Source: Gilliamella sp. wkB171
Lineage (GTDB): Bacteria; Pseudomonadota; Gammaproteobacteria; Enterobacterales; Orbaceae
Length of the DNA: 64,000 nucleotides
Direction of reading: 5' to 3'
Assembly (NCBI RefSeq): GCF_001693755.1
Contig: NZ_LYST01000043.1
Span: forward strand, 248,001 to 312,000
The notes beneath the pieces are model-generated. The model did no database searches and was not told where the DNA came from. It saw nothing but the letters and a program-made list of their open reading frames with translations. Positions 1 through 64,000 of the stretch are shown here, piece after piece. The first letter of the stretch is position 1. Every line of letters begins with the position of its first letter. A program made the position numbers and the translations under genes.

Positions 1-866
1 TTTTGTGCCGACATACTCAATTGCACTTTTTGAGAGGTGATCCAACCAATCAATATTTTTTCATTAACATTAAGGGGAATTGATAAAATATCCGAACCAT
101 TCAAATCGGTACTTAAAACCCCTGTGCTAATTGTGTAACCATTTAACCCATGCAATAAATTAAATAGTGTTGCCCTATCACTCACATGAATGCTTTTTTT
201 ATGATAGACCGTACTTAAAATCTCTTCAGAAAAATAAAACGAATTATATTCACCTTGCTCAAATGATAAATACGGATAATCTTCCAGATCATGTAAGGTT
301 AAGGATTTCATCGCAGCTAAAGGATGATGGGTACTAATAAACACATGTGGATCAGCTTCAAACAGAGGATTAAACGTTAAACGATGCTCTTTAAGTAACC
401 GCAATATGACTTTTTGATTAAAATCAGTTAAATAGAGTATACCCACTTCACTACGTAAATTAGCCACATCGGTAATAATGTCGTAAGTTCGCGTTTCACG
501 TAAGGTAAATTCATATTCGTCAGTATGATTCTTCTTGATTAAATTAACAAATGCATTCACAGCAAACGCATAGTGTTGGGTCGAAATGCTACATAGTTGC
601 TTTGATGGCGCCTTTTTAGCATAGTGCTGTTCTAATAACTCAGCTTGATCCAATACTTGTTTGGCATACCCCAAGAACTCTACACCATCGGTTGATAAAG
701 ATACTCCCTTTGAAGTACGTACAAAAATTTCAATGCCAAATTCGGCCTCTAACTCTTTAACCGCTGTCGACAAGCTAGGTTGGGTAATATATAAATTTTT
801 AGCCGCTTCATTAATAGACCCTGATCGAGCAATTTCTAAAATATAGCGTAATTGTTGTAATTTCAT
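1..866 (-). CDS. LysR-family transcriptional regulator (C-terminus cut by window edge)
   Basis: Reading down from an ATG at 864-866, 288 codons stay open to the window edge. The N-terminus begins MKLQQLRYILEIARSGSI and continues into an HTH with ITQPSLSTAVKELE (about residues 28-41), the LysR DNA-binding pattern. The rest fits the periplasmic-binding-protein-like effector domain. LysR proteins are usually about 300 residues, so only some 10-15 residues should be missing. The effector and target genes cannot be told from sequence. The gene upstream on its own strand is an MBL-fold hydrolase more than 300 bp away, so a functional link is not established. Confidence 0.9.
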   Translation of the reverse strand, partial: MKLQQLRYILEIARSGSINEAAKNLYITQPSLSTAVKELEAEFGIEIFVRTSKGVSLSTDGVEFLGYAKQVLDQAELLEQHYAKKAPSKQLCSISTQHYAFAVNAFVNLIKKNHTDEYEFTLRETRTYDIITDVANLRSEVGILYLTDFNQKVILRLLKEHRLTFNPLFEADPHVFISTHHPLAAMKSLTLHDLEDYPYLSFEQGEYNSFYFSEEILSTVYHKKSIHVSDRATLFNLLHGLNGYTISTGVLSTDLNGSDILSIPLNVNEKILIGWITSQKVQLSMSAQ

Positions 867-1188
867 AACGTGAATTAATTAAGTTTTTTCAGCACATCAT
901 TTGCCTTGATATGATTTAGAATATAACAGATATTAATGATTATAAGATAGACAAACTTAAAAAATTAAATCAAATAATTATTAGTTCATTTTTATCTAAA
1001 ATGTTCTTAAAACATCATCCTACTAATGAAAAACACGCAATAAATTACCTACCATTAATTTTTTCATCCACATAATGCATAGCAGACTTTGGCAACTCAT
1101 CATTCACATTTTAATTAAAAAGTACTAGCTAACACCGCGTATTTTATATTTAGAATCTAGGTATCAATATTAAACATTATGCTTGTGT
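867..1188. other. Intergenic, no gene seen
   Basis: This AT-rich stretch lies between the LysR gene start and the end of the MBL-fold gene. I see no convincing ORF, RNA or strong hairpin. It should contain the promoter of the LysR gene, but no clear boxes stand out. Confidence 0.5.
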
Positions 1189-1926
1189 TTATGAATTTTC
1201 GATTAACTCATTGTCTAAAATCAGTATATCTTGCCAGTTACCTTTATAACTGCCCCCATGATAACAAATCATCTCATCAATCTCATAATTCATTAGATTT
1301 TTTATAGAACTTTGGGCTTGAGCTAAATCATAAGCAAACTCTGGAAAAGGTATAACTAATTTACCATTAGCCAGAACAAGTGCATCACCCGCTATCAGGG
1401 TTTTATTTTCCTTTATATATAATGATATGTGACCTTGGGTATGCCCAGGCGTAAAAATAACCTCTACCCCTTTACCAATAGGTAAAACTTGATGGTTGTG
1501 CAAAATATCATCTACCTCAACACCTTCTATATTTTCTAATATTTTATGGAAGATCAGTGCTTGTTGCTTATCATTATCCGACAAGAAAGGATATCTTTTT
1601 TCTGCTTGCTCTAAACGCAATGGTTTTTTATGCTTTTCTATATAGGCTTTTTCTATACTTGATGACAATATTTGAATATGAGGAAATCTTTTCTTAAATT
1701 CTGCTAACGAACCTATATGATCAAAATCATGGTGCGTAATGATAATATGAGATAACTTATTTAAATCAAGATCACTCTTTTTTGCTGCTGCTTCAAATAA
1801 CTCAAACTGACAAGGATACCCCGCATCAATTAATATCATATGACTATCATCTTGTATAATTACAGGATTAATTATCTGCTCAATACCGTTATATTCAAAC
1901 TTTATAGCAAGTACAATTATTTTCAT
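1189..1926 (-). CDS. MBL-fold metallo-hydrolase
   Basis: A 245-residue protein of the metallo-beta-lactamase fold. The metal site is visible as THHDFDHIG (residues 64-72), followed by TPGHTQGHISL, AGDAL and CYHGG, which supply the later His, Asp and His ligands. The first motif is H-H-D-F-D-H, so the third ligand position holds Asp rather than the usual His, a variant seen in some subfamilies. An AAGGTGAG ribosome-binding site precedes the ATG at 1926. Candidate roles are glyoxalase II-like or lactonase-like hydrolysis; the substrate is not predictable. It stands alone, with no co-directional neighbour close by. Confidence 0.85.
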   Translation of the reverse strand: MKIIVLAIKFEYNGIEQIINPVIIQDDSHMILIDAGYPCQFELFEAAAKKSDLDLNKLSHIIITHHDFDHIGSLAEFKKRFPHIQILSSSIEKAYIEKHKKPLRLEQAEKRYPFLSDNDKQQALIFHKILENIEGVEVDDILHNHQVLPIGKGVEVIFTPGHTQGHISLYIKENKTLIAGDALVLANGKLVIPFPEFAYDLAQAQSSIKNLMNYEIDEMICYHGGSYKGNWQDILILDNELIENS

Positions 1927-2534
1927 TTTATGCTCACCTTATTCGATACTTATATCCGTAAGTTAATTAGCCTCTATTGGTATTATTGAACCACGCTATG
2001 TATCACTATAGCTTACTGACAATATAACATATGGTTAATCAATTAACTGTTGATTTTTATCATTCAACTACCTAAGACATTTTAGCAATACTTAACAAAC
2101 AGACAAAAATTTTACCTTCATTGTTAATAAAGCTTAATCTTTCTTGTTTTTATAAATTGTAAAAATAAGCTGTGGTAAAGGTATTTAATAATCAGTCTAA
2201 ACAGAATTTTTGAGCAGATATTTTACTATATTGAACTTAACAAGATTGAGTTGTCTGAATACAAAAAAAGAATATATGCCGCGAATGTTAAGGGCCTATG
2301 TATTAATTGTGTGTTGCTTAAAGCACATCAAAATGTCTGTTTATGTGTGGCTATTAGCTGAAACAAGCTAGGTGATAGTTGATATAAAGTTGAAATAAAG
2401 GCACATAATTACAATTTCATACTTAACCCATTTATCTTAATAAAATACTTTAGGGCATTTTTATATGCTTAAACTAAAGGCTTCCTGCGGATAGGCTATT
2501 AAACTGTAAAAATCTACTTCCTCAAATTTTTGCT
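1927..2534. other. Intergenic before CRISPR array, no gene seen
   Basis: About 600 bp of AT-rich sequence lie between the MBL-fold gene and the leader-distal end of the CRISPR array. I see no credible ORF and no cas remnant. The segment CGAATGTTAAGGG near 2282 weakly resembles CGCAACGTTAAGGG near 3248 on the other side of the array. Confidence 0.45.
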
Positions 2535-2922
2535 TTTTTTGACTACCTACACAGTATTGAGCCTTTTATTTTTAAAAGACGGGTTATAATGAACTATCTA
2601 AACTACCTACACGGTATTGAGCGAGTGGATGCTAGAACAGATCCGAGGATCTTGTTTCTAAACTACCTACACGGTATTGAGCTGGTTGCCACAATTCGTT
2701 TACCCGGCATAAATTTTCTAAACTACCTACACGGTATTGAGCATCAGTTCTTTATTAGCTATAAATCGGCGGATTTTCTAAACTACCTACACGGTATTGA
2801 GCTCTCGTGTAACTCTTTTCCTTTCATGTCAAATTTTCTAAACTACCTACACGGTATTGAGCAGTTAAAAGATTAGTTTTTGGTTTCTGCTTCGTTTCTA
2901 AACTACCTACACGGTATTGAGC
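2535..2922 (-). CRISPR. Type I-F-like CRISPR array, 7 repeats, 6 spacers, no cas genes
   Basis: Seven 28-bp repeats occur at 2535, 2595, 2655, 2715, 2775, 2835 and 2895, an exact 60-bp period that leaves six unique 32-bp spacers. Each of the last five repeats starts TTTCTAAACTACC and ends ACGGTATTGAGC. The 2595 copy has one mismatch and the 2535 copy four. Length, spacer size and layout match type I-F, whose canonical repeat in this orientation begins TTTCTTAGCTGCC and ends CGGCAGTGAAC. By that alignment the transcript runs on the minus strand, with the leader above 2922 and the degenerate repeat at the leader-distal end. No cas gene lies in this window, so any Cas proteins must act from elsewhere, or the array may be inactive. 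Confidence 0.93.
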
Positions 2923-3060
2923 TAGAACAGCACATACTATAATCGCCTTTGGCATAAAGGTAAATATTGTTTTATTACTTAAAAACCCTTTTTTTTAACT
3001 GTTTTTTAATACTTTGATTTTATTAATCTTTAAATCTAGCGAAAAAAAAGGGTAAAAATA
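2923..3060 (-). promoter_or_regulatory. Probable CRISPR leader
   Basis: AT-rich sequence abuts the intact, leader-proximal repeat at 2895-2922, and contains homopolymeric A/T runs on the side from which minus-strand transcription would enter the array. Placement follows from repeat orientation and from the degenerate repeat being at the other end. No exact promoter can be assigned. Confidence 0.5.
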
Positions 3061-3535
3061 AGTAGGTAATTATTGATAATGTTTCAATGATATTGACTTG
3101 AAACAGGCTGTTTGAAATCTAATGCGAACAAATTACAATTTATAATTACTCTGCTCGACAATTTATTTAACAATATTAAAAATACATCAATTGCTTTTTA
3201 TTCAAAACAGTAACAACTACCATTGATAAACAAAAATATACTTTAAATCGCAACGTTAAGGGAGTGTGTCAAATATTCTTGTTAGCTTTGAGTTTATATG
3301 GATAGCTGCACATTATGACCATTACATTGAAACAGTGCATTAGGTATATTAAGATCGCTTACTGCAAAAGTATTGAAATTGTTGAAGTCGTTCTATTAGT
3401 TTAGCTTAAATATATTTATGTTATTATGATTAATATTCTGAATCTTTTGTGTTCCACGCTTTATTAGCTAAATATATTAAAACAAAATTTATCATCAATT
3501 ACGGTTAGCTAACAATCAAAAGCAAAATCTAATCA
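3061..3535. other. Intergenic, no gene seen
   Basis: AT-rich sequence between the leader and the end of yfcA. A GGGAGTGTGTCAAA string at about 3260 looks like the end of some insertion sequences, but no matching second end or transposase is present. No ORF is supported. Confidence 0.4.
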
Positions 3536-4288
3536 TCAGAAGAAGTTCTCATAAATCAACTTAATGCTCATAACTGTAGAAACAATAATCAACATCGGTC
3601 TTATTAATTTTCTTCCTTTCGCAATAACCATTTTAGCGCCTAATCTTGCGCCGATGAATTGTCCGACTAACATGACTAAACCTATCGACCAGACCACTTG
3701 TCCACCCATAATAAAAAATAACAATCCCGCTAAGTTTGAGGTAAAGTTTAGGACTTTGGTATGAGCAGTTGCTTTTGTCAGATTAAATCCGGCAAGGGTA
3801 ATATAGGCTAAAGCATAGAAGGAACCGGCACCGGGTCCAAAAAAGCCGTCATAAAAACCAATTGCTAACGCCGGAATAAGGGCAAATTGTAGGGTGGTCA
3901 GGCGGCTTTTGCGGTCTTGTTCTCCGATTGTTGGTGAGAGTAGGAAATACAACCCAACACTGATCGTTAATATCGGTAATAATAGTCTTAGAAAATCGGC
4001 TTGGATATGCATCACCGAAACAGTACCAACTGCGGAGCCGATAAAGGCGAAGATAATTGCGATTTTTTGTTCTCTAAGGTTGACCATGCGCTCACGGATA
4101 AAGTAGAGACTAGCCGAGAATGATCCACCACAACTTTGTAACTTATTAGTCGCTAAGGCACTAGCCGGCGGTAAACCGACTGCCAATAGTGCCGGCACGG
4201 TAAGTAACCCTCCTCCACCGGCAATTGAGTCGATAAATCCCGCTAAAACTGCTATGGCAAATAGCAGAATAAGAAGTTCGTAATTCAT
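3536..4288 (-). CDS. yfcA: TSUP-family membrane transporter (YfcA/TauE-SafE type)
   Basis: A 250-residue polytopic inner-membrane protein with about eight hydrophobic segments. It carries the conserved N-terminal [19 protein letters not shown] and the mid-protein [15 protein letters not shown], both hallmarks of the TauE/SafE (TSUP) anion exporter family. In E. coli, yfcA lies near aroC and prmB, as here, with mepA between aroC and yfcA. Here mepA is absent and the ATG overlaps the aroC stop (ATGA at 4285-4288), so the two are translationally coupled. The transported anion is unknown; sulfite or sulfonate-related compounds are typical of the family. Confidence 0.9.
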
Positions 4289-5358
4289 CGCGGATCCACA
4301 TCACTGCATTGAGCACGATAACGAAGGTAGTGATCCATTAAAACAATAGCAACCATTGCTTCAGCGATGGGAACTGCTCTTATACCCACGCATGGATCAT
4401 GCCGACCATGCGTCGATACTTCAACGGCTTCACCTTGTACATTAATCGATCGACCTGCAATTTCAATGCTTGGGGTAGGTTTTAAGGCAATGTTGGCTAA
4501 AATGGTTTGACCAGAGCTGATACCACCTAAGATGCCACCGGCGTGGTTGGATAAAAATCCTTGTGGGCTGATCTCGTCGCGATTTTCGCTACCACGTTTA
4601 GTAATAACAGCAAAGCCATCACCTATTTCGACCCCTTTAACTGCATTAATACTCATTAATGCATGGGCCAATTCAGCATCTAACTTATCAAAAACTGGTT
4701 CACCCAGCCCAACCGGTACATTTTCAGCGACAACAGTGACTTTCGCACCAATTGAATCACCCTCTTTTTTTAATTTTCTTAATAATTCATCAAGTTGCTC
4801 AAGTTTACTTTCATCAGCACAAAAAAAGGAATTTTGTTCAACTTGTTGCCAATCTCTTAATTGACATTCTATATCACCCATTTGAGCTAAATAACCACGA
4901 ATAGTAATGCCCAGTTTTTCGTTTAAATATTTTTTTGCTATAGCACCTGCCGCAACACGCATTGCCGTTTCACGCGCCGATGATCGACCGCCACCTCGGT
5001 AATCACGTATGCCATATTTTTTTTGGTAAGTGTAGTCAGCATGACTAGGGCGGAAGATATCTTTAATTTTGCTATAATCTTGTGAACGTTGATCGGTATT
5101 TTCAATCAACAAACCGATACTGGTGCCGGTTGTGACACCATCAAAAACACCTGATAATATTTTAACTTGATCTGCTTCGCGGCGCTGCGTGGTATAACGA
5201 GAAGAACCAGGACGGCGTCGATCGAGATCGTGCTGCATATCTGATTCAGTTAAAGCAAGTCCCGGCGGTACGCCATCTACAACACATCCTAATGCTATGC
5301 CATGTGATTCGCCAAAAGTGGTGACTTTAAATAACTTACCGATCGAGTTTCCAGACAT
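4285..5358 (-). CDS. aroC: Chorismate synthase
   Basis: AroC catalyses the last shikimate-pathway step, 5-enolpyruvylshikimate-3-phosphate to chorismate, using reduced FMN. The sequence begins [10 protein letters not shown] and continues TTFGESHG, the family signature, followed by [15 protein letters not shown] and [18 protein letters not shown] start it at 5358 because the family begins with this M-x-GN-x-IG motif; an upstream in-frame extension to 5373 adds five unconserved residues. It follows prmB by about 30 bp and overlaps yfcA by 4 bp, so prmB-aroC-yfcA is probably one operon. The product feeds pheA (29.5 kb) and other aromatic pathways. Confidence 0.97.
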
Positions 5359-5387
5359 AAATTTTATTTCCAATGATTAATAACACA

Positions 5388-6281
5388 TTATTTAAAATAG
5401 TGATGAAATTCTATTAAGGTTTGACACGATATTGAAAACACGCCAAGTCCACCATGTTCGAACGTTATCCAATTGAATGGAATATCAGGATATTGTTCTT
5501 GCAAACTGATCCAACTATTTCCTACTTCACATATTAAAACACCATTTGGTGTTAGATAATTGACAGCATCACGTAAAATTCTTTTAACCAAATCTAAGCC
5601 ATCAACGCCTGCTTCTAATGCCAATTTAGGTTCATATAAAAACTCATCAGGGAGATCACTCATGTCTTCGTCATCAACATACGGAGGATTTGAGACAATA
5701 ACATCATATTTTTTAACCGGCAGATTATCAAATAAATCCGATAATATCGGCGTTACTTGAAATTGCATCTCATGTAATTCAATATTCGTTTGCGCAACAT
5801 CTAACGCTTCTAATGATATGTCAGAAATATCAACTTGCGCATCAGGAAATGCATAAGCACAGGCAATACCAATACAACCGCTACCTGTACACATATCTAA
5901 TATTGAGTTTGGCTCAGTTGTTAACAAGTTGGAAAAGTGATTATCAATTAATTCACCAATTGGTGAGCGCGGTATTAACACCCGCTCATCAACGTAAAAT
6001 TGGTGACCACAAAACCAAGCTTGATTAGTTAAATAAGGCGTTGGAACACGATCTTCAATCCGTTTTTGAATCAGTTCAAGTAATTGTTGTTTTTCAGACT
6101 CAGTAAGACTGCTGGCATAAAATTCTGGCGGAATAAATAATGATAAACCTAGTGTCGTTAAAATAAGCTGCTTGGCTTCATCAATCGGGTTATCAGTTCC
6201 ATGACCTAAATAGATTTCAGACTGGCTAAATTGGGAGGTTGTCCAGCGTATAAAGTCCTGAACAGTGCGTAAGTTTTCCAT
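5388..6281 (-). CDS. prmB: Release-factor/L3 glutamine N5-methyltransferase
   Basis: A 297-residue SAM-dependent methyltransferase. LDMCTGSGCIGIACA is the SAM-binding loop and SNPPYVDDEDM the catalytic NPPY motif that binds the target glutamine amide. The N-terminal helical domain (about 90 residues) is typical of the HemK/PrmB family. Its position directly upstream of aroC matches E. coli prmB, which methylates ribosomal protein L3; hemK/prmC would normally sit beside prfA. PrmC remains the less likely alternative. Confidence 0.9.
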   Translation of the reverse strand: MENLRTVQDFIRWTTSQFSQSEIYLGHGTDNPIDEAKQLILTTLGLSLFIPPEFYASSLTESEKQQLLELIQKRIEDRVPTPYLTNQAWFCGHQFYVDERVLIPRSPIGELIDNHFSNLLTTEPNSILDMCTGSGCIGIACAYAFPDAQVDISDISLEALDVAQTNIELHEMQFQVTPILSDLFDNLPVKKYDVIVSNPPYVDDEDMSDLPDEFLYEPKLALEAGVDGLDLVKRILRDAVNYLTPNGVLICEVGNSWISLQEQYPDIPFNWITFEHGGLGVFSISCQTLIEFHHYFK

Positions 6282-6434
6282 AATGGCTCCAAATATTCTA
6301 GGAGGAGGAAGGTTTTACTCGTCACTTTCGGTCTTGTTAACGTGAATGCATATTGTCAAAGTAACATTGAAAGTCACTCCTGACAGTTAAAACCTGACGG
6401 CTTTTATCCTTCAATGACTAAATAATAAAATTTA

Positions 6435-6522
6435 TGGCGGTGAGGAAGGGATTCGAACCCTTGATACGTTGCCGTATACACACTTTCCAGGCGTGCTCCT
6501 TCAACCACTCGGACACCTCACC
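6435..6522 (-). tRNA. serT-like: tRNA-Ser (anticodon GGA)
   Basis: On the minus strand the RNA starts GGTGAGGTGTCCGAGTGG and has the anticodon arm CACGC-CTGGAAA-GTGTG, giving anticodon GGA. It has the long serine variable arm (TATACGGCAACGTATC), a GGTTCGAATC T-loop and an encoded CCA at 6435-6437. It is 88 nt long with CCA, like E. coli tRNA-Ser(GGA), to which it is nearly identical. It reads UCC and UCU codons. Confidence 0.98.
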
Positions 6523-6592
6523 AAAATTTCTCAACCCGCTAATTAAAGCAGGTTGCATACTATAATGATCACAAGCTAATTAATCAAGCTTT

Positions 6593-6682
6593 TTAGTTCA
6601 TTATAACAATGGTACCAAATGTGGCTAAAACAGCTAATATTGCTACAACAGTAACTAAAGCAAATTTTAAATTTGTACACAT
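6593..6682 (-). CDS. cydH: Small membrane subunit of cytochrome bd oxidase (CydH/CydY, YnhF)
   Basis: A 29-residue ORF with a GGAGAT ribosome-binding site 9 nt before its ATG. It starts MCTNLKFALVT and continues as one transmembrane helix ending IVIMN. E. coli YnhF is also 29 residues and starts MSTDLKFSLVT, so length and N-terminal pattern agree. YnhF was found in the cryo-EM structures of E. coli cytochrome bd-I as a fourth subunit (CydH or CydY) next to CydA. It lies 38 bp downstream of prc on the same strand, far from cydABX at 52.4-55.3 kb; E. coli ynhF is likewise unlinked to cydAB. The call rests on remembered family sequence, not on a search. Confidence 0.75.
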   Translation of the reverse strand: MCTNLKFALVTVVAILAVLATFGTIVIMN

Positions 6683-6720
6683 TTTTTATTATCTCCAATT
6701 ATTTTCTTTCAAATTCAGCT

Positions 6721-8793
6721 TTATTTAATTGATTCATTTAATGAAATAACCTTACTAATACTTTGGCTAGCATCAATTTTTGGATACTTAGGGGCTAAAT
6801 CCAATAGAATTTCAACCGCTTCATTTAAATAAGCATCGGGTATTTTATAGTCTTTTGGTAAATCTTCTAATTTAGCTATAGCTGGTTTTCCTTCACGAGC
6901 TAAACGTTCATTCATTCTTTTTAAATCACGCTCATCATTAACTTTTCGCTCTGCTTCACGCGATTTTTTGTTTAATGAAACAATGTACTGACGATCCTTT
7001 TTGTTATTAAAATCACTGATATCTTGTTCAAGATAGATAAATTCAGGATTTTTAGCTATTCGGGTTAAATGCTTAGCTGTTAAATCAGGTAAAAGCGGTT
7101 TAACATTAGCAACAGTCAAATATTCAGACGAAGGAATTTTATCCCATGGCATAGCATTATCTAAGAAACGCTCACCTGTTTCGTCCATATATTTGGTTTT
7201 ACTCATTTCAATGTCAGGCTCAACCCCTTTGAGTTGGGTACTACCACCGTTTATACGGTAAAATTTTTGTACAGTATATTGCACACCACCAAGTTCAGGC
7301 CAATTTGGATGTAATCTTGAATCAGAAGGATAAGCAATATTACGAGAAGTCTGTACCGTGCCTTTACCATAAGTTGTTTCACCAACAATTACAGCGCGTC
7401 CATAATCTTGCATTGCTGCGGCAAAAATTTCAGAAGCCGAAGCACTATATCGATTAACCATTACAACGATAGGGCCTGCATAGTCAACGCCTTTATTTTT
7501 ATCGTCATAAACGGCAACTTTTTGTAAATTATCACGAACTTGTACTACAGGTCCATTGTCAATAAATAATCCGGTTAGGGTAATTACTTCAGCTAATGAA
7601 CCGCCGCCATTATCACGTAAATCAATAACTAACCCTTGCAATTGTTCGTTTTTAGCTTGCAATAATAGATCGTGAACTTTATCAGTTAATCCCATATAAA
7701 AGCTTGGTATTTCAAGAACACCTACTTTGCCTCGTTCATTATTGATGATTTTTAATTTGGCTTCGCGATCTTCAAAATGAATTTTATCTCGGGTTAGTTC
7801 AATAATTTTAGATTTGCTATTGTTACCGGCTGGTAAAATTTCTAATCTAACTACTGTACCTTTTGGACCACGGATTTTATCGACAATATCGTCTAAGCGC
7901 CAGCCGATAACATCTTCGATAGCTGAATTCTTTTGACCAACACCGATAATTTTATCACCAACAGCGAGCAACTTACTTTTTTCAGCAGGCCCACCGGTGA
8001 CAAAAGACATGATGACCGTATAATCATCTTGTTGGCTGAGCGTTGCTCCAATACCTTCAAAAGATAAACTCATTTCAGAATCAAAATCACGTTTTGAACG
8101 CGGTGCTAGATAACTGGTATGAGGATCAATTTCACGCGCAAATGCATTCATAAACACTTGAAATGCATCTTCATTATTGGATTGTAAAATGGTTTTTATC
8201 ACACGATTATATCGTTTGGTTAGTGCTTCACGGATTTGTGTTTCATTTTTACCAGATAAAGATAAACTGAGTTCGTCATATTTAACACGTTTATCCCAAT
8301 AGGTATCAAGTTCTTTTTCAGAAGTTGGCCAGGCAATATCTTCACGTTTAAAATCAATTTCGTCATTATTGGTGAAATCCATTGGGCGCTGCAAAACCTC
8401 AAGAGCATATTTATAACGGTCATAACGCTTTTGCAAAGCGAGATTATAAATATCGTAAGCAGTTTTCAAATTACCATCTAATAATTCTTGTCCAAGCGAA
8501 TCTTGCCTATTTCGAAAACTATCCACATCACTTTGAATAAATATTGCTTTGCTACCATCAAGCATTTTGAAATAGCGATCAAAAATTTTAGCTGAAAAAG
8601 CACCATCTAAAGCAAAATTACGATAATGCGATTGAGTGAAATAGTTAGTAACTCTTCTCGCCACAACTTGATGTATATCATCTTGTTTAAGAGCAGGTAT
8701 TTGCTCGTTATTAACCTGCTTAGCCTGCGTACTTTGGCTAACGATACATAAAACAAGGCTTAATTTGATAACAACTTTGAGTAATTTATTCAT
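6721..8793 (-). CDS. prc: Tail-specific periplasmic protease Prc (S41)
   Basis: A 690-residue periplasmic protease with an N-terminal signal peptide (hydrophobic LLKVVIKLSLVLCIVSQ, cleaved near STQAK). A PDZ domain lies at about residues 240-325. The S41 catalytic segment reads NRYSASASEIFAAAMQDYG, then VGETTYGKGTVQT, providing the Ser and Lys dyad. Prc trims proteins from their C-termini, for example PBP3 and, with NlpI, murein hydrolases such as MepS. It is preceded by proQ with only 9 bp between them, the same order as in E. coli, so proQ-prc is a likely operon. Confidence 0.96.
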   Translation of the reverse strand: MNKLLKVVIKLSLVLCIVSQSTQAKQVNNEQIPALKQDDIHQVVARRVTNYFTQSHYRNFALDGAFSAKIFDRYFKMLDGSKAIFIQSDVDSFRNRQDSLGQELLDGNLKTAYDIYNLALQKRYDRYKYALEVLQRPMDFTNNDEIDFKREDIAWPTSEKELDTYWDKRVKYDELSLSLSGKNETQIREALTKRYNRVIKTILQSNNEDAFQVFMNAFAREIDPHTSYLAPRSKRDFDSEMSLSFEGIGATLSQQDDYTVIMSFVTGGPAEKSKLLAVGDKIIGVGQKNSAIEDVIGWRLDDIVDKIRGPKGTVVRLEILPAGNNSKSKIIELTRDKIHFEDREAKLKIINNERGKVGVLEIPSFYMGLTDKVHDLLLQAKNEQLQGLVIDLRDNGGGSLAEVITLTGLFIDNGPVVQVRDNLQKVAVYDDKNKGVDYAGPIVVMVNRYSASASEIFAAAMQDYGRAVIVGETTYGKGTVQTSRNIAYPSDSRLHPNWPELGGVQYTVQKFYRINGGSTQLKGVEPDIEMSKTKYMDETGERFLDNAMPWDKIPSSEYLTVANVKPLLPDLTAKHLTRIAKNPEFIYLEQDISDFNNKKDRQYIVSLNKKSREAERKVNDERDLKRMNERLAREGKPAIAKLEDLPKDYKIPDAYLNEAVEILLDLAPKYPKIDASQSISKVISLNESIK

Positions 8794-8802
8794 GCAAATT
8801 CT

Positions 8803-9339
8803 CTATTTGGTAATAATATGCTCAGGTTTAACAGTTAATTCCATGCCAGAGCCGACATTCACCTTAATATGTTCTTTTTCAATATTAATGATTTGAACTC
8901 TTAATGGTTTATTGCCTAATAATACTTTAACAAAGTCACCCACTTTTAAAGCCTTCGGTTTTTTGATTGGTGGGCGAGAATTTTTACGTTTTTCTTTTGC
9001 TCTTTCTTTGGCTTTTTGTTTACTTTCTTTTAGCTGTTGTTGGGCGTATTGTTCTTGTTCTTTATTAATAGTATCATCAGGATTTCCATCTAAATCAACT
9101 CGATTAGCGCCCTCTTTAATACTATATAAATAACGCCAGCTCATCGTGTAAGCACGCAGTGCCACACGAAGTTTGGTTTTACTAAGAACGTCACTTTCGC
9201 TCAAACGAGAAAGGATATCTTGAAATATCCCAATTTTGAGTGGTTTAGCTTCGCCTTCAAGCGTAAAACAATTAGGGAATTGTTCGACTAAATATGCAAT
9301 AATCTCTTTACTATTTGTTAATTGAAACTGACTTTCCAT
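8803..9339 (-). CDS. proQ: RNA chaperone ProQ
   Basis: A FinO-domain RNA-binding protein of about 178 residues. The N-terminal domain has NSKEIIAYLVEQFPNCF, PLKIGIFQDI and SWRYLYSIKEGANRVDLDG, close to E. coli ProQ. A lysine/arginine-rich linker (residues about 108-130) leads to a C-terminal SH3-like domain with NVGSGMELTVKPEHI. I start at 9339 (MESQFQL), which aligns with the E. coli start; an in-frame extension to 9357 adds six residues. The linker is shorter than in E. coli (232 residues). ProQ binds structured sRNAs and mRNA 3' ends. Confidence 0.95.
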   Translation of the reverse strand: MESQFQLTNSKEIIAYLVEQFPNCFTLEGEAKPLKIGIFQDILSRLSESDVLSKTKLRVALRAYTMSWRYLYSIKEGANRVDLDGNPDDTINKEQEQYAQQQLKESKQKAKERAKEKRKNSRPPIKKPKALKVGDFVKVLLGNKPLRVQIINIEKEHIKVNVGSGMELTVKPEHIITK

Positions 9340-9408
9340 TGGTAATTCCATTCGCAACTAAATTGAATTTTACTAGCGTTAAAGTATATCTCAGCTTAAA
9401 CAATAACA

Positions 9409-9765
9409 CTAATTATCTTTTTTCTGTTTATTAATAAAAGTAATAAAATCTTTAATACCATTACGCATCAACCAAGATGCAACGATAGATTTTTCATCAT
9501 CCGATAATTGTTCAAATGCAATCATCCATAGTTGAAAAGGTTCGATAGGCGATACGACGTAGCTTGCACTTTCTTCTTCTGCATATAGTGCTTTTTTGAC
9601 AACTAACGGTAAACTGGCAATATGATACTCTAGCGCTTTACCACGAACACCCGTTCTTTTTCGTGAAGTCCATTTTTCAGCTCTAGCTTTTCGATTGACG
9701 CCTTGTATCGTTGATGGCATCCCTGCAATGCTTGATAGCTCTTTTGACGAGAACCATTCTTTCAT
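9409..9765 (-). CDS. Mu-type HTH DNA-binding protein (Mu c repressor-like)
   Basis: About 118 residues. The first 50 follow the phage Mu DNA-binding domain: KEWFSSKELSSIAGMPSTIQ, GVNRKARAEKWTSRKRTGVR, then GKALEYHIASLP. The Mu c repressor and MuA transposase N-termini share this pattern (GMP..GV..RA...GW..RK..GV.GKA.EY). The C-terminal half (SDDEKSIVASWLMRNGIKDF) resembles the short tail of Mu-like repressors. I choose the ATG at 9765 with an AGGAT site upstream; a GTG at 9771 is also possible. It is divergent from a Ner-like gene, exactly the c/ner arrangement of Mu, but no transposase or phage genes surround it. Confidence 0.82.
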   Translation of the reverse strand: MKEWFSSKELSSIAGMPSTIQGVNRKARAEKWTSRKRTGVRGKALEYHIASLPLVVKKALYAEEESASYVVSPIEPFQLWMIAFEQLSDDEKSIVASWLMRNGIKDFITFINKQKKDN

Positions 9766-9942
9766 TTTCACTATCCTATTTTAGCACAATAAGAAAAAAT
9801 TACAGAAATTAAAGAAACTTTGATACAATAAATTAAGAAACATAATTATTAATAACTAAAGTTCAATTATAAACTTACTTGTTTTAGTAACATCAAAGCA
9901 TAACATAGATGCACAAGGTTATAAACTAAGAGGAAATAAAAA
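9766..9942. promoter_or_regulatory. Divergent control region between Mu c-like and Ner-like genes
   Basis: A 177-bp AT-rich gap separates two divergent regulators. It holds an inverted pair CTTTGAT (9818-9824) and ATCAAAG (9892-9898), a possible operator half-site pair. In phage Mu this position carries the early and repressor promoters plus operators bound by c and Ner. Operator assignment here is inference. Confidence 0.4.
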
Positions 9943-10206
9943 ATGAAAATAAAGTCTAGTGATTGGCACCCTGCAGACATTATTGCCGCCTTAAAAAAAC
10001 AAGGAACGACCCTGGCAAATCTATCCCGACAATCGGGTTTGAGTTCATCAACATTGAGTAATGCGTTAGTTAGACCCTGGACTAAAGGCGAAGTTATTAT
10101 AGCTCAAGCTCTCAATTTACAACCTCATGAGATCTGGCCTAGTCGTTATATTAATTCAAATACAAACCAACCAATAAAACGCGTCCTAAGACAAAATAAA
10201 GACTAA
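9943..10206 (+). CDS. Ner/Nlp-family transcriptional regulator
   Basis: An 87-residue winged or lambda-like HTH protein. The line DWHPADIIAALKKQGTTLAN and SGLSSSTLSNALVRPW, followed by KGEVIIAQALNLQPHEIWPSRY, is the Ner/Nlp (SfsB) signature. An AGAGGAAAT ribosome-binding site precedes the ATG. In Mu, Ner represses both early and c transcription. Chromosomal homologues such as E. coli Nlp exist outside prophages. It is divergent from a Mu c-like gene and is followed by a terminator-like hairpin at 10245-10283, so it appears monocistronic. Confidence 0.88.
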   Translation: MKIKSSDWHPADIIAALKKQGTTLANLSRQSGLSSSTLSNALVRPWTKGEVIIAQALNLQPHEIWPSRYINSNTNQPIKRVLRQNKD

Positions 10207-10244
10207 AAATAATAATTATTGTACATTAATAACAAATACGTGGA

Positions 10245-10283
10245 AAATATGGAAACAGTTAAACACATATAGTTTCCATATTT
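10245..10283 (+). terminator. Hairpin after ner-like gene
   Basis: Perfect 12-bp inverted repeat: AAATATGGAAAC at 10245-10256 and GTTTCCATATTT at 10272-10283, loop 15 nt. It starts about 40 bp after the ner-like stop. There is only a weak T-tract. Confidence 0.5.
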
Positions 10284-10421
10284 ACATAAAATCGACCAAT
10301 TTCTTTGATTAATGATAATTTGATTTTTTCAAAATTAAAAAATGCGCTCATCTTGAACGTTGACGAGCATGTGTTATTATTGACACTTCAAAAATTATGT
10401 TAGTTGTCAGGTAACAATACC

Positions 10422-10784
10422 ATGAAAAATATAAGTAAATTCATTATCGCACTATTTTCAATTATTATCCTTTCAAGCTGTAGTCAAAAGAATTTTGTCG
10501 AACAAGGCACACCATTAAGTAAAGAAAAAGTCAGTCACATCGTTGAAGGTGCAACCACCGAATCACAGATAATTTCATTATTTGGCGAACCAACGAGTAG
10601 AAAGGTAATTAATGCTAATGAGACTCAGTGGACCTATAAATATACTAAAAAAAGCTCTACCAGTCATATGCTCATTGGCGAAACCCAATATAATATTCTT
10701 GAAGGAACACTTGATGTGCTAATTTCTAACGGTGTTGTAAGTTGGTTTAATTACGACGAAAATGAAAGACAGAAAAAATGGTAA
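10422..10784 (+). CDS. BamE/SmpA-like outer-membrane lipoprotein
   Basis: About 120 residues. The N-terminus MKNISKFIIALFSIIILSSC is a lipoprotein signal peptide with lipobox LSSC, so the mature protein should be acylated at Cys. The body has GATTESQIISLFGEPTSR, the start of a SmpA/OmlA (BamE-like) fold, and ETQWTYKYTKK. I start at the ATG at 10422; an upstream TTG at 10404 would spoil the signal sequence. It is probably not bamE itself, which has stronger conserved motifs. Function is unknown. Confidence 0.78.
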   Translation: MKNISKFIIALFSIIILSSCSQKNFVEQGTPLSKEKVSHIVEGATTESQIISLFGEPTSRKVINANETQWTYKYTKKSSTSHMLIGETQYNILEGTLDVLISNGVVSWFNYDENERQKKW

Positions 10785-10805
10785 TTAATTTACCTTTATA
10801 CAAAA

Positions 10806-10832
10806 ACTAGTGCATCTTTTTGATGTGCTAGT
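10806..10832 (+). terminator. Hairpin after BamE-like gene
   Basis: ACTAGTGCATC at 10806-10816 pairs with GATGTGCTAGT at 10822-10832 (11 bp with two G-U pairs) around a five-T loop, 22 bp after the stop. No strong T-tract follows. Confidence 0.4.
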
Positions 10833-10955
10833 AATTCCAATATTCCACACGCTATCTTCTATTGATTAACGCCTTGTTATTAGGCCTGTTTATTCGTTAA
10901 ACATTTTTAAATGCCTAAACATTCAACATCTATTTAATCAAGTCCAAGACAGAGC

Positions 10956-10983
10956 TGGACAAAATTATGCATTAGGCTATACT
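10956..10983 (+). promoter_or_regulatory. rnpB promoter
   Basis: A -35 box TGGACA at 10956-10961 and a -10 box TATACT at 10978-10983, 16 bp apart, end 7 bp before the predicted 5' end of RNase P RNA. This is a strong sigma-70 pattern. Confidence 0.75.
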
Positions 10984-10990
10984 CATGGAC

Positions 10991-11379
10991 GAAATTAACC
11001 AGACAATCGCTGCTTTGTTGTAGTCCTTTTTAAAGGAGACAAACAGAGGGGAGGAAAGTCCGGGCTCCATAGGGCAGAGTGCCAGGTAACACCTGGGGGA
11101 TGTTGGCGAGAGCGAACATTCACGACTAGTGCAACAGAGAGTATACCGCCGATGGCTTATTGTTTAAATAAGATCAGGTAAGGGTGAAAGGGTGTGGTAA
11201 GAGCACACCGCGCAACTGGTAACAGTTGTGGCACGGTAAACTCCACTCGGAGCAAGGTCAAATAGGGATTCATTGGCGCGGCCCGCGTTGAATCCGGGTA
11301 GACTGCTTGAGCTAATGCGTGAGTATTAGCCTAGAGGAATGATTGTCCACGACAGAACCCGGCTTATCGGTTAATTTCA
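10991..11379 (+). ncRNA. rnpB: RNase P RNA (class A)
   Basis: The catalytic RNA of RNase P, which matures tRNA 5' ends. Highly conserved blocks are present in order: GAGGGGAGGAAAGTCCGGGC, CAGAGTGCCAGGTAAC, GCAACAGAGAG, GGTAAGGGTGAAAGGGTG, GGTAAACTCCACTCGGAGCA, TGCTTGAG and the 3' block CCACGACAGAACCCGGCTTA. The order and ends match E. coli M1 RNA, about 377 nt. The 3' end falls only about 5 bp from the stop codon of the convergent DedA gene. Confidence 0.98.
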
Positions 11380-11383
11380 ACTT

Positions 11384-12070
11384 TTATTTTTTGCAGTCTT
11401 GCTTTGCTTGTTTTTTATTGCTTAACCAACGTTTTACCGCTAACCAAATCGAAAAGACTAAACCAAGCACCAATAAAAATACTGGTATTAGCATTAATAA
11501 AGACATGAACTGCTTTTCATAGGTTTTAAAAATTGGTGATAATCCAAATAAATAACCTAATGTGACAATCAAAAATATCCATAATGTTGCACTAATCCAA
11601 TTGTAGATATGGAATTTACGGCTATGTAAACCCGATAAACCAGCCATCATTGGTAATAGTGTTCGAACAAAAGCAATAAATCGACCGATAAATAAAGCTT
11701 GTAAACCATATTTATGGAATAGTACTTCTGATTTATGGTGATATTTTTCTGGCAAATGCGCCATCCAATTTTGCACAATTTTGGTATTACCCAACCAACG
11801 TCCTTGTGCATAACCAAGCCATGTGCCAAAAGCGGCGCCAGCAATCAAAATTAAATTTATAAGACCAAAATGAAAAACATCAAGACTTATCAATACACCG
11901 GTTAAAAACAGTAAACTATCACCCGGTAAAAATGCCGCGGGTAAAACACCGTTTTCTAATAAGATGATGACAAACAGCATGCCATATAATATCCATAACA
12001 CGTTGGGATTTGAAAGTGTTGCAATGTCCATATGAACAAATGCTTGATAAAGTGTAATGATTGTTTCCAT
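11384..12070 (-). CDS. yqjA: DedA-family inner-membrane protein (YqjA/YghB type)
   Basis: A 228-residue DedA protein, implicated in lipid scrambling, proton-linked envelope homeostasis and drug tolerance. The core motifs LENGVLPAAFLPGDSLL, GYAQGRWLGNTKIVQNW and FHKYGLQALFIGRFIAFVRT, then LLPMMAGLSGLHSRKF, follow E. coli YqjA closely over the whole length. The conserved acidic and arginine residues of the family (the E in LEN, D in PGDS, and R in GRF and VRT) are present. YghB is a close paralogue and cannot be excluded. It is convergent with rnpB. Confidence 0.9.
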   Translation of the reverse strand: METIITLYQAFVHMDIATLSNPNVLWILYGMLFVIILLENGVLPAAFLPGDSLLFLTGVLISLDVFHFGLINLILIAGAAFGTWLGYAQGRWLGNTKIVQNWMAHLPEKYHHKSEVLFHKYGLQALFIGRFIAFVRTLLPMMAGLSGLHSRKFHIYNWISATLWIFLIVTLGYLFGLSPIFKTYEKQFMSLLMLIPVFLLVLGLVFSIWLAVKRWLSNKKQAKQDCKK

Positions 12071-12101
12071 CTATTTTTATATCTCACTGATTTAGTTATG
12101 A

Positions 12102-13556
12102 CTAATTTATAGTACCACCAACCGTTAAATTATCCACTTTTAAAGTGGGTTGTCCAACACCGACAGGTACGCTTTGCCCAGCTTTACCACAAACACCAAC
12201 ACCGGAATCAAGTGATAAATCATTACCTACCATTGAAATTTGCTGCATGGTTTCAATGCCCGATCCAATTAGTGTCGCGCCTTTAACTGGATGCGTAATT
12301 TTGCCTTTTTCAATGAGGTATGCTTCTGATGCTGAAAATACAAATTTGCCTGATGTAATATCAACCTGTCCACCAGCAAAGTTAGGTGCATAAAGCCCAT
12401 AATCTACACTACTAATGATTTCATCAAATGTTGAATTACCCGCTAGCATGTAAGTATTGGTCATTCTTGGCATAGGTAAGCAAGCATAATTTTCACGGCG
12501 ACCGTTGCCGGTAGAATGGCATCCCATTAACTTAGCATTTAGTTTGTCAAACATATAACCTTTCAAAACACCATTTTCAATTAAAACCGTTTTTTGAGTT
12601 GGTGTACCTTCATCATCAATCGAAAGTGAACCACGTCGGTTTTCGATTGTACCATCGTCAACAATCGTACAAAGTTCTGAAGTGACCTGCTCACCTATCT
12701 TACCAGAAAACACGGAGCTATTTTTACGATTAAAGTCACCTTCTAAACCATGCCCTACCGCTTCATGTAGCAACACGCCAGGCCAACCGGCACCTAAAAT
12801 AACAGGCATTGTACCTGCTGGCGCAGCTTTTGCCGAAAGCGACACTAACGCAAGTCTAACAGCTTCGCGAGTGTAGCTATCGGCAATACTTTCACCGGTT
12901 TGAGGATTGGTTGTTAAAAAATATTCATAACCAAAACGCCCTCCACCACCACTGCTGCCATGCTCTCGTTTACCATCTTTTTCAACTATTACTGAAACAG
13001 ATAAACGCACTAACGGCCGAACATCAGCGCACAACGATCCATCTGTTGCTGCAATTAAAATATCTTCATAACTACCAATTAGACTCGCGGAAACTTCAAT
13101 AACCCTTGGATCGATTGAACGTGCTAATGCATCAATTTGCTTTAATAGCGCTATTTTTTGTTCTTGTGAAAAGGAGTTAATTGGATTAATAGCTGGGTAG
13201 ATCGCAACGGTTTCTGCTTGTTTAAACGGCGTTACAACAATTGGAGTCTGCTGTTTAGTGATTGAATTAGCGGCTAAAGCACTTTGCTCTAGGCGGTTTA
13301 AAGAGAGTTGATCTGTATAAGCAAATCCAGTTTTTTCACCTACGATTGCACGAACGCCGACTCCCTGATCGCGATGAAAAGAAGCATTTTTAATAATTCG
13401 ATCTTCAAGCGACCAACTTTCATAGTAACCAGACAAAAAATATAAATCACCAAAATCTATTTGTCTTGAACTTAATATATCAAGCAAATTCAAAAGATCT
13501 TGGTGGCTTAGGTTATTGGGATTGAGTAACCGTTCACTCACTTGAGTAATTATCAT
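12102..13556 (-). CDS. tldD: Metalloprotease TldD
   Basis: A 484-residue subunit of the TldD/TldE (PmbA) heterodimeric metalloprotease, which degrades unfolded peptides and matures microcin B17 and CcdA in E. coli. The zinc site [12 protein letters not shown] (HExxxH) is intact, followed by the C-terminal cysteine-containing [20 protein letters not shown] typical of TldD. It lies downstream of rng on the same strand, as in E. coli, except that the large yhdP gene between them is missing. A tldE/pmbA partner is not in this window. Confidence 0.96.
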
Positions 13557-13704
13557 AAATTCCTTTATCTGTACTTTATCACATTAGTTATTTAGCTAAT
13601 TGTTTTTCATCTTTGTTTATAATGGGGCTATTATTGCACATTTCAAATCGTTATCTTAAAACACAAGAATGATGACTGTTAGTATTGTGATGAAATATCA
13701 ATTA

Positions 13705-15180
13705 TTACATCAATACCACATCATACTGCTCTTGAATATAAAGCGGTTCAACTTTAACTTCCACTCGCTTACCAACAAATATTTCAACTTCGGCTAGAGC
13801 ATGTGATTCATCTGTAGTTAAAGCATTCGCGACAGCCGATGATGCATAAACCAAAAAGTATTCAGAACGATGAGCTTTATAGACACGAACAATTTCACGT
13901 AAAATTTCATTGCAGACGGTTTCAACAGACTTGACCATGCCTCTGCCTTTACATGCTGGACACTCCTCACATAAAATGTGACCGATGCTTTCACGAGTCC
14001 GTTTACGTGTCATCTCAACCAAACCCAATGCCGAAAACGAATTAATTGTTGTTCTTGCCCTGTCTTTCGATAAAAAATCTTGTAAAGATTGTAATACGCG
14101 CTCACGGTGCAAGTCTTCTTGCATATCAATAAAATCAATGATAATAATTCCGCCTAAATTACGTAAGCGTAACTGTCGAGCTATGGCAATAGTTGCTTCA
14201 ATATTAGTATTAAAAATCGTTTCTTCTAAATTACGATGACCAACAAATGCACCTGTATTGATATCAATGGTTGTCATGGCTTCAGTTTGGTCAATAATTA
14301 AATAACCACCCGATTTTAATTTAACTTTGCGATCTAATGCTCGTTGTATTTCGTTTTCAGTATCATAAAGATCGAAAATCGGGATACTGCCACGATAGTG
14401 AGATAATTTATCTGTCACTTCGGGCATAAACTCCTGAGTAAACTCAATAAGTAAATCATAGGTTTGCTTTGAATCGACCAATATTCGCTCTATTGGATCA
14501 CCGACAAAATCACGCAATACCCGTTGTGATAGTTCAAGTTCACCATACACTAAATTTTTACTAATCGGGCGAGCCATTCGTTCTTGAATTTTTTTCCACA
14601 ACCGTTTTAGAAAATTAGCATCTTGTTCTAGTTCATGTGCGTTAGCGCCTTCAGCTGCGGTGCGAACAATAAAGCCCCCTTCTGGCGTAACATATTGTTC
14701 TACAATATGCTTAAGTCTTTCTCGCTCTGTTTCACTTTCAATACGCTGTGAAGTGGCAACATGCGCTGAATTTTGCCCCGGCATTAATACCAAATAACGC
14801 GAAGGTAATGTAATATCAGTTGTCAGTCTTGCCCCTTTTGTACCTAACGGGTCTTTGACGACTTGTACCATTAAGTCTTGACCTTGGCGAACCAGCTCAG
14901 AAATATCCTTAACTTGAAATTGTTCTTGCTCAGAATAAGAAACACATTCAGTATGCGGCATAATATCTGAAGCATGTAGAAAAGCAGCTTTTTCTAAACC
15001 AATATCAACAAATGCAGCTTGCATACCTGGCAAAATTCGAATGACTTTACCTTTATATATATTACCGACAATACCACGGCGTGATTCACGATCGACATGA
15101 ATTTCTTGCAAAACACCATCTTCAATATAAGCTACACGAGTTTCTGACGGTGTCACATTCATTAATAATTCAACAGACAT
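13705..15180 (-). CDS. rng: Ribonuclease G
   Basis: A 491-residue RNase E/G-family endonuclease that matures 16S rRNA 5' ends and degrades some mRNAs. The S1 domain spans roughly residues 35-125 (GNIYKGKVIRILPGMQAAFV). The catalytic acids lie in TIDINTGAF and IIIDFIDM, and the zinc-link CPACKGRG occurs near residue 408. No RNase E-like C-terminal scaffold is present, so it is RNase G. It follows mreD by 14 bp, as part of a mre-rng cluster; yhdE (maf) between them in E. coli is absent. Confidence 0.97.
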   Translation of the reverse strand: MSVELLMNVTPSETRVAYIEDGVLQEIHVDRESRRGIVGNIYKGKVIRILPGMQAAFVDIGLEKAAFLHASDIMPHTECVSYSEQEQFQVKDISELVRQGQDLMVQVVKDPLGTKGARLTTDITLPSRYLVLMPGQNSAHVATSQRIESETERERLKHIVEQYVTPEGGFIVRTAAEGANAHELEQDANFLKRLWKKIQERMARPISKNLVYGELELSQRVLRDFVGDPIERILVDSKQTYDLLIEFTQEFMPEVTDKLSHYRGSIPIFDLYDTENEIQRALDRKVKLKSGGYLIIDQTEAMTTIDINTGAFVGHRNLEETIFNTNIEATIAIARQLRLRNLGGIIIIDFIDMQEDLHRERVLQSLQDFLSKDRARTTINSFSALGLVEMTRKRTRESIGHILCEECPACKGRGMVKSVETVCNEILREIVRVYKAHRSEYFLVYASSAVANALTTDESHALAEVEIFVGKRVEVKVEPLYIQEQYDVVLM

Positions 15181-15194
15181 AAAGAGAGTTTCCT

Positions 15195-15680
15195 TTAATT
15201 AATTGCAAAGTTCCGTGCTATTCGTCGTAAGAGTAGATATATCCATATCCATAAAAAGCCATCCACACAACTCGATAATAAGATATAAGGTGACATAGAA
15301 ATTATATGATAAATACTGACTTGAAATATAAACACTAATCCATTATAGCAAACAGAAACCGCAATTATTATAAAGGATTGTTGCCACAATGCTAAATTAC
15401 GAAGTAACTGATATTTAAAAACAAGCAAATAAGCTATAAATGAATAAATAAACGCGTGTACACCTAAAAAAGTACCCGAACATAAATCTATCATTAGACC
15501 AAATAAAAAAGCGGTGCCAATACCGACTTGGTAAGGTTGTGCAATTAACCAATAAGCTAAAATTAACATAAACCAATGGGGTTTGAACATGTTGTATGCT
15601 GGTGGCCATGGTATAATTTGTAAACATAATCCAATAAATAATGTTAGCCAAATAAATAATATGCCATTATGACCCCTCAT
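15195..15680 (-). CDS. mreD: Rod-shape protein MreD
   Basis: A 161-residue polytopic inner-membrane protein with about five hydrophobic segments. Its N-terminus NGILFIWLTLFIGLCLQIIP and the segment FLFGLMIDLCSGTFLGVHAF are typical of MreD. Its start overlaps the mreC end by 14 bp, indicating translational coupling. MreD acts with MreC, MreB, RodA and PBP2 in sidewall elongation. Confidence 0.93.
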   Translation of the reverse strand: MRGHNGILFIWLTLFIGLCLQIIPWPPAYNMFKPHWFMLILAYWLIAQPYQVGIGTAFLFGLMIDLCSGTFLGVHAFIYSFIAYLLVFKYQLLRNLALWQQSFIIIAVSVCYNGLVFIFQVSIYHIISMSPYILLSSCVDGFLWIWIYLLLRRIARNFAIN

Positions 15681-16509
15681 GTTTTACTCCTTGATCTCCC
15701 CATAATAATAGTAGATAACGTAATCGTTTTAAATCCGCTGTTGGTGTTGCCGAAATAATTGGCGTTGAATCATTAATATCGAGTTTAACAGAACTCACCA
15801 CAGCCACGGGATATCCCTCAGGAAAGCGACCGTCAAGTCCTGAAGTGACAAGTACATCGCCAACTTTAATATCAACATTGTTAGGTAAAAAATCGAGCGT
15901 TAGATCATTGCTACAACCATTACCTACCGCCACCATAGATATATCGTTTCTTAATACTTGTACCGGAATGGCATGTTGATAATCACACACTAAAATCGCT
16001 CGGCTAGTCGTCTGCGCGGTCTGATAAATTTGACCAACAATCCCTTTTTCATCAACTACCGGTTGACCTACATAAACCCCATCATTTTGACCTTTATTTA
16101 CAACGACTTGATAAACATATGGATCTGTGTCTGCTAATAAAACTTGTGCCGCCATTTTATGTTCATCATGTCTGAGCGGAGATCCCAGTAATTCTCTCAG
16201 TCGATTATTTTCATGTCTTAGATGATCAAATAATAATAAATCTGCCTTTTTTTCAAGCAACAAATTATTCAGTTTTACATTTTCTGCTTCTAATGTTTCT
16301 CGTGTTTTTGACATTTCATAAAACCCATCAAGCGTAGCTTGGGGTGCATTTGAAATGTAATATAAAGGGGAGATAATTGTATCTAAATAATAACGAACTT
16401 CTTTAAAAGGACGATAATTTATATCCAATGCAATTAAAGCTAACGACATAGCCAAAGACATAAATAATTGTACACTAAGAGGCGAACGTTTAGAAAAAAG
16501 CAATTTCAT
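15667..16509 (-). CDS. mreC: Rod-shape protein MreC
   Basis: A 280-residue bitopic periplasmic protein. One N-terminal transmembrane helix (about residues 12-30) is followed by a coiled coil (about 65-105, with EAENVKLNNLLLEKKADLL) and the MreC beta-barrel domain (GQNDGVYVGQPVVDEKGIVGQ and VGDVLVTSGLDGRFPEGYP). MreC links the MreB cytoskeleton to PBP2. A long gap of about 140 bp separates it from mreB; it contains a GC-rich palindrome at 16563-16583. Confidence 0.96.
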   Translation of the reverse strand: MKLLFSKRSPLSVQLFMSLAMSLALIALDINYRPFKEVRYYLDTIISPLYYISNAPQATLDGFYEMSKTRETLEAENVKLNNLLLEKKADLLLFDHLRHENNRLRELLGSPLRHDEHKMAAQVLLADTDPYVYQVVVNKGQNDGVYVGQPVVDEKGIVGQIYQTAQTTSRAILVCDYQHAIPVQVLRNDISMVAVGNGCSNDLTLDFLPNNVDIKVGDVLVTSGLDGRFPEGYPVAVVSSVKLDINDSTPIISATPTADLKRLRYLLLLWGDQGVKHEGS

Positions 16510-16562
16510 TGTTCAGTACTTACCTGTAATAGACTCAAAATCTAATTATTTTAATATATGAC

Positions 16563-16583
16563 TCCGCCGACAATGTCGGCGGA
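16563..16583. repeat. GC-rich palindrome between mreB and mreC (copy 1)
   Basis: TCCGCCGACA at 16563-16572 and TGTCGGCGGA at 16574-16583 form a 10-bp stem around one base. It stands out in an AT-rich region and recurs after eda at 20618-20638. No T-tract follows on the minus strand, so it looks more like a transcript-processing or REP-like element than an intrinsic terminator. Confidence 0.7.
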
Positions 16584-16647
16584 AAAATGAGAGGTATATT
16601 TACTAATCATTTCATTAGTTAAGAGTGAGTTAACATTGTTTGAACTT

Positions 16648-17921
<1,274 letters not shown>

Positions 17922-17960
17922 ATGACAAAATCGGTTTTACAGTGTATGCTTCCGCGTTAA
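17922..17960 (+). CDS. Candidate 12-residue leader peptide upstream of accBC
   Basis: ATG at 17922 opens a 12-codon frame MTKSVLQCMLPR ending in TAA at 17958-17960. It is preceded by AAAGGAGATATATA, the best Shine-Dalgarno sequence in the neighbourhood and much stronger than that of accB itself. The accB start lies 102 bp downstream, past a perfect inverted repeat at 17986-18005. This layout suggests a translated leader that could affect accBC expression. No repeated regulatory codon is visible, so the mechanism is unknown, and it may be a chance ORF. Confidence 0.4.
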   Translation: MTKSVLQCMLPR

Positions 17961-17985
17961 TGTTGAGTTACTGCCTTATTATCGA

Positions 17986-18005
17986 CTTAAAAGATCTCTT
18001 TTAAG
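17986..18005 (+). repeat. Perfect inverted repeat in accBC leader
   Basis: CTTAAAAGA at 17986-17994 and TCTTTTAAG at 17997-18005 are exact complements separated by two bases. It lies between the candidate leader peptide and accB. It could be an operator (a protein-binding palindrome) or an RNA hairpin; no T-tract follows. Confidence 0.6.
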
Positions 18006-18062
18006 ATATTAAGGATGCATTAAAATAATTGTTACTTATATCAAATAAACACGGTGTAATTC

Positions 18063-18524
18063 ATGGATATACGCAAAATTAAAAAATTAATTGAATTAGT
18101 TGAAGAATCAGGTATTTCAGAGCTTGAAATTTCTGAAGGTGAAGAGTCAGTACGAATTAGTCGTTCTGTTCCCGCTACAAACTATTCTGCGCCAATACAA
18201 AATATTCAAATTCCTCAAGCAGCTCCAGTTGTTGTTGCTCCTAGTGCAGCAGCGGATGTTGTTACTGAAGCTGATCCTATTACTCCTACTGGCACGACTA
18301 TAAAATCGCCAATGGTAGGCACTTTTTATCGCACACCAAGCCCAGAATCGAAAGCGTTTGTTGAAGTGGGTCAAACTGTAAATGTTGGTGATGTACTTTG
18401 TATTGTTGAAGCGATGAAAATGATGAACCAAATTGAATCAGAAAAAGCAGGCACAATTAAAGCTATTTTAGTTGAAAACGGTCAACCAGTTGAATTTGAT
18501 CAGCCACTATTCATCATTGAATAA
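18063..18524 (+). CDS. accB: Biotin carboxyl carrier protein of acetyl-CoA carboxylase
   Basis: A 153-residue BCCP. The C-terminal biotinyl domain carries [11 protein letters not shown], with the biotinylated Lys in AMKM, and the start of the domain at [20 protein letters not shown]. The middle is a flexible Ala/Pro/Val-rich linker. It carries CO2 on biotin from AccC to AccAD in the first step of fatty-acid synthesis. accC follows after 29 bp. In E. coli BCCP represses its own operon, which makes the long leader here interesting. Confidence 0.98.
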
Positions 18525-18553
18525 TATTCATTAAAAAAATTAAGAGATTGAAT

Positions 18554-19900
18554 ATGCTTGATAAAATTCTTATAGCTAATCGTGGCGAAATCGCTCTACG
18601 TATCTTAAGAGCCTGTAAAGAGCTGGGCATTAAAACTGTTGCAGTTCACTCGTCAGCAGATAAAGATTTAAAACATGTTTTGCTTGCAGACGAAACCGTT
18701 TGCATTGGTCCTGCAGCTTCTGCTAAAAGCTATCTTAACATTCCAGCATTGATTTCTGCCGCTGAAGTAACGGGTGCGGCAGCTATCCATCCTGGATATG
18801 GTTTTTTATCAGAAAATGCCGACTTTGCTGAACAAGTTGAGCGTTCAGGCTTTATTTTTATAGGACCTAAAGCTGATACCATTCGTTTAATGGGTGATAA
18901 AGTGTCGGCAATTCATGCTATGAAAAAAGCAGGTGTACCTTGTGTGCCAGGTTCTGATGGACCACTAGGTAATGATATGAATACCAATAAACAAATTGCT
19001 AAAAAAATTGGTTATCCTGTCATTATTAAAGCATCAGGTGGCGGCGGTGGTCGTGGTATGCGCATTGTTAGAGAAGAGAAAGATCTTGAACAATCAATTA
19101 AAATGACCAAATTAGAAGCAAAAACAGCTTTTAATAACGATATGGTTTATATGGAAAAATTCCTAGAAAATCCACGCCATATTGAAATACAAGTGCTATC
19201 TGATGGTCAAGGTAACGCTGTTTACTTGGGTGAACGAGATTGTTCAATGCAAAGACGCCATCAAAAAGTTGTTGAAGAAGCGCCAGCTGTAGGTATTACG
19301 CCTAAAATGCGCAAATTCATTGGTGAACGTTGCGTTAATGCCTGTATTGAAATTGGCTATCGTGGTGCGGGTACATTTGAGTTTTTATTTGAAAATGGTG
19401 AATTCTATTTCATTGAAATGAACACTCGTATTCAAGTTGAACATCCTGTTACCGAAATGGTTACGGGTATAGATTTGATTAAAGAGCAAATTTCAATTGC
19501 AGCAGGTCAGCCACTATCATTAAAACAGAGTGATATTCATATTACTGGTCATGCCATTGAATGCCGTATCAATGCTGAAGATCCAAAAACCTTTATGCCT
19601 TCACCAGGTAAAATTACGCGTTTTCATGCACCAGGTGGTTTTGGTATTCGTTGGGAATCTCATATTTACGCTGGCTACACTGTCCCACCTTATTATGACT
19701 CAATGATCGGTAAATTAATCGCTTATGGTGAAACGCGTGAAGTTGCAATTGCACGTATGAAAAACGCCTTAGCTGAATTAGTTATTGATGGCATAAAAAC
19801 CAATATTGATTTGCATATCGAAATTATGAATGATAAAGGCTTCTTGAAAGGTGGCACTAATATTCATTATTTAGAAAAAAAATTAGGTATTTATGAGTAG
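18554..19900 (+). CDS. accC: Biotin carboxylase of acetyl-CoA carboxylase
   Basis: An ATP-grasp biotin carboxylase of about 448 residues, equal in size to E. coli Acc[21 protein letters not shown] opens the N-domain; the glycine loop is [11 protein letters not shown], and [14 protein letters not shown] carries catalytic residues. I start at ATG 18554; an in-frame TTG at 18548 adds two residues. It is the second gene of accBC, closed by a strong hairpin at 19904-19935. Confidence 0.98.
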
Positions 19901-19903
19901 TAA

Positions 19904-19942
19904 ACACTAATCGCTAACTTCTTAGCGATTAGTGTCATATTT
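19904..19942 (+). terminator. accBC terminator
   Basis: ACACTAATCGCTA at 19904-19916 and TAGCGATTAGTGT at 19923-19935 form a perfect 13-bp stem with a 6-nt loop, followed by CATATTTTATA. Confidence 0.8.
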
Positions 19943-19969
19943 TATATTGATAAAGAATTGGTGAAGTAA

Positions 19970-20608
19970 ATGAAAAACTGGAAAAAAAGCGCCGAAGATA
20001 TTTTAACACTCGGTCCGGTTGTACCTGTTATTGTTATCGAGCGCTTAGAAGATGCGGTACCACTAGCCAAAGCATTAATTGCTGGTGGGGTAAAAGTGCT
20101 TGAGGTAACATTAAGAACGGCTTGTGCTCTTGATGCCATTAAGAAAATAATCAAAGAAGTACCCGAAGCGGTCGTTGGTGCAGGTACGGTTACAACAGTT
20201 GAACAACTCAAACAAGTTACCGATGCAGGTGTTGAGTTTGTCATTACACCCGGTATTACCGACGCTATTTTAAAAGCCGCAGTCGAAGGACCAATTCCAG
20301 TTATTCCAGGTATTGCAACCATTTCTGAACTACTGACTGCTCAAGAGTATGGATTAACTGCATTGAAGTTTTTCCCAGCTGAAATCAATGGCGGCGTAGC
20401 GGCATTAAAAGCTTTTGCTGGACCTTGTGGATATATGAAGTTTTGTCCAACCGGTGGCGTTAATCCGAAAAATTATCGTGATTATTTAGCCCTTGATAAT
20501 GTACTGTGTGTTGGTGGAACATGGTTTATTCCAACTGATGCAATAGCAAAAGGTGAATTTGCTAAAATTACTGAAATGGCACAACAAGCAGTTGCTGGTG
20601 CACAATAA
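19970..20608 (+). CDS. eda: KDPG/KHG aldolase
   Basis: A 212-residue class I aldolase, the last enzyme of the Entner-Doudoroff pathway (2-keto-3-deoxy-6-phosphogluconate to pyruvate and glyceraldehyde 3-phosphate). Motifs are [29 protein letters not shown] with the Schiff-base lysine, and [10 protein letters not shown]. edd is not adjacent in this window, so Eda may also serve hexuronate or KHG metabolism. It is closed by a GC-rich palindrome at 20618. Confidence 0.97.
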
Positions 20609-20617
20609 GATACTAAT

Positions 20618-20638
20618 CCGCCGACAAATTGTCGGCGG
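20618..20638 (+). terminator. GC-rich palindrome after eda (copy 2)
   Basis: CCGCCGACAA at 20618-20627 and TTGTCGGCGG at 20629-20638, 9 bp after the eda stop, followed by TTAATTAAT. It probably ends eda transcription. The core CCGCCGACA/TGTCGGCGG is the same as at 16563-16583. Confidence 0.65.
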
Positions 20639-20660
20639 TTAATTAATAAAGACAATCAAA

Positions 20661-21431
20661 CTAACTCCGTAATCCTTTTCCTTTTTCAATCAAATTCCAT
20701 ACCATGATATAAAGTACTGTTACAAATAAGATTAGCATTGAAAAGGTGATCCATAATGATACATCTGTCACCCCTAAAAAGCCGTAGCGAAAACCATTAA
20801 TCATATAAACAATAGGATTTAGTTTTGATACCCATTGCCAAAAAATAGGTAGCATGCTGATTGAGTAAAATACGCCGCCAAGATAAGTTAATGGTGTTAA
20901 CACAAAAGTAGGAATAATACTAATATCATCGAAGGTTTTTGCATACACGGCATTTAATAGTCCTGCAAGTGAAAATAAAATTGACGTTAACAGCAACGTA
21001 CATACAACAAAAAGCCAAGAATGAACTTGATAGCGAACAAAAAATAACGATACGATTGTCACTAATATGCCAGTTAAAATCCCACGCATAACGCCCCCAC
21101 CAACGTATCCCCAAATTAAAATATGGGTGGGCACAGGGGCAACTAATAACTCTTCGATATTTCGTTGAAATTTGGCACTGAAAAATGACGAGCAGACATT
21201 AGTATATGAATTAGTAATGACAGACATCATAATAAGTCCCGGCACAATAAATGCCATATAATTAAATCCGCCCATATCACCAACACGCGAACCAATTAAG
21301 TTACCAAAAATAATAAAATAAAGCGACATTGTAATAACCGGCGGAATTAAAGTTTGAACCCATATTCTTAAAAACCGAGTGACTTCTTTACGCCAAATAC
21401 TTTTTAATGCAATCCAATATAAATGATTCAT
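20661..21431 (-). CDS. yadH: ABC-2 type permease (YadH-like)
   Basis: A 256-residue membrane subunit with about six transmembrane segments and the ABC-2 signature region TFVLTPLTYLGGVFYSISML. Its length and pairing with a co-directional ATPase 11 bp upstream match E. coli yadG-yadH. The export substrate is unknown; such pairs export lipids, polysaccharides or drugs. Confidence 0.88.
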   Translation of the reverse strand: MNHLYWIALKSIWRKEVTRFLRIWVQTLIPPVITMSLYFIIFGNLIGSRVGDMGGFNYMAFIVPGLIMMSVITNSYTNVCSSFFSAKFQRNIEELLVAPVPTHILIWGYVGGGVMRGILTGILVTIVSLFFVRYQVHSWLFVVCTLLLTSILFSLAGLLNAVYAKTFDDISIIPTFVLTPLTYLGGVFYSISMLPIFWQWVSKLNPIVYMINGFRYGFLGVTDVSLWITFSMLILFVTVLYIMVWNLIEKGKGLRS

Positions 21432-21442
21432 TTAGCTTTCCC

Positions 21443-22369
21443 CTATCCCTGCTCACTATGATGCAAAAGATCGACAAATAACTCTTCTAATCGATTTGCT
21501 TTATTTCGCACACTTATCACCTTGATGTGTTGTTGATTAAGCTGTTCAAATAATTGATTTAAACCAAGCTGTTTATTAACTTTTACTTCTAACATGCCTG
21601 ATTCAATATTTGAAAATTGATAACCCTCTAAGGTAATTGGTTCTTTGGTTGGAATATAATCAATAATAATTGTTTCAGATTGACTATTAGCGAGCAAATC
21701 CCGCATAGAAGAGTTGGCAATCAATTGACCATGTTGAATAATACCGATATGCCGACATAGCATTTCCGCTTCTTCTAGGTAGTGAGTGGTCAAAATAATT
21801 GTAATGCCTTGGCGATTAATCTCGCGTAAAAAATCCCACATTGAACGTCTTAATTCAATATCAACGCCGGCGGTGGGTTCATCTAAAATTAAAAGTTTAG
21901 GTTCGTGCACTAATGCTCTAGCTATCATCAATCGCCTTTTCATCCCGCCTGATAACATGCAAGCGCGGCTATGGCGTTTATCCCACAAATCTAAAATCCG
22001 TAAATATTTTTCAGCACGTTCTAATGCCAATTTACGCGGCAATCCATAATAACCACCTTGGTTAGTTATTATTTGTAGTACTTCTTCAAATTGATTAAAA
22101 TTAAACTCTTGGGGTACTAGCCCCAATTGTCTTTTTGCATTAACGATATCATTATCTAAGTCATAACCAAATATTTTAACTTGGCCCGATGTCTTAGTGA
22201 CCAGTGAGCTAATGATGCCTATAGTAGTTGACTTACCCGCACCATTAGGACCGAGTAATGCATAAAAATCACCGGCTTGTACTGTCAAATTAATGCCTTT
22301 TAACGCTTGCACACCATTTTTATAAATCTTTTTAAGTTCAATTAACTCTAGTGCAGGTATTGATGACAT
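21443..22369 (-). CDS. yadG: ABC transporter ATP-binding protein (YadG-like)
   Basis: A 308-residue ATPase. Walker A is LLGPNGAGKSTTIG, the signature is LSGGMKRRLMIARAL, Walker B is LLILDEPTAGVD and the switch His sits in TTHYLEEAE. It is the ATPase of an ABC-2 exporter with the downstream permease. Its start at 22369 is separated by about 200 bp from the divergent mogA. Confidence 0.92.
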   Translation of the reverse strand: MSSIPALELIELKKIYKNGVQALKGINLTVQAGDFYALLGPNGAGKSTTIGIISSLVTKTSGQVKIFGYDLDNDIVNAKRQLGLVPQEFNFNQFEEVLQIITNQGGYYGLPRKLALERAEKYLRILDLWDKRHSRACMLSGGMKRRLMIARALVHEPKLLILDEPTAGVDIELRRSMWDFLREINRQGITIILTTHYLEEAEMLCRHIGIIQHGQLIANSSMRDLLANSQSETIIIDYIPTKEPITLEGYQFSNIESGMLEVKVNKQLGLNQLFEQLNQQHIKVISVRNKANRLEELFVDLLHHSEQG

Positions 22370-22576
22370 GAAAATATCCTAAATAAATAGATTATTATTT
22401 ACATTATGCTATTGCATTTATTAGAGGGGGAAATATTGACAATTTAATCTTTAGTTGTAAAGGTCTTTTTAGTATTATTTAGGATATAACAAAGAACAAA
22501 TGACACCAGATCTAACGCAAATTGCTTAAATACTAAGATTTGATAGGTGAGTTTTAAATTTGAAGGAATAAAGAAT

Positions 22577-23155
22577 ATGATTAAAATTGGACTGGTTTCA
22601 GTATCAGATCGGGCATCGCAAGGTATTTATGCAGATGAAGGGATACCGGCTTTGTTATCATGGCTCAAAACCGCACTGATAACCCCGTTTGAAACCGAAA
22701 CACGCGTTATTCCTGATGAACAACCTTTGATTGAAAACACATTATGTGACTTAGTTGATAATTTTCGTTGTCACTTAATTTTAACCACTGGCGGTACTGG
22801 TCCGGCTTTAAGGGATGTCACGCCGGATGCAACATTAGCCATTGCCGATCGCATCATGCCGGGCTTTGGTGAACAAATGCGTCAAATTAGTTTGCATTTT
22901 GTGCCAACAGCGATTTTATCAAGACAAGTCGGCGTTATTCGTAAAAAATGCTTAATATTAAATCTGCCCGGTAGACCAAAATCCATCCAAGAAACACTAC
23001 AAGGCGTTAAAGATAGTGATGGCAATAGCCTAGTTGATGGAATTTTTGCCAGTGTTCCTTACTGTATAGATCTTCTTGAAGGGCCTTATATTGAAACGCA
23101 TGAACACATCGTCAAATCGTTTAGACCCAAAAGCAGCATAAAATCAGATAATTGA
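22577..23155 (+). CDS. mog: Molybdopterin adenylyltransferase
   Basis: About 192 residues of the MoaB/Mog fold. It adenylylates molybdopterin before molybdate insertion. Motifs are SVSDRASQGIYADEGIPAL, TTGGTGPALRDVTPDAT and the C-terminal NLPGRPKSIQE. I start at ATG 22577 (MIKIGLVSVSD), with GAAGGA 10 nt upstream; a longer frame from 22547 adds ten unconserved residues. It stands alone, suggesting the organism has molybdoenzymes. Confidence 0.95.
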   Translation: MIKIGLVSVSDRASQGIYADEGIPALLSWLKTALITPFETETRVIPDEQPLIENTLCDLVDNFRCHLILTTGGTGPALRDVTPDATLAIADRIMPGFGEQMRQISLHFVPTAILSRQVGVIRKKCLILNLPGRPKSIQETLQGVKDSDGNSLVDGIFASVPYCIDLLEGPYIETHEHIVKSFRPKSSIKSDN

Positions 23156-23169
23156 TTTTATGCAAAGAT

Positions 23170-23187
23170 TATGCATAATTATGAACA
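23170..23187 (+). promoter_or_regulatory. Weak ARG-box candidate upstream of argR
   Basis: TATGCATAATTATGAACA matches the ArgR half-site pattern TGAAT-wwww-ATTCA only partly (about 7 of 10 core bases). It lies about 170 bp before argR, and argR is autoregulated in E. coli. I see no convincing second box at the usual 3-bp spacing. Confidence 0.25.
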
Positions 23188-23357
23188 ATATGCTTTACAC
23201 TCATTGAATATGAGGTGCTGAAACAACCTTTGATATAACGGTTTTCAACATATTTACCAATAAGTTTATGTGAATAATGTTAAAATAAAAGCAGCACAAA
23301 AACATTACCGTTATTTTCAATAAAACAACCGTCATAAATGAATTCCTAAGGAGAATT

Positions 23358-23816
23358 ATGAAACAAGACGATCTGACTAAAACTTTTAAAGAAATGCTGC
23401 TGCAAGAAAAATTTAGTTCTCAAATTAGTATTGTGCAAGCGTTACAAGAACAAGGATTTGATAATATTAACCAATCCAAAGTTTCCAGAATGTTAACCAA
23501 ATTTGGCGCAGTTAGAACTCGTAATGCCAAATCCGAAATGGTTTATTGTCTACCTGCTGAAATGAGCGTTCCAACAACCAGCAGTCCTTTAAAAAATTTA
23601 GTCGTTGATATTGATTATAATAGTTCGATGGTGGTGATTCGTACCAGCCCTGGAGCCGCTCAACTTATTGCCAGATTACTTGATTCCATTGGCAAGTCAG
23701 AAGGCATTTTAGGTTCAATAGCTGGTGATGATACTATCTTTAGTACACCAACTAAATCTTGTTCTGTTAAACATTTATATCAAACTATTATTCAACTATT
23801 TGAACAAGAATTATAA
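23358..23816 (+). CDS. argR: Arginine repressor
   Basis: A 152-residue regulator of arginine biosynthesis and catabolism, and XerCD accessory factor in E. coli. The N-terminal winged HTH has [20 protein letters not shown] and [16 protein letters not shown]. The C-terminal hexamerisation/arginine domain has [19 protein letters not shown] and [14 protein letters not shown], with the double-Asp arginine contact. An AAGGAGAAT ribosome-binding site precedes ATG 23358. Confidence 0.97.
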
Positions 23817-23919
23817 TCAATGATTAAACATTACTATATTAATATTTCGCACTTAACCTATTGACAGATATGACAGAATCGTTAATTCTATATAGCGACA
23901 CTATTGTAACTCGAGTTAC

Positions 23920-24100
23920 ATATAAAGAAGAGGCGCATTACTCAGGTAAATTATTTTAGGTTCTGGAACCTGTTATAAATAATTGAGGGGATGTAATGCC
24001 GAGGTTTGGTTAAGCTTCCAGAAATTAACCAGATCGACTACAAGGGCTGAATCCCTTGGGTTGTCACCTAAGCAGGTGGAGCGCTTCCCGGTCTGTACTT
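23920..24100 (+). promoter_or_regulatory. Lysine riboswitch (L box)
   Basis: The leader of lysC contains the conserved L-box core in order: AGAAGAGGCGCATTACTCAG, TTCTGGAACC, TTGAGGGGATGTAATGCCGAG, AGGGCTGAATCCCTTGGGTT, GTCACC and AAGCAGGTGGAGCGCTTC. These follow the E. coli lysC riboswitch block by block. Lysine binding should reduce lysC expression. A T-run at 24099-24104 and the lysC ribosome-binding site lie just downstream, so control could be by translation or Rho, or by termination. Confidence 0.93.
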
Positions 24101-24175
24101 TTTTAACGAGAATGTAAATAGCACATACCCTCGCTCTATCTCTGTTAAAAATTAAATTTTTAATATGAGGAATTC

Positions 24176-25537
24176 ATGGAAACATCATTTGTCATTGCCA
24201 AATTTGGTGGTACTAGTGTTGCTGATTATTCAGCAATGGTAAATAGCGCTAACATTGTTATTGCTAACCCTAATGTAAAAGTTGTTGTGTTATCAGCATC
24301 GGCTGGAATTACAAACTTACTGGTCGCTTTAGCCGAAGGTCGTGATGCAGAAGTTAGAGCACAGCACATTGCAAAGATCCAATCTATTCAATATAACATT
24401 TTAGAAAATCTACCCGAAAACCAAACCTTAAGAGCTGAAATAGATCAAATCATCGCAAATATTGCCTCTTTATCAGAAGCAGCTAGCCTTGCAACCTCAG
24501 CGGCTTTAACCGACGAACTAGTCAGTCATGGCGAAATTATGTCGTCAAAATTATTTGTCGAAATATTACGAGAAAAACAAAAAAATGCCATGTGGTTTGA
24601 TGTTCGCAAAGTTATGCGCACTGATGATAATTTTGGTAAAGCTCAACCTAAAATTGACGAAATTAAGCAACTTTGTTGCGCTCATCTTAAATCCTTAAAT
24701 GGTAATGCATTGATTGTCACACAAGGTTTTATTGGTAGTGAAGCTAGCGGTAAAACAACGACATTAGGACGAGGAGGAAGTGATTATACAGCAGCGTTAC
24801 TTGGTGAAGCATTAAATGCGAGTCAAATTGATATTTGGACGGATGTTGCCGGTATTTATACAACAGATCCACGAATTACACCAACAGCCAAACGTATTGA
24901 TGAAATATCGTTTGCCGAAGCCGCTGAAATGGCAACCTTTGGTGCCAAAGTTTTGCACCCAGCAACGTTGGTACCAGCTGTTCGAAGTAATATTCCGGTA
25001 TTTGTTGGTTCGAGTAAAGCGCCACAAGAAGGGGGAACTATTGTTTACAATACCCATAGCATCGAATCAAATCTACCTTCCTTTAGAGCATTAGCACTTC
25101 GTCGAAAACAAACCCTTGTAACATTAACAAGTTTAAATATGTTACATGCTCAAGGTTTTTTGGCTAATGTCTTTACTATTTTGGCTAAACACAATATTTC
25201 GGTTGATTTAGTCACAACATCTGAAGTAAGTATTGCCTTAACGATTGATACTACCGGCACCAACACCAACGGTGGCAGTTTATTAACTAAAGAGTTGTTT
25301 GATGAGCTTTCTGGTTTATGTCATGTAGATGTTGAAGAAGATTTAGCGCTTATTGCAATTATTGGTAATCAATTAACCTCAACCAAAGGGATAGCTAAAG
25401 AAGTCTTTGGTGCTTTAGATGACTATATTATTCGACTGTGTTGTTATGGTGCAAGTACACATAACTTATGTCTCTTAGCCAGAAGTCACGATGCTGAATC
25501 CATCATAAAAATTTTACATAAAACAATTTTTGAATAG
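24176..25537 (+). CDS. lysC: Lysine-sensitive aspartokinase III
   Basis: A 453-residue monofunctional aspartokinase with no homoserine dehydrogenase domain. The N-terminal kinase has KFGGTSVAD, TLGRGGSDYTAALLGEA and DVAGIYTTDPRI. Two C-terminal ACT domains include FLANVFTILAKHNISVDLVT, the lysine feedback region. The presence of a lysine riboswitch in its leader agrees with the lysine-regulated isozyme. It commits aspartate to lysine, methionine and threonine synthesis. Confidence 0.97.
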   Translation: METSFVIAKFGGTSVADYSAMVNSANIVIANPNVKVVVLSASAGITNLLVALAEGRDAEVRAQHIAKIQSIQYNILENLPENQTLRAEIDQIIANIASLSEAASLATSAALTDELVSHGEIMSSKLFVEILREKQKNAMWFDVRKVMRTDDNFGKAQPKIDEIKQLCCAHLKSLNGNALIVTQGFIGSEASGKTTTLGRGGSDYTAALLGEALNASQIDIWTDVAGIYTTDPRITPTAKRIDEISFAEAAEMATFGAKVLHPATLVPAVRSNIPVFVGSSKAPQEGGTIVYNTHSIESNLPSFRALALRRKQTLVTLTSLNMLHAQGFLANVFTILAKHNISVDLVTTSEVSIALTIDTTGTNTNGGSLLTKELFDELSGLCHVDVEEDLALIAIIGNQLTSTKGIAKEVFGALDDYIIRLCCYGASTHNLCLLARSHDAESIIKILHKTIFE

Positions 25538-25547
25538 ATACCGCTAG

Positions 25548-25580
25548 CAAGGGAAGGTTCATAGCCTTCCTTGTTTCTAT
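25548..25580 (+). terminator. lysC terminator
   Basis: CAAGGGAAGG at 25548-25557 pairs with CCTTCCTTG at 25565-25573 around a 7-nt loop, followed by TTTCTAT. It begins 11 bp after the lysC stop. Confidence 0.85.
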
Positions 25581-25900
25581 TAACCTGCTTCAAACCTATC
25601 ACATCGATAAATTAGCTCATAAAACAAACGGTATAAAAACCTAGTATCTAACTAAAAATAATTGTAAACTATATTACAAATGATTAGATGAATAACCCTC
25701 TTCAATATAACAACTTATTTAATCATTTGTTACTAATGTATCTACTTGCTATTTCTTTTATCTACATATTCTTACTATTAATAAGATGTTAAGTTCAATC
25801 AATTAAATTAATTTATTAAATTACAAACGTTATTTATTAATTTTTTTATACACTGATAGTCATCATACATTTAAACTTAATCAAACAAAGGAAATTCATT
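25581..25900. other. AT-rich intergenic with long inverted repeat
   Basis: No ORF is supported. A perfect 11-bp inverted repeat, ACAAATGATTA at 25676-25686 and TAATCATTTGT at 25720-25730, encloses 33 bp. The downstream part should carry the promoter of the GlsB-type gene. Confidence 0.45.
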
Positions 25901-26143
25901 ATGGGTCTATTAAGTTGGATTATTTTAGGATTACTTGCTGGTTGGATCGCCAAATTTTTTATGCCACTAGGTAAAGTGGGTGTCATTAAAACGATTATTC
26001 TGGGTATTGCAGGCGCGCTAGTTGGCGGCTACATCAGTACTTTCTTCGGTCTAGGAAGCGTCAATGGTTTTAACTTCTATAGTCTGTTAATTTCAGTATT
26101 AGGGGCAATATTGCTTATTTATATTTATCGTTTACTGAAATAA
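25901..26143 (+). CDS. GlsB/YeaQ/YmgE-family stress membrane protein
   Basis: An 80-residue, very hydrophobic protein with three predicted transmembrane segments. The pattern SWIILGLLAGWIAKFFMP, followed by TIILGIAGALVGGYI, fits the transglycosylase-associated (GlsB/YeaQ/YmgE) family. These proteins are general-stress membrane proteins of unknown biochemistry. A perfect palindromic terminator follows at 26161. Confidence 0.88.
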   Translation: MGLLSWIILGLLAGWIAKFFMPLGKVGVIKTIILGIAGALVGGYISTFFGLGSVNGFNFYSLLISVLGAILLIYIYRLLK

Positions 26144-26160
26144 TATTCTTACTTAAATCT

Positions 26161-26186
26161 AAATTGGCGAGTTAACTCGCCAATTT
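26161..26186. terminator. Palindromic terminator, probably bidirectional
   Basis: AAATTGGCGAGTT and AACTCGCCAATTT are perfect complements with no spacer (26 bp), followed by TTCACTT. It separates the GlsB-type gene from a convergent hypothetical. Confidence 0.75.
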
Positions 26187-26222
26187 TCACTTATCTATCC
26201 AACTAAAGTTCTTTCATTTATA

Positions 26223-26573
26223 TTAATGTTTAAAACCTATTAATTTTAGTAGCTTTTTAAGTACCCAAATTAATATATATACACATAAGATAATGCTTAG
26301 TAAAGCACCCAAAGCCCCTAAAAGGCATACTAAAAAAATAACAAAAAGTGCAATAAACTTATAAAATCCTATATCGCCAAAGCCACCTAACCTCCTGTTA
26401 ACAGCCTCCACAAATAATAATATTGCTAAAAAAATCCACGCAAGCCAAAATAGTAATTTTTTAAAGCGATTATTAAATTCAATTTCCATTACAAAACTAA
26501 TAACTTCAATAGCCATTAATATTACAATAAAACTATACAAAAAAGTTATTCCCCAAATTTGTGATATCATCAA
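26223..26573 (-). CDS. Hypothetical inner-membrane protein
   Basis: A 116-residue protein with three hydrophobic segments (about residues 5-28, 38-57 and 70-105), and a basic C-terminus KKLLKLIGFKH. I do not recognise the family. It sits alone, convergent with the GlsB-type gene and divergent from cysS. No signal peptide or catalytic motif is apparent. Confidence 0.55.
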   Translation of the reverse strand: MMISQIWGITFLYSFIVILMAIEVISFVMEIEFNNRFKKLLFWLAWIFLAILLFVEAVNRRLGGFGDIGFYKFIALFVIFLVCLLGALGALLSIILCVYILIWVLKKLLKLIGFKH

Positions 26574-26681
26574 TTAATTCCATTTAATTTATTTAATGAG
26601 ATAATAAGAAATAATTTCGCCACTTCTAGTTTTTTGTTATATTAAACACTAAAATTTATCAAATTTATTCTGCAGGATCAA

Positions 26682-28076
26682 ATGCTCAAAATATTTAATA
26701 CATTATCTCGTGAGAAAGAAATATTTAAACCAATTACACCAAATAAAGTTGGGCTATATGTTTGTGGTGTTACTATCTATGATCTATGCCATATTGGTCA
26801 TGGTCGTACTTTTGTCGCGTTTGATGTGGTCACCCGTTATTTACGTTTTTTAGGTTATGATTTAACTTATGTTCGTAATATTACCGACGTTGATGATAAA
26901 ATTATAAAACGAGCACTCGAAAATGGCGAAACCTGTGATCAGCTAACTGAACGAATGTTGAAAGAAATGTACGCCGATTTTGATGCACTTAATATTAAAC
27001 GTCCTGATGTTGAACCTCGCGCTACTCATCATATGCCACAAATTATCGATTTAGTGCAAGAGCTAATTAAAAAAGATCATGCTTATATTGCTGATAATGG
27101 TGATGTTATGTTCTCGGTCGAAAGTGATGCTAATTATGGTATTTTATCACGTCAAAATCTTGAACAATTACAAGCTGGTGCTCGAGTAGATGTTGTTGAT
27201 GTCAAACGAAATCCAATGGATTTTGTACTTTGGAAAATGTCCAAACCTAACGAACCTAGTTGGGATTCCCCTTGGGGTAAAGGCCGCCCAGGTTGGCACA
27301 TTGAATGTTCAGCAATGAATAGTTATCAATTAGGTCATCATTTTGATATCCATGGTGGCGGTTCTGATTTAATGTTCCCACACCATGAAAATGAGATTGC
27401 TCAATCAACTTGTGCACACAATGGTGAATATGTTAATTACTGGATGCATTCCGGTATGGTGATGATCGACCAAGAAAAAATGTCAAAATCACTTAATAAC
27501 TTTTTTACCATTCGTGATGTTTTAAAGCATTATGATCCGGAAACTGTACGTTATTTTCTACTTTCAGGTCACTATCGTAGCCAGCTAAACTATAGCGAAG
27601 AAAATTTAAAACAAGCAAGAATGGCTTTAGAGCGATTATATACAGCTTTACGCGATACTGATATCAATTATCCTTATACATTATCAACAGATAGCCAATA
27701 TTATGGTCAATTTTGCGATGCCATGAATGATGATTTTAATACGCCAGAAGCTTATTCAACTTTATTTGATTTAGCTCGCGAAATTAATAAAGCTAAGGCT
27801 GAAAATGATACGACATTGGCTAATCAATTAGCAGCTCAATTGCGTTATTTAGCCAAAGTACTTGGTTTGTTAGAACAAGATCCAATAAAATTTTTACAAG
27901 GCGATAATCAAGACGCAGTAGATGTTGAATTAATTGAATCGTTAATTAAACAACGTAATGAAGCCCGTGCCACTAAAAATTGGGCTCTAGCCGACGAAGC
28001 CCGAGATAAGCTAAATGCCATGAATATTGTGCTCGAAGATGGCGCCACAGGAACCACTTGGCGTAAAAAGAGTTAA
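26682..28076 (+). CDS. cysS: Cysteinyl-tRNA synthetase
   Basis: A 464-residue class I synthetase. The Zn and ATP site residues are [16 protein letters not shown] near residues 28-43 (HIGH), with further metal ligands in HIECSAMN and [13 protein letters not shown]. The KMSKS loop is EKMSKSLNN around residue 266. The length matches E. coli CysS (461). It charges tRNA-Cys in the cytoplasm. It is monocistronic, with a bidirectional hairpin after it. Confidence 0.98.
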
Positions 28077-28090
28077 ATAATGTAGTTCAT

Positions 28091-28128
28091 CTAAAGATAC
28101 CCCATATCCTTGTATGAGGTATCTTTAG
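28091..28128. terminator. Bidirectional terminator between cysS and trmJ
   Basis: CTAAAGATACC at 28091-28101 pairs with GGTATCTTTAG at 28118-28128, an 11-bp stem between two convergent genes. Confidence 0.65.
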
Positions 28129-28131
28129 GCT

Positions 28132-28866
28132 TTATAACTTTTTATCAATGGAAGTTAAAATTCCCCTCAAAATATTCAACTCTGATTGCTCAATTCGCGC
28201 ACGAGTAAATAATCGACGCAAACGCCCCATAATTTGCCCAGGATGATTTGCATTAATAAAACCTGTTTGTAATAAAGTTTGTTCTAAGTGCTGATAAAAC
28301 CGTTCAATATCTTCATCCTTTGGGAATTGTATAATTGAATCATCACTTTGGTTAGTTAAATCCGTTTGGCTATTTAACAGCGACATGCGAATCTCATAAC
28401 ATAACACTTGCACTGACATTGCTAAGTTTAATGAACTGTAATCGGGATTGGCAGGAATACCAACATGATAATGACATTTTTGCAGTTCATCATTGGTCAA
28501 TCCAACACGCTCACGTCCAAAAACTAATGCGACATCTGCATTCTCGGTTGCTTCTTGAATTATTTTATCGCCACACTCTTTAGGCGTTAAATTGGGCCAC
28601 TGTAAGCTACGTGGACGGGCACTCGTACCAATAACTAAACGACAATCGGCTATCGCTTGCTCAAGTGATGTAAAAATTTGCGCATTTTTAATAATATCGC
28701 TAGCACCAGCCGCTAACGAAATTGATTGCGAATCGGGTTTTATCACTGGATTGACTAAACAAAGATTCGATAGTCCCATGGTTTTCATTGCTCTAGCCGC
28801 AGATCCCATATTACCGGTATGAGAAGTTTCGACTAGCACAATTTTTACTTTATCTAAAATGTTCAC
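28132..28866 (-). CDS. trmJ: tRNA (cytidine/uridine-32-2'-O)-methyltransferase
   Basis: A 244-residue SPOUT-class methyltransferase modifying position 32 of tRNAs. Motifs are [32 protein letters not shown] and the knot segment [14 protein letters not shown], all typical of TrmJ. The start codon is GTG at 28864-28866 with GAGGATGAT before it. The C-terminal helical region (about residues 165-244) is the family dimerisation domain. Confidence 0.94.
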
Positions 28867-29116
28867 ATCATCCTCGTAAAAAATAAAACTATTGTTAGAT
28901 CATATTAACAATTAGTATATAGTAAAAATGTTACAAATTGCAGTTTGACTATTGTTTGATTTTATACAAATATAAGATTTTTCTGGACAATAATCACAAA
29001 AATTTGTTTTGAGTACAAATAACCTATTGACGAAATAAAAATAATTTGCCAATGTAGATAAATAAACACATAGTAGTGTTTGCTCAATTTGTAAGTAATC
29101 AAAGTGGAGGTCAATC

Positions 29117-29449
29117 ATGACTTTAAGTATTACCAGTAAGCAAATGGACATTACTCCAGCAATTCGTAGCTATCTTGAAGATAAGTTTTCGAAATTAGAT
29201 AAATGGAGAGCACTGTTAATCAACCCTCATTTTATTTTATCGAAAGAACCCGATGGATTTATAATTGATGCAACTATTGCAACTAAAGGTTCCCCTTTAG
29301 TTGCTTCGGCAAAACATAGCGATATGTATGCAGCAATTAATGCCCTTATTGAAAAACTTGAAAAACAACTTAATAAAATTCAACATAAAAGTGAATCTAG
29401 ACGTGCTTGTGATAGTATAAAAGGCGCTGTTATTGAAGAAGAGTTGTAA
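29117..29449 (+). CDS. raiA: Ribosome-associated inhibitor RaiA (YfiA)
   Basis: A 110-residue HPF-fold protein: [20 protein letters not shown] and [17 protein letters not shown] are conserved. It binds the 30S A/P site in stationary phase and under cold stress. A GGAGG ribosome-binding site precedes the ATG. Upstream of pheA, it keeps the E. coli order, though no pheL leader peptide lies between them. A strong terminator follows at 29475. Confidence 0.95.
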
Positions 29450-29474
29450 TTAATTATTTATTGAAATATAAGAA

Positions 29475-29505
29475 AAAGGCACTTTGATAGTGCCTTTATT
29501 TTTTT
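29475..29505 (+). terminator. raiA intrinsic terminator
   Basis: AAAGGCACT at 29475-29483 and AGTGCCTTT at 29489-29497 around TTGAT, followed by TATTTTTTT, form a textbook intrinsic terminator. Confidence 0.92.
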
Positions 29506-29548
29506 GCTTGTTATAATATAACTAACTTTTTTTATATAATGAATAAAT

Positions 29549-30700
29549 ATGACTGTAAATCCTTTGTTGCCTTTACGTGACCAAATTAACGAAATTGATC
29601 GAAACCTTCTTGAACTCATTGCTAAACGACGCGAACTTTCAACCAACGTTATTCAAACTAAAATTGCAGCGAATATTCCAGTACGTGATTTAGAACGTGA
29701 ACGTTCGCTAGTAAAAGCGTTGATAAATCAAGGAAAAAACCATAACCTTGATGATTTACTGATCAGGCGTTTATACCAAATCATTATTGAAGATTCAGTT
29801 TTACTGCAACAAAAAATCTTACAAGAGAATCTAAACCAAAATTGTGTTACTAGTGCAAAAGTGGCTTTTTTAGGACCTAAAGGTTCCTATTCGCATTCCG
29901 CTGCTCGTCGTTATGCTAGCGCTAATTTAGAGCAGATGGTTGAATCAAGTTGCTCAACGTTTAAAGATGTCTTTGAAAAAATTGAACATAATTTGGTAGA
30001 TTATGGCATACTTCCGATTGAAAACTCGAGTTCAGGATCAATAAATGAAGTTTATGATCTACTGCAAAAAACACATTTACATATTATTGCAGAATTGTCA
30101 TTACCTATAGATCACTGCATCCTTGCTATACCAAATACTGAGCTTGATAAAATTGATACCATATACAGCCATCCACAACCTTTTCAACAATGCAGTAATT
30201 TTCTAGAAAATTATCCGCATTGGAAAATCGTTTACTGTGATAGTACGTCATCAGCAATGGAAACCGTTGCTAAATTAAATAAGCCTAATGTTGCAGCGAT
30301 AGGCAATAAAGATGGTGGAGAGTTATATGGACTTAAAATGCTTGAACATAATTTTGCCAACCAAAAGCAAAATATCACTCGCTTTATTGTACTTGCACGA
30401 GAACCGATTGACGTATCCGATCAAATTCCGGCTAAAACGACAATTTTAATGAAGACTGGTCAACAAGCAGGGGCGTTAGTTGATGCACTATTAGTACTAC
30501 GTAATCATAATATTGTGATGACTAAACTTGAGTCACGACCTATTCATGGTACCCCATGGGAAGAGATGTTTTACATCGATTTACAAGGCAACATCCATTC
30601 AGATGAAATGCAAACAGCACTAAAAGAGTTAGCATCCATAACACTCTATACTAAAGTATTAGGTTGCTACCCAAGTGACTCGGTTGCGGCTATAGTCTAA
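29549..30700 (+). CDS. pheA: Chorismate mutase / prephenate dehydratase
   Basis: A 383-residue bifunctional enzyme. Residues 1-90 form an AroQ chorismate mutase ([20 protein letters not shown]). Residues about 100-285 form prephenate dehydratase ([17 protein letters not shown], then [18 protein letters not shown]). The ACT domain from about 295 has [20 protein letters not shown] and ESRP, for phenylalanine feedback. It makes phenylpyruvate for Phe. mutY begins 9 bp downstream, suggesting co-transcription. Confidence 0.97.
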
Positions 30701-30709
30701 CTAGTGAAA

Positions 30710-31747
30710 ATGATGCAACATTTTTCTCAAGCGGTCATTCGCTGGTATGAGCAATTTGGTAGAAAGACGCTGCCATGGCAAATAGAAAAAAGCCCCTATC
30801 ATGTCTGGTTGTCGGAAGTTATGTTGCAACAAACCCAAGTTGCCACAGTTATTCCCTACTTTAAACGATTCATTGCGCATTTTCCTAAGATTTCTGATCT
30901 TGCTCATGCACCTATTGACGATGTTCTACATCTTTGGACTGGACTTGGTTATTATGCTCGTGCGCGTAATTTGCATAAAGCCGCACAAATTGTAAATGAC
31001 AAATTTAAAGGTATATTTCCAACTCGTTTTGATGATGTTGTAGCATTACCAGGAGTCGGGCGCTCTACTGCCGGTGCTATTTTGTCATTATCACAAAATC
31101 AACGTTTTGCTATCTTAGATGGTAATGTTAAACGAGTACTGACTCGTTATTTTGCTGTAGATGGCTGGCCTGGCAACAAAACTATCGAAAATAGGCTATG
31201 GCAGTTGAGTGAACAAGTTACGCCAAAACACGATGTGGCAAAATTTAATCAAGCTATGATGGATATAGGCGCGACAGTTTGTACGCGTTCTAAACCAAAG
31301 TGTAGCTTATGTCCACTCAATGATGGGTGTATAGCTTACAAAACCGAAAGTTGGCAACATTTTCCAACTAAAAAACCAAAATCAACGCTTCCTGAAAAAA
31401 CCGCTTATTTTTTGATACTAGAATATCAACACGCAATATGGTTAGAAAAAAGACCGCCATCAGGAATTTGGGGAGGCTTATATTGCTTACCCGAATTTGC
31501 AAATCAACAAGCATTACAAGATTGGTTAATCCAAAGGGGAATTGAAACCACGCCGCTAGAGCAATTAGTTTCGTTTCGACATACTTTTAGCCATTTTCAC
31601 TTAGATATTATACCGATGAAATGTATTATCACTAATCATAAAAAGTGTTTAGATGAGAGCAATGGTTATTGGTATAATTTAAAAACTGAGAATGCAAAAA
31701 TTGGCTTGGCAACGCCAATTTATAATTTACTAAAACAATTCGTTTAA
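30710..31747 (+). CDS. mutY: A/G-specific adenine glycosylase
   Basis: About 345 residues. MutY removes adenine mispaired with 8-oxoguanine. [17 protein letters not shown] carries the catalytic Glu, the helix-hairpin-helix is [12 protein letters not shown], and [13 protein letters not shown] carries the Asp. The 4Fe-4S cluster ligands are in [17 protein letters not shown] (C-x6-C-x2-C-x5-C). The C-terminal NUDIX-like domain recognises 8-oxoG. Starts at ATG 30710 or 30713 are equally likely; a GTG at 30704 is possible. Confidence 0.97.
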
Positions 31748-31816
31748 TTTCAAGCCAAGTTTTTCTACCTATATTTTTCGTATATAATTGCCGATTATTT
31801 TTATTTAAAATAGCTA

Positions 31817-32992
31817 ATGAACAATACACAAAATCAAGCTTTGTCTAAATGGTTAATCTTTTTAATGGCATTTGCAATAGGTATTACTATTGCTAGTAAT
31901 TACTATGCACAACCTCTGTTACACTCTATTACCAATGATTTAAACATTGCAGTTGAACACTCAGGGGCGATCATTATGACTGCACAGTTTAGTTATGCTG
32001 TCGGCTTATTATTTATTACGCCGCTAGGTGATAAACTCGAACGTAAAAAATTGATACTAATTTTAATGATCTTATCAACATGTGGTCTTATTATTAGCGC
32101 TTTATCGATTAATTTATGGATGCTAATACTAGGAACCGCTTTGACAGGACTCTTTTCAACTGTCGCCCAGGTATTAATTCCATTCGCTGCGACCTTATCA
32201 AAACCTGAGCATCGAGGAAAGGTGGTTGGTACATTAATGAGCGGTATGTTATTAGGTATATTATTAGGTCGAACTTTTGCAGGGGCTATTTCGTCAAATG
32301 CCGACTGGCATTATGTCTATTGGATTGCGGCAACTATTATGATCACTGTCACTGTGTTACTTGGTTTTTATTTACCTACCTATCGCAATACCATTAATAT
32401 TAATTATTTCAAACTATTATTATCAATCGGCACACTCTATAAGCAAGAACCAATACTAAGAATTCGTTCGCTACTGGCAATTATTTCTTTTGCCCTATTT
32501 TCACTATTATGGACGCCACTTGCGTTTTTATTGACTGACGCGCCCTACCATTATTCTGATTTTATTATTGGCCTGTTTGGCTTAGCAGGAGCAGCTGGTG
32601 CTCTTGGCTCACCCATTGTCGGAAAATTATCCGATATAGGTAAAGGCACACTAGCGACAACCATTGGTTTATGTTTATTACTACTATCTTGGCTACCACT
32701 TTCACTAGCGCAGTATTCAATCATAGCGCTAATTTTAGGCGTAATATTGCTCGATTTTTCGGTACAAGTTACCCATGTTTCTAATATGAGTGCTATTTAT
32801 CAAATTAGACCTGAAGCCCGCAGTCGAATGAACACGGGTTATATGGTTTGCTATTTTATAGGTGGCATGCTGGGCTCGGTTACCTCAACCTACTTATTTA
32901 GCCACTACGGTTGGGTATCGATAGCCATTACCGGAACGCTATTGGGTTTGTTTGGTATCATCAGTTGGTATATTTACAATAATAAAAAATAG
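31817..32992 (+). CDS. MFS transporter
   Basis: A 391-residue, 12-helix major facilitator protein. The loop 2-3 motif reads GDKLERKKLIL, and SKPEHRGKVVGTLMSGMLLG resembles the drug:H+ antiporter motif C region. It is similar to putative efflux proteins of the YnfM/YgaY sort. Substrate unknown. It is separated from mutY by 70 bp with its own likely promoter. Confidence 0.85.
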   Translation: MNNTQNQALSKWLIFLMAFAIGITIASNYYAQPLLHSITNDLNIAVEHSGAIIMTAQFSYAVGLLFITPLGDKLERKKLILILMILSTCGLIISALSINLWMLILGTALTGLFSTVAQVLIPFAATLSKPEHRGKVVGTLMSGMLLGILLGRTFAGAISSNADWHYVYWIAATIMITVTVLLGFYLPTYRNTININYFKLLLSIGTLYKQEPILRIRSLLAIISFALFSLLWTPLAFLLTDAPYHYSDFIIGLFGLAGAAGALGSPIVGKLSDIGKGTLATTIGLCLLLLSWLPLSLAQYSIIALILGVILLDFSVQVTHVSNMSAIYQIRPEARSRMNTGYMVCYFIGGMLGSVTSTYLFSHYGWVSIAITGTLLGLFGIISWYIYNNKK

Positions 32993-33544
32993 TTCAATCA
33001 TTTAGATCTAACTCATTAATATCATAAAATAGCTCAACCCTATTTTTTAATAAAAATATTTGAGCTTTAGTTAATAAAGTTTTACGCATTGTTTATAATC
33101 TTATTTTTTCTTCTGCTTAAACAAACCGAATTGTTGATTGTTTAAGATGATCGATTAAATAACCATAATTAACTCTTGATTTTATTATAGATTGGCCTAA
33201 TTAAGATTCTTGGCACAAGGATTAATCCGAATTGAAAATAATAAAAATTGATATCGTTCATATCATTAAATAGAGTAAAAACTAATACTATACCCTTTTG
33301 CACATAACAAGGTGAAACTAAATAATCCTCTTCTTGCTTAGAATAAGATTATTTATAATACAACAGCTCAATAGCAGTTAATATTGAAAAGTACATCGTT
33401 GTTCTATAAATTAAAGCAACCATTATGGTCGTAATCATCACTAAAATGCTTTCATTAATAGTTAATAATCATAAAGATACCATCAATATTTTTAAATAAA
33501 AAACGGTTTAATGATCCAATTACTCAATACTTAAGGAGTCATTT
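32993..33544. other. AT-rich intergenic, no firm gene
   Basis: About 550 bp. It holds a hairpin CTTAAACAA (33116-33124) / TTGTTTAAG (33138-33146) and a 29-codon hydrophobic minus-strand frame (33349-33438) without a ribosome-binding site. Neither is convincing. The promoter of the downstream Old Yellow Enzyme gene should be at the right end. Confidence 0.4.
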
Positions 33545-34585
33545 ATGGCAAAAATTTCATATCTTAATACGCCATTTACTGTAAAAAAATTAACACTAAA
33601 AAATCGTATTGTGATGCCGCCAATGTGTCAATATCAAGCAACGGATGGCGTGCCTAATGATTGGCACTTTGTTCACTATGTATCGCGTGCGGTAGGGGGT
33701 GTTGGATTAATTATTGTAGAAATGACTAATATCGCACCAAATGGTCGAATCTCGCCAAATTGTCTGGGTTTATGGAATGATGAGCAAAAAGATCAATTCA
33801 AACGAATTGTTGATGCGGTACATGCACAAAATGGCAAAATCGCTATCCAAATTGCCCATGCCGGACGCAAAGCATTAGGTACATCTGATGTTGTTTCCTG
33901 CTCACCAATTAAATATGATGGCGCTAACGAAGCCATGGAAAAATGGCAATACCAAACACCTCGCGAATTGTCGAAAGATGAAATCATCGAGATAATTGAA
34001 AAATTCAAACAATCGACCCAAAGAGCAATTGCAGCTGGGTTTGACGCGATTGAAATACATGCGGCACATGGCTATTTGATCCATCAATTTTGCTCACCAA
34101 AAAGTAATCACCGGACTGATGAATATGGCCAAGATAAATTATTATTTGCTAAGCAAGTTATCAAAGCCGTCAAATCAGTAATGCCATCGGATATGCCTTT
34201 AATTGTTCGTTTTTCAGCCCAAGAATATGGAAAGGACGGCTATGATGTTGAGTATGGGCGTAAGTTGGCCAAATGCTTTGCTGATGCTGGAGCAGACGTA
34301 TTAGATGTCAGTGGTGGGGGTGATGGGCAGTTAGATCCAGCACATACCCCTGAATTTCATGCTGGTTATCAAGTTTATTTAGCGCAAAGCATTCGCAAAA
34401 TAACAAATTTGCCGATTATCGCTGTAGGTATGCTCGAAGATCCTTATGTAGCTGATTATGTATTAAGTACTAAAGATGCTGATCTTATTGGCATTGGACG
34501 AGGGTTATTACGCGATCCATATTGGGCTTTACATATCCCATCCTCACCATTTATACCAAGCTCTTATGCTGTAGCTTTTAAATAA
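33545..34585 (+). CDS. Old Yellow Enzyme family NAD(P)H:flavin oxidoreductase (YqjM/NamA class)
   Basis: A 346-residue FMN-dependent ene-reductase. RIVMPPMCQYQATDGVPNDW, QIAHAGRKA, EIHAAHGYLIHQF, SPKSNHRTDEYG and the FMN phosphate region VGMLEDP and GIGRGLLRDP are present. The active-site Cys in PMCQY and the YqjM-type HAGRKA mark the thermophilic-like class II OYEs. It reduces activated C=C bonds, often for detoxification. AAGGAGTC precedes ATG 33545. Confidence 0.93.
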   Translation: MAKISYLNTPFTVKKLTLKNRIVMPPMCQYQATDGVPNDWHFVHYVSRAVGGVGLIIVEMTNIAPNGRISPNCLGLWNDEQKDQFKRIVDAVHAQNGKIAIQIAHAGRKALGTSDVVSCSPIKYDGANEAMEKWQYQTPRELSKDEIIEIIEKFKQSTQRAIAAGFDAIEIHAAHGYLIHQFCSPKSNHRTDEYGQDKLLFAKQVIKAVKSVMPSDMPLIVRFSAQEYGKDGYDVEYGRKLAKCFADAGADVLDVSGGGDGQLDPAHTPEFHAGYQVYLAQSIRKITNLPIIAVGMLEDPYVADYVLSTKDADLIGIGRGLLRDPYWALHIPSSPFIPSSYAVAFK

Positions 34586-34595
34586 CTCAGTTTTA

Positions 34596-34637
34596 TACTT
34601 CATTATCCATCAAGTCATGCTTAAGGGTAATGAAGTA
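34596..34637. terminator. Hairpin between convergent genes
   Basis: TACTTCATTA at 34596-34605 pairs with TAATGAAGTA at 34628-34637 across a 22-nt loop, between two convergent stop codons. Confidence 0.4.
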
Positions 34638-34648
34638 ATAAATTTCAC

Positions 34649-35833
34649 TTAAATATGCATAGCATATTTAATTAACTGTTTTTTGATAGGAGAGCAATGA
34701 TCAATAGTATTCATACCAACTGTTCTTATTAATTTTTTAACAAGGTTATCACCGTTAAACATATCCTGTATGGTTCGCATAGCAGTTAACATCACTAAGG
34801 TATCTTTTCGACGCATAAATTGAAACAATTTTAAATTATCAACTAATCCAAAATCTTTTTGTTGATTAATTAATTTTTTAATTGTTGTAACCAGTAATGC
34901 TGAATCTTGAAATCCTAAATTGACGCCTTGCCCTGCTAAAGGGTGAATGGTATGAGCAGCATCACCAATTAACACTAAACGATGTTTAATAAATTGTCTT
35001 GCTAAACGCGCTTTCAACGGAAAAACCATTCTTGGATTGATTAACTGACATTGACCGACTTTATCACCCGTTAAATGAAATAATTCATTGCAGAAATCTG
35101 ATTCTGACATTGAAGATAGCATTGCCGCATTATCAGGCTTGGTTGACCAAACCAAACAACTTTTATTTTGTTGCCAAAGAGGCAAAAAAGCGACAATACC
35201 GTTCGGATAAAAAATCTGTCTTGCACAAGATTGATGTGGGTAACTCGTTTCAACTGTCGTTATTACAGCATGATGAATATAATTACGCTCAAAAACAGAA
35301 ATGTTTTCTTGCTTGCGAATCCAAGAGTGAGCACCATCGGCACCAATAACTAATTTAGCATATAATACAGTTTCATTAGATAATGTTAGACAAGCGTAAT
35401 CTTGGCTAAACTCACTATTAATTGCTTGATCATGATAAATGGTGATGTTAGTACGTGATAATGCGTATTGATAAAGATAGTGAGATATTACATCATTTTC
35501 AATGATATAACCAAGATTAGTATAACCATAATCTTTGGCATGAGCAGCTAAATGTGCTTGACCATTTTTTTCCCAAACACCTATTTCAGAAAAATCTTGT
35601 ACTCGTTTACTTGCTAATAAATCATCCCATATCCCAATTTGCGCAAAATAACGCTGACTAGCATTATTTATTGCAGACGCTCGAATACCTATCTCATCAT
35701 AAAATAATTGTTGATGCTGATGAATGTTAACATCGATAAGCGCAATGTTTAAACCATGTTGACTAAGTGCGCAAGCAGTTGCTAAACCAACTAATCCGCC
35801 ACCAACAATAGCAATATCAAAATTTTTATTCAT
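34649..35833 (-). CDS. UbiH/UbiF/UbiI-family FAD monooxygenase
   Basis: A 394-residue flavoprotein of ubiquinone biosynthesis. The Rossmann motif is AIVGGGLVGLATACALSQHG, the middle motif VIGADGAHSWIR and the second FAD motif LVLIGDAAHTIHPLAGQGVN, with the diagnostic HTIHPLAGQGVNLGF. It resembles E. coli UbiI over the central part and ends short like UbiF (IKYAMHI), so C5- or C6-hydroxylation cannot be chosen here. tatA lies 14 bp upstream on the same strand. Confidence 0.9.
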   Translation of the reverse strand: MNKNFDIAIVGGGLVGLATACALSQHGLNIALIDVNIHQHQQLFYDEIGIRASAINNASQRYFAQIGIWDDLLASKRVQDFSEIGVWEKNGQAHLAAHAKDYGYTNLGYIIENDVISHYLYQYALSRTNITIYHDQAINSEFSQDYACLTLSNETVLYAKLVIGADGAHSWIRKQENISVFERNYIHHAVITTVETSYPHQSCARQIFYPNGIVAFLPLWQQNKSCLVWSTKPDNAAMLSSMSESDFCNELFHLTGDKVGQCQLINPRMVFPLKARLARQFIKHRLVLIGDAAHTIHPLAGQGVNLGFQDSALLVTTIKKLINQQKDFGLVDNLKLFQFMRRKDTLVMLTAMRTIQDMFNGDNLVKKLIRTVGMNTIDHCSPIKKQLIKYAMHI

Positions 35834-35847
35834 ACCAACAAATATCG

Positions 35848-36024
35848 CTACTTATTATCAAGTTTATTATCGTTTTTGACTTCAGTGTCATCATCATTCA
35901 TCGCTTTTTTAAACCCTTTTAAAGCTGAACCCAAATCAGACCCTAAATTACGTAGTTTTTTTGTGCCAAATAATAAAATGACTACAGCAAGAAACACTAA
36001 AAGGTGTGGAATGCTAAATGACAT
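35848..36024 (-). CDS. tatA: Twin-arginine translocase subunit TatA
   Basis: A 58-residue protein. [20 protein letters not shown] is the N-terminal transmembrane helix, followed by [20 protein letters not shown], the TatA amphipathic helix with the FGTKKL hinge, then an acidic tail (NDDDTEV). It is shorter than E. coli TatA (89). tatB and tatC do not follow; a ubiquinone monooxygenase does. It could be a TatA/E-type subunit of a system whose tatC is elsewhere. Confidence 0.93.
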
Positions 36025-36150
36025 ATGAAAATCCTCTTTTAAAAAGTATTACTGCTATGCTTGATCCAAAACAACAAAACAGCGCTTATAGTATTGGCTC
36101 AATTATACTCTTTTTATTAAGGGATTTCACAACAAGTTATTTCAGAATAA

Positions 36151-36178
36151 AAAAAAGACCTGTATATAAATATACAGG
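36151..36178 (-). terminator. Intrinsic terminator reading minus strand
   Basis: CCTGTATA at 36159-36166 pairs with TATACAGG at 36171-36178. On the minus strand the stem is followed by TCTTTTTTTT, a strong U-tract. It would stop minus-strand transcripts entering from the right before tatA, though no minus-strand gene is seen there. Confidence 0.7.
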
Positions 36179-36215
36179 CCAACATGAAATATAAGGAATA
36201 TAAGGAAAGAAAACA

Positions 36216-36314
36216 ATGAAAAATCCTTACCCTGCTTATTATCCATTTTTTTTCGTTTTAGTCAACGTTTTTTCTTTGCTTTCTTGTTTATTTAAAGAAA
36301 GGGTGCAAAATTAA
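36216..36314 (+). CDS. Candidate 32-residue hydrophobic, aromatic-rich peptide
   Basis: ATG at 36216 with an AAGGAAAG ribosome-binding site 8 nt upstream. The peptide starts MKNPYPAYYPFFFVLVNVF and ends SCLFKERVQN. It is rich in Phe and Tyr and has a single short membrane-like segment. It resembles neither a known small protein nor, in context, a biosynthetic leader, as no aromatic-pathway gene follows. It may be a chance ORF in AT-rich DNA. Confidence 0.35.
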   Translation: MKNPYPAYYPFFFVLVNVFSLLSCLFKERVQN

Positions 36315-36672
36315 AAATAAAACAAATAAAATCAGTAAAATACAATATAATAACCACTTAATTATTTCATTTTAAATATTTTAACTTAAATCAAAAATTA
36401 TTAAAAAAAACATATTAAATTATAAAAATACTTTATTTTTCGTATAAAATAACTTTTTTAAAACAGAAAAAAACACATCATCATTTTTTTAAAAACTCTA
36501 ATTTTAAAACGTAAAATTAAAAAAAAATCAGAATATAAAACGAATAATTTAACCAAAATTAAGAAAAAACATTTTTAAATACAAACTATTCTGATAATCA
36601 TATGTATAAAACTAAAAAAATATGCTCTATAATTAGTAAACGGATGAAAATAAAAAGTAGACAGAAATAAAT

Positions 36673-37359
36673 ATGATTAAAAATAAAAATGTTAAAACAT
36701 TTAAAGATAGATTATATAGCTCTATGCAAGGTTTATCTGTTTCTGCCTTTGCTAAAAAATGTGATATGTCAGAGACTGTTATCAGAGACTACTTATCAGG
36801 TAAAACATATCCATCTCTTACACGCTTAGAAGTCATTGCAGAAAAATGTAATGTATCTTTCAACTGGCTTGCTACCGGTTATAAATTAGAAGTTTTCGAT
36901 CCTAAAGACGAAGATGATGGTATTTATAACGAAAATATTTATCGAATTCCTGTTTATAAAAAACAGTTACCCACTAAAGAAGAAGCGCAAACTCAGCGTT
37001 ATGTTCGTGAAACCCCACCAGTGATGAATTATCCTATTGTTGAGGGTTGGGCAGCTCATCGAGGCCTAGATATCCGAAAATTAATAATTTATTGGGCTAA
37101 AGGCGATCTAATGGCGCCAGACATTGAAAATAATAATGGGGTTATCATCAACACACAAGAAAGTGAACTTATTGATGGTGCCATTTATTTAATCGAATAT
37201 GAAAATTTTACCTTGCTTAGAAAAATACGATTAACACTGGGCAGTTGGATCTTAATTTGTAACAATAACCAATATCCCACTATTGAGGTTCCGAAAGCTC
37301 ATTTCGAAAAATACAATATTGTGGGTCGTGCAGTACAAATTATTAAAGATGTTTTTTAA
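36673..37359 (+). CDS. CI/S24-like repressor lacking the catalytic serine
   Basis: A 228-residue phage-repressor-type protein. The N-terminal HTH is LSVSAFAKKCDMSETVIRDY, followed by LSGKTYPSLTRLEVIAEKCN. The C-terminal domain (about residues 115-225) has the S24/LexA fold with WAKGDLMAPDIENNNGVIIN. Where LexA and CI have GDSM the sequence is GDLM, so the serine nucleophile is replaced by leucine, and autocleavage in an SOS response is not expected. A basic LLRKIRL follows at the normal lysine position. No other phage gene is adjacent. Confidence 0.88.
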   Translation: MIKNKNVKTFKDRLYSSMQGLSVSAFAKKCDMSETVIRDYLSGKTYPSLTRLEVIAEKCNVSFNWLATGYKLEVFDPKDEDDGIYNENIYRIPVYKKQLPTKEEAQTQRYVRETPPVMNYPIVEGWAAHRGLDIRKLIIYWAKGDLMAPDIENNNGVIINTQESELIDGAIYLIEYENFTLLRKIRLTLGSWILICNNNQYPTIEVPKAHFEKYNIVGRAVQIIKDVF

Positions 37360-37613
37360 CACCATAAGTAGCAATCCAAATTAGTTCAGGCTATAATTTA
37401 AACATGAGGAAATTTACAACCTGTAATTTCCTCATTAATTTACTAATAGGTATAATTTTCCTACATCAGGTAGAAAGCTAAATAATGTTCATCTAAAAAT
37501 ATCACTCAACAATTTAGTGTTTAGATAATTTATATCTATAACTATTACCCGCATATTTCTATTGATCATTGATAAAAAATCAATGGCTAACCTTACTAAT
37601 TATTGGGTCAATT

Positions 37614-39449
37614 ATGTATCGATTTTTTGAAAAATTGGTGTCAGCTTATCCTAAAGATGACGCACAACCTACCGCTAAAAACTTTTTTAAATTTATTTGG
37701 CAATCCACAAAGGGAATTCGCATATTTATATTATCACTTATTATACTTAGTGGTTTAAGTGGCGCTTTTGAAGCTTTCTTATTTGCAGCTCTAGGTAAAG
37801 TAGTTGATTGGCTGGCTGTCATTGAGCCAAGTAAATTTTGGCAACAAGAAAAAAGTACCTTAATTTTATTTAGCTTAATCATTCTAGCAAGCACGTTGAT
37901 TATTGGCTTACAAACCATTATTAAGCATCAATCACTAGCTGGTAATTTTCCAATGAGATTACGTTGGAATCTACATCGCTTAGTCCTAAATCAAAGTATG
38001 CGATTTTTTCAAGACGAATTTGCAGGCAGAATATCAGCAAAAGTCATGCAAACAGCTCTTGCCGTTCGAGATACCTGTTTTTTAGTAGCAGATATTTTAG
38101 TTTATGTGCTTATCTCATTTATCACTATGGCAGCAATTATTGGACAACTCGATCCTTGGTTCTTATTACCTTTTTTTGGCTGGTGTGTCCTTTTTGGCAT
38201 AGCTATGTACTATTTCATTCCACGCTTAAGTAAAGTGGCGAGTATGCAGGCAGACGCCAGATCAACCATGACAGGTCGGGTGACAGATGCTTATACCAAT
38301 ATTATGACAGTAAAACTTTTTTCACATGCTGGCAATGAAGCTAAATATGCCCAAGAGTCGATGGATGAATTTTTAATTACAGTTAATAAACAAATGCGCC
38401 TAGTGAGCAGTTTTGAAATTGTGAATCATTTGCTTTCTATTTCACTGATTTTAAGTACGACAGCGATTTCACTATGGCTATGGAGCCAGCAATTAGTCGG
38501 AGTGGGTGCGATTGCCACAACAACCGCAGTTGCACTACGATTAAATGGTTTTTCACATTGGATCATGTGGGAAATAGCCTCCTTATTTGAAAACATTGGT
38601 GTTGTTAAAGATGGAATAAAAACTTTTTCAGCGACTCAAGCTGTCACAGATAAACCGGATGCAACTGAGCTTAAAGTCAATCAAGGTAAAATTGAATTTC
38701 AGCATATAGATTTTAATTATGATAAAAAACGGTTGAATGCGGTAATCGAGAATTTAGATCTTACTATCAATCCTGGTGAAAAAATTGGATTAGTTGGTCG
38801 TTCTGGTGCTGGTAAATCGACACTAATTAACTTGCTGCTACGTTTTTATGATTTACAAAGTGGTAAAATTATTATTGATGGTCAAGATATTACCAATGTT
38901 ACCCAAGAAAGCTTACGTGCCAAAATTGGTATGGTCACCCAAGATACCTCACTACTGCATCGTTCAGTAAAAGAAAATTTACTTTATGGTAATAATCAAG
39001 CCAGTGATCAAGAGATGATCATAGCGGCGAAAAAAGCCCATGCCGATGACTTTATTCAAACATTAGTCGATGCTAAAGGAAGAACAGGTTATAACGCCTA
39101 TGTAGGCGAGCGAGGTATAAAATTATCAGGAGGGCAAAGACAACGTATCGCAATTGCTAGAGTCATTTTAAAAAATGCCCCTATTTTACTTTTGGATGAA
39201 GCAACAAGTGCACTTGATTCTGAAATAGAGCAAGCCATTCAAGAAAGTTTATATACCTTAATGGAAGGAAAAACCGTTATTGCGATAGCCCATCGTTTAT
39301 CCACCATTGCAGCAATGGATAGATTAGTGGTATTAGATCAAGGTAAAATTATTGAGCAAGGTACCCACCAACAGTTATTAAATAAAAATGGCTTATATGC
39401 GCAGCTTTGGAAACATCAAAGTGGCGGCTTTTTGGGTGATAACCTTTAG
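37614..39449 (+). CDS. Type I ABC exporter, fused permease and ATPase
   Basis: A 611-residue half-transporter. Six transmembrane helices occupy about residues 30-320. The ATPase has Walker A LVGRSGAGKSTLIN, Q-loop MVTQDTSLLH, signature LSGGQRQRIAIAR, Walker B ILLLDEATSALD and H-loop IAHRLSTI. I start at ATG 37614 (MYRFFEKL); an in-frame TTG at 37569 adds 15 unneeded residues. It likely homodimerises and exports lipids or drugs (MsbA/MdlB type), but the substrate is unknown. Confidence 0.9.
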   Translation: MYRFFEKLVSAYPKDDAQPTAKNFFKFIWQSTKGIRIFILSLIILSGLSGAFEAFLFAALGKVVDWLAVIEPSKFWQQEKSTLILFSLIILASTLIIGLQTIIKHQSLAGNFPMRLRWNLHRLVLNQSMRFFQDEFAGRISAKVMQTALAVRDTCFLVADILVYVLISFITMAAIIGQLDPWFLLPFFGWCVLFGIAMYYFIPRLSKVASMQADARSTMTGRVTDAYTNIMTVKLFSHAGNEAKYAQESMDEFLITVNKQMRLVSSFEIVNHLLSISLILSTTAISLWLWSQQLVGVGAIATTTAVALRLNGFSHWIMWEIASLFENIGVVKDGIKTFSATQAVTDKPDATELKVNQGKIEFQHIDFNYDKKRLNAVIENLDLTINPGEKIGLVGRSGAGKSTLINLLLRFYDLQSGKIIIDGQDITNVTQESLRAKIGMVTQDTSLLHRSVKENLLYGNNQASDQEMIIAAKKAHADDFIQTLVDAKGRTGYNAYVGERGIKLSGGQRQRIAIARVILKNAPILLLDEATSALDSEIEQAIQESLYTLMEGKTVIAIAHRLSTIAAMDRLVVLDQGKIIEQGTHQQLLNKNGLYAQLWKHQSGGFLGDNL

Positions 39450-39467
39450 CGAATTATCGATTAAAAA

Positions 39468-39499
39468 AGGAAGAATATACGCGCAAGTATAATCTTCCT
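39468..39499. terminator. Terminator between ABC exporter and dacB
   Basis: AGGAAGAATATAC at 39468-39480 pairs with GTATAATCTTCCT at 39487-39499 with a single A-A mismatch, around GCGCAA. It serves two convergent genes. Confidence 0.7.
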
Positions 39500-39509
39500 G
39501 TAATACACA

Positions 39510-40943
39510 TTAGTTAACAAAATTCTTATAAAATTCAGATTCAAATTTCATAATTGCACTTTTAGGCTCATTTTGGCTTTCAGCTTGATATCCTGACAGT
39601 AACTGAACAAAGGCAATATAACGACCATCTGATTTTTGAATAAATCCAGCTAAATTATAACTACCTTGTATATAACCAGTTTTCGCAATGATAGCTTCTT
39701 TAAACGGTGGTTGGCTAAAGCTTTTACGATACTGCAAAGTGCCATCTATTCCTGCAATGGGCAGTTTTTCAATTATTCCTAACCGTGCATTATTAGCTGC
39801 AATATATTGTAATACTTCCATTAATTTATCGGCACTAACTAAATTTAATCTAGACAATCCTGAACCATCCGCAATGACAAGATTCTCTAAATTAATTCCT
39901 GCCTTTTTGCGTAAAATTTGCTTTACCGCATCACTTCCATTACGCCAGGTGCCAGAGATATTAAAATAGTGAGCACCCAGAGTTCTAAATATAGCATCAG
40001 CATACAAGTTATTAGACTTTTTCAACATCACTGTTAATAAATCAGACAAAGGAGCTGACTGACTTGAGGTTAACAAGGTAAGTTGTGAGTTAATTTTTTT
40101 GTTTTTTTCTATTATGCCACCGGTATAACTTATTTTTTGTGTTTTCAGTTCATTCTTTAAAATCGTTGAAAAATATTCAATACTATCAAGAACGGCAAAC
40201 TTTAATGGTGTTTTATCGGCACTAGCTGAGATACACCCAGACAAATAATATCGATTTTTATCTGAATAGCTCACATCAAGTTCGCAATATTTATCATTTA
40301 AATCTTTACTATTTGCAGCAACAGTCCGCACATCACTGGTAATTATCACTGGAGTACTAGCGGCAACAGAAGCAGATGCAATTGCCCCAACTTTACTCGG
40401 TGTAATTGTTGCGTAAAAACAGTTATCATCAATTGTTGCGGCTGATGAAGGTGCGCTATAGCAAGCCGTTAAGTTATTCCATGACCAGCCTGGTGCTTTA
40501 TCATGACTGGTAAAAATCGAGGTATCTAAAATTATATTACCTGCAATCTTTTCAATCCCTTTTTGGCGTAAAGCAATAAGCATACTGCGTAATTTTTCAC
40601 GCGAAAACGTTGGATCACCACTTAATTGGATAATTAAATCACCATTTAATTGCTTATTGCTTATTGTTCCATTAGTTTGCATTCGCGTAATAAACCGAAA
40701 ATCGCTACCTAACTCAAGTTCGGCTGCTAAAGCAGTAATCACTTTTTGCGTACTAGCCGGTTGCTTGAATTGATCACTTTTATATTTAGCTAAAAGTTTA
40801 GGATTATTCTCAACCGTCTGTACTAAAATTGATATATCACTGCCCTTGGGTAAAGTAGAAATATAAGGTTCAACAGATTGTGCTTGGAGTAGACTGGAAA
40901 AAAAAGCGATAATAAATAAGATAAATAGCCGAAAATTTAGCAT
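39510..40943 (-). CDS. dacB: D-alanyl-D-alanine carboxypeptidase/endopeptidase (PBP4)
   Basis: A 477-residue class C penicillin-binding protein. A signal peptide ends near FSSLLQAQS. The active site SxxK is in QPASTQKVITALAAEL, SxN is KKSNNLYADA and KTG is IAKTGYIQGSYNLAG. Between SxxK and SxN lies the large domain II/III insertion seen in PBP4 (477 residues in E. coli too). It trims and cross-link-cleaves peptidoglycan in the periplasm. Confidence 0.96.
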   Translation of the reverse strand: MLNFRLFILFIIAFFSSLLQAQSVEPYISTLPKGSDISILVQTVENNPKLLAKYKSDQFKQPASTQKVITALAAELELGSDFRFITRMQTNGTISNKQLNGDLIIQLSGDPTFSREKLRSMLIALRQKGIEKIAGNIILDTSIFTSHDKAPGWSWNNLTACYSAPSSAATIDDNCFYATITPSKVGAIASASVAASTPVIITSDVRTVAANSKDLNDKYCELDVSYSDKNRYYLSGCISASADKTPLKFAVLDSIEYFSTILKNELKTQKISYTGGIIEKNKKINSQLTLLTSSQSAPLSDLLTVMLKKSNNLYADAIFRTLGAHYFNISGTWRNGSDAVKQILRKKAGINLENLVIADGSGLSRLNLVSADKLMEVLQYIAANNARLGIIEKLPIAGIDGTLQYRKSFSQPPFKEAIIAKTGYIQGSYNLAGFIQKSDGRYIAFVQLLSGYQAESQNEPKSAIMKFESEFYKNFVN

Positions 40944-41118
40944 GGAAGTTTGCTCGAAAGTTTAATAAACAAAGACAGTTTAAAGAATTTGATAAATATA
41001 TCTTTTTTTGGTTTTGCTATCAATATATACTCAATCATTTTTATGATGATGTTTGATGCAACTCAAAACAATACTTACATTATGTCATAAATCAATCTGA
41101 ATATTAGGTAATGTCACT

Positions 41119-42153
41119 ATGATTCACAACTCATTAGGTTTCCCTATAGAAACCATTTTAGTTTTTATTATACTAGCAATTGTAGCAATAAGTATTGATT
41201 TATATGCTCATCATAATGATAAGCCTATTAGTCTAACCAATGCTATAATCTGGTCTATTTTTTGGATTGTTATTGCATTATGTTTTGCGCTATTTTTATA
41301 TATTCATCACGGCGCTGAAATAGCAAGCTTATTTTTAACAGGTTATGTGCTTGAAAAGGCGCTTTCAATCGATAATTTATTTGTCATTATGGCACTGTTT
41401 TCGTGGTTCAGCATTCCTGAAAATTATCGTCATCGATTACTTTACTTAGGCGTGATAGGCGCAATTATTTTCCGAGCTATTTTTGTCATCATTGGTACAG
41501 AATTATTAGCCCTAGGGCCTTGGATGGAATTGGTTTTCTCCGTCGCTGTTGCCTACAGTGGCATAATGATGTTAAAAAATCAAAATCATGACCAAACTAT
41601 CAAAGATTACTCACACCATATCGCTTACCGAATTGCTAATCGTCTGTTTCCAACCTATCCCAAACTGGTTGGCCATCACTTTTTTTTGTCACGAAAACAA
41701 GTGCAAAATGAATTGACTAAACCAGAAAATAAAAATTTAAGCAATATCAATACGAATAAAGCGTTATATGCAACACCGCTTTTTTTATGTATTGTCGTTA
41801 TTGAGCTAAGTGATGTCATGTTTGCTTTTGACTCCGTGCCAGCAGTTATCGCGGTGAGCCAAGAACCTTTAATTGTCTATAGTGCAATGATATTTGCTAT
41901 TTTAGGTTTAAGAACAATGTACTTTGTATTAGAAGCGATGCAACAATATCTAGTACATTTAGGTAAAGCTGTTATTTGCTTATTATTTTTTATCGCTATC
42001 AAATTGGCTCTGAATGCTAGCAACCATTTGTTCGGATACGGAATCGACATAACCCCAACAATGAGTTTATATATTGTGTTAGGTCTATTAGCTTTAGGTA
42101 TTATTGCAAGTTTTATCTGGCCTAAAAAGAATAAACCCGCAAACAATTCATAA
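41119..42153 (+). CDS. TerC/Alx-family membrane protein
   Basis: A 344-residue polytopic protein of the TerC family. GYVLEKALSIDNLFVIMALF and VVIELSDVMFAFDSVPAVIA carry the conserved acidic residues. Such proteins are thought to export Mn2+ (E. coli Alx). No yybP-ykoY (manganese) riboswitch is recognisable in the 175 bp upstream, unlike E. coli alx. Confidence 0.92.
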   Translation: MIHNSLGFPIETILVFIILAIVAISIDLYAHHNDKPISLTNAIIWSIFWIVIALCFALFLYIHHGAEIASLFLTGYVLEKALSIDNLFVIMALFSWFSIPENYRHRLLYLGVIGAIIFRAIFVIIGTELLALGPWMELVFSVAVAYSGIMMLKNQNHDQTIKDYSHHIAYRIANRLFPTYPKLVGHHFFLSRKQVQNELTKPENKNLSNINTNKALYATPLFLCIVVIELSDVMFAFDSVPAVIAVSQEPLIVYSAMIFAILGLRTMYFVLEAMQQYLVHLGKAVICLLFFIAIKLALNASNHLFGYGIDITPTMSLYIVLGLLALGIIASFIWPKKNKPANNS

Positions 42154-42155
42154 TA

Positions 42156-42180
42156 TTAGGCAGGTGAAAAACCTGCCTAA
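42156..42180. terminator. Terminator between terC-like gene and cycA
   Basis: TTAGGCAGGT at 42156-42165 and ACCTGCCTAA at 42171-42180 around GAAAA, between two convergent stop codons. T-tracts are weak. Confidence 0.65.
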
Positions 42181-42190
42181 ATGTTAGATT

Positions 42191-43564
42191 TTACTGTCTT
42201 TTTAAACCACGAACACAATAACTTACCGCTAAAATAACAAACCAAATTGGTGTTGCTATAAGCGCTTGGCGGGTATCTGTTTCAAACGTCAATAATACAA
42301 TTACGAAAGCAAAAAATGCCAAGCATACATAACACATTAAAACGCCACCAGGCATTTTAAATTTAGATTGCTGATGTAAATCCGCTTTTTTTCGATAATA
42401 GGCAATATAAGAAATCAGAATCATCGACCAAATAAACATAAATAAAATAGCGGAAATGGTAGTAACAATGGTAAAAGCTGCCATTACGTCAGGCACTAAA
42501 TAAATTAAAACTACACCACCAAATAAACAGGTACATGAAAACAGTAAACCATTGGCAGGGACAGATCTACGCGATAATTTTCCAAAAGGTTCTGGAGCAT
42601 CTTGTTTTTTGGCTAACCCAAATAACATTCGGCTGGTAGAGTAAATTCCACTATTGGCAGAAGATGCAGCTGAAGTTAAAACTACAAAATTAATAACACT
42701 GGCGGCGGCGGGTAAACCAATTAAGGTAAATAACTCAACAAACGGGCTTTTATTTGGCGAAATTAAAATCCAAGGTGTGACACTCATAATAATAATTAAC
42801 GCAAAAACGTAAAAGAAAATAATACGAGCGGGTACCGAATTGATTGCTCGAGGTAGATTTTTATTTGGATCAACAGTTTCAGCGGCTGTAGTACCCACCA
42901 ATTCAATACCAACAAAAGCAAAGATTGCAATTTGAAAACCAGCAAAAAAGCCCATTGAACCATGAGGGAAAAACCCACCATAATTCCATAAATTGGCAAA
43001 AGAAGCTGTAGTATTGGTCTGTTCTGAGTGAAAGGCTGTCAAAATCAAAACAAGCCCAACAACAATCAATGCTAAAATTGCAACAATTTTAATCATTGAA
43101 AACCAGAATTCGGTTTCACCAAACATTTTCACTGTTAATAAATTCAACGTTAATAACACAATTACCGTCAATAGCATTGGGATCCATGCGTGTAATTGAG
43201 GAAACCAATGCTGCGCATAACCAGCAATAGCAACAACATCAGCTATTCCAGTGATTACCCAGCAAAACCAATAAGTCCATCCTGTAAAAAACCCCGCCCA
43301 AGGGCCTAACAGATCATTGGCAAAATCACTAAAGGATTTATATTTTAAGTTAGACAAAAGGATTTCACCCATGGCTCGCATAACAAAAAATAAAATAAAG
43401 CCAATTATCATATACACAAAAATAATCGATGGTCCTGCAAGACTGATCGTTTTACCTGACCCCATAAATAAGCCGGTACCAATAGCACCACTGATTGCGA
43501 TTAGTTGAATATGTCGATTGGAAAGATTTCGTTTAAGATCACTGTTTGAAGATGTATCGCTCAT
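42191..43564 (-). CDS. cycA: D-serine/D-alanine/glycine:H+ symporter
   Basis: A 457-residue APC-family amino-acid permease with 12 helices. The N-terminal block LSNRHIQLIAISGAIGTGLF and MGSGKTISLAGPSIIFVYMI are almost identical to E. coli CycA, as are GWTYWFCWV and GIELVGTTAAET. It imports glycine, D-alanine and D-serine across the inner membrane. Confidence 0.95.
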   Translation of the reverse strand: MSDTSSNSDLKRNLSNRHIQLIAISGAIGTGLFMGSGKTISLAGPSIIFVYMIIGFILFFVMRAMGEILLSNLKYKSFSDFANDLLGPWAGFFTGWTYWFCWVITGIADVVAIAGYAQHWFPQLHAWIPMLLTVIVLLTLNLLTVKMFGETEFWFSMIKIVAILALIVVGLVLILTAFHSEQTNTTASFANLWNYGGFFPHGSMGFFAGFQIAIFAFVGIELVGTTAAETVDPNKNLPRAINSVPARIIFFYVFALIIIMSVTPWILISPNKSPFVELFTLIGLPAAASVINFVVLTSAASSANSGIYSTSRMLFGLAKKQDAPEPFGKLSRRSVPANGLLFSCTCLFGGVVLIYLVPDVMAAFTIVTTISAILFMFIWSMILISYIAYYRKKADLHQQSKFKMPGGVLMCYVCLAFFAFVIVLLTFETDTRQALIATPIWFVILAVSYCVRGLKRQ

Positions 43565-43763
43565 CGCATTGATTACCTTTAAGTTTCAAAATTTCACACT
43601 ACTATCCGTAGTGTAGGACTATAAAGTTTATACCGTCAAACCGCAAGCTTAATTGTTATGAAAACTTTTTATGGTAACATCACATTTAGTGGTAGTTTCT
43701 TATAATAGAATTGTGTAGCATAACCACCTATAATTTTATAACGTATTATAATGATTAATTAAG

Positions 43764-44852
43764 ATGAAAGAAAATAACCGCTATTATCGAACATATATTG
43801 TATGCATTTTATTTGTACTTACCGTTTTAACTGGATGTCAAAGTAATGCAAAACGTCAATTTAAACAAGGACAACTGTACAAAGATGGTAAACTGAGTTC
43901 ACCACTGAATGTTAGTCATCCAGATCTCGGGATCCCAGTCAATATTACCGATTATGTGCTTCAGGTTAACAAAATTAAATCTACATCCCCATCTTTATAT
44001 CGAAAAAATGAACATATTTATAAAGCAATAGATAACTGGATTAACCGTTCGTTAGGGGCGGATGAATTTAACAAAGTTGGGCTAAATAGTTATGAAATGG
44101 CAGGTCAAGATGGTTATGGTAATGTCCATTTAACGGGGTACTATACCCCTGTCATCAAAGCAAGACACCAACCAAATGCAGAGTTCAAATACCCTATTTA
44201 TAAAATGCCTGCAAAAAGTACTGGAAGATTACCAAATCGCGAACAAATTTATAATGGCGCTCTGTCCGGAAAGGGCCTTGAAATTGCTTACAGTAATTCC
44301 TTAATGGATAATTTTATTATGGAAGTACAAGGAAGTGCTTACATTGATTTTGAAGATGGTACCCCTTTAGTTTTCTTCTGTTATGGTGGTAAAAATGGTC
44401 ATGGTTATTCAAGCATAGGACGCTTATTAGTCGAACAAGGCGAAATCGATAAAGACAAAATGTCGATTCAAGCCATTAAAGATTGGGCTAAAAACAAAAG
44501 TGAAAAACAAGTCAAAGCGTTATTAATTCAAAATCGTTCATTTGTTTTTTTCAAACCTCAACCTAATGCTGAGGTAAAAGGTGCAGCAGCGGTACCACTG
44601 GTTGCCAATGCATCGGTAGCATCAGATAAATCACTTATTCCTATTGGCTCAGTTGTGTTAGTGGATGTTCCCTTACTTGATAACGATGGTCAATATCGAG
44701 GTCGCCGTGAAACGCGGTTGATGGTCGCGTTGGATGTTGGTGGCGCAATTAAAGGACAACATTTTGATCTTTATTTAGGAATTGGTGATAAACCAGGAAA
44801 ATTAGCCGGATACTATAATCATTATGGCCGCGCATGGGTCATCAAACCCTAA
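43764..44852 (+). CDS. mltA: Membrane-bound lytic murein transglycosylase A
   Basis: A 362-residue outer-membrane lipoprotein with lipobox LTGC (Cys25). The MltA domain has GYYTPVIKARHQPNAEFKYP, FIMEVQGSAYIDFEDG and the 3D domain MVALDVGGAIKGQHFDLYLG, in which the catalytic Asp is expected. It cleaves glycan strands to 1,6-anhydro-muropeptides. It is followed, 70 bp on, by dcd. Confidence 0.95.
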   Translation: MKENNRYYRTYIVCILFVLTVLTGCQSNAKRQFKQGQLYKDGKLSSPLNVSHPDLGIPVNITDYVLQVNKIKSTSPSLYRKNEHIYKAIDNWINRSLGADEFNKVGLNSYEMAGQDGYGNVHLTGYYTPVIKARHQPNAEFKYPIYKMPAKSTGRLPNREQIYNGALSGKGLEIAYSNSLMDNFIMEVQGSAYIDFEDGTPLVFFCYGGKNGHGYSSIGRLLVEQGEIDKDKMSIQAIKDWAKNKSEKQVKALLIQNRSFVFFKPQPNAEVKGAAAVPLVANASVASDKSLIPIGSVVLVDVPLLDNDGQYRGRRETRLMVALDVGGAIKGQHFDLYLGIGDKPGKLAGYYNHYGRAWVIKP

Positions 44853-44922
44853 ATTATCAACATCGACGGCATCGTTAGAACCTGTTAGAATAAGCAAATA
44901 ACAGTATATTTAAGGATAACTC

Positions 44923-45504
44923 ATGAGATTATGCGATCGAGATATCGAAGCGTATTTACAAAGTGGTAAACTAAAAATTACACCGCAACCAACAACTCAT
45001 TGCATCAATGGTGCAACCGTCGATGTTAGATTGGGTAATAAATTTCGTACCTTTCGGGAACATACTACACCTTATATAGACTTAAGTGGTCCTAAAGAAC
45101 AAGTATCAGCGGTTCTTGAACGCGTAATGAGTGAAGAAATGGTCCTTGCAGAAGGCGATGCTTTTTATCTTCATCCCGGTGAGTTAGCTTTAGCCGTCAC
45201 GTTAGAGTCCGTCACTATTCCTGACGACTTAGTTGGCTGGCTAGATGGCCGTTCATCACTGGCAAGATTAGGATTGATGGTACATGTGACCGCTCACCGT
45301 ATCGATCCTGGTTGGCAAGGACAAATTGTATTAGAGTTTTACAATTCTGGAAAAATTCCATTAGCGCTTAGACCAGGAATGACAATTGGTGCATTAAGTT
45401 TTGAAACATTAACTGGAAAAGCAGCAAGACCTTACAACAGCAGAAAAGATGCAAAATATAAAGATCAACAAGGTGCAGTTGCCAGTCGTATTGATAAAGA
45501 CTAG
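44923..45504 (+). CDS. dcd: dCTP deaminase
   Basis: A 193-residue trimeric enzyme converting dCTP to dUTP for thymidylate synthesis. The conserved active-site block is [20 protein letters not shown], followed by [16 protein letters not shown]. Its length equals E. coli Dcd. asmA follows after 36 bp, as in E. coli; udk, which precedes dcd there, is replaced here by mltA. Confidence 0.98.
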
Positions 45505-45540
45505 CACGCTTAGTAGCTTATATTCTAAAGGAACATTAAT

Positions 45541-47430
45541 ATGATCAAAAAAATATTGGTTACGCTTTTAATTTTAATCCTCATTATTTCAATCGGCATT
45601 GTCTCATTAATCGTTTTTGTTGACCCAAATAATTTTCGAGGATTTATAACCGATACCGTCAAAGATAAAACAGGCTATGAATTAACTATCGAGGGAAATT
45701 TACGTTGGCACATTTGGCCACAAGTCAGTATCTTGACTGATTCGGTTAAGCTTTCTGATCAGGATGCCAAAAAACCTATCCTAACAGCAGATAATATGCG
45801 TTTAGATGTGGAATTATTCCCACTGTTTTCTAAAAAATTGACTGTCAAAAATGTATTTATAAAATCGGCTATTATTAATATTACCGATGAAAGTAAAGGA
45901 TTAGTTTTTGAGAACAAAGAAGCTAACAAGCCAAACACTTCTAACGGTGAAATATCACAAACTAAACAACCAGCAAAACCATCGAGCTGGGCGTTTACAT
46001 TTAATAAGCTTGAAGTAACTGATAGTACTGTTGTTATTCAACATAAAGATGATTTGATTAACTTTCGCAATATTAACTTAGCGATCGAGCAAAAATCAGA
46101 TAGAAAAATGACAATTGATGTAAAGGGCAATGTTGATCGTAATCAACAAGATCTTTATTATGCTGCTAATGCTGATGTGGATTTAACGCAATATCCTAAT
46201 AGCGCACTGATTGACTTGAAGAAGTTTGAATATACTTATAAAGGCATTACCTCATCGTTCAAAGCTCTAAAAGGCAATATAAATGGACTATTTAATTATC
46301 AACAAACAAATCCAATGCAAATAAGTAGTAAAAATTTATCTTTTTCAATCAATGAAAACAATTTTAATGGTGCATTTACTGCTATTTTAGACAACAAACC
46401 TGATATTGATCTACAGCTTAACTCAGATAAACTAAACCTATCGACTTTTTTAACCAATGATAAAAAAGTAAACGACAATATCACTATACAACAAACCCCA
46501 CCTGTTGTATCAAACGTTGAAAAAATTGAGAATGAGCTCAATTTTCTTAATAGCTTTAATGCTAAACTTAAACTCAATTTAAAACAATTAGATGCTAATA
46601 AAATCATATTGAATAATATCAATGTAAATATGGTCAATAATGATGGTGTTGCCACCTTTAATGATATCAATTTTGACTTTGCTAAAGGCCATGTAATGGC
46701 AACAGGTATCGCAAATGGTAAGCAAAAAAATACACTAATTAAATTAAGTCCTAAAATTAGTAATGTTGATCTGAATACTTTCTTTACCCAAATAGAAACA
46801 CCTAATGATTTGCAAGGATCATTTAATGCAAATGGTGATTTAGAAGCGAACACATTAATCGGTAATCGACTATTAGAAAGTATCAAGGGTAACGTAGCAA
46901 TCAATGTGACCAATGCCAGGTTAAATAATATTAATATCAATAATATTATTCAAAATGCAGCGGCAAAATATACCAAAGATATCTCTAATCCAGAAAATCA
47001 AAAAAACTATACTGAATTTTCTAATATCACAGCTAATGGATATTTAAGTAATGGTAATTTAGAACTAACAACGTTAGGCGCTAATTCTCAAACACTTGAT
47101 GTCACCTCTGGATCAGGCAGAGTTGGTATGACTAAAAAAGATTTAGATGTTAACATGAATATTAAACTCTTAGGTGGCTGGAATGGTAAAAATGAAACCA
47201 TTGCAAAACTACAAAAGCTAACTATACCGTTACATATTTATGGGCAATTTGCTAATCTGCATTACCAAATTGATTTAGAACAAGTCATTAAGGATTTATT
47301 CAGTGATAAGTTGCAAGACAAGTTAGATAAGCTACGCAATAAACTTGAAGGACGTAATTCAAAAGATGACTCTAAATCAAATTCTAAACAAAAAGCAGTA
47401 GATCTTTTAGAAGGTTTACTAACTAAATAA
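45541..47430 (+). CDS. asmA: AsmA-family envelope protein
   Basis: A 629-residue protein with one N-terminal membrane helix (ILVTLLILILIISIGIVSLI) and a long periplasmic AsmA domain. FVDPNNFRGFITDTVKDKTG is the family start motif, and the C-terminal LTIPLHIYGQFANLHYQIDL is typical too. AsmA-like proteins are proposed lipid-transfer bridges between membranes. The dcd-asmA pairing matches E. coli. The C-terminus is unusually rich in Lys/Ser. Confidence 0.93.
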   Translation: MIKKILVTLLILILIISIGIVSLIVFVDPNNFRGFITDTVKDKTGYELTIEGNLRWHIWPQVSILTDSVKLSDQDAKKPILTADNMRLDVELFPLFSKKLTVKNVFIKSAIINITDESKGLVFENKEANKPNTSNGEISQTKQPAKPSSWAFTFNKLEVTDSTVVIQHKDDLINFRNINLAIEQKSDRKMTIDVKGNVDRNQQDLYYAANADVDLTQYPNSALIDLKKFEYTYKGITSSFKALKGNINGLFNYQQTNPMQISSKNLSFSINENNFNGAFTAILDNKPDIDLQLNSDKLNLSTFLTNDKKVNDNITIQQTPPVVSNVEKIENELNFLNSFNAKLKLNLKQLDANKIILNNINVNMVNNDGVATFNDINFDFAKGHVMATGIANGKQKNTLIKLSPKISNVDLNTFFTQIETPNDLQGSFNANGDLEANTLIGNRLLESIKGNVAINVTNARLNNININNIIQNAAAKYTKDISNPENQKNYTEFSNITANGYLSNGNLELTTLGANSQTLDVTSGSGRVGMTKKDLDVNMNIKLLGGWNGKNETIAKLQKLTIPLHIYGQFANLHYQIDLEQVIKDLFSDKLQDKLDKLRNKLEGRNSKDDSKSNSKQKAVDLLEGLLTK

Positions 47431-47448
47431 AAAATAAGACAAATGAAT

Positions 47449-47485
47449 AACAAAAAAGGTGAGTATTATACTCACCTTTTTTGTT
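47449..47485. terminator. Strong bidirectional terminator
   Basis: AACAAAAAAGGTGAGTAT and ATACTCACCTTTTTTGTT are 18-bp perfect complements around a single T. Poly-A and poly-T arms make it functional in both directions, between asmA and hslU. Confidence 0.92.
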
Positions 47486-47503
47486 TAGCAATTAAAAATA
47501 AAG

Positions 47504-48832
47504 CTACAAAATAAACTTGCTAAGATCTTCATCTGCAACGAGTTTATCTAAATGCTCACCGACATACTTAGCATCAATTGTAACTGTTTGCCCATTAAGT
47601 TCACTCGCTTCAAACGAAACTTCTTCCATTAAACGTTCGAGCACGGTATGTAATCGACGAGCACCAATATTTTCATTTTGCTCATTTACTTGCCAAGCAG
47701 ACTCAGCTATTTTACGTATACCATCTGTCGTAAAATCAATATTTACACCTTCTGTTGCCATAAGTGCTTTATATTGTACAGTGAGTGATGCATTTGGCTC
47801 AGTTAAAATACGCTCAAAATCTTCACTGGTTAATGCTTGTAATTCAACTCGAATTGGTAAACGCCCTTGAAGTTCCGGTATTAAGTCTGATGGGCTTGCT
47901 GTTTGGAATGCACCAGAAGCAATAAATAAAATATGATCAGTTTTTACTGAACCATGCTTAGTTGATACCGTGCATCCTTCAACTAAAGGTAATAAATCAC
48001 GCTGCACCCCTTCACGAGACACATCTGGACCAGAAGAGTTACCACGCTTACAAACTTTATCAATTTCATCAATAAACACAATACCATTTTGTTCAACAGC
48101 TTCTATGGCTTGATGTTTGAGTTCTTCAGGATTAACTAATTTAGCTGCTTCTTCTTCAATTAACTGTTTAAATGCATCTTTAATTTTCATTTTACGTGGT
48201 TTAGTTTTTTGACCACCTAAATTCTGAAACATCGATTGTAATTGATTTGTCATTTCTTCCATGCCAGGAGGCGCCATGATTTCGACACCAATATTTACGC
48301 CTGCCACTTCAATTTCAATCTCTTTATCATCAAGTGCACCTTCACGCAGTTTTTTTCGAAAAGCTTGTCTAGCTGTTGAATCGTTATTATTTTCAACCTG
48401 TCCCCATCCATCTTTCGCTGGTGGAACCAGTACATCTAAAATACGTTCTTCAGCTAACTCTTGTGCACGATTGCGATTTTTTTCTATCGCTTCTTGGCGA
48501 ATCATTTTGACAGCAGAATCGGTTAAATCACGAATAATGGAATCAACCTCTTTACCAACATAACCGACCTCTGTAAATTTTGTCGCTTCGACTTTAATAA
48601 ATGGAGCATGGGCTAATTTCGCTAGCCTTCTAGCAATTTCGGTTTTACCTACCCCTGTTGGTCCAATCATTAATATATTTTTGGGTGTTACTTCATGGCG
48701 TAACGCTTCATCAAGCTGCATACGACGCCAACGATTACGCAATGCAATAGCAACAGAACGTTTTGCTTTATCTTGACCAATGATATGTTGGTTTAATTCG
48801 CTTACTATTTCGCGAGGAGTCATTTCAGACAT
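47504..48832 (-). CDS. hslU: ATPase subunit of HslUV protease
   Basis: A 442-residue AAA+ unfoldase. Walker A is [20 protein letters not shown], Walker [14 protein letters not shown] and the pore motif [19 protein letters not shown]. The I domain spans about residues 110-245. The C-terminus ends EDLSKFIL, which docks into HslV. hslV lies 26 bp upstream, so hslVU is an operon, typically heat-shock controlled. Confidence 0.98.
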
Positions 48833-48858
48833 AATAAATTTCTCTTAAATCGGATTAA

Positions 48859-49386
48859 TTAATAATTAAGTTCTTCAATTGTTTGGAAGTTATTGGTATA
48901 TACACAAATATCTCCCGCTATTGATAATGACTTTTGCACAATATCATGTGCAGATAATGAAGTATTATCCAGTAGCGCACGTGCTGCCGCTTGAGCATAA
49001 GGTCCTCCCGAACCAATAGCAATCAAATCGTCTTCTGGTTGAATAACATCACCTGTACCAGTAATAATTAATGAGGCACTTTCATCGGCAACAGCAAGCA
49101 ATGCTTCCAATTTACGTAACATTCTATCGGTTCGCCAATCCTTAGCTAATTCTACTGCTGATTTAGTTAAGTGACCTTGATGCATCTCAAGTTTTCGCTC
49201 GAATAACTCAAAAAGCGTAAACGCATCAGCAGTACCACCTGCAAATCCTGCAATTACTTTGTTATTATATAATCGACGAACTTTACGGGCATTGCCTTTC
49301 ATAATTATACGTTCACCAAGTGTCACTTGCCCATCACCACCAATAACCACTTGCCCTTCACGGCGAACACTGACTATTGTTGTCAT
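48859..49386 (-). CDS. hslV: Peptidase subunit of HslUV protease
   Basis: A 175-residue threonine peptidase of the proteasome fold. The precursor starts [20 protein letters not shown], so Thr2 becomes the N-terminal nucleophile. [18 protein letters not shown] is the conserved C-terminal block. It forms a dodecamer with HslU caps to degrade regulators such as SulA. Confidence 0.98.
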
Positions 49387-49458
49387 ATTCTGCTCCTTCT
49401 CTTACTTACAATAACTAAATTTGGAATGAATAGAGAATATATTGGGACGTTTAATTCG

Positions 49459-49491
49459 TTTTCAACATCTTTCAGTGAAAGATGTTGAAAA
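49459..49491. repeat. 15-bp inverted repeat between tolA and hslV
   Basis: TTTTCAACATCTTTC at 49459-49473 and GAAAGATGTTGAAAA at 49477-49491 are perfect complements around AGT. It lies 35 bp after the tolA stop and could act as its terminator, though the U-tract is short. Confidence 0.65.
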
Positions 49492-49525
49492 TTTATTTTA
49501 TGAAGAACAAAATTTGAGCATTAAG

Positions 49526-50734
49526 TTATTTTGGTTGGAATTCAAGAGTCATATTTTTTACTTCATTATACAGATTATTGGCAGGTCTTGGTATCACCGC
49601 AAGTTTGGTAGCGGCAAGCGCTTCGCGGCATAAAGCATCATCCCCACCTTTTGAAATTACATTAAGTAATAATCCATCGGGGGCAATTTGAATCTGCAAA
49701 ACACAGTGTTGACCACTATAAACATTAGGAGGATTAATAAATTTATTACTTATTGCATTTTGTACTAATGACTTATATTTGTCTAATTCACCATCCGATA
49801 CGCCTTTACGACTAGCGGTTGATCCCTGAGCATTTGAAGTACTTGGCGCACCTGATGAAGTTAATCCACCTAACAGATCATTTAATGCTTTATCATTTTT
49901 AGCTTGTTTAGCTTTTTCTGCCGCAGCTTTTTGGGCGGCGGCTTTTTCTGCTGCGGCCTTTTCAGCGGCAGCTTTCTCGGCTGCGGCTTTTTCAGCAGCG
50001 GCTTTCTCTGCCGCAGCTTTTTGAGCGGCAGCTTTCTCGGCTGCGGCCTTTTCAGCGGCGGCTTTTTCTGCTGCAGCCTTTTCAGCAGCGGCTTTCTCTG
50101 CCGCAGCTTTTTGAGCAGCAGCTTTCTCTGCTGCGGCCTTTTCAGCGGCAGCTTTCTCGGCTGCGGCCTTTTCAGCGGCGGCTTTCTCTGCTGCAGCCTT
50201 TTCAGCGGCGGCTTTCTCTGCTGCAGCCTTTTCAGCGGCGGCTTTTTCTGCTGCAGCCTTTTCAGCGGCAGCTTTTTCTGCTGCAGCCTTTTCAGCAGCG
50301 GCTTTTTCTGCTGCAGCCTTTTCAGCGGCAGCTTTCTCTGCTGCAGCTTTTTCAGCAGCGGCTTTTTCTGCCTCTTGCTGTTTTTGTTGTTCAGCAATTT
50401 TTAAACGCTCTTTCTCAAGATCCTTTAACCGTTGCTGTTCAGCTAATTGCTTTTCTTGTAACTCTTTAGCTTGATTTTCTAATTGTTGTTGTTTTTGTTT
50501 ATCCGCCTTTTGTTGACTGGTTTGAGCTTGTAATTGCCTTTGATATTGTTCAGTCATAACCGATGGATCAACCATAATCGCATCAATTGATTGGCCATTA
50601 ATACTACCATAATTAGCATTATCATCCTGTATAGCTCTATAGCCAAGAATGATAATTAATATTAAATGCAATAAAATAGATATTACAATTGGTACGCTTA
50701 ATTGAGAATTTGGCTTATAAGACATTGCTGACAT
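49526..50734 (-). CDS. tolA: TolA, trans-envelope linker of the Tol-Pal system
   Basis: A 402-residue protein. Domain I has one membrane helix (VPIVISILLHLILIIILGYR). Domain II is a long helix made of about 30 tandem K-A-A-A-E pentads (roughly residues 120-280), with Gln replacing Glu at intervals of six pentads. Domain III (about 305-402) ends VKNMTLEFQPK and holds the paired cysteines CVLQI and ALCREAL. It transmits proton-motive energy from TolQR to Pal. tolB and pal do not follow; hslV does. Confidence 0.95.
   Translation of the reverse strand: MSAMSYKPNSQLSVPIVISILLHLILIIILGYRAIQDDNANYGSINGQSIDAIMVDPSVMTEQYQRQLQAQTSQQKADKQKQQQLENQAKELQEKQLAEQQRLKDLEKERLKIAEQQKQQEAEKAAAEKAAAEKAAAEKAAAEKAAAEKAAAEKAAAEKAAAEKAAAEKAAAEKAAAEKAAAEKAAAEKAAAEKAAAEKAAAEKAAAQKAAAEKAAAEKAAAEKAAAEKAAAEKAAAQKAAAEKAAAEKAAAEKAAAEKAAAEKAAAQKAAAEKAKQAKNDKALNDLLGGLTSSGAPSTSNAQGSTASRKGVSDGELDKYKSLVQNAISNKFINPPNVYSGQHCVLQIQIAPDGLLLNVISKGGDDALCREALAATKLAVIPRPANNLYNEVKNMTLEFQPK
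49905..50375 (-). repeat. tolA tandem repeat, 15-bp unit with 90-bp super-period
   Basis: Units of 15 bp encode K-A-A-A-E. A distinctive variant CCGCAGCTTTTTG (Gln codon) occurs with its TTG at 49931, 50021 and 50111, exactly 90 bp apart, showing that blocks of six units were copied together. Codon choice for Ala alternates among GCC, GCT and GCA in a pattern that also repeats. Confidence 0.9.
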
Positions 50735-50757
50735 TTTTAACGTATTATTATGTTTAA

Positions 50758-51177
50758 TTAAATTGGTTGAGTCATCAATCCAACAGATTTAACGCCTGCA
50801 GATTGTAATAAATTCAACGCCTTTATAATTTCTTCGTAAGGAACATTTTTAGCACCACCAACTAAAAAAACAGCTTTTTCGTTAAGTGAAATTTGATGCT
50901 TAACCTCGGCAACAATTTGCTCTTGAGGTAAATTTGATTGACGATCTTGATCAATGATCAATGCGTAAACGCCAACATCAGACACTTCAATGATGATTGG
51001 TTTATTATCTGAAGGTGAAACTGTTTTTGATTCCGACGCTTCAGGTAAATCAACTTCAACACTTTGACTGATAATGGGTGCAGTTGCCATAAAAATCAAT
51101 ACCAATACCAATAGTACATCCAATAATGGAACTATATTGATTTCGGATTTTGTGGAATAACGTGAACGTCTGCTCAT
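50758..51177 (-). CDS. tolR: TolR, Tol-Pal proton-channel subunit
   Basis: A 139-residue bitopic protein. The membrane helix PLLDVLLVLVLIFMATAPII carries the conserved proton-path Asp. The periplasmic domain ends GVKSVGLMTQP, the usual TolR motif. It sits between tolQ (6 bp) and tolA (23 bp) on the minus strand. Confidence 0.96.
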   Translation of the reverse strand: MSRRSRYSTKSEINIVPLLDVLLVLVLIFMATAPIISQSVEVDLPEASESKTVSPSDNKPIIIEVSDVGVYALIIDQDRQSNLPQEQIVAEVKHQISLNEKAVFLVGGAKNVPYEEIIKALNLLQSAGVKSVGLMTQPI

Positions 51178-51183
51178 AATTAA

Positions 51184-51864
51184 TTACTTCCTAACAGCAA
51201 CAGCTTGACGTTGTAAAATAGCTGAAAATTCATCAATAAAGTTTAAATAACTTTGCTCTATTCTACTGACGCTTAATGATAAACGATTGTATGCCAACAC
51301 CGCAGGAATAGCAGCAAATAGCCCTATAGCGGTTGCAATCAATGCTTCTGCAATACCTGGTGCAACCATTTGAAGTGTTGCTTGTTTAACTGCACCTAAT
51401 GAAATAAATGCGTGCATTATCCCCCAAACAGTACCAAATAAACCAATATATGGACTGATAGAACCAACCGTTCCTAAAAAAGGAATATGTAATTCTAAAT
51501 TATCAAGTTCACGATTCATGGCCAATCGCATTGAGCGAGATGCACCATCTAATGCCGCTTCTGGCATATTTGGATTAATTTGATATAGTCGAGAAAACTC
51601 TTTAAAACCCGAATAAAAAATATGTTCTGTACCACTAATATCTTCTTTATTGAATTTTGCTTTATCAAATAAAACATTTAATTCATCAGATGCCCAAAAA
51701 CTATTTTCAAATTGATCAACTTGTTTTTTAGCTTTTCCTAAAATTTTACTACGTTGAAAAATAATAGCCCAAGACATAACAGAAAAGCTCAGTAGCAATA
51801 TCATCACACATTGTACTAATAAACCTGCTTGTAAAAACAAATCAATAATATTAAGATTTTCCAC
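51184..51864 (-). CDS. tolQ: TolQ, Tol-Pal proton-channel subunit
   Basis: A 226-residue protein with three membrane helices. [20 protein letters not shown] and [19 protein letters not shown] are the MotA/TolQ/ExbB signature regions. The tolQ start abuts the ybgC stop with no gap, showing coupling. With TolR it energises TolA for outer-membrane constriction at division. Confidence 0.97.
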
Positions 51865-52260
51865 TTATATAAACTCCGAAACTAATAACTTAGGAAGCCC
51901 ACATGGCTTCATTTTAGTCATATCTACACATGCAATAATCACATCAGCAGTACTGATAGCTTGCTTGTTTTGATTAAAAATAGTCTGTTTAAAGATAATA
52001 GACGCCTTGCGAACTTGCTCAATGCTACTGCTAATTGTTAGCATATCATCTAAACGAGCTGGAAAGAGGTAGCTAATATCCATCTTTTTTACAACAAAAG
52101 CAATACCTTCTTGTAATAACTTTTGTTGACTAATATCAAGTTGTCTTAGCATTTCGGTTCTAGCTCGTTCGAAAAAAGCAAGATACCGAGCATGATAGAC
52201 AACTCCACCTGCATCGGTATCTTCATAATAAACCCTTGCATTCCAATTAAATTGTTTCAT
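51865..52260 (-). CDS. ybgC: Acyl-CoA thioesterase of the tol-pal cluster
   Basis: A hotdog-fold thioesterase of about 131 residues. VYYEDTDAGGVVYHARYLAF contains the 4HBT catalytic Asp in YEDTDAGG, then FERARTEMLR. It is the conserved first gene of the tol cluster. I start at ATG 52260; a TTG at 52266 would add two residues. A promoter with an overlapping Fur-like box lies at 52322-52359. Confidence 0.95.
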   Translation of the reverse strand: MKQFNWNARVYYEDTDAGGVVYHARYLAFFERARTEMLRQLDISQQKLLQEGIAFVVKKMDISYLFPARLDDMLTISSSIEQVRKASIIFKQTIFNQNKQAISTADVIIACVDMTKMKPCGLPKLLVSEFI

Positions 52261-52321
52261 ATCCAAATATCACGTAAAAAAATTTGTTACTATTATATCT
52301 AAATATAAAATTCGCCGCACT

Positions 52322-52359
52322 ATGATATAAAATTACTTAAATGAAAACAATTATCATTT
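52322..52359 (-). promoter_or_regulatory. Candidate ybgC-tolQRA promoter with Fur-like box
   Basis: On the minus strand TTGTTT (52345-52350) and TATCAT (52322-52327) are 17 bp apart, a sigma-70 pattern about 55 bp before ybgC. AAATGATAATTGTTTTC (52343-52359) overlaps the -35 and matches the Fur consensus core AATGATAATCATTATC at 13 of 16 positions. Confidence 0.45.
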
Positions 52360-52396
52360 GTGACTAATTCGATTATAGTGACAATTTTTAAATTAA

Positions 52397-52423
52397 AAAA
52401 AGGTGACGATAAGCCACCTTTTT
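52397..52423 (-). terminator. Terminator after cydX
   Basis: AAAAAGGTG at 52397-52405 pairs with CACCTTTTT at 52415-52423; on the minus strand it is followed by a T-run. It separates the cydABX operon from ybgC, and no ybgE lies between. Confidence 0.75.
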
Positions 52424-52444
52424 AATTAACTTTATACTACTAAC

Positions 52445-52555
52445 TTACTGATTATTTGACTCTTTATCACTACTAATATGTTCTACCCATAATCCAGTAA
52501 CGGCAGATAACATACAAGCTGCAATAATGCCTACAAACCATAATACATAATACAT
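52445..52555 (-). CDS. cydX: Cytochrome bd-I small subunit CydX
   Basis: A 36-residue membrane peptide. It starts MYYVLWFVGIIAACMLSAVT, continues GLWVEHIS and ends SNNQ. E. coli CydX is 37 residues with the W-x-x-G and EH features (WILGTLLACSFGVITALALE, then HVES). It stabilises the haems of cytochrome bd. It begins 9 bp after cydB, completing cydABX. Confidence 0.95.
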   Translation of the reverse strand: MYYVLWFVGIIAACMLSAVTGLWVEHISSDKESNNQ

Positions 52556-52564
52556 ATCTGTTCC

Positions 52565-53701
52565 TTAATAAAGAGAATGTTTATTATTTTCAATATGATT
52601 TTTATCAAGTCGTCCAAACATTTTAATATATGACCAGATAGTATATAAAAGCACTATTGGTAAGAAGATTAATACCACTACAAACATAATATTAAGTGTT
52701 AATTGACTTGATGTTGCATCCCATATAGTTAGACTTGCATTTGGCATAATGCTTGATGGCATAATAAATGGGAATGTCGCGATAGCATAAGTAAATAATA
52801 CACATGCAATTGTTAATGACGATAAAATGAAAACTAATGCGTTTTTATTTAAACCAGAACAAAGGATAGTTAACAATGGCAAAACTACACCTAAAACAGG
52901 CACTAACCATAAAATTGGATAATTCATATAATTTGTTAACCATGATGTATCGGTAGATACAGTCTTCGCTAATGGATTAGAGGCTGCATTGTGATCAATA
53001 ACACTTGTCACTTCATATCCATGAATACCAAAAGCCACCCAAACTCCAGCTAAAACAAAAGCAATGACTAAAATCAAACTCGCAATTTGAGTCGCTTTTC
53101 TTGCGCGCAAATAAAGCTCACCAGAGGTTTTCATTTGCAACCATGCTCCGCCATGAGCAACTATTAACATTAAACTAACGACGCCAGTTAATAGAGCAAA
53201 TGGGTTAAGCAAACCGAAAAAGTTACCATCATAAAATACACGATAAGTATTGTCGTATCTAAACGGAACACCTTCTAGTAAGTTTCCAAATGCAACGCCA
53301 AATACCAATGCAGGAACAAAACTCCCAACAAAGATACCGCCATCCCATAAGTTACGCCATTTTGAATTTTCTAATTTACTACGATAATCAAAACCAATTG
53401 GTCTAAAAAATAGCGCACATAACACTAAAATCATCGCAATATAAAAGCCAGAAAATGAAGCAGCATAAGCCATTGGCCAAGCTGCAAATATACCTGCTCC
53501 ACCAGTAATTAACCATACTTGGTTACCATCCCAGTGAGGTGCAATGGCATTTATCATAATACGGCGTTCTGTATCAGTTTTTCCGATAAATGGTAGCAAA
53601 ATACCCACCCCCATATCGAATCCATCTGTGACAACAAAACCGATTAAAACAACACTAATCAGCACCCACCAGATGAAGCGTACAATTTCGTAATCAATCA
53701 T
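52565..53701 (-). CDS. cydB: Cytochrome bd-I ubiquinol oxidase subunit II
   Basis: A 378-residue polytopic subunit (379 in E. coli). VTDGFDMGVGILLPF and HWDGNQVWLITGGAGIFAAW are the conserved N-terminal blocks. It pairs with CydA to form the quinol oxidase core. It lies 19 bp after cydA and just before cydX. Confidence 0.97.
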   Translation of the reverse strand: MIDYEIVRFIWWVLISVVLIGFVVTDGFDMGVGILLPFIGKTDTERRIMINAIAPHWDGNQVWLITGGAGIFAAWPMAYAASFSGFYIAMILVLCALFFRPIGFDYRSKLENSKWRNLWDGGIFVGSFVPALVFGVAFGNLLEGVPFRYDNTYRVFYDGNFFGLLNPFALLTGVVSLMLIVAHGGAWLQMKTSGELYLRARKATQIASLILVIAFVLAGVWVAFGIHGYEVTSVIDHNAASNPLAKTVSTDTSWLTNYMNYPILWLVPVLGVVLPLLTILCSGLNKNALVFILSSLTIACVLFTYAIATFPFIMPSSIMPNASLTIWDATSSQLTLNIMFVVVLIFLPIVLLYTIWSYIKMFGRLDKNHIENNKHSLY

Positions 53702-53720
53702 TGTGTATACTCCCTATGCC

Positions 53721-55292
53721 CTATTCTGTTACCGGTTGTGTTTTTTCATAATGATAGTTGCCTGTACCTAAAGAACTCGGTCCCAAACGTGCAAATTTAA
53801 ACATTAAGAACATTTCAGCAACTAAAAATAAGGTATAAAGACCACAAATCAATATCATTGTAAATAATACTTCACCTGGAGTTAATGACGAATTTGCTAC
53901 ACCTGTTGGTAAAATATCTTGAATAGCCCAAGGTTGACGACCGTATTCAGCAACAAACCAACCACACTCACAAGCAAGCCATGGAAATGGTAAAAACAAC
54001 ATTAATAAGCGATGTAACCAGCGTCTTTCTGTAATTTTATTTTTATAAGTGGTCCACAAAGCAAAACCAGTACCAAGAATCATCAATAATCCTAGACCAA
54101 CCATACCACGGAATGCCCAAAATAGCGGCCAAACGGTAGGAATAGAATCCTCAGCAGCAGCTTTAATATGTTGTTCTGTTGCTTCAGGAATAGTTAAATT
54201 ATCACGATCAGTAAAGCGTTTAACCAAATAGCCATAACCTAAATCAGCTTTATTATCTTCAAAAGCTTTTAATACGGCAGGATCTTGATCACCTTTTTGA
54301 ATTTTTTCCAAGTTTGTATAGGCCAAAACACCATTACGAATCTTAGTTTCATTGGTATTTAAGATGTCTTTCAAACCAATAACTTGAGTATCTAATGAAC
54401 GTGTCGTCATAATGCCCATAACATATGGGATCTCAATAGCGAATAAATTTTCTTTATTTTTTTGAGAAGGAAAAGCTATAACATTAAATGATGCTGGTGC
54501 AGGTTGAGTTTCCCACTCACCTTCAATCGCAGCGAGTTTAGTTGGTTGAACAGTAGTCATTTCGTGACCAGCTTCATCACCCATAAACGCAACTAAAATC
54601 GACATGATAAAACCAAACATTGCCGCCACAGCAAAAGAACGTTTGGCAAAAGCAACATCACGTTTTCTAAGTAGATAGTATGAACTAATACTTAAAACAA
54701 AAATAGCACCAGTTAAATAACCTGCTGCAACAGTATGAACAAATTTATATTGCGCAACAGAATTGGTAATTAACTCAAAAAAGTTCGCCATTTCCATTCT
54801 AGCATTGATAGGATTAAATTCAGAACCAACAGGGAATTGCATCCAACCATTAGCCACTAATATCCACAATGCAGAAAGATTTGAACCAAAAGCAACGCAC
54901 CAAGTAACCAATAAGTGCTTACCTCGACTTAATCTATCCCAACCAAAAAAGAATAGACCAACCATTGTTGATTCTAGGAAAAATGCCATTAAACCTTCAA
55001 TAGCTAGTGGCGCACCAAAAATATCCCCCACATAGTGTGAGTAATATGACCAGTTCGTGCCGAACTGAAATTCCATTGTCAAACCTGTGGCAACACCAAC
55101 GGCAAAATTAATACCAAAGAGTTTTCCCCAGAATTTGGTCATATCTTTCCAAACTTGCTTACCACTTACAACGTATACTGTTTCCATAATTGCTAACAAA
55201 AACGCTAAACCAAGCGTTAATGGTACAAAGATGAAATGATACATTGCAGTAAGTGCAAATTGGAGGCGTGATAGTTCAACTATATCAAACAT
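53721..55292 (-). CDS. cydA: Cytochrome bd-I ubiquinol oxidase subunit I
   Basis: A 523-residue subunit with the long Q-loop form of E. coli. The haem b595 ligand His19 lies in [10 protein letters not shown], a haem b558 His in [10 protein letters not shown] and the GWxxxExGRQP motif reads [14 protein letters not shown]. It reduces O2 to water with high affinity, without pumping protons, supporting low-oxygen respiration. It follows sucCD by about 100 bp, as in E. coli. Confidence 0.98.
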
Positions 55293-55391
55293 ATTTGCTC
55301 CCTACTCCATAAATGCTCACTAAATTAATATCGTTATTGTTCGATATTGTACATCAATATTTTAAAATATAATTTGACGGATATCAAAAAA

Positions 55392-56264
55392 CTACATATT
55401 AAATTGTTTTTTTACAACATCACCGATATCAGCCAAACTACTAACAACAGTTATACCGGCAGCTTGTAGCGTTCTGGTTTTTTCTTCAGCAGTGCCTTTA
55501 TTACCCGAAATAATTGCACCAGCATGCCCCATACGTTTACCTGATGGTGCAGATACCCCTGCAATATAACCAATAACAGGTTTAGAGACATGTTTTTTAA
55601 TATACTCAGCGGCTTCCTCTTCGGCGCTACCACCAATCTCACCAATCATAACAATAGCTTCTGTTTTAGGGTCTTGCTCAAGTAATTTTAAAATTGAAAT
55701 AAAATCACTACCCGGAATAGGGTCACCACCAATCCCGACACAAACTGATTGACCTAACCCGATGTCGGTAGTTTGTTTAACTGCTTCATAAGTTAAAGTA
55801 CCCGAACGGGAAACAATGCCTATTTTACCGGCTAAATGAATGTGCCCCGGCATAATACCTATTTTACATTCATCAGGAACAATAATTCCCGGGCAGTTAG
55901 GTCCAATCATGACAGTATCGGTTTGTTTTAGTTTTTCTTTAACTATTAACATGTCTAAGGTTGGAATACCTTCTGTAATACAGACAATTAATTTAATGCC
56001 GGCATCAATTGCTTCTAAAATTGAATCTTTACCAAATGCGGCTGGTACATAAATAACACTTGCAGTAGCTCCCGTGGTTGCAACTGCTTCTTTTACGGTA
56101 TTAAAAACGGGTAAACCTAAATGCTGAGTTCCGCCTTTCCCTGGTGTTACACCACCAACTAATTTAGTGCCATAGGCTAGTGCTTGCTGTGAATGAAAGG
56201 TTCCTTGGCTGCCAGTAAATCCTTGGCAAATAACTTTGGTATCTTTATTAACTAAAATTGACAT
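55392..56264 (-). CDS. sucD: Succinyl-CoA synthetase alpha subunit
   Basis: About 290 residues. [20 protein letters not shown] is the CoA-binding N-terminus, matching E. coli SucD, and [10 protein letters not shown] holds the phosphorylated His. I start at 56264; an in-frame extension to 56303 adds 13 residues not in the family. sucC precedes it by 25 bp. Confidence 0.97.
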
Positions 56265-56289
56265 AATTTCCGTTCTCCACTCTTTCTTA

Positions 56290-57459
56290 TTATGCAACAG
56301 CAACTATTTTTTGTGCAGCATCTATTAAACTTTTTGCAGTAATAATATTTAGCTGACTTTCAGCTAATATATCTCGAGCAATCTCTGCATTATTACCTTC
56401 AAGGCGGACAACAACGGGAACCGCAAGACCTATTTCTTTTATTGCGCTAATAATTCCATCAGCAATTAAATCACATCGAACAATACCACCAAAGATATTG
56501 ACTAAAATTGCTTTAACATTTTTATCAGATAAAATTAATTTGAATGCTTCAGATACACGCTCTTTAGTCGTGCCACCACCGACATCTAAAAAGTTAGCCG
56601 GTTCACCGCCATATAATTTGATTATATCCATAGTAGCCATGGCAAGACCAGCACCATTAACCATACAGCCAATATTACCTTCTAAAGATACATAGCTAAT
56701 TCCCTGTTTGGCTGCAATTGATTCGCGTTCATCTTCTTGTGTGGTATCTCTTAGCACATTTAAATTTGGATGTCTAAAAAGCGCATTATCATCAATAACA
56801 ATTTTTGCATCTAAACAAATCAACTCTTGAGAATCAGTAATCACTAAAGGATTCACTTCAGCTAAAGACACATCGTTTTCTAAAAAAAGTGTAGCTAAAT
56901 TGACAAATAATTTAGCAAATTGATTAATCAGCTTACCTGATAAACCCAATTTAAATGCAAGTTCACGACCTTGATACGCACAAGGTCCGGTTAAAGGATC
57001 AAGTGAAATTTTATGAATTAGATGGGGTGATTTTTCAGCGACACTTTCAATATCAACCCCGCCCTCTGTAGAGGCCATAATAACTACTCGTTTAGAACTT
57101 CTATCAATTACTGCACCTAAATACAGTTCTTTATCTATATTCGATGCTTTTTCAATGAGAATTTGATTAACCGGTTGACCTGTAGAGGTAGTTTGATAAG
57201 TCACCAAATGCTTACCCAGCCACTTTTCAGCAAACTGTTTTATCTCACTAAAATTTTGTGTACAAATCACGCCACCTGCTTTACCACGACCACCAGCATG
57301 AACCTGACACTTAGCCACCCAAGCTTGAATATCTGCTTGAGACGCCAATTTAGCTAAGGTATCTTGTACTTCATCAATTGAGTTACAAACATAACCTTCT
57401 GGAACAGGTAAATTAAATTGCTTAAAAAGATATTTTGATTGATACTCGTGCAGGTTCAT
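56290..57459 (-). CDS. sucC: Succinyl-CoA synthetase beta subunit
   Basis: A 389-residue ATP-grasp subunit. [15 protein letters not shown] starts the family, followed by [13 protein letters not shown], then [10 protein letters not shown] and [16 protein letters not shown]. With SucD it converts succinyl-CoA to succinate, making ATP. sucA and sucB, which precede sucC in E. coli, are absent: the next gene is divergent fldA. Confidence 0.97.
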
Positions 57460-57552
57460 AAATAAATTCCATAACTTAAGTTATTATTAAATTTTCAACA
57501 ATTCTAATCCAAGATCAATCAATTGTGTAGAAAAATAATATGGTATGATGAT

Positions 57553-57596
57553 TGTAATTGAGAATTATTGCTGATAACAGGTGACAATGATATACT
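57553..57596 (+). promoter_or_regulatory. Candidate fldA promoter with Fur-like box
   Basis: TTGCTG (57568-57573) and TATACT (57591-57596) are 17 bp apart, 43 bp before fldA. TGTAATTGAGAATTATTGC (57553-57571) overlaps the -35 and shares the TGAGAAT-ATT core of Fur boxes. Confidence 0.45.
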
Positions 57597-57638
57597 CAAA
57601 AAATATTTTTTATATTGTAAAACAGTGAAGGTACAAAT

Positions 57639-58151
57639 ATGGCAAACGTCGGTATTTTTTTTGGTAGTGATACAGGTAATACAGAGAATGTAGCTAAACA
57701 AATCCAACTCATTTTAGGAAGTGAACAAGCAGATCTTTTTGATATTGCAAAAACCACCAAAGAACATATAGAAAAATATGATTATCTTTTTTTCGGCATT
57801 CCGACTTGGTATTATGGTGAATCACAAGCAGATTGGGATGATTTTTTTCCTAATCTAGAACAAATTGATTTTAATGGTAAAACCGTTGCTATTTTTGGTT
57901 GTGGTGATCAAGAAGATTATGCTGAATATTTTTGTGATGCAATGGGAACAATACGCGATATTATTGAACCTAAAGGCGCCAAAATTGTTGGGCATTGGCC
58001 AACTGACGGATACAACTTTGAAGCGTCTAAAAGTTTAGTTGACGACAACCATTTTGTTGGATTAGCGATTGATGAAGATCGTCAACCTGAATTGACTGAG
58101 CAACGTATTTCAACTTGGGTAAATCAAGTAAAAAGTGAAATGAACATTTAA
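57639..58151 (+). CDS. fldA: Flavodoxin I
   Basis: A 170-residue long-chain flavodoxin. FFGSDTGNTENVAKQI binds the FMN phosphate; TWYYGESQADWDDFFP and FGCGDQEDYAEYFCDAMG complete the site. It carries electrons for enzymes such as IspG/IspH, BioB and anaerobic activases. fldA lies just upstream of fur, as in E. coli (there with uof between them). Confidence 0.97.
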   Translation: MANVGIFFGSDTGNTENVAKQIQLILGSEQADLFDIAKTTKEHIEKYDYLFFGIPTWYYGESQADWDDFFPNLEQIDFNGKTVAIFGCGDQEDYAEYFCDAMGTIRDIIEPKGAKIVGHWPTDGYNFEASKSLVDDNHFVGLAIDEDRQPELTEQRISTWVNQVKSEMNI

Positions 58152-58229
58152 CCTATCAAAGTGATTTATTTTATTTTCCGTACTTAATCTTATAATACAA
58201 CTGATTAACTAACTAAACTGGAATGCAAT

Positions 58230-58688
58230 ATGACAAATCATGATAACGATAATAACGCTGCGCTAAAAAGCGCAGGTTTGAAAGTTACTTTACCAAGATT
58301 AAAAATTTTAGAGCTATTGCGTGATCCTTCATGTCAACATATCACAGTCGAAGATCTTTATAAAAAGTTACTTGATATGGGTGAAGAAATTGGACTTGCC
58401 ACAGTTTACCGTGTTTTAAATCAATTTGATGATGCGGGTATTGTTACACGTCATAATTTTGAAGGTGGACGAGCGGTTTTTGAGCTCGCAACTCAAAAAC
58501 ACCATGATCATTTAATATGTTTAGATTGTGGCGAAGTATTTGAATTTCGTGATGAAATTATTAATACTAGGCAAAAAGAAATTGCCGAACAATATGGCGT
58601 TAAATTAACGTTCCATAGTTTGTATCTTTACGGTCATTGCCAATCAGGAAATTGTAAAGCACATCCCGAACTTCATACCAAAAAATAA
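58230..58688 (+). CDS. fur: Ferric uptake regulator
   Basis: A 152-residue iron-responsive repressor. LKVTLPRLKILELLR and EIGLATVYRVLNQFDDAGIV form the winged HTH. HHDHLICLDCGEVFEF is the metal site, and the structural Zn pairs are CLDC and CQSGNC. It should bind the Fur-like boxes noted at 57.55 kb and 52.35 kb. A terminator follows. Confidence 0.98.
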   Translation: MTNHDNDNNAALKSAGLKVTLPRLKILELLRDPSCQHITVEDLYKKLLDMGEEIGLATVYRVLNQFDDAGIVTRHNFEGGRAVFELATQKHHDHLICLDCGEVFEFRDEIINTRQKEIAEQYGVKLTFHSLYLYGHCQSGNCKAHPELHTKK

Positions 58689-58689
58689 G

Positions 58690-58713
58690 GCCTATTATTA
58701 ATAGGCTTTTTTT
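58690..58713 (+). terminator. fur terminator
   Basis: GCCTATT at 58690-58696, ATT loop, AATAGGC at 58700-58706, then seven Ts. Confidence 0.9.
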
Positions 58714-58760
58714 CTTATTTAACTCTTAATAAGTATCTCATCTATCAGGTTAATAATTAC

Positions 58761-59303
58761 ATGAAACAACTTTTGAATTTTATTCCACTGATTTTCTTTT
58801 TTGTCTTTTTAACAATGTATGATATTTTTGCTGGCGTTCAAGCACTCATGATCTCAGCAACCATTGCTTTTCTTATTATTCTCGTTATTTATCGAAAAAT
58901 AGATAAAGTAGAGTTGTTATCATACCTGATGATCATGATTTTTGGTGGTTTTACATTATATACTCGTGAACCCAATATCATTAAATGGAAAGTGACAATC
59001 ATTAATTTTATCTTTGCTTCTGCTTTATTAATTAGCCAATTTATTTTTAAAAAAAATCTTTTACAGAAAATGCTTGGTAAAGAGTTGCAATTAAATTTAG
59101 CTGTCTGGAACAGACTAAATTTGTTATGGATAGTATTTTTCATTTCGTGTGGAGTCATCAGTTTAATCACAACTTATTATGCTCCTGATGAATTTTTTTG
59201 GATTTTCAAAGTATTTATTTTACCCGGTGCCTCTTTACTATTATCATTAATATCTGGTATCTATATTTATCGAAATTTAAATAAAAACGCTAGTACCGAG
59301 TAA
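58761..59303 (+). CDS. yciB: Inner-membrane septation/intracellular-spreading protein YciB
   Basis: A 180-residue protein with about five membrane helices. LNFIPLIFFFVFLTMYDIFA, FGGFTLYTREPNIIKWKVTI and NLAVWNRLNLLWIVFF are the conserved YciB blocks. It interacts with division and elongation proteins and affects envelope integrity. yciA follows by 24 bp, as in E. coli. Confidence 0.95.
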   Translation: MKQLLNFIPLIFFFVFLTMYDIFAGVQALMISATIAFLIILVIYRKIDKVELLSYLMIMIFGGFTLYTREPNIIKWKVTIINFIFASALLISQFIFKKNLLQKMLGKELQLNLAVWNRLNLLWIVFFISCGVISLITTYYAPDEFFWIFKVFILPGASLLLSLISGIYIYRNLNKNASTE

Positions 59304-59327
59304 AATGTTATAACTAAGGCTTTCATC

Positions 59328-59786
59328 ATGAAACAAGACACAACTAATCCTAAAGGACAATTGGTATTAAGAACACTTGCGATGCCTGCTGACACAAACC
59401 CACATGGCCATATTTTTGGTGGTTGGATTATGTCACAAATGGATCTAGCTGGCGGAATTTTATCAAAAGAGATCGCCAGAAACCGTGTAGTAACAGTCAA
59501 TGCAAGTAGTATCACATTTTATAAACCGGCAATGGTAGGCGATGTTGTCTGTTGTTATGCTCATTGTATTAAAACAGGTAAAACCTCAATCACTATAGGC
59601 ATTGAGGTTTGGGTAAAAAAAGTACTCGACACATCAGACACCCCTCAACGTTTTTGTATTACTGACGCAGTATTTACTTATGTATCAGTTGATAAACATA
59701 ACAATCCTAAGCCATTACCTGAAATTTTTCAGCATTATGATTGTAGCAAAGATCCCATTAGTCAATTAAACTTAAGCAATAGTTAA
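59328..59786 (+). CDS. yciA: Acyl-CoA thioesterase YciA
   Basis: A 152-residue hotdog-fold hexameric thioesterase. LRTLAMPADTNPHGHIFGGW carries the catalytic Asp and the Asn/His, then IMSQMDLAGG. It hydrolyses a wide range of acyl-CoAs. It is followed in 5 bp by cls; E. coli has tonB and yciI between the two. Confidence 0.96.
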   Translation: MKQDTTNPKGQLVLRTLAMPADTNPHGHIFGGWIMSQMDLAGGILSKEIARNRVVTVNASSITFYKPAMVGDVVCCYAHCIKTGKTSITIGIEVWVKKVLDTSDTPQRFCITDAVFTYVSVDKHNNPKPLPEIFQHYDCSKDPISQLNLSNS

Positions 59787-59791
59787 CTAAT

Positions 59792-61255
59792 ATGCAATAT
59801 ACTTCATTTCATGCCTTAATTAGTTCATTAATCTTCTTCGTTTATTGGTTGATAATCGTTGCAGTAACTTTACGGATAGTGTTTAAGCGTAGGCCAACAA
59901 CTTATGTCATTGCTTGGATGCTGGTCATTTACATCTTACCTATCGTTGGAATTATTCTTTATTTTTCACTTGGTGAAGCACATTTAGGCCAACAACGCGT
60001 TAAACGTGCGCAAAAAATGCGACCAATCATTGCTAATTTTATCAATCGAATTAGTGTATTTTCTGATATTTTTACCACCAAAGTTAGCCAAGTAAGTAAA
60101 CCCATTTTCCAACTTTGTAAACATCAAACCGGACTTGATGGTATAAACGGTAACCATATCGAACTGCTTAGTGACACCGATACCATATTTGATAAACTCA
60201 TTGAAGACATTAATCAAGCCACTTCTAATATTGAAATGGTTTTTTATATTTGGAACGAAGGCGGTCGAGCAGATGATGTTGAAAGCGCACTGATTTCTGC
60301 CACAAAACGAGGTGTAACATGTCGTTTAATGGTTGATTCAGCTGGTAGCCGCCATTTTCTTAAAACTAATGCAAGCAAAAGAATGCGAGCTGCTGGTATT
60401 ATAATTGTTGAAGCGCTTAAAGTTAATTTACTGCGCTTTATGTTTAGACGGCTCGATCTTCGCCAACATCGTAAAGTGGCTATCATTGACAATTATATTT
60501 CATACACAGGTAGTATGAATATTGTTGATCCACGCTTTTTTAAACAAAATAAACATGTTGGTGAATGGGTCGATGTCATGGTAAGAATGCGTGGACCTGT
60601 AACGACCTTAATGGGCGCAATTTATGCTAGTGATTGGGAATTAGAAACCGGTACAGATTTAGCTTTACCGCAAATTACCGACTTTGCAGAGCCGCCAGAA
60701 GAGAAAAAGCATATCATGCAACTTATTGCTTCTGGCCCTGGTTATACGGAAAACATGATCCATCAGGTGCTACTTACTGCTATTTATTCAGCACAAGAGC
60801 AAATTATTTTCACCACACCTTATTTAGTACCAAGCGATGATATTTTACATGCAGTTTGTACTGCTGCACAAAGAGGTGTTGAAGTAATTATCATTGTTCC
60901 TAAAAAGAATGATTCATTAATGGTCAAATGGGCAAGTCGAGCTTTCTTTTCAGAACTGCTCGATGGTGGTGTAAAGCTATATCAGTTTAATAATAACTTA
61001 TTGCACACAAAAAGTGTGTTAATTGATAACCAGTTAAGCTTAGTTGGTACTGTAAATTTAGATATGCGCAGTTTATGGTTAAATTTTGAAATTACCACCG
61101 TCATTGATGATGCTGAATTTGCCCAATCGTTATCTAACCTTTTACAAAAATATTTAGCGCAATCAGACGAAGTAAATATCGAAACGTGGAAACAACGACC
61201 AATTTGGCAGCACGTAGTTGAACGGCTCTTTTACTTTTTTGCTCCATTACTGTAA
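59792..61255 (+). CDS. cls: Cardiolipin synthase A
   Basis: A 487-residue phospholipase D-family enzyme with two N-terminal membrane helices. HKD motif 1 is QHRKVAIIDNYISYTGS, HKD motif 2 is LLHTKSVLIDNQLSLVGTVN. It condenses two phosphatidylglycerols to cardiolipin at the inner membrane. The length matches E. coli ClsA (486). Confidence 0.97.
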   Translation: MQYTSFHALISSLIFFVYWLIIVAVTLRIVFKRRPTTYVIAWMLVIYILPIVGIILYFSLGEAHLGQQRVKRAQKMRPIIANFINRISVFSDIFTTKVSQVSKPIFQLCKHQTGLDGINGNHIELLSDTDTIFDKLIEDINQATSNIEMVFYIWNEGGRADDVESALISATKRGVTCRLMVDSAGSRHFLKTNASKRMRAAGIIIVEALKVNLLRFMFRRLDLRQHRKVAIIDNYISYTGSMNIVDPRFFKQNKHVGEWVDVMVRMRGPVTTLMGAIYASDWELETGTDLALPQITDFAEPPEEKKHIMQLIASGPGYTENMIHQVLLTAIYSAQEQIIFTTPYLVPSDDILHAVCTAAQRGVEVIIIVPKKNDSLMVKWASRAFFSELLDGGVKLYQFNNNLLHTKSVLIDNQLSLVGTVNLDMRSLWLNFEITTVIDDAEFAQSLSNLLQKYLAQSDEVNIETWKQRPIWQHVVERLFYFFAPLL

Positions 61256-61278
61256 TTGGTTATATTTAATTACAGTAA
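61247..61278. terminator. Terminator between cls and cpdA
   Basis: TTACTGTAATT at 61247-61257 pairs with AATTACAGTAA at 61268-61278; it overlaps the cls stop codon and separates convergent genes. Confidence 0.6.
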
Positions 61279-61279
61279 T

Positions 61280-62110
61280 TTAATAGCCATTTTGTGATAA
61301 ATCAGGTACAAATCGATTGTCGCCAATCCGAAAAACAGACGTGCTAATTGAGCCATCATCTTTTAATTTAATTTCGCGCCAGCCTGGCGCATCTTTATCT
61401 GCTAACTGAAAATCATAGCTATTTGGTTTAAATTGAACACAAGTTGATGGTGTTGAAAACGCTAAGCAGTGATGCCATAAATGATCTTGCTCTTGATGAA
61501 TATGCCCCCATCCCACCCCTTTTATTTGTTGGTAACATTGGATAATTTGTTCCAATTGATGACTATTTTTTAATATATGTTGATCAAGCCAATGACAACT
61601 GGAGGATATAGGATGATGATGCAAAAAAACCAATGCATTCTTATCTGGGTATTGGGCTAAAGTATGTTGTAAAAATTCAAGCTCTATATTGCTTAAAAAG
61701 CCATAAGCTTGCCCTTCAACTTGGCTATTAAGAAGAATGATTATCCATTTATCACCAAGTGATACAACCTTATTATCAGCTAAATTATAATCGGCAAAAA
61801 CAGACTGCATATAGCCATAGTTATCATGATTGCCAGCTAACCATACACAAGGCGTTTTTAAACTTATAATTTGCTCTGCAAAACGTTGATAAGCAGTTTT
61901 TGATCCATCTTGTACAAAATCACCAGTTGCTACAATTAAATCATACTTTCTTTTCGTACTTTTTATTTCATCTAACACCGCTAAAAAACTGGCATTTGAA
62001 TTTACGCCAAGTAATGCACTATTATCATCTGAAAAAAGATGCATATCGGTAATTTGTAATATTTTGGCGTGTTGTTTATTTTGTGTTGGAAGCTGTAAAA
62101 GTGATTCCAA
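61280..62110 (-). CDS. cpdA: 3',5'-cyclic AMP phosphodiesterase
   Basis: A 276-residue class III metallophosphoesterase that hydrolyses cAMP and so tunes CRP. Motifs are QITDMHLFSDD, ATGDFVQDG, LAGNHDNYG, FLHHHPISS and GWGHIHQEQD. The start codon is TTG at 62110, with GAGGTG before it; the resulting MESLLQLP matches the E. coli N-terminus MESLLTLP. It follows nudF in the E. coli manner, without yqiB between. Confidence 0.95.
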   Translation of the reverse strand: MESLLQLPTQNKQHAKILQITDMHLFSDDNSALLGVNSNASFLAVLDEIKSTKRKYDLIVATGDFVQDGSKTAYQRFAEQIISLKTPCVWLAGNHDNYGYMQSVFADYNLADNKVVSLGDKWIIILLNSQVEGQAYGFLSNIELEFLQHTLAQYPDKNALVFLHHHPISSSCHWLDQHILKNSHQLEQIIQCYQQIKGVGWGHIHQEQDHLWHHCLAFSTPSTCVQFKPNSYDFQLADKDAPGWREIKLKDDGSISTSVFRIGDNRFVPDLSQNGY

Positions 62111-62230
62111 AATTCACCTCAATTATTCATTAATACATTACAGTTAATGACGGAAATAGTAAAACCTAGGGGTGTAGCGAGTGATATAATTTTTATTATA
62201 AATCCTAGCGTTATATTAAAGTGTAAAATA

Positions 62231-62267
62231 GATCACATTTTAATGAAAGAAATAATTAAATGTGATC
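62231..62267 (-). repeat. Hairpin between nudF and cpdA
   Basis: GATCACATTTTAAT pairs with ATTAAATGTGATC, 62231-62244 and 62255-62267, with one bulged T. It lies 12 bp after the nudF stop; a terminator, or an RNA stability element that lowers cpdA. A CRP half-site pattern (TGTGATC) is included. Confidence 0.55.
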
Positions 62268-62278
62268 AACAATACTCA

Positions 62279-62908
62279 TTACATCCACTCATTTTTTAAT
62301 CGATGATGATTAAGTTGTAACCACTGTAGTGCAATAATCGAAGCCGCATTATTAATTAAACCATCTTCTACCCATTGGTAAGCTTGTTCTCTGCTCACTA
62401 CATGGACTTTAATATCTTCGTTTTCTTCAGCTAATCCATGAACGCCTTTTGCTGTCGTTGAATCAACCTCACCAACCAAAATATGCAATTTTTCAGTTAG
62501 ACCACCAGGTGAAGCCAGATAACTTGTAATTGGCATACAACGACCAACTTCAATCCCGGCTTCTTCCATAGCTTCGCGCCTTGCAACATCTTCACAAGAT
62601 TCATTTTCATGATCCATCATGCCGGCAATCAGCTCTAACATCCATGGTGTATCTTGAGTTTCAATAGCAGCAATACGAATTTGTTCAATTAAAACAACTT
62701 CATCACGTTTAACATCATAAGCTAATAACACGACAGCGTGACCACGTTCTAAAATTTCTCTAGTGACAAATTCACTAACAGAACCATCGAATTTGCGGTA
62801 TTGAAAACGATATTCAAGTAATGAAAAAAAACCCTTATACAAAACTCGTTTGGTTAGATTGAACACATCGTTTTTGTTGAAATGGACAGGATTATTGATA
62901 ATTTTCAT
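62279..62908 (-). CDS. nudF: ADP-ribose pyrophosphatase
   Basis: About 209 residues of the Nudix family. ERGHAVVLLAYD, LIEQIRIAA and the Nudix box ending DVARREAMEEAGIEVG are present; NNAASIIALQWLQLNHHRLK is the C-terminus. It hydrolyses ADP-ribose to AMP and ribose-5-phosphate. The Nudix box has one extra residue between the leading Gly and Glu (GMMDHENE, where E. coli has GMIEEGE). I start at ATG 62908. It is divergent from tolC, as in E. coli. Confidence 0.94.
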   Translation of the reverse strand: MKIINNPVHFNKNDVFNLTKRVLYKGFFSLLEYRFQYRKFDGSVSEFVTREILERGHAVVLLAYDVKRDEVVLIEQIRIAAIETQDTPWMLELIAGMMDHENESCEDVARREAMEEAGIEVGRCMPITSYLASPGGLTEKLHILVGEVDSTTAKGVHGLAEENEDIKVHVVSREQAYQWVEDGLINNAASIIALQWLQLNHHRLKNEWM

Positions 62909-63048
62909 ATTGTTTCTCAATTTTAAGCTAAATTTTAATAAAAAGTGCGAATGTTACATAAACTATGCTTACTATATGCTAATTATCTGTTAAAATCACT
63001 TAAATCAACGTACTATTATATTTTAATGTTTCTTAAAAGAGATAATTG

Positions 63049-64000
63049 ATGAAAAAAACGCTAACTTTTCTAATCGGCTTAACATTAAGCCAAGCAGTTT
63101 TTGCTGAAAATTTGGTTCAGGTTTATGAACAAGCCAAAGAAACGAACCCAGATCTACGAAGTTCATTAGCCGATAAAGACAAAGCTTATTCAGCAATTTC
63201 TGGCTCTCGAGCAAGTTTATTACCACAAGTTGGGTTAAGTGCTTCTTACGGTGTAACACATGGTCGCCGTGATACTAGTGGACAAAAAAGCAAAAGTGGT
63301 AATTTATATCAAGTCACTTTATCACAAAGTATATTCAATTTTGCTAATTGGAAAAATTTAGATATTACAAAAAAACAAGCGAGTATTGCGGATATCACCT
63401 ATCAATACCAAGGGCAAACATTAATTTTAAATACTTCAGTTGCTTATTTTAATGTGTTAAAAGCGCTTGATGCATTAAGCTTTATCGAAGCTCAGAAAAA
63501 AGCCATTGGTCGTCAATTAGAACAAACCCAGCAACAACATCAAGTGGGTTTAGTAGCTATTACAGATGTACAAAATGCTAAAGCTAATTATGATTTAACC
63601 GTTGCACAACAAGTTAATGCTTTAAATGATTTAAATAACGCCATTGAAGACTTACGGCAAGTCAGCGGTCGTTTTTATTCCCAGTTAGCAAGTATTAATA
63701 CCAATACGTTTAAAACTGAAATGCCAACTCAAATCGGCGCATTGTTAAAACAATCAGAAACATCAAATCTGAATTTATTAACAATGAAATTAAATCAAGA
63801 TATCGCGCGCGATCAAATCAAGTTAGCACAATCTGGTTATATGCCAACAGCAAGTGTTGATGCATCGACAAATCTCAATAAAACCGACCGATATGGTAAT
63901 TATAGTTCTGCTGGCACACCTGCTGCCCGTAATGGTAAAAGTTATTCAGGCAGTAACTATGTTGGCGTGAGTGTTAGTATGCCAATCTTCTCGGGCGGTG
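63049..64000 (+). CDS. tolC: Outer-membrane efflux channel TolC (truncated by window edge)
   Basis: 317 codons are visible from ATG 63049. A signal peptide (KKTLTFLIGLTLSQAVFA) leads to ENLVQVYEQAKETNPDLRSS, the TolC start of the mature channel. FNFANWKNLDITKKQ, HQVGLVAITDVQNAKANYDL and QSGYMPTASVDAS follow the E. coli order. It serves as the exit duct for RND, MFS and ABC exporters. The remaining third of the protein lies outside. Confidence 0.96.
   Translation, partial: MKKTLTFLIGLTLSQAVFAENLVQVYEQAKETNPDLRSSLADKDKAYSAISGSRASLLPQVGLSASYGVTHGRRDTSGQKSKSGNLYQVTLSQSIFNFANWKNLDITKKQASIADITYQYQGQTLILNTSVAYFNVLKALDALSFIEAQKKAIGRQLEQTQQQHQVGLVAITDVQNAKANYDLTVAQQVNALNDLNNAIEDLRQVSGRFYSQLASINTNTFKTEMPTQIGALLKQSETSNLNLLTMKLNQDIARDQIKLAQSGYMPTASVDASTNLNKTDRYGNYSSAGTPAARNGKSYSGSNYVGVSVSMPIFSGG

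What the first reader, a model, noticed from the sequence alone, without database searches (positions are those of the whole stretch)
6593..6682. Hidden 29-residue cytochrome bd subunit gene (CydH/YnhF) beside prc
A short ORF with a good ribosome-binding site matches E. coli YnhF in length and N-terminal pattern (M-x-T-x-L-K-F-x-L-V-T). With cydABX at 52.4-55.3 kb the genome would encode all four bd-I subunits. Gene finders with a length cutoff would miss it.
Basis: partly seen in the sequence, partly recalled or inferred. Interest (0 to 1): 0.6.

Follow-up and report, generated by a model that had tools for sequence, protein, structure and literature searches.

The report
CydH oxidase subunit gene behind prc
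A bee-gut bacterium (Gilliamella) does carry a tiny 29-residue gene for the fourth subunit (CydH) of its only oxygen-consuming respiratory enzyme; it is an ordinary member of a known family, though chasing it turned up still shorter, unmodelled versions in two other bacterial families.

Summary
On the minus strand at 6593-6682 lies a 29-codon ORF, MCTNLKFALVTVVAILAVLATFGTIVIMN. It has a conserved GGAG ribosome-binding site and starts 38 nt after the prc stop codon. It matches the NCBIfam CydH/YnhF equivalog model over its full length (39.6 bits, cut-off 30). It is the only one of 1,477 short ORFs in the window to score above 9 bits against an independent CydH profile. 34 of 35 genomes of the genus (Gilliamella) carry it, and all 30 loci examined show prc - cydH - tRNA-Ser(GGA). 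Substitutions are those of coding sequence (dN/dS about 0.3). The genome has one cydABX operon, in this window, and no haem-copper oxidase, so CydH would be the fourth subunit of its sole terminal oxidase.

It is not 'hidden' from current annotation, because an NCBI model covers it, so it is a new member of a known kind.

Beyond the finding, 26-aa (family f9, presumably Pasteurellaceae) and 27-aa (family f6, presumably Vibrionaceae) ORFs score below the NCBIfam cut-off. Profile similarity, and in f9 the E. coli purR neighbourhood, mark them as divergent CydH. In 296 sampled genomes, above-cut-off CydH occurs only with long-Q-loop CydA. Function as a plug over haem b595 is inferred from E. coli structures.

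The parts
6593..6682 (-). cydH (ynhF) coding sequence, 29 aa, MCTNLKFALVTVVAILAVLATFGTIVIMN, ATG start, includes stop codon
   Evidence: (NF033411 39.6 bits, cut-off 30)
6693..6696 (-). ribosome-binding site GGAG of cydH, 10 nt before the ATG
   Evidence: sequence; invariant in 13 aligned sequences
6721..8793 (-). prc (C-terminal processing peptidase), immediately upstream of cydH; 38-nt gap without promoter- or terminator-like site, so probably one transcript (inferred)
   Evidence: (NF008388, 940 bits)
8803..9357 (-). proQ-like gene upstream of prc (same strand, 9-nt gap to prc); name from its position and sequence, not from a family search
6435..6522 (-). tRNA-Ser (GGA) downstream of cydH
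   Evidence: same place in all 30 loci of the genus inspected
6559..6587 (-). likely promoter of the tRNA-Ser gene (TTGATT-17-TATAGT), starting just after the cydH stop codon
   Evidence: blocks around CTTGA and ATTATAGTATGC nearly invariant in 13 sequences
53721..55292 (-). cydA, 523 aa, long Q-loop type; partner to which CydH is inferred to bind
   Evidence: 6rko_A E 5e-235
52565..53701 (-). cydB, 378 aa
   Evidence: TIGR00203 573.9 bits
52445..52555 (-). cydX, 36 aa
   Evidence: (PF08173 28.4 bits, cut-off 26.2)
55374..55387 (.). FNR-like box (TTGACGGATATCAA) upstream of cydA; no such box next to cydH

Best explanation
The ORF is cydH (ynhF), the gene of the single-helix fourth subunit of the bd-I quinol oxidase, in a Gilliamella (bee-gut Orbaceae) genome. 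Shown here: it is a real, conserved, protein-coding gene; it belongs to the CydH family; and cydABX of the matching long-Q-loop type is in the same genome as its only terminal oxidase. Inferred from the E. coli bd-I structures: the peptide crosses the membrane once, lies in the cleft between helices 1 and 9 of CydA, and closes the lateral opening to haem b595, so that O2 reaches haem d through the channel in CydB. Inferred from anatomy: it is made from the prc transcript (38 nt downstream, own strong RBS, no promoter or terminator between), so it is produced outside the FNR-like control seen in front of cydABX and finds the complex in the membrane.
For: NF033411 equivalog 39.6 bits over positions 1-29 of 29, cut-off 30. 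Profile of 18 Orbaceae sequences hits PDB 6rko_H (E. coli CydH) at E 5.8e-6; hhalign against CydH of other families E 1.4e-13. Present in 34 of 35 genomes of the genus, the exception being a 74%-complete assembly, with prc on one side and tRNA-Ser(GGA) on the other in all 30 loci inspected; also behind prc in all six loci inspected from the other genera of the family. Coding-type substitutions, invariant RBS. Long-Q CydA with the haem ligands and Q-loop extension of E. coli CydA; one CydA and no haem-copper oxidase in the genome, matching the report that cytochrome bd is the only terminal oxidase in 95 Gilliamella genomes (PMC11325843). All 67 genomes with an above-cut-off CydH have long-Q-type CydA; none of 96 genomes without it has CydH. 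Mechanism from PMC6853902 and PMC8951039.
Against: No expression, proteomic or copurification data for Gilliamella. The C-terminal half is hydrophobic and poorly conserved between families, so the contact surface could not be tested. Co-transcription with prc rests on the absence of sites in a simple scan. Sampled genomes are related, so the co-occurrence count is not independent evidence per genome.
Confidence: 0.92

Rival explanations
1. A chance short hydrophobic ORF in the gap between prc and the tRNA promoter, resembling CydH because all short hydrophobic helices look alike.
For: 29 aa is short, and 79 ORFs of at least 25 aa are listed in the surrounding 7.5 kb.
Against: Coding substitution pattern, no stop in any of 29 distinct sequences, invariant RBS, full-length hit above a curated cut-off, next-best short ORF 28 bits lower.
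Confidence: 0.01
2. A real small membrane protein of the CydH family that has left the oxidase and now serves another partner, for example Prc, next to which it sits in all Orbaceae examined.
For: Fixed linkage to prc in every Orbaceae locus examined; no linkage to cydABX beyond ordinary regional synteny; no FNR-like box next to it.
Against: The motif MxTxLKxAL is kept; E. coli ynhF is also unlinked to cyd (between purR and ydhP; PMC6853902) and is nevertheless an oxidase subunit; cytochrome bd is the only oxidase of this genome and is of the type that carries CydH.
Confidence: 0.05
3. A real CydH bound to the oxidase whose role is assembly or haem b595 stability rather than steering O2. This is a variant of the best explanation, not an alternative identity.
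For: The plug role in E. coli is itself a structural inference; E. coli bd-II and mycobacterial enzymes work without CydH (PMC8951039).
Against: The structures place CydH exactly over the b595 opening (PMC6853902).
Confidence: 0.3

Closest known systems
E. coli CydH/CydY (YnhF), PDB 6rko chain H, NCBIfam NF033411
   Same: 29 aa, N-terminal M-x-T-[ND]-L-K-F-[AS]-L-V-T, one hydrophobic helix, gene away from cydABX, same type of CydA partner
   Different: E. coli gene lies divergent from purR, before ydhP; here it lies behind prc in front of tRNA-Ser. The C-terminal halves differ.
CydX (this window 52445-52555; E. coli CydX/AppX)
   Same: Single-helix small subunit of cytochrome bd
   Different: CydX is encoded in the cyd operon, has a different sequence (MYYVLWF...) and in E. 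coli sits at CydA helices 1, 5 and 6 (PMC6853902).
CydY and CydZ of the 2014 CydX conservation study (PMC4325964)
   Same: Small hydrophobic proteins linked to cydAB
   Different: Encoded next to cydAB in other clades; that older 'CydY' (delta/epsilon group) is not the CydY = YnhF of the 2019 structure paper.

Membership tests
CydH/YnhF (NCBIfam NF033411) | Match to the curated equivalog model above its cut-off | tested here: met
   39.6 bits versus 30, model positions 1-29 of 29
CydH/YnhF (NCBIfam NF033411) | About 29 residues, one hydrophobic stretch, M-x-T-x-L-K N-terminus | tested here: met
   K6 invariant and L5 nearly so in 18 Orbaceae sequences
CydH/YnhF (NCBIfam NF033411) | Real coding gene conserved in relatives | tested here: met
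CydH/YnhF (NCBIfam NF033411) | Genome encodes long-Q-loop CydAB(X) | tested here: met
CydH/YnhF (NCBIfam NF033411) | Gene location next to purR as in E. coli (not a defining feature; listed for completeness) | tested here: not met
   Located behind prc in Orbaceae. Other families differ too (gloA/nth in f6).
CydH/YnhF (NCBIfam NF033411) | Physical presence in the purified bd oxidase, bound at CydA helices 1 and 9 | not testable with these tools
   Needs copurification or cryo-EM; only single chains can be modelled here
CydH extension: 26-aa family in f9 (presumed Pasteurellaceae) | Sequence relation to CydH | tested here: met
   hhalign E 5.4e-7 and 9.5e-7; its profile finds genuine CydH of G298 and G029 among 296 genomes at E 0.001. 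But below the NF033411 cut-off, 16-21 bits.
CydH extension: 26-aa family in f9 (presumed Pasteurellaceae) | Orthologous position (divergent from purR) | tested here: met
   purR divergent in 19 of 30 loci, with mnmC downstream in 29 of 30; purR beside cydH in all 15 E. coli-like (f19) loci, annotated so in E. coli
CydH extension: 27-aa family in f6 (presumed Vibrionaceae) | Sequence relation to CydH | tested here: met
   hhalign E 8.3e-9 over positions 1-14 only; reciprocal hits to genuine CydH at E 0.002-0.008
CydH extension: 27-aa family in f6 (presumed Vibrionaceae) | Orthologous position | tested here: inconclusive
   gloA beside it in 10 of 10 loci, nth in most; gloA also lies near purR-cydH in L076, so the region is shared only loosely

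The most novel reading that the evidence does not exclude
CydH is much more widespread in this order than existing models show, including families (f9, presumably Pasteurellaceae; f6, presumably Vibrionaceae) where they do not call it because the protein shrank to 26-27 residues and, in f9, lost the conserved lysine. Blocking of haem b595 would then be a general property of their long-Q-loop bd-I enzymes, and the CydH lineage could serve as a genomic marker of the E. coli-type haem arrangement.
Probability: 0.75. Interest if true: 0.4.

Novelty: new member of a known kind. Interest (0 to 1): 0.25.

Why it matters
For this genus cytochrome bd is the only way to respire oxygen, so a complete subunit list (CydA, B, X, H) is useful for work on bee-gut respiration and for any purification or heterologous expression of the enzyme. 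More generally, the divergent 26- and 27-residue relatives suggest that the current CydH model undercounts, which matters for the proposal (PMC6853902) that presence of cydH marks the E. coli-type mechanism.

Tried and rejected
Rejected: chance ORF. Considered: prc-linked function without the oxidase; not excluded but unsupported. A promoter-like TATAAT inside cydH (6600-6627) is not kept in relatives, and the number of such sites found is near the shuffle expectation. The weak second match in G015 (L079) is a 23-aa ORF elsewhere; I did not accept it. Weak NF033411 hits in families f2, f12 and f22 (L171-L175) lie in longer unrelated frames or poor ORFs and were rejected. Pfam gave no CydH family for any of these proteins. 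No structure was predicted: a lone 29-residue helix would say nothing about binding, and complexes cannot be modelled here.

Full report
What is there. The ORF at 6593-6682 is real and lies on the minus strand. It encodes MCTNLKFALVTVVAILAVLATFGTIVIMN. Upstream is prc, ending 38 nt before the start codon, with a GGAG at 6693-6696. Downstream, the likely promoter of a tRNA-Ser(GGA) gene (6435-6522) begins just after the cydH stop codon; its blocks are nearly invariant in relatives, whereas the prc-cydH gap is variable except for the RBS. No promoter- or terminator-like site was found between prc and cydH, so I infer that cydH rides on the prc transcript.

Is it coding? In 29 distinct sequences of the genus pN/pS is 0.44 (Jukes-Cantor 0.26 and 0.82). 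45% of differences fall in third codon positions and 21% in second. Column shuffles gave pN/pS 0.91 on average (minimum 0.59), and none of 200 kept all rows free of stops. The gene is found in 34 of 35 genomes of the genus and in other genera of the family, behind prc in all six loci inspected there. Named genomes place the genus as Gilliamella, family Orbaceae (nearest Prc 97% identical).

Is it CydH? NCBIfam NF033411 (CydH, equivalog) gives 39.6 bits against a cut-off of 30 over the whole model. Single-sequence search of the PDB puts E. coli CydH (6rko_H) first at E 0.038, and the Orbaceae profile reaches it at E 5.8e-6 as the only hit. hhalign between the Orbaceae profile and a CydH profile from other families gives E 1.4e-13. 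Against 1,477 short ORFs of the window an independent CydH profile scores this ORF 36.9 bits and the next 8.6.

Its partner. cydA, cydB and cydX are at 53721-55292, 52565-53701 and 52445-52555. CydA aligns to E. coli CydA almost end to end (784 bits), including the long Q-loop extension, the E99-x-L101 region of helix 3, and His19, His186, Met393 and Glu445 (residue roles from PMC6853902 and general knowledge). The genome has one CydA and no haem-copper oxidase, in line with PMC11325843, which reports cytochrome bd as the only terminal oxidase in 95 Gilliamella genomes.

How it works. In E. coli CydH/CydY lies between helices 1 and 9 of CydA and closes an opening to haem b595; O2 then enters through CydB to haem d (PMC6853902, PMC8951039). 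I infer the same here. The E. coli gene is likewise outside the cyd operon, between purR and ydhP, and is annotated so in E. coli genomes.

Distribution. Of 296 genomes of the order, 67 have NF033411 matches over the cut-off, and all 67 have a CydA of the long-Q type (E below 1e-180). The 58 genomes with only a weak, short-type CydA match and the 38 without CydA have none; the nominal probability is 5e-14, not corrected for relatedness. 'Long' and 'short' here are read from the strength of the match to the E. coli-type CydA model, not from loop lengths. Within one family (f26) one genus has long-type CydA and CydH, while another has only short-type CydA and no CydH.

Beyond the finding. It scores only 16-21 bits with NF033411, yet profile comparison relates it to CydH (E 5e-7). 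Its own profile finds two genuine CydH genes among 296 genomes. It lies divergent from purR in 19 of 30 loci, as cydH does in all 15 E. coli-like loci. Family f6 (presumably Vibrionaceae) has a 27-aa ORF, MTTELKMALGTTVIIAICFSAFFVSLF, beside gloA in 10 of 10 loci, related over its first 14 residues. I read both as divergent CydH, the first with more confidence. I found no mention of them in the papers I could search, but that library is incomplete.

Verdict. A correct, well-made observation of an ordinary gene: new member of a known kind. The unmodelled relatives are the more interesting by-product.

Noticed in passing
L181-L210, L061-L065 (e.g. L065:3068-3148 +): A 26-aa ORF (MGTFGYAMITVVASLGMIVLFAYNIF type) with RBS, often divergent from purR and before mnmC, in most genomes of family f9 (presumably Pasteurellaceae); below the NF033411 cut-off, probably divergent CydH.
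   Followed up: yes
L161-L170, L211-L230: A 27-aa ORF (MTTELKMALGTTVIIAICFSAFFVSLF type) beside gloA and mostly nth in family f6 (presumably Vibrionaceae); probably divergent CydH, not called by NF033411.
   Followed up: partly
L073:2951-3055 - and L074:2908-2994 -: One genome (G065, family f6) carries two CydH-like genes, one beside gloA and one elsewhere, but a single long-type CydA.
   Followed up: no
window 55374-55387; alignment A6: An FNR-like box between sucD and cydA, its two half-sites conserved across 12 Orbaceae loci, within 100 nt of the cydA start; none next to cydH.
   Followed up: partly
window 52267-52444: No ybgE-like ORF between cydX and the ybgC-like gene, unlike the E. coli order cydABX-ybgE-ybgC-tolQ (E. 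coli order from memory).
   Followed up: no
families f2, f12, f13 and part of f22 (G117, G236, G255, G264): Genomes with long-type CydA in which no CydH was detected by any of the three profiles: true absence or further divergence.
   Followed up: no
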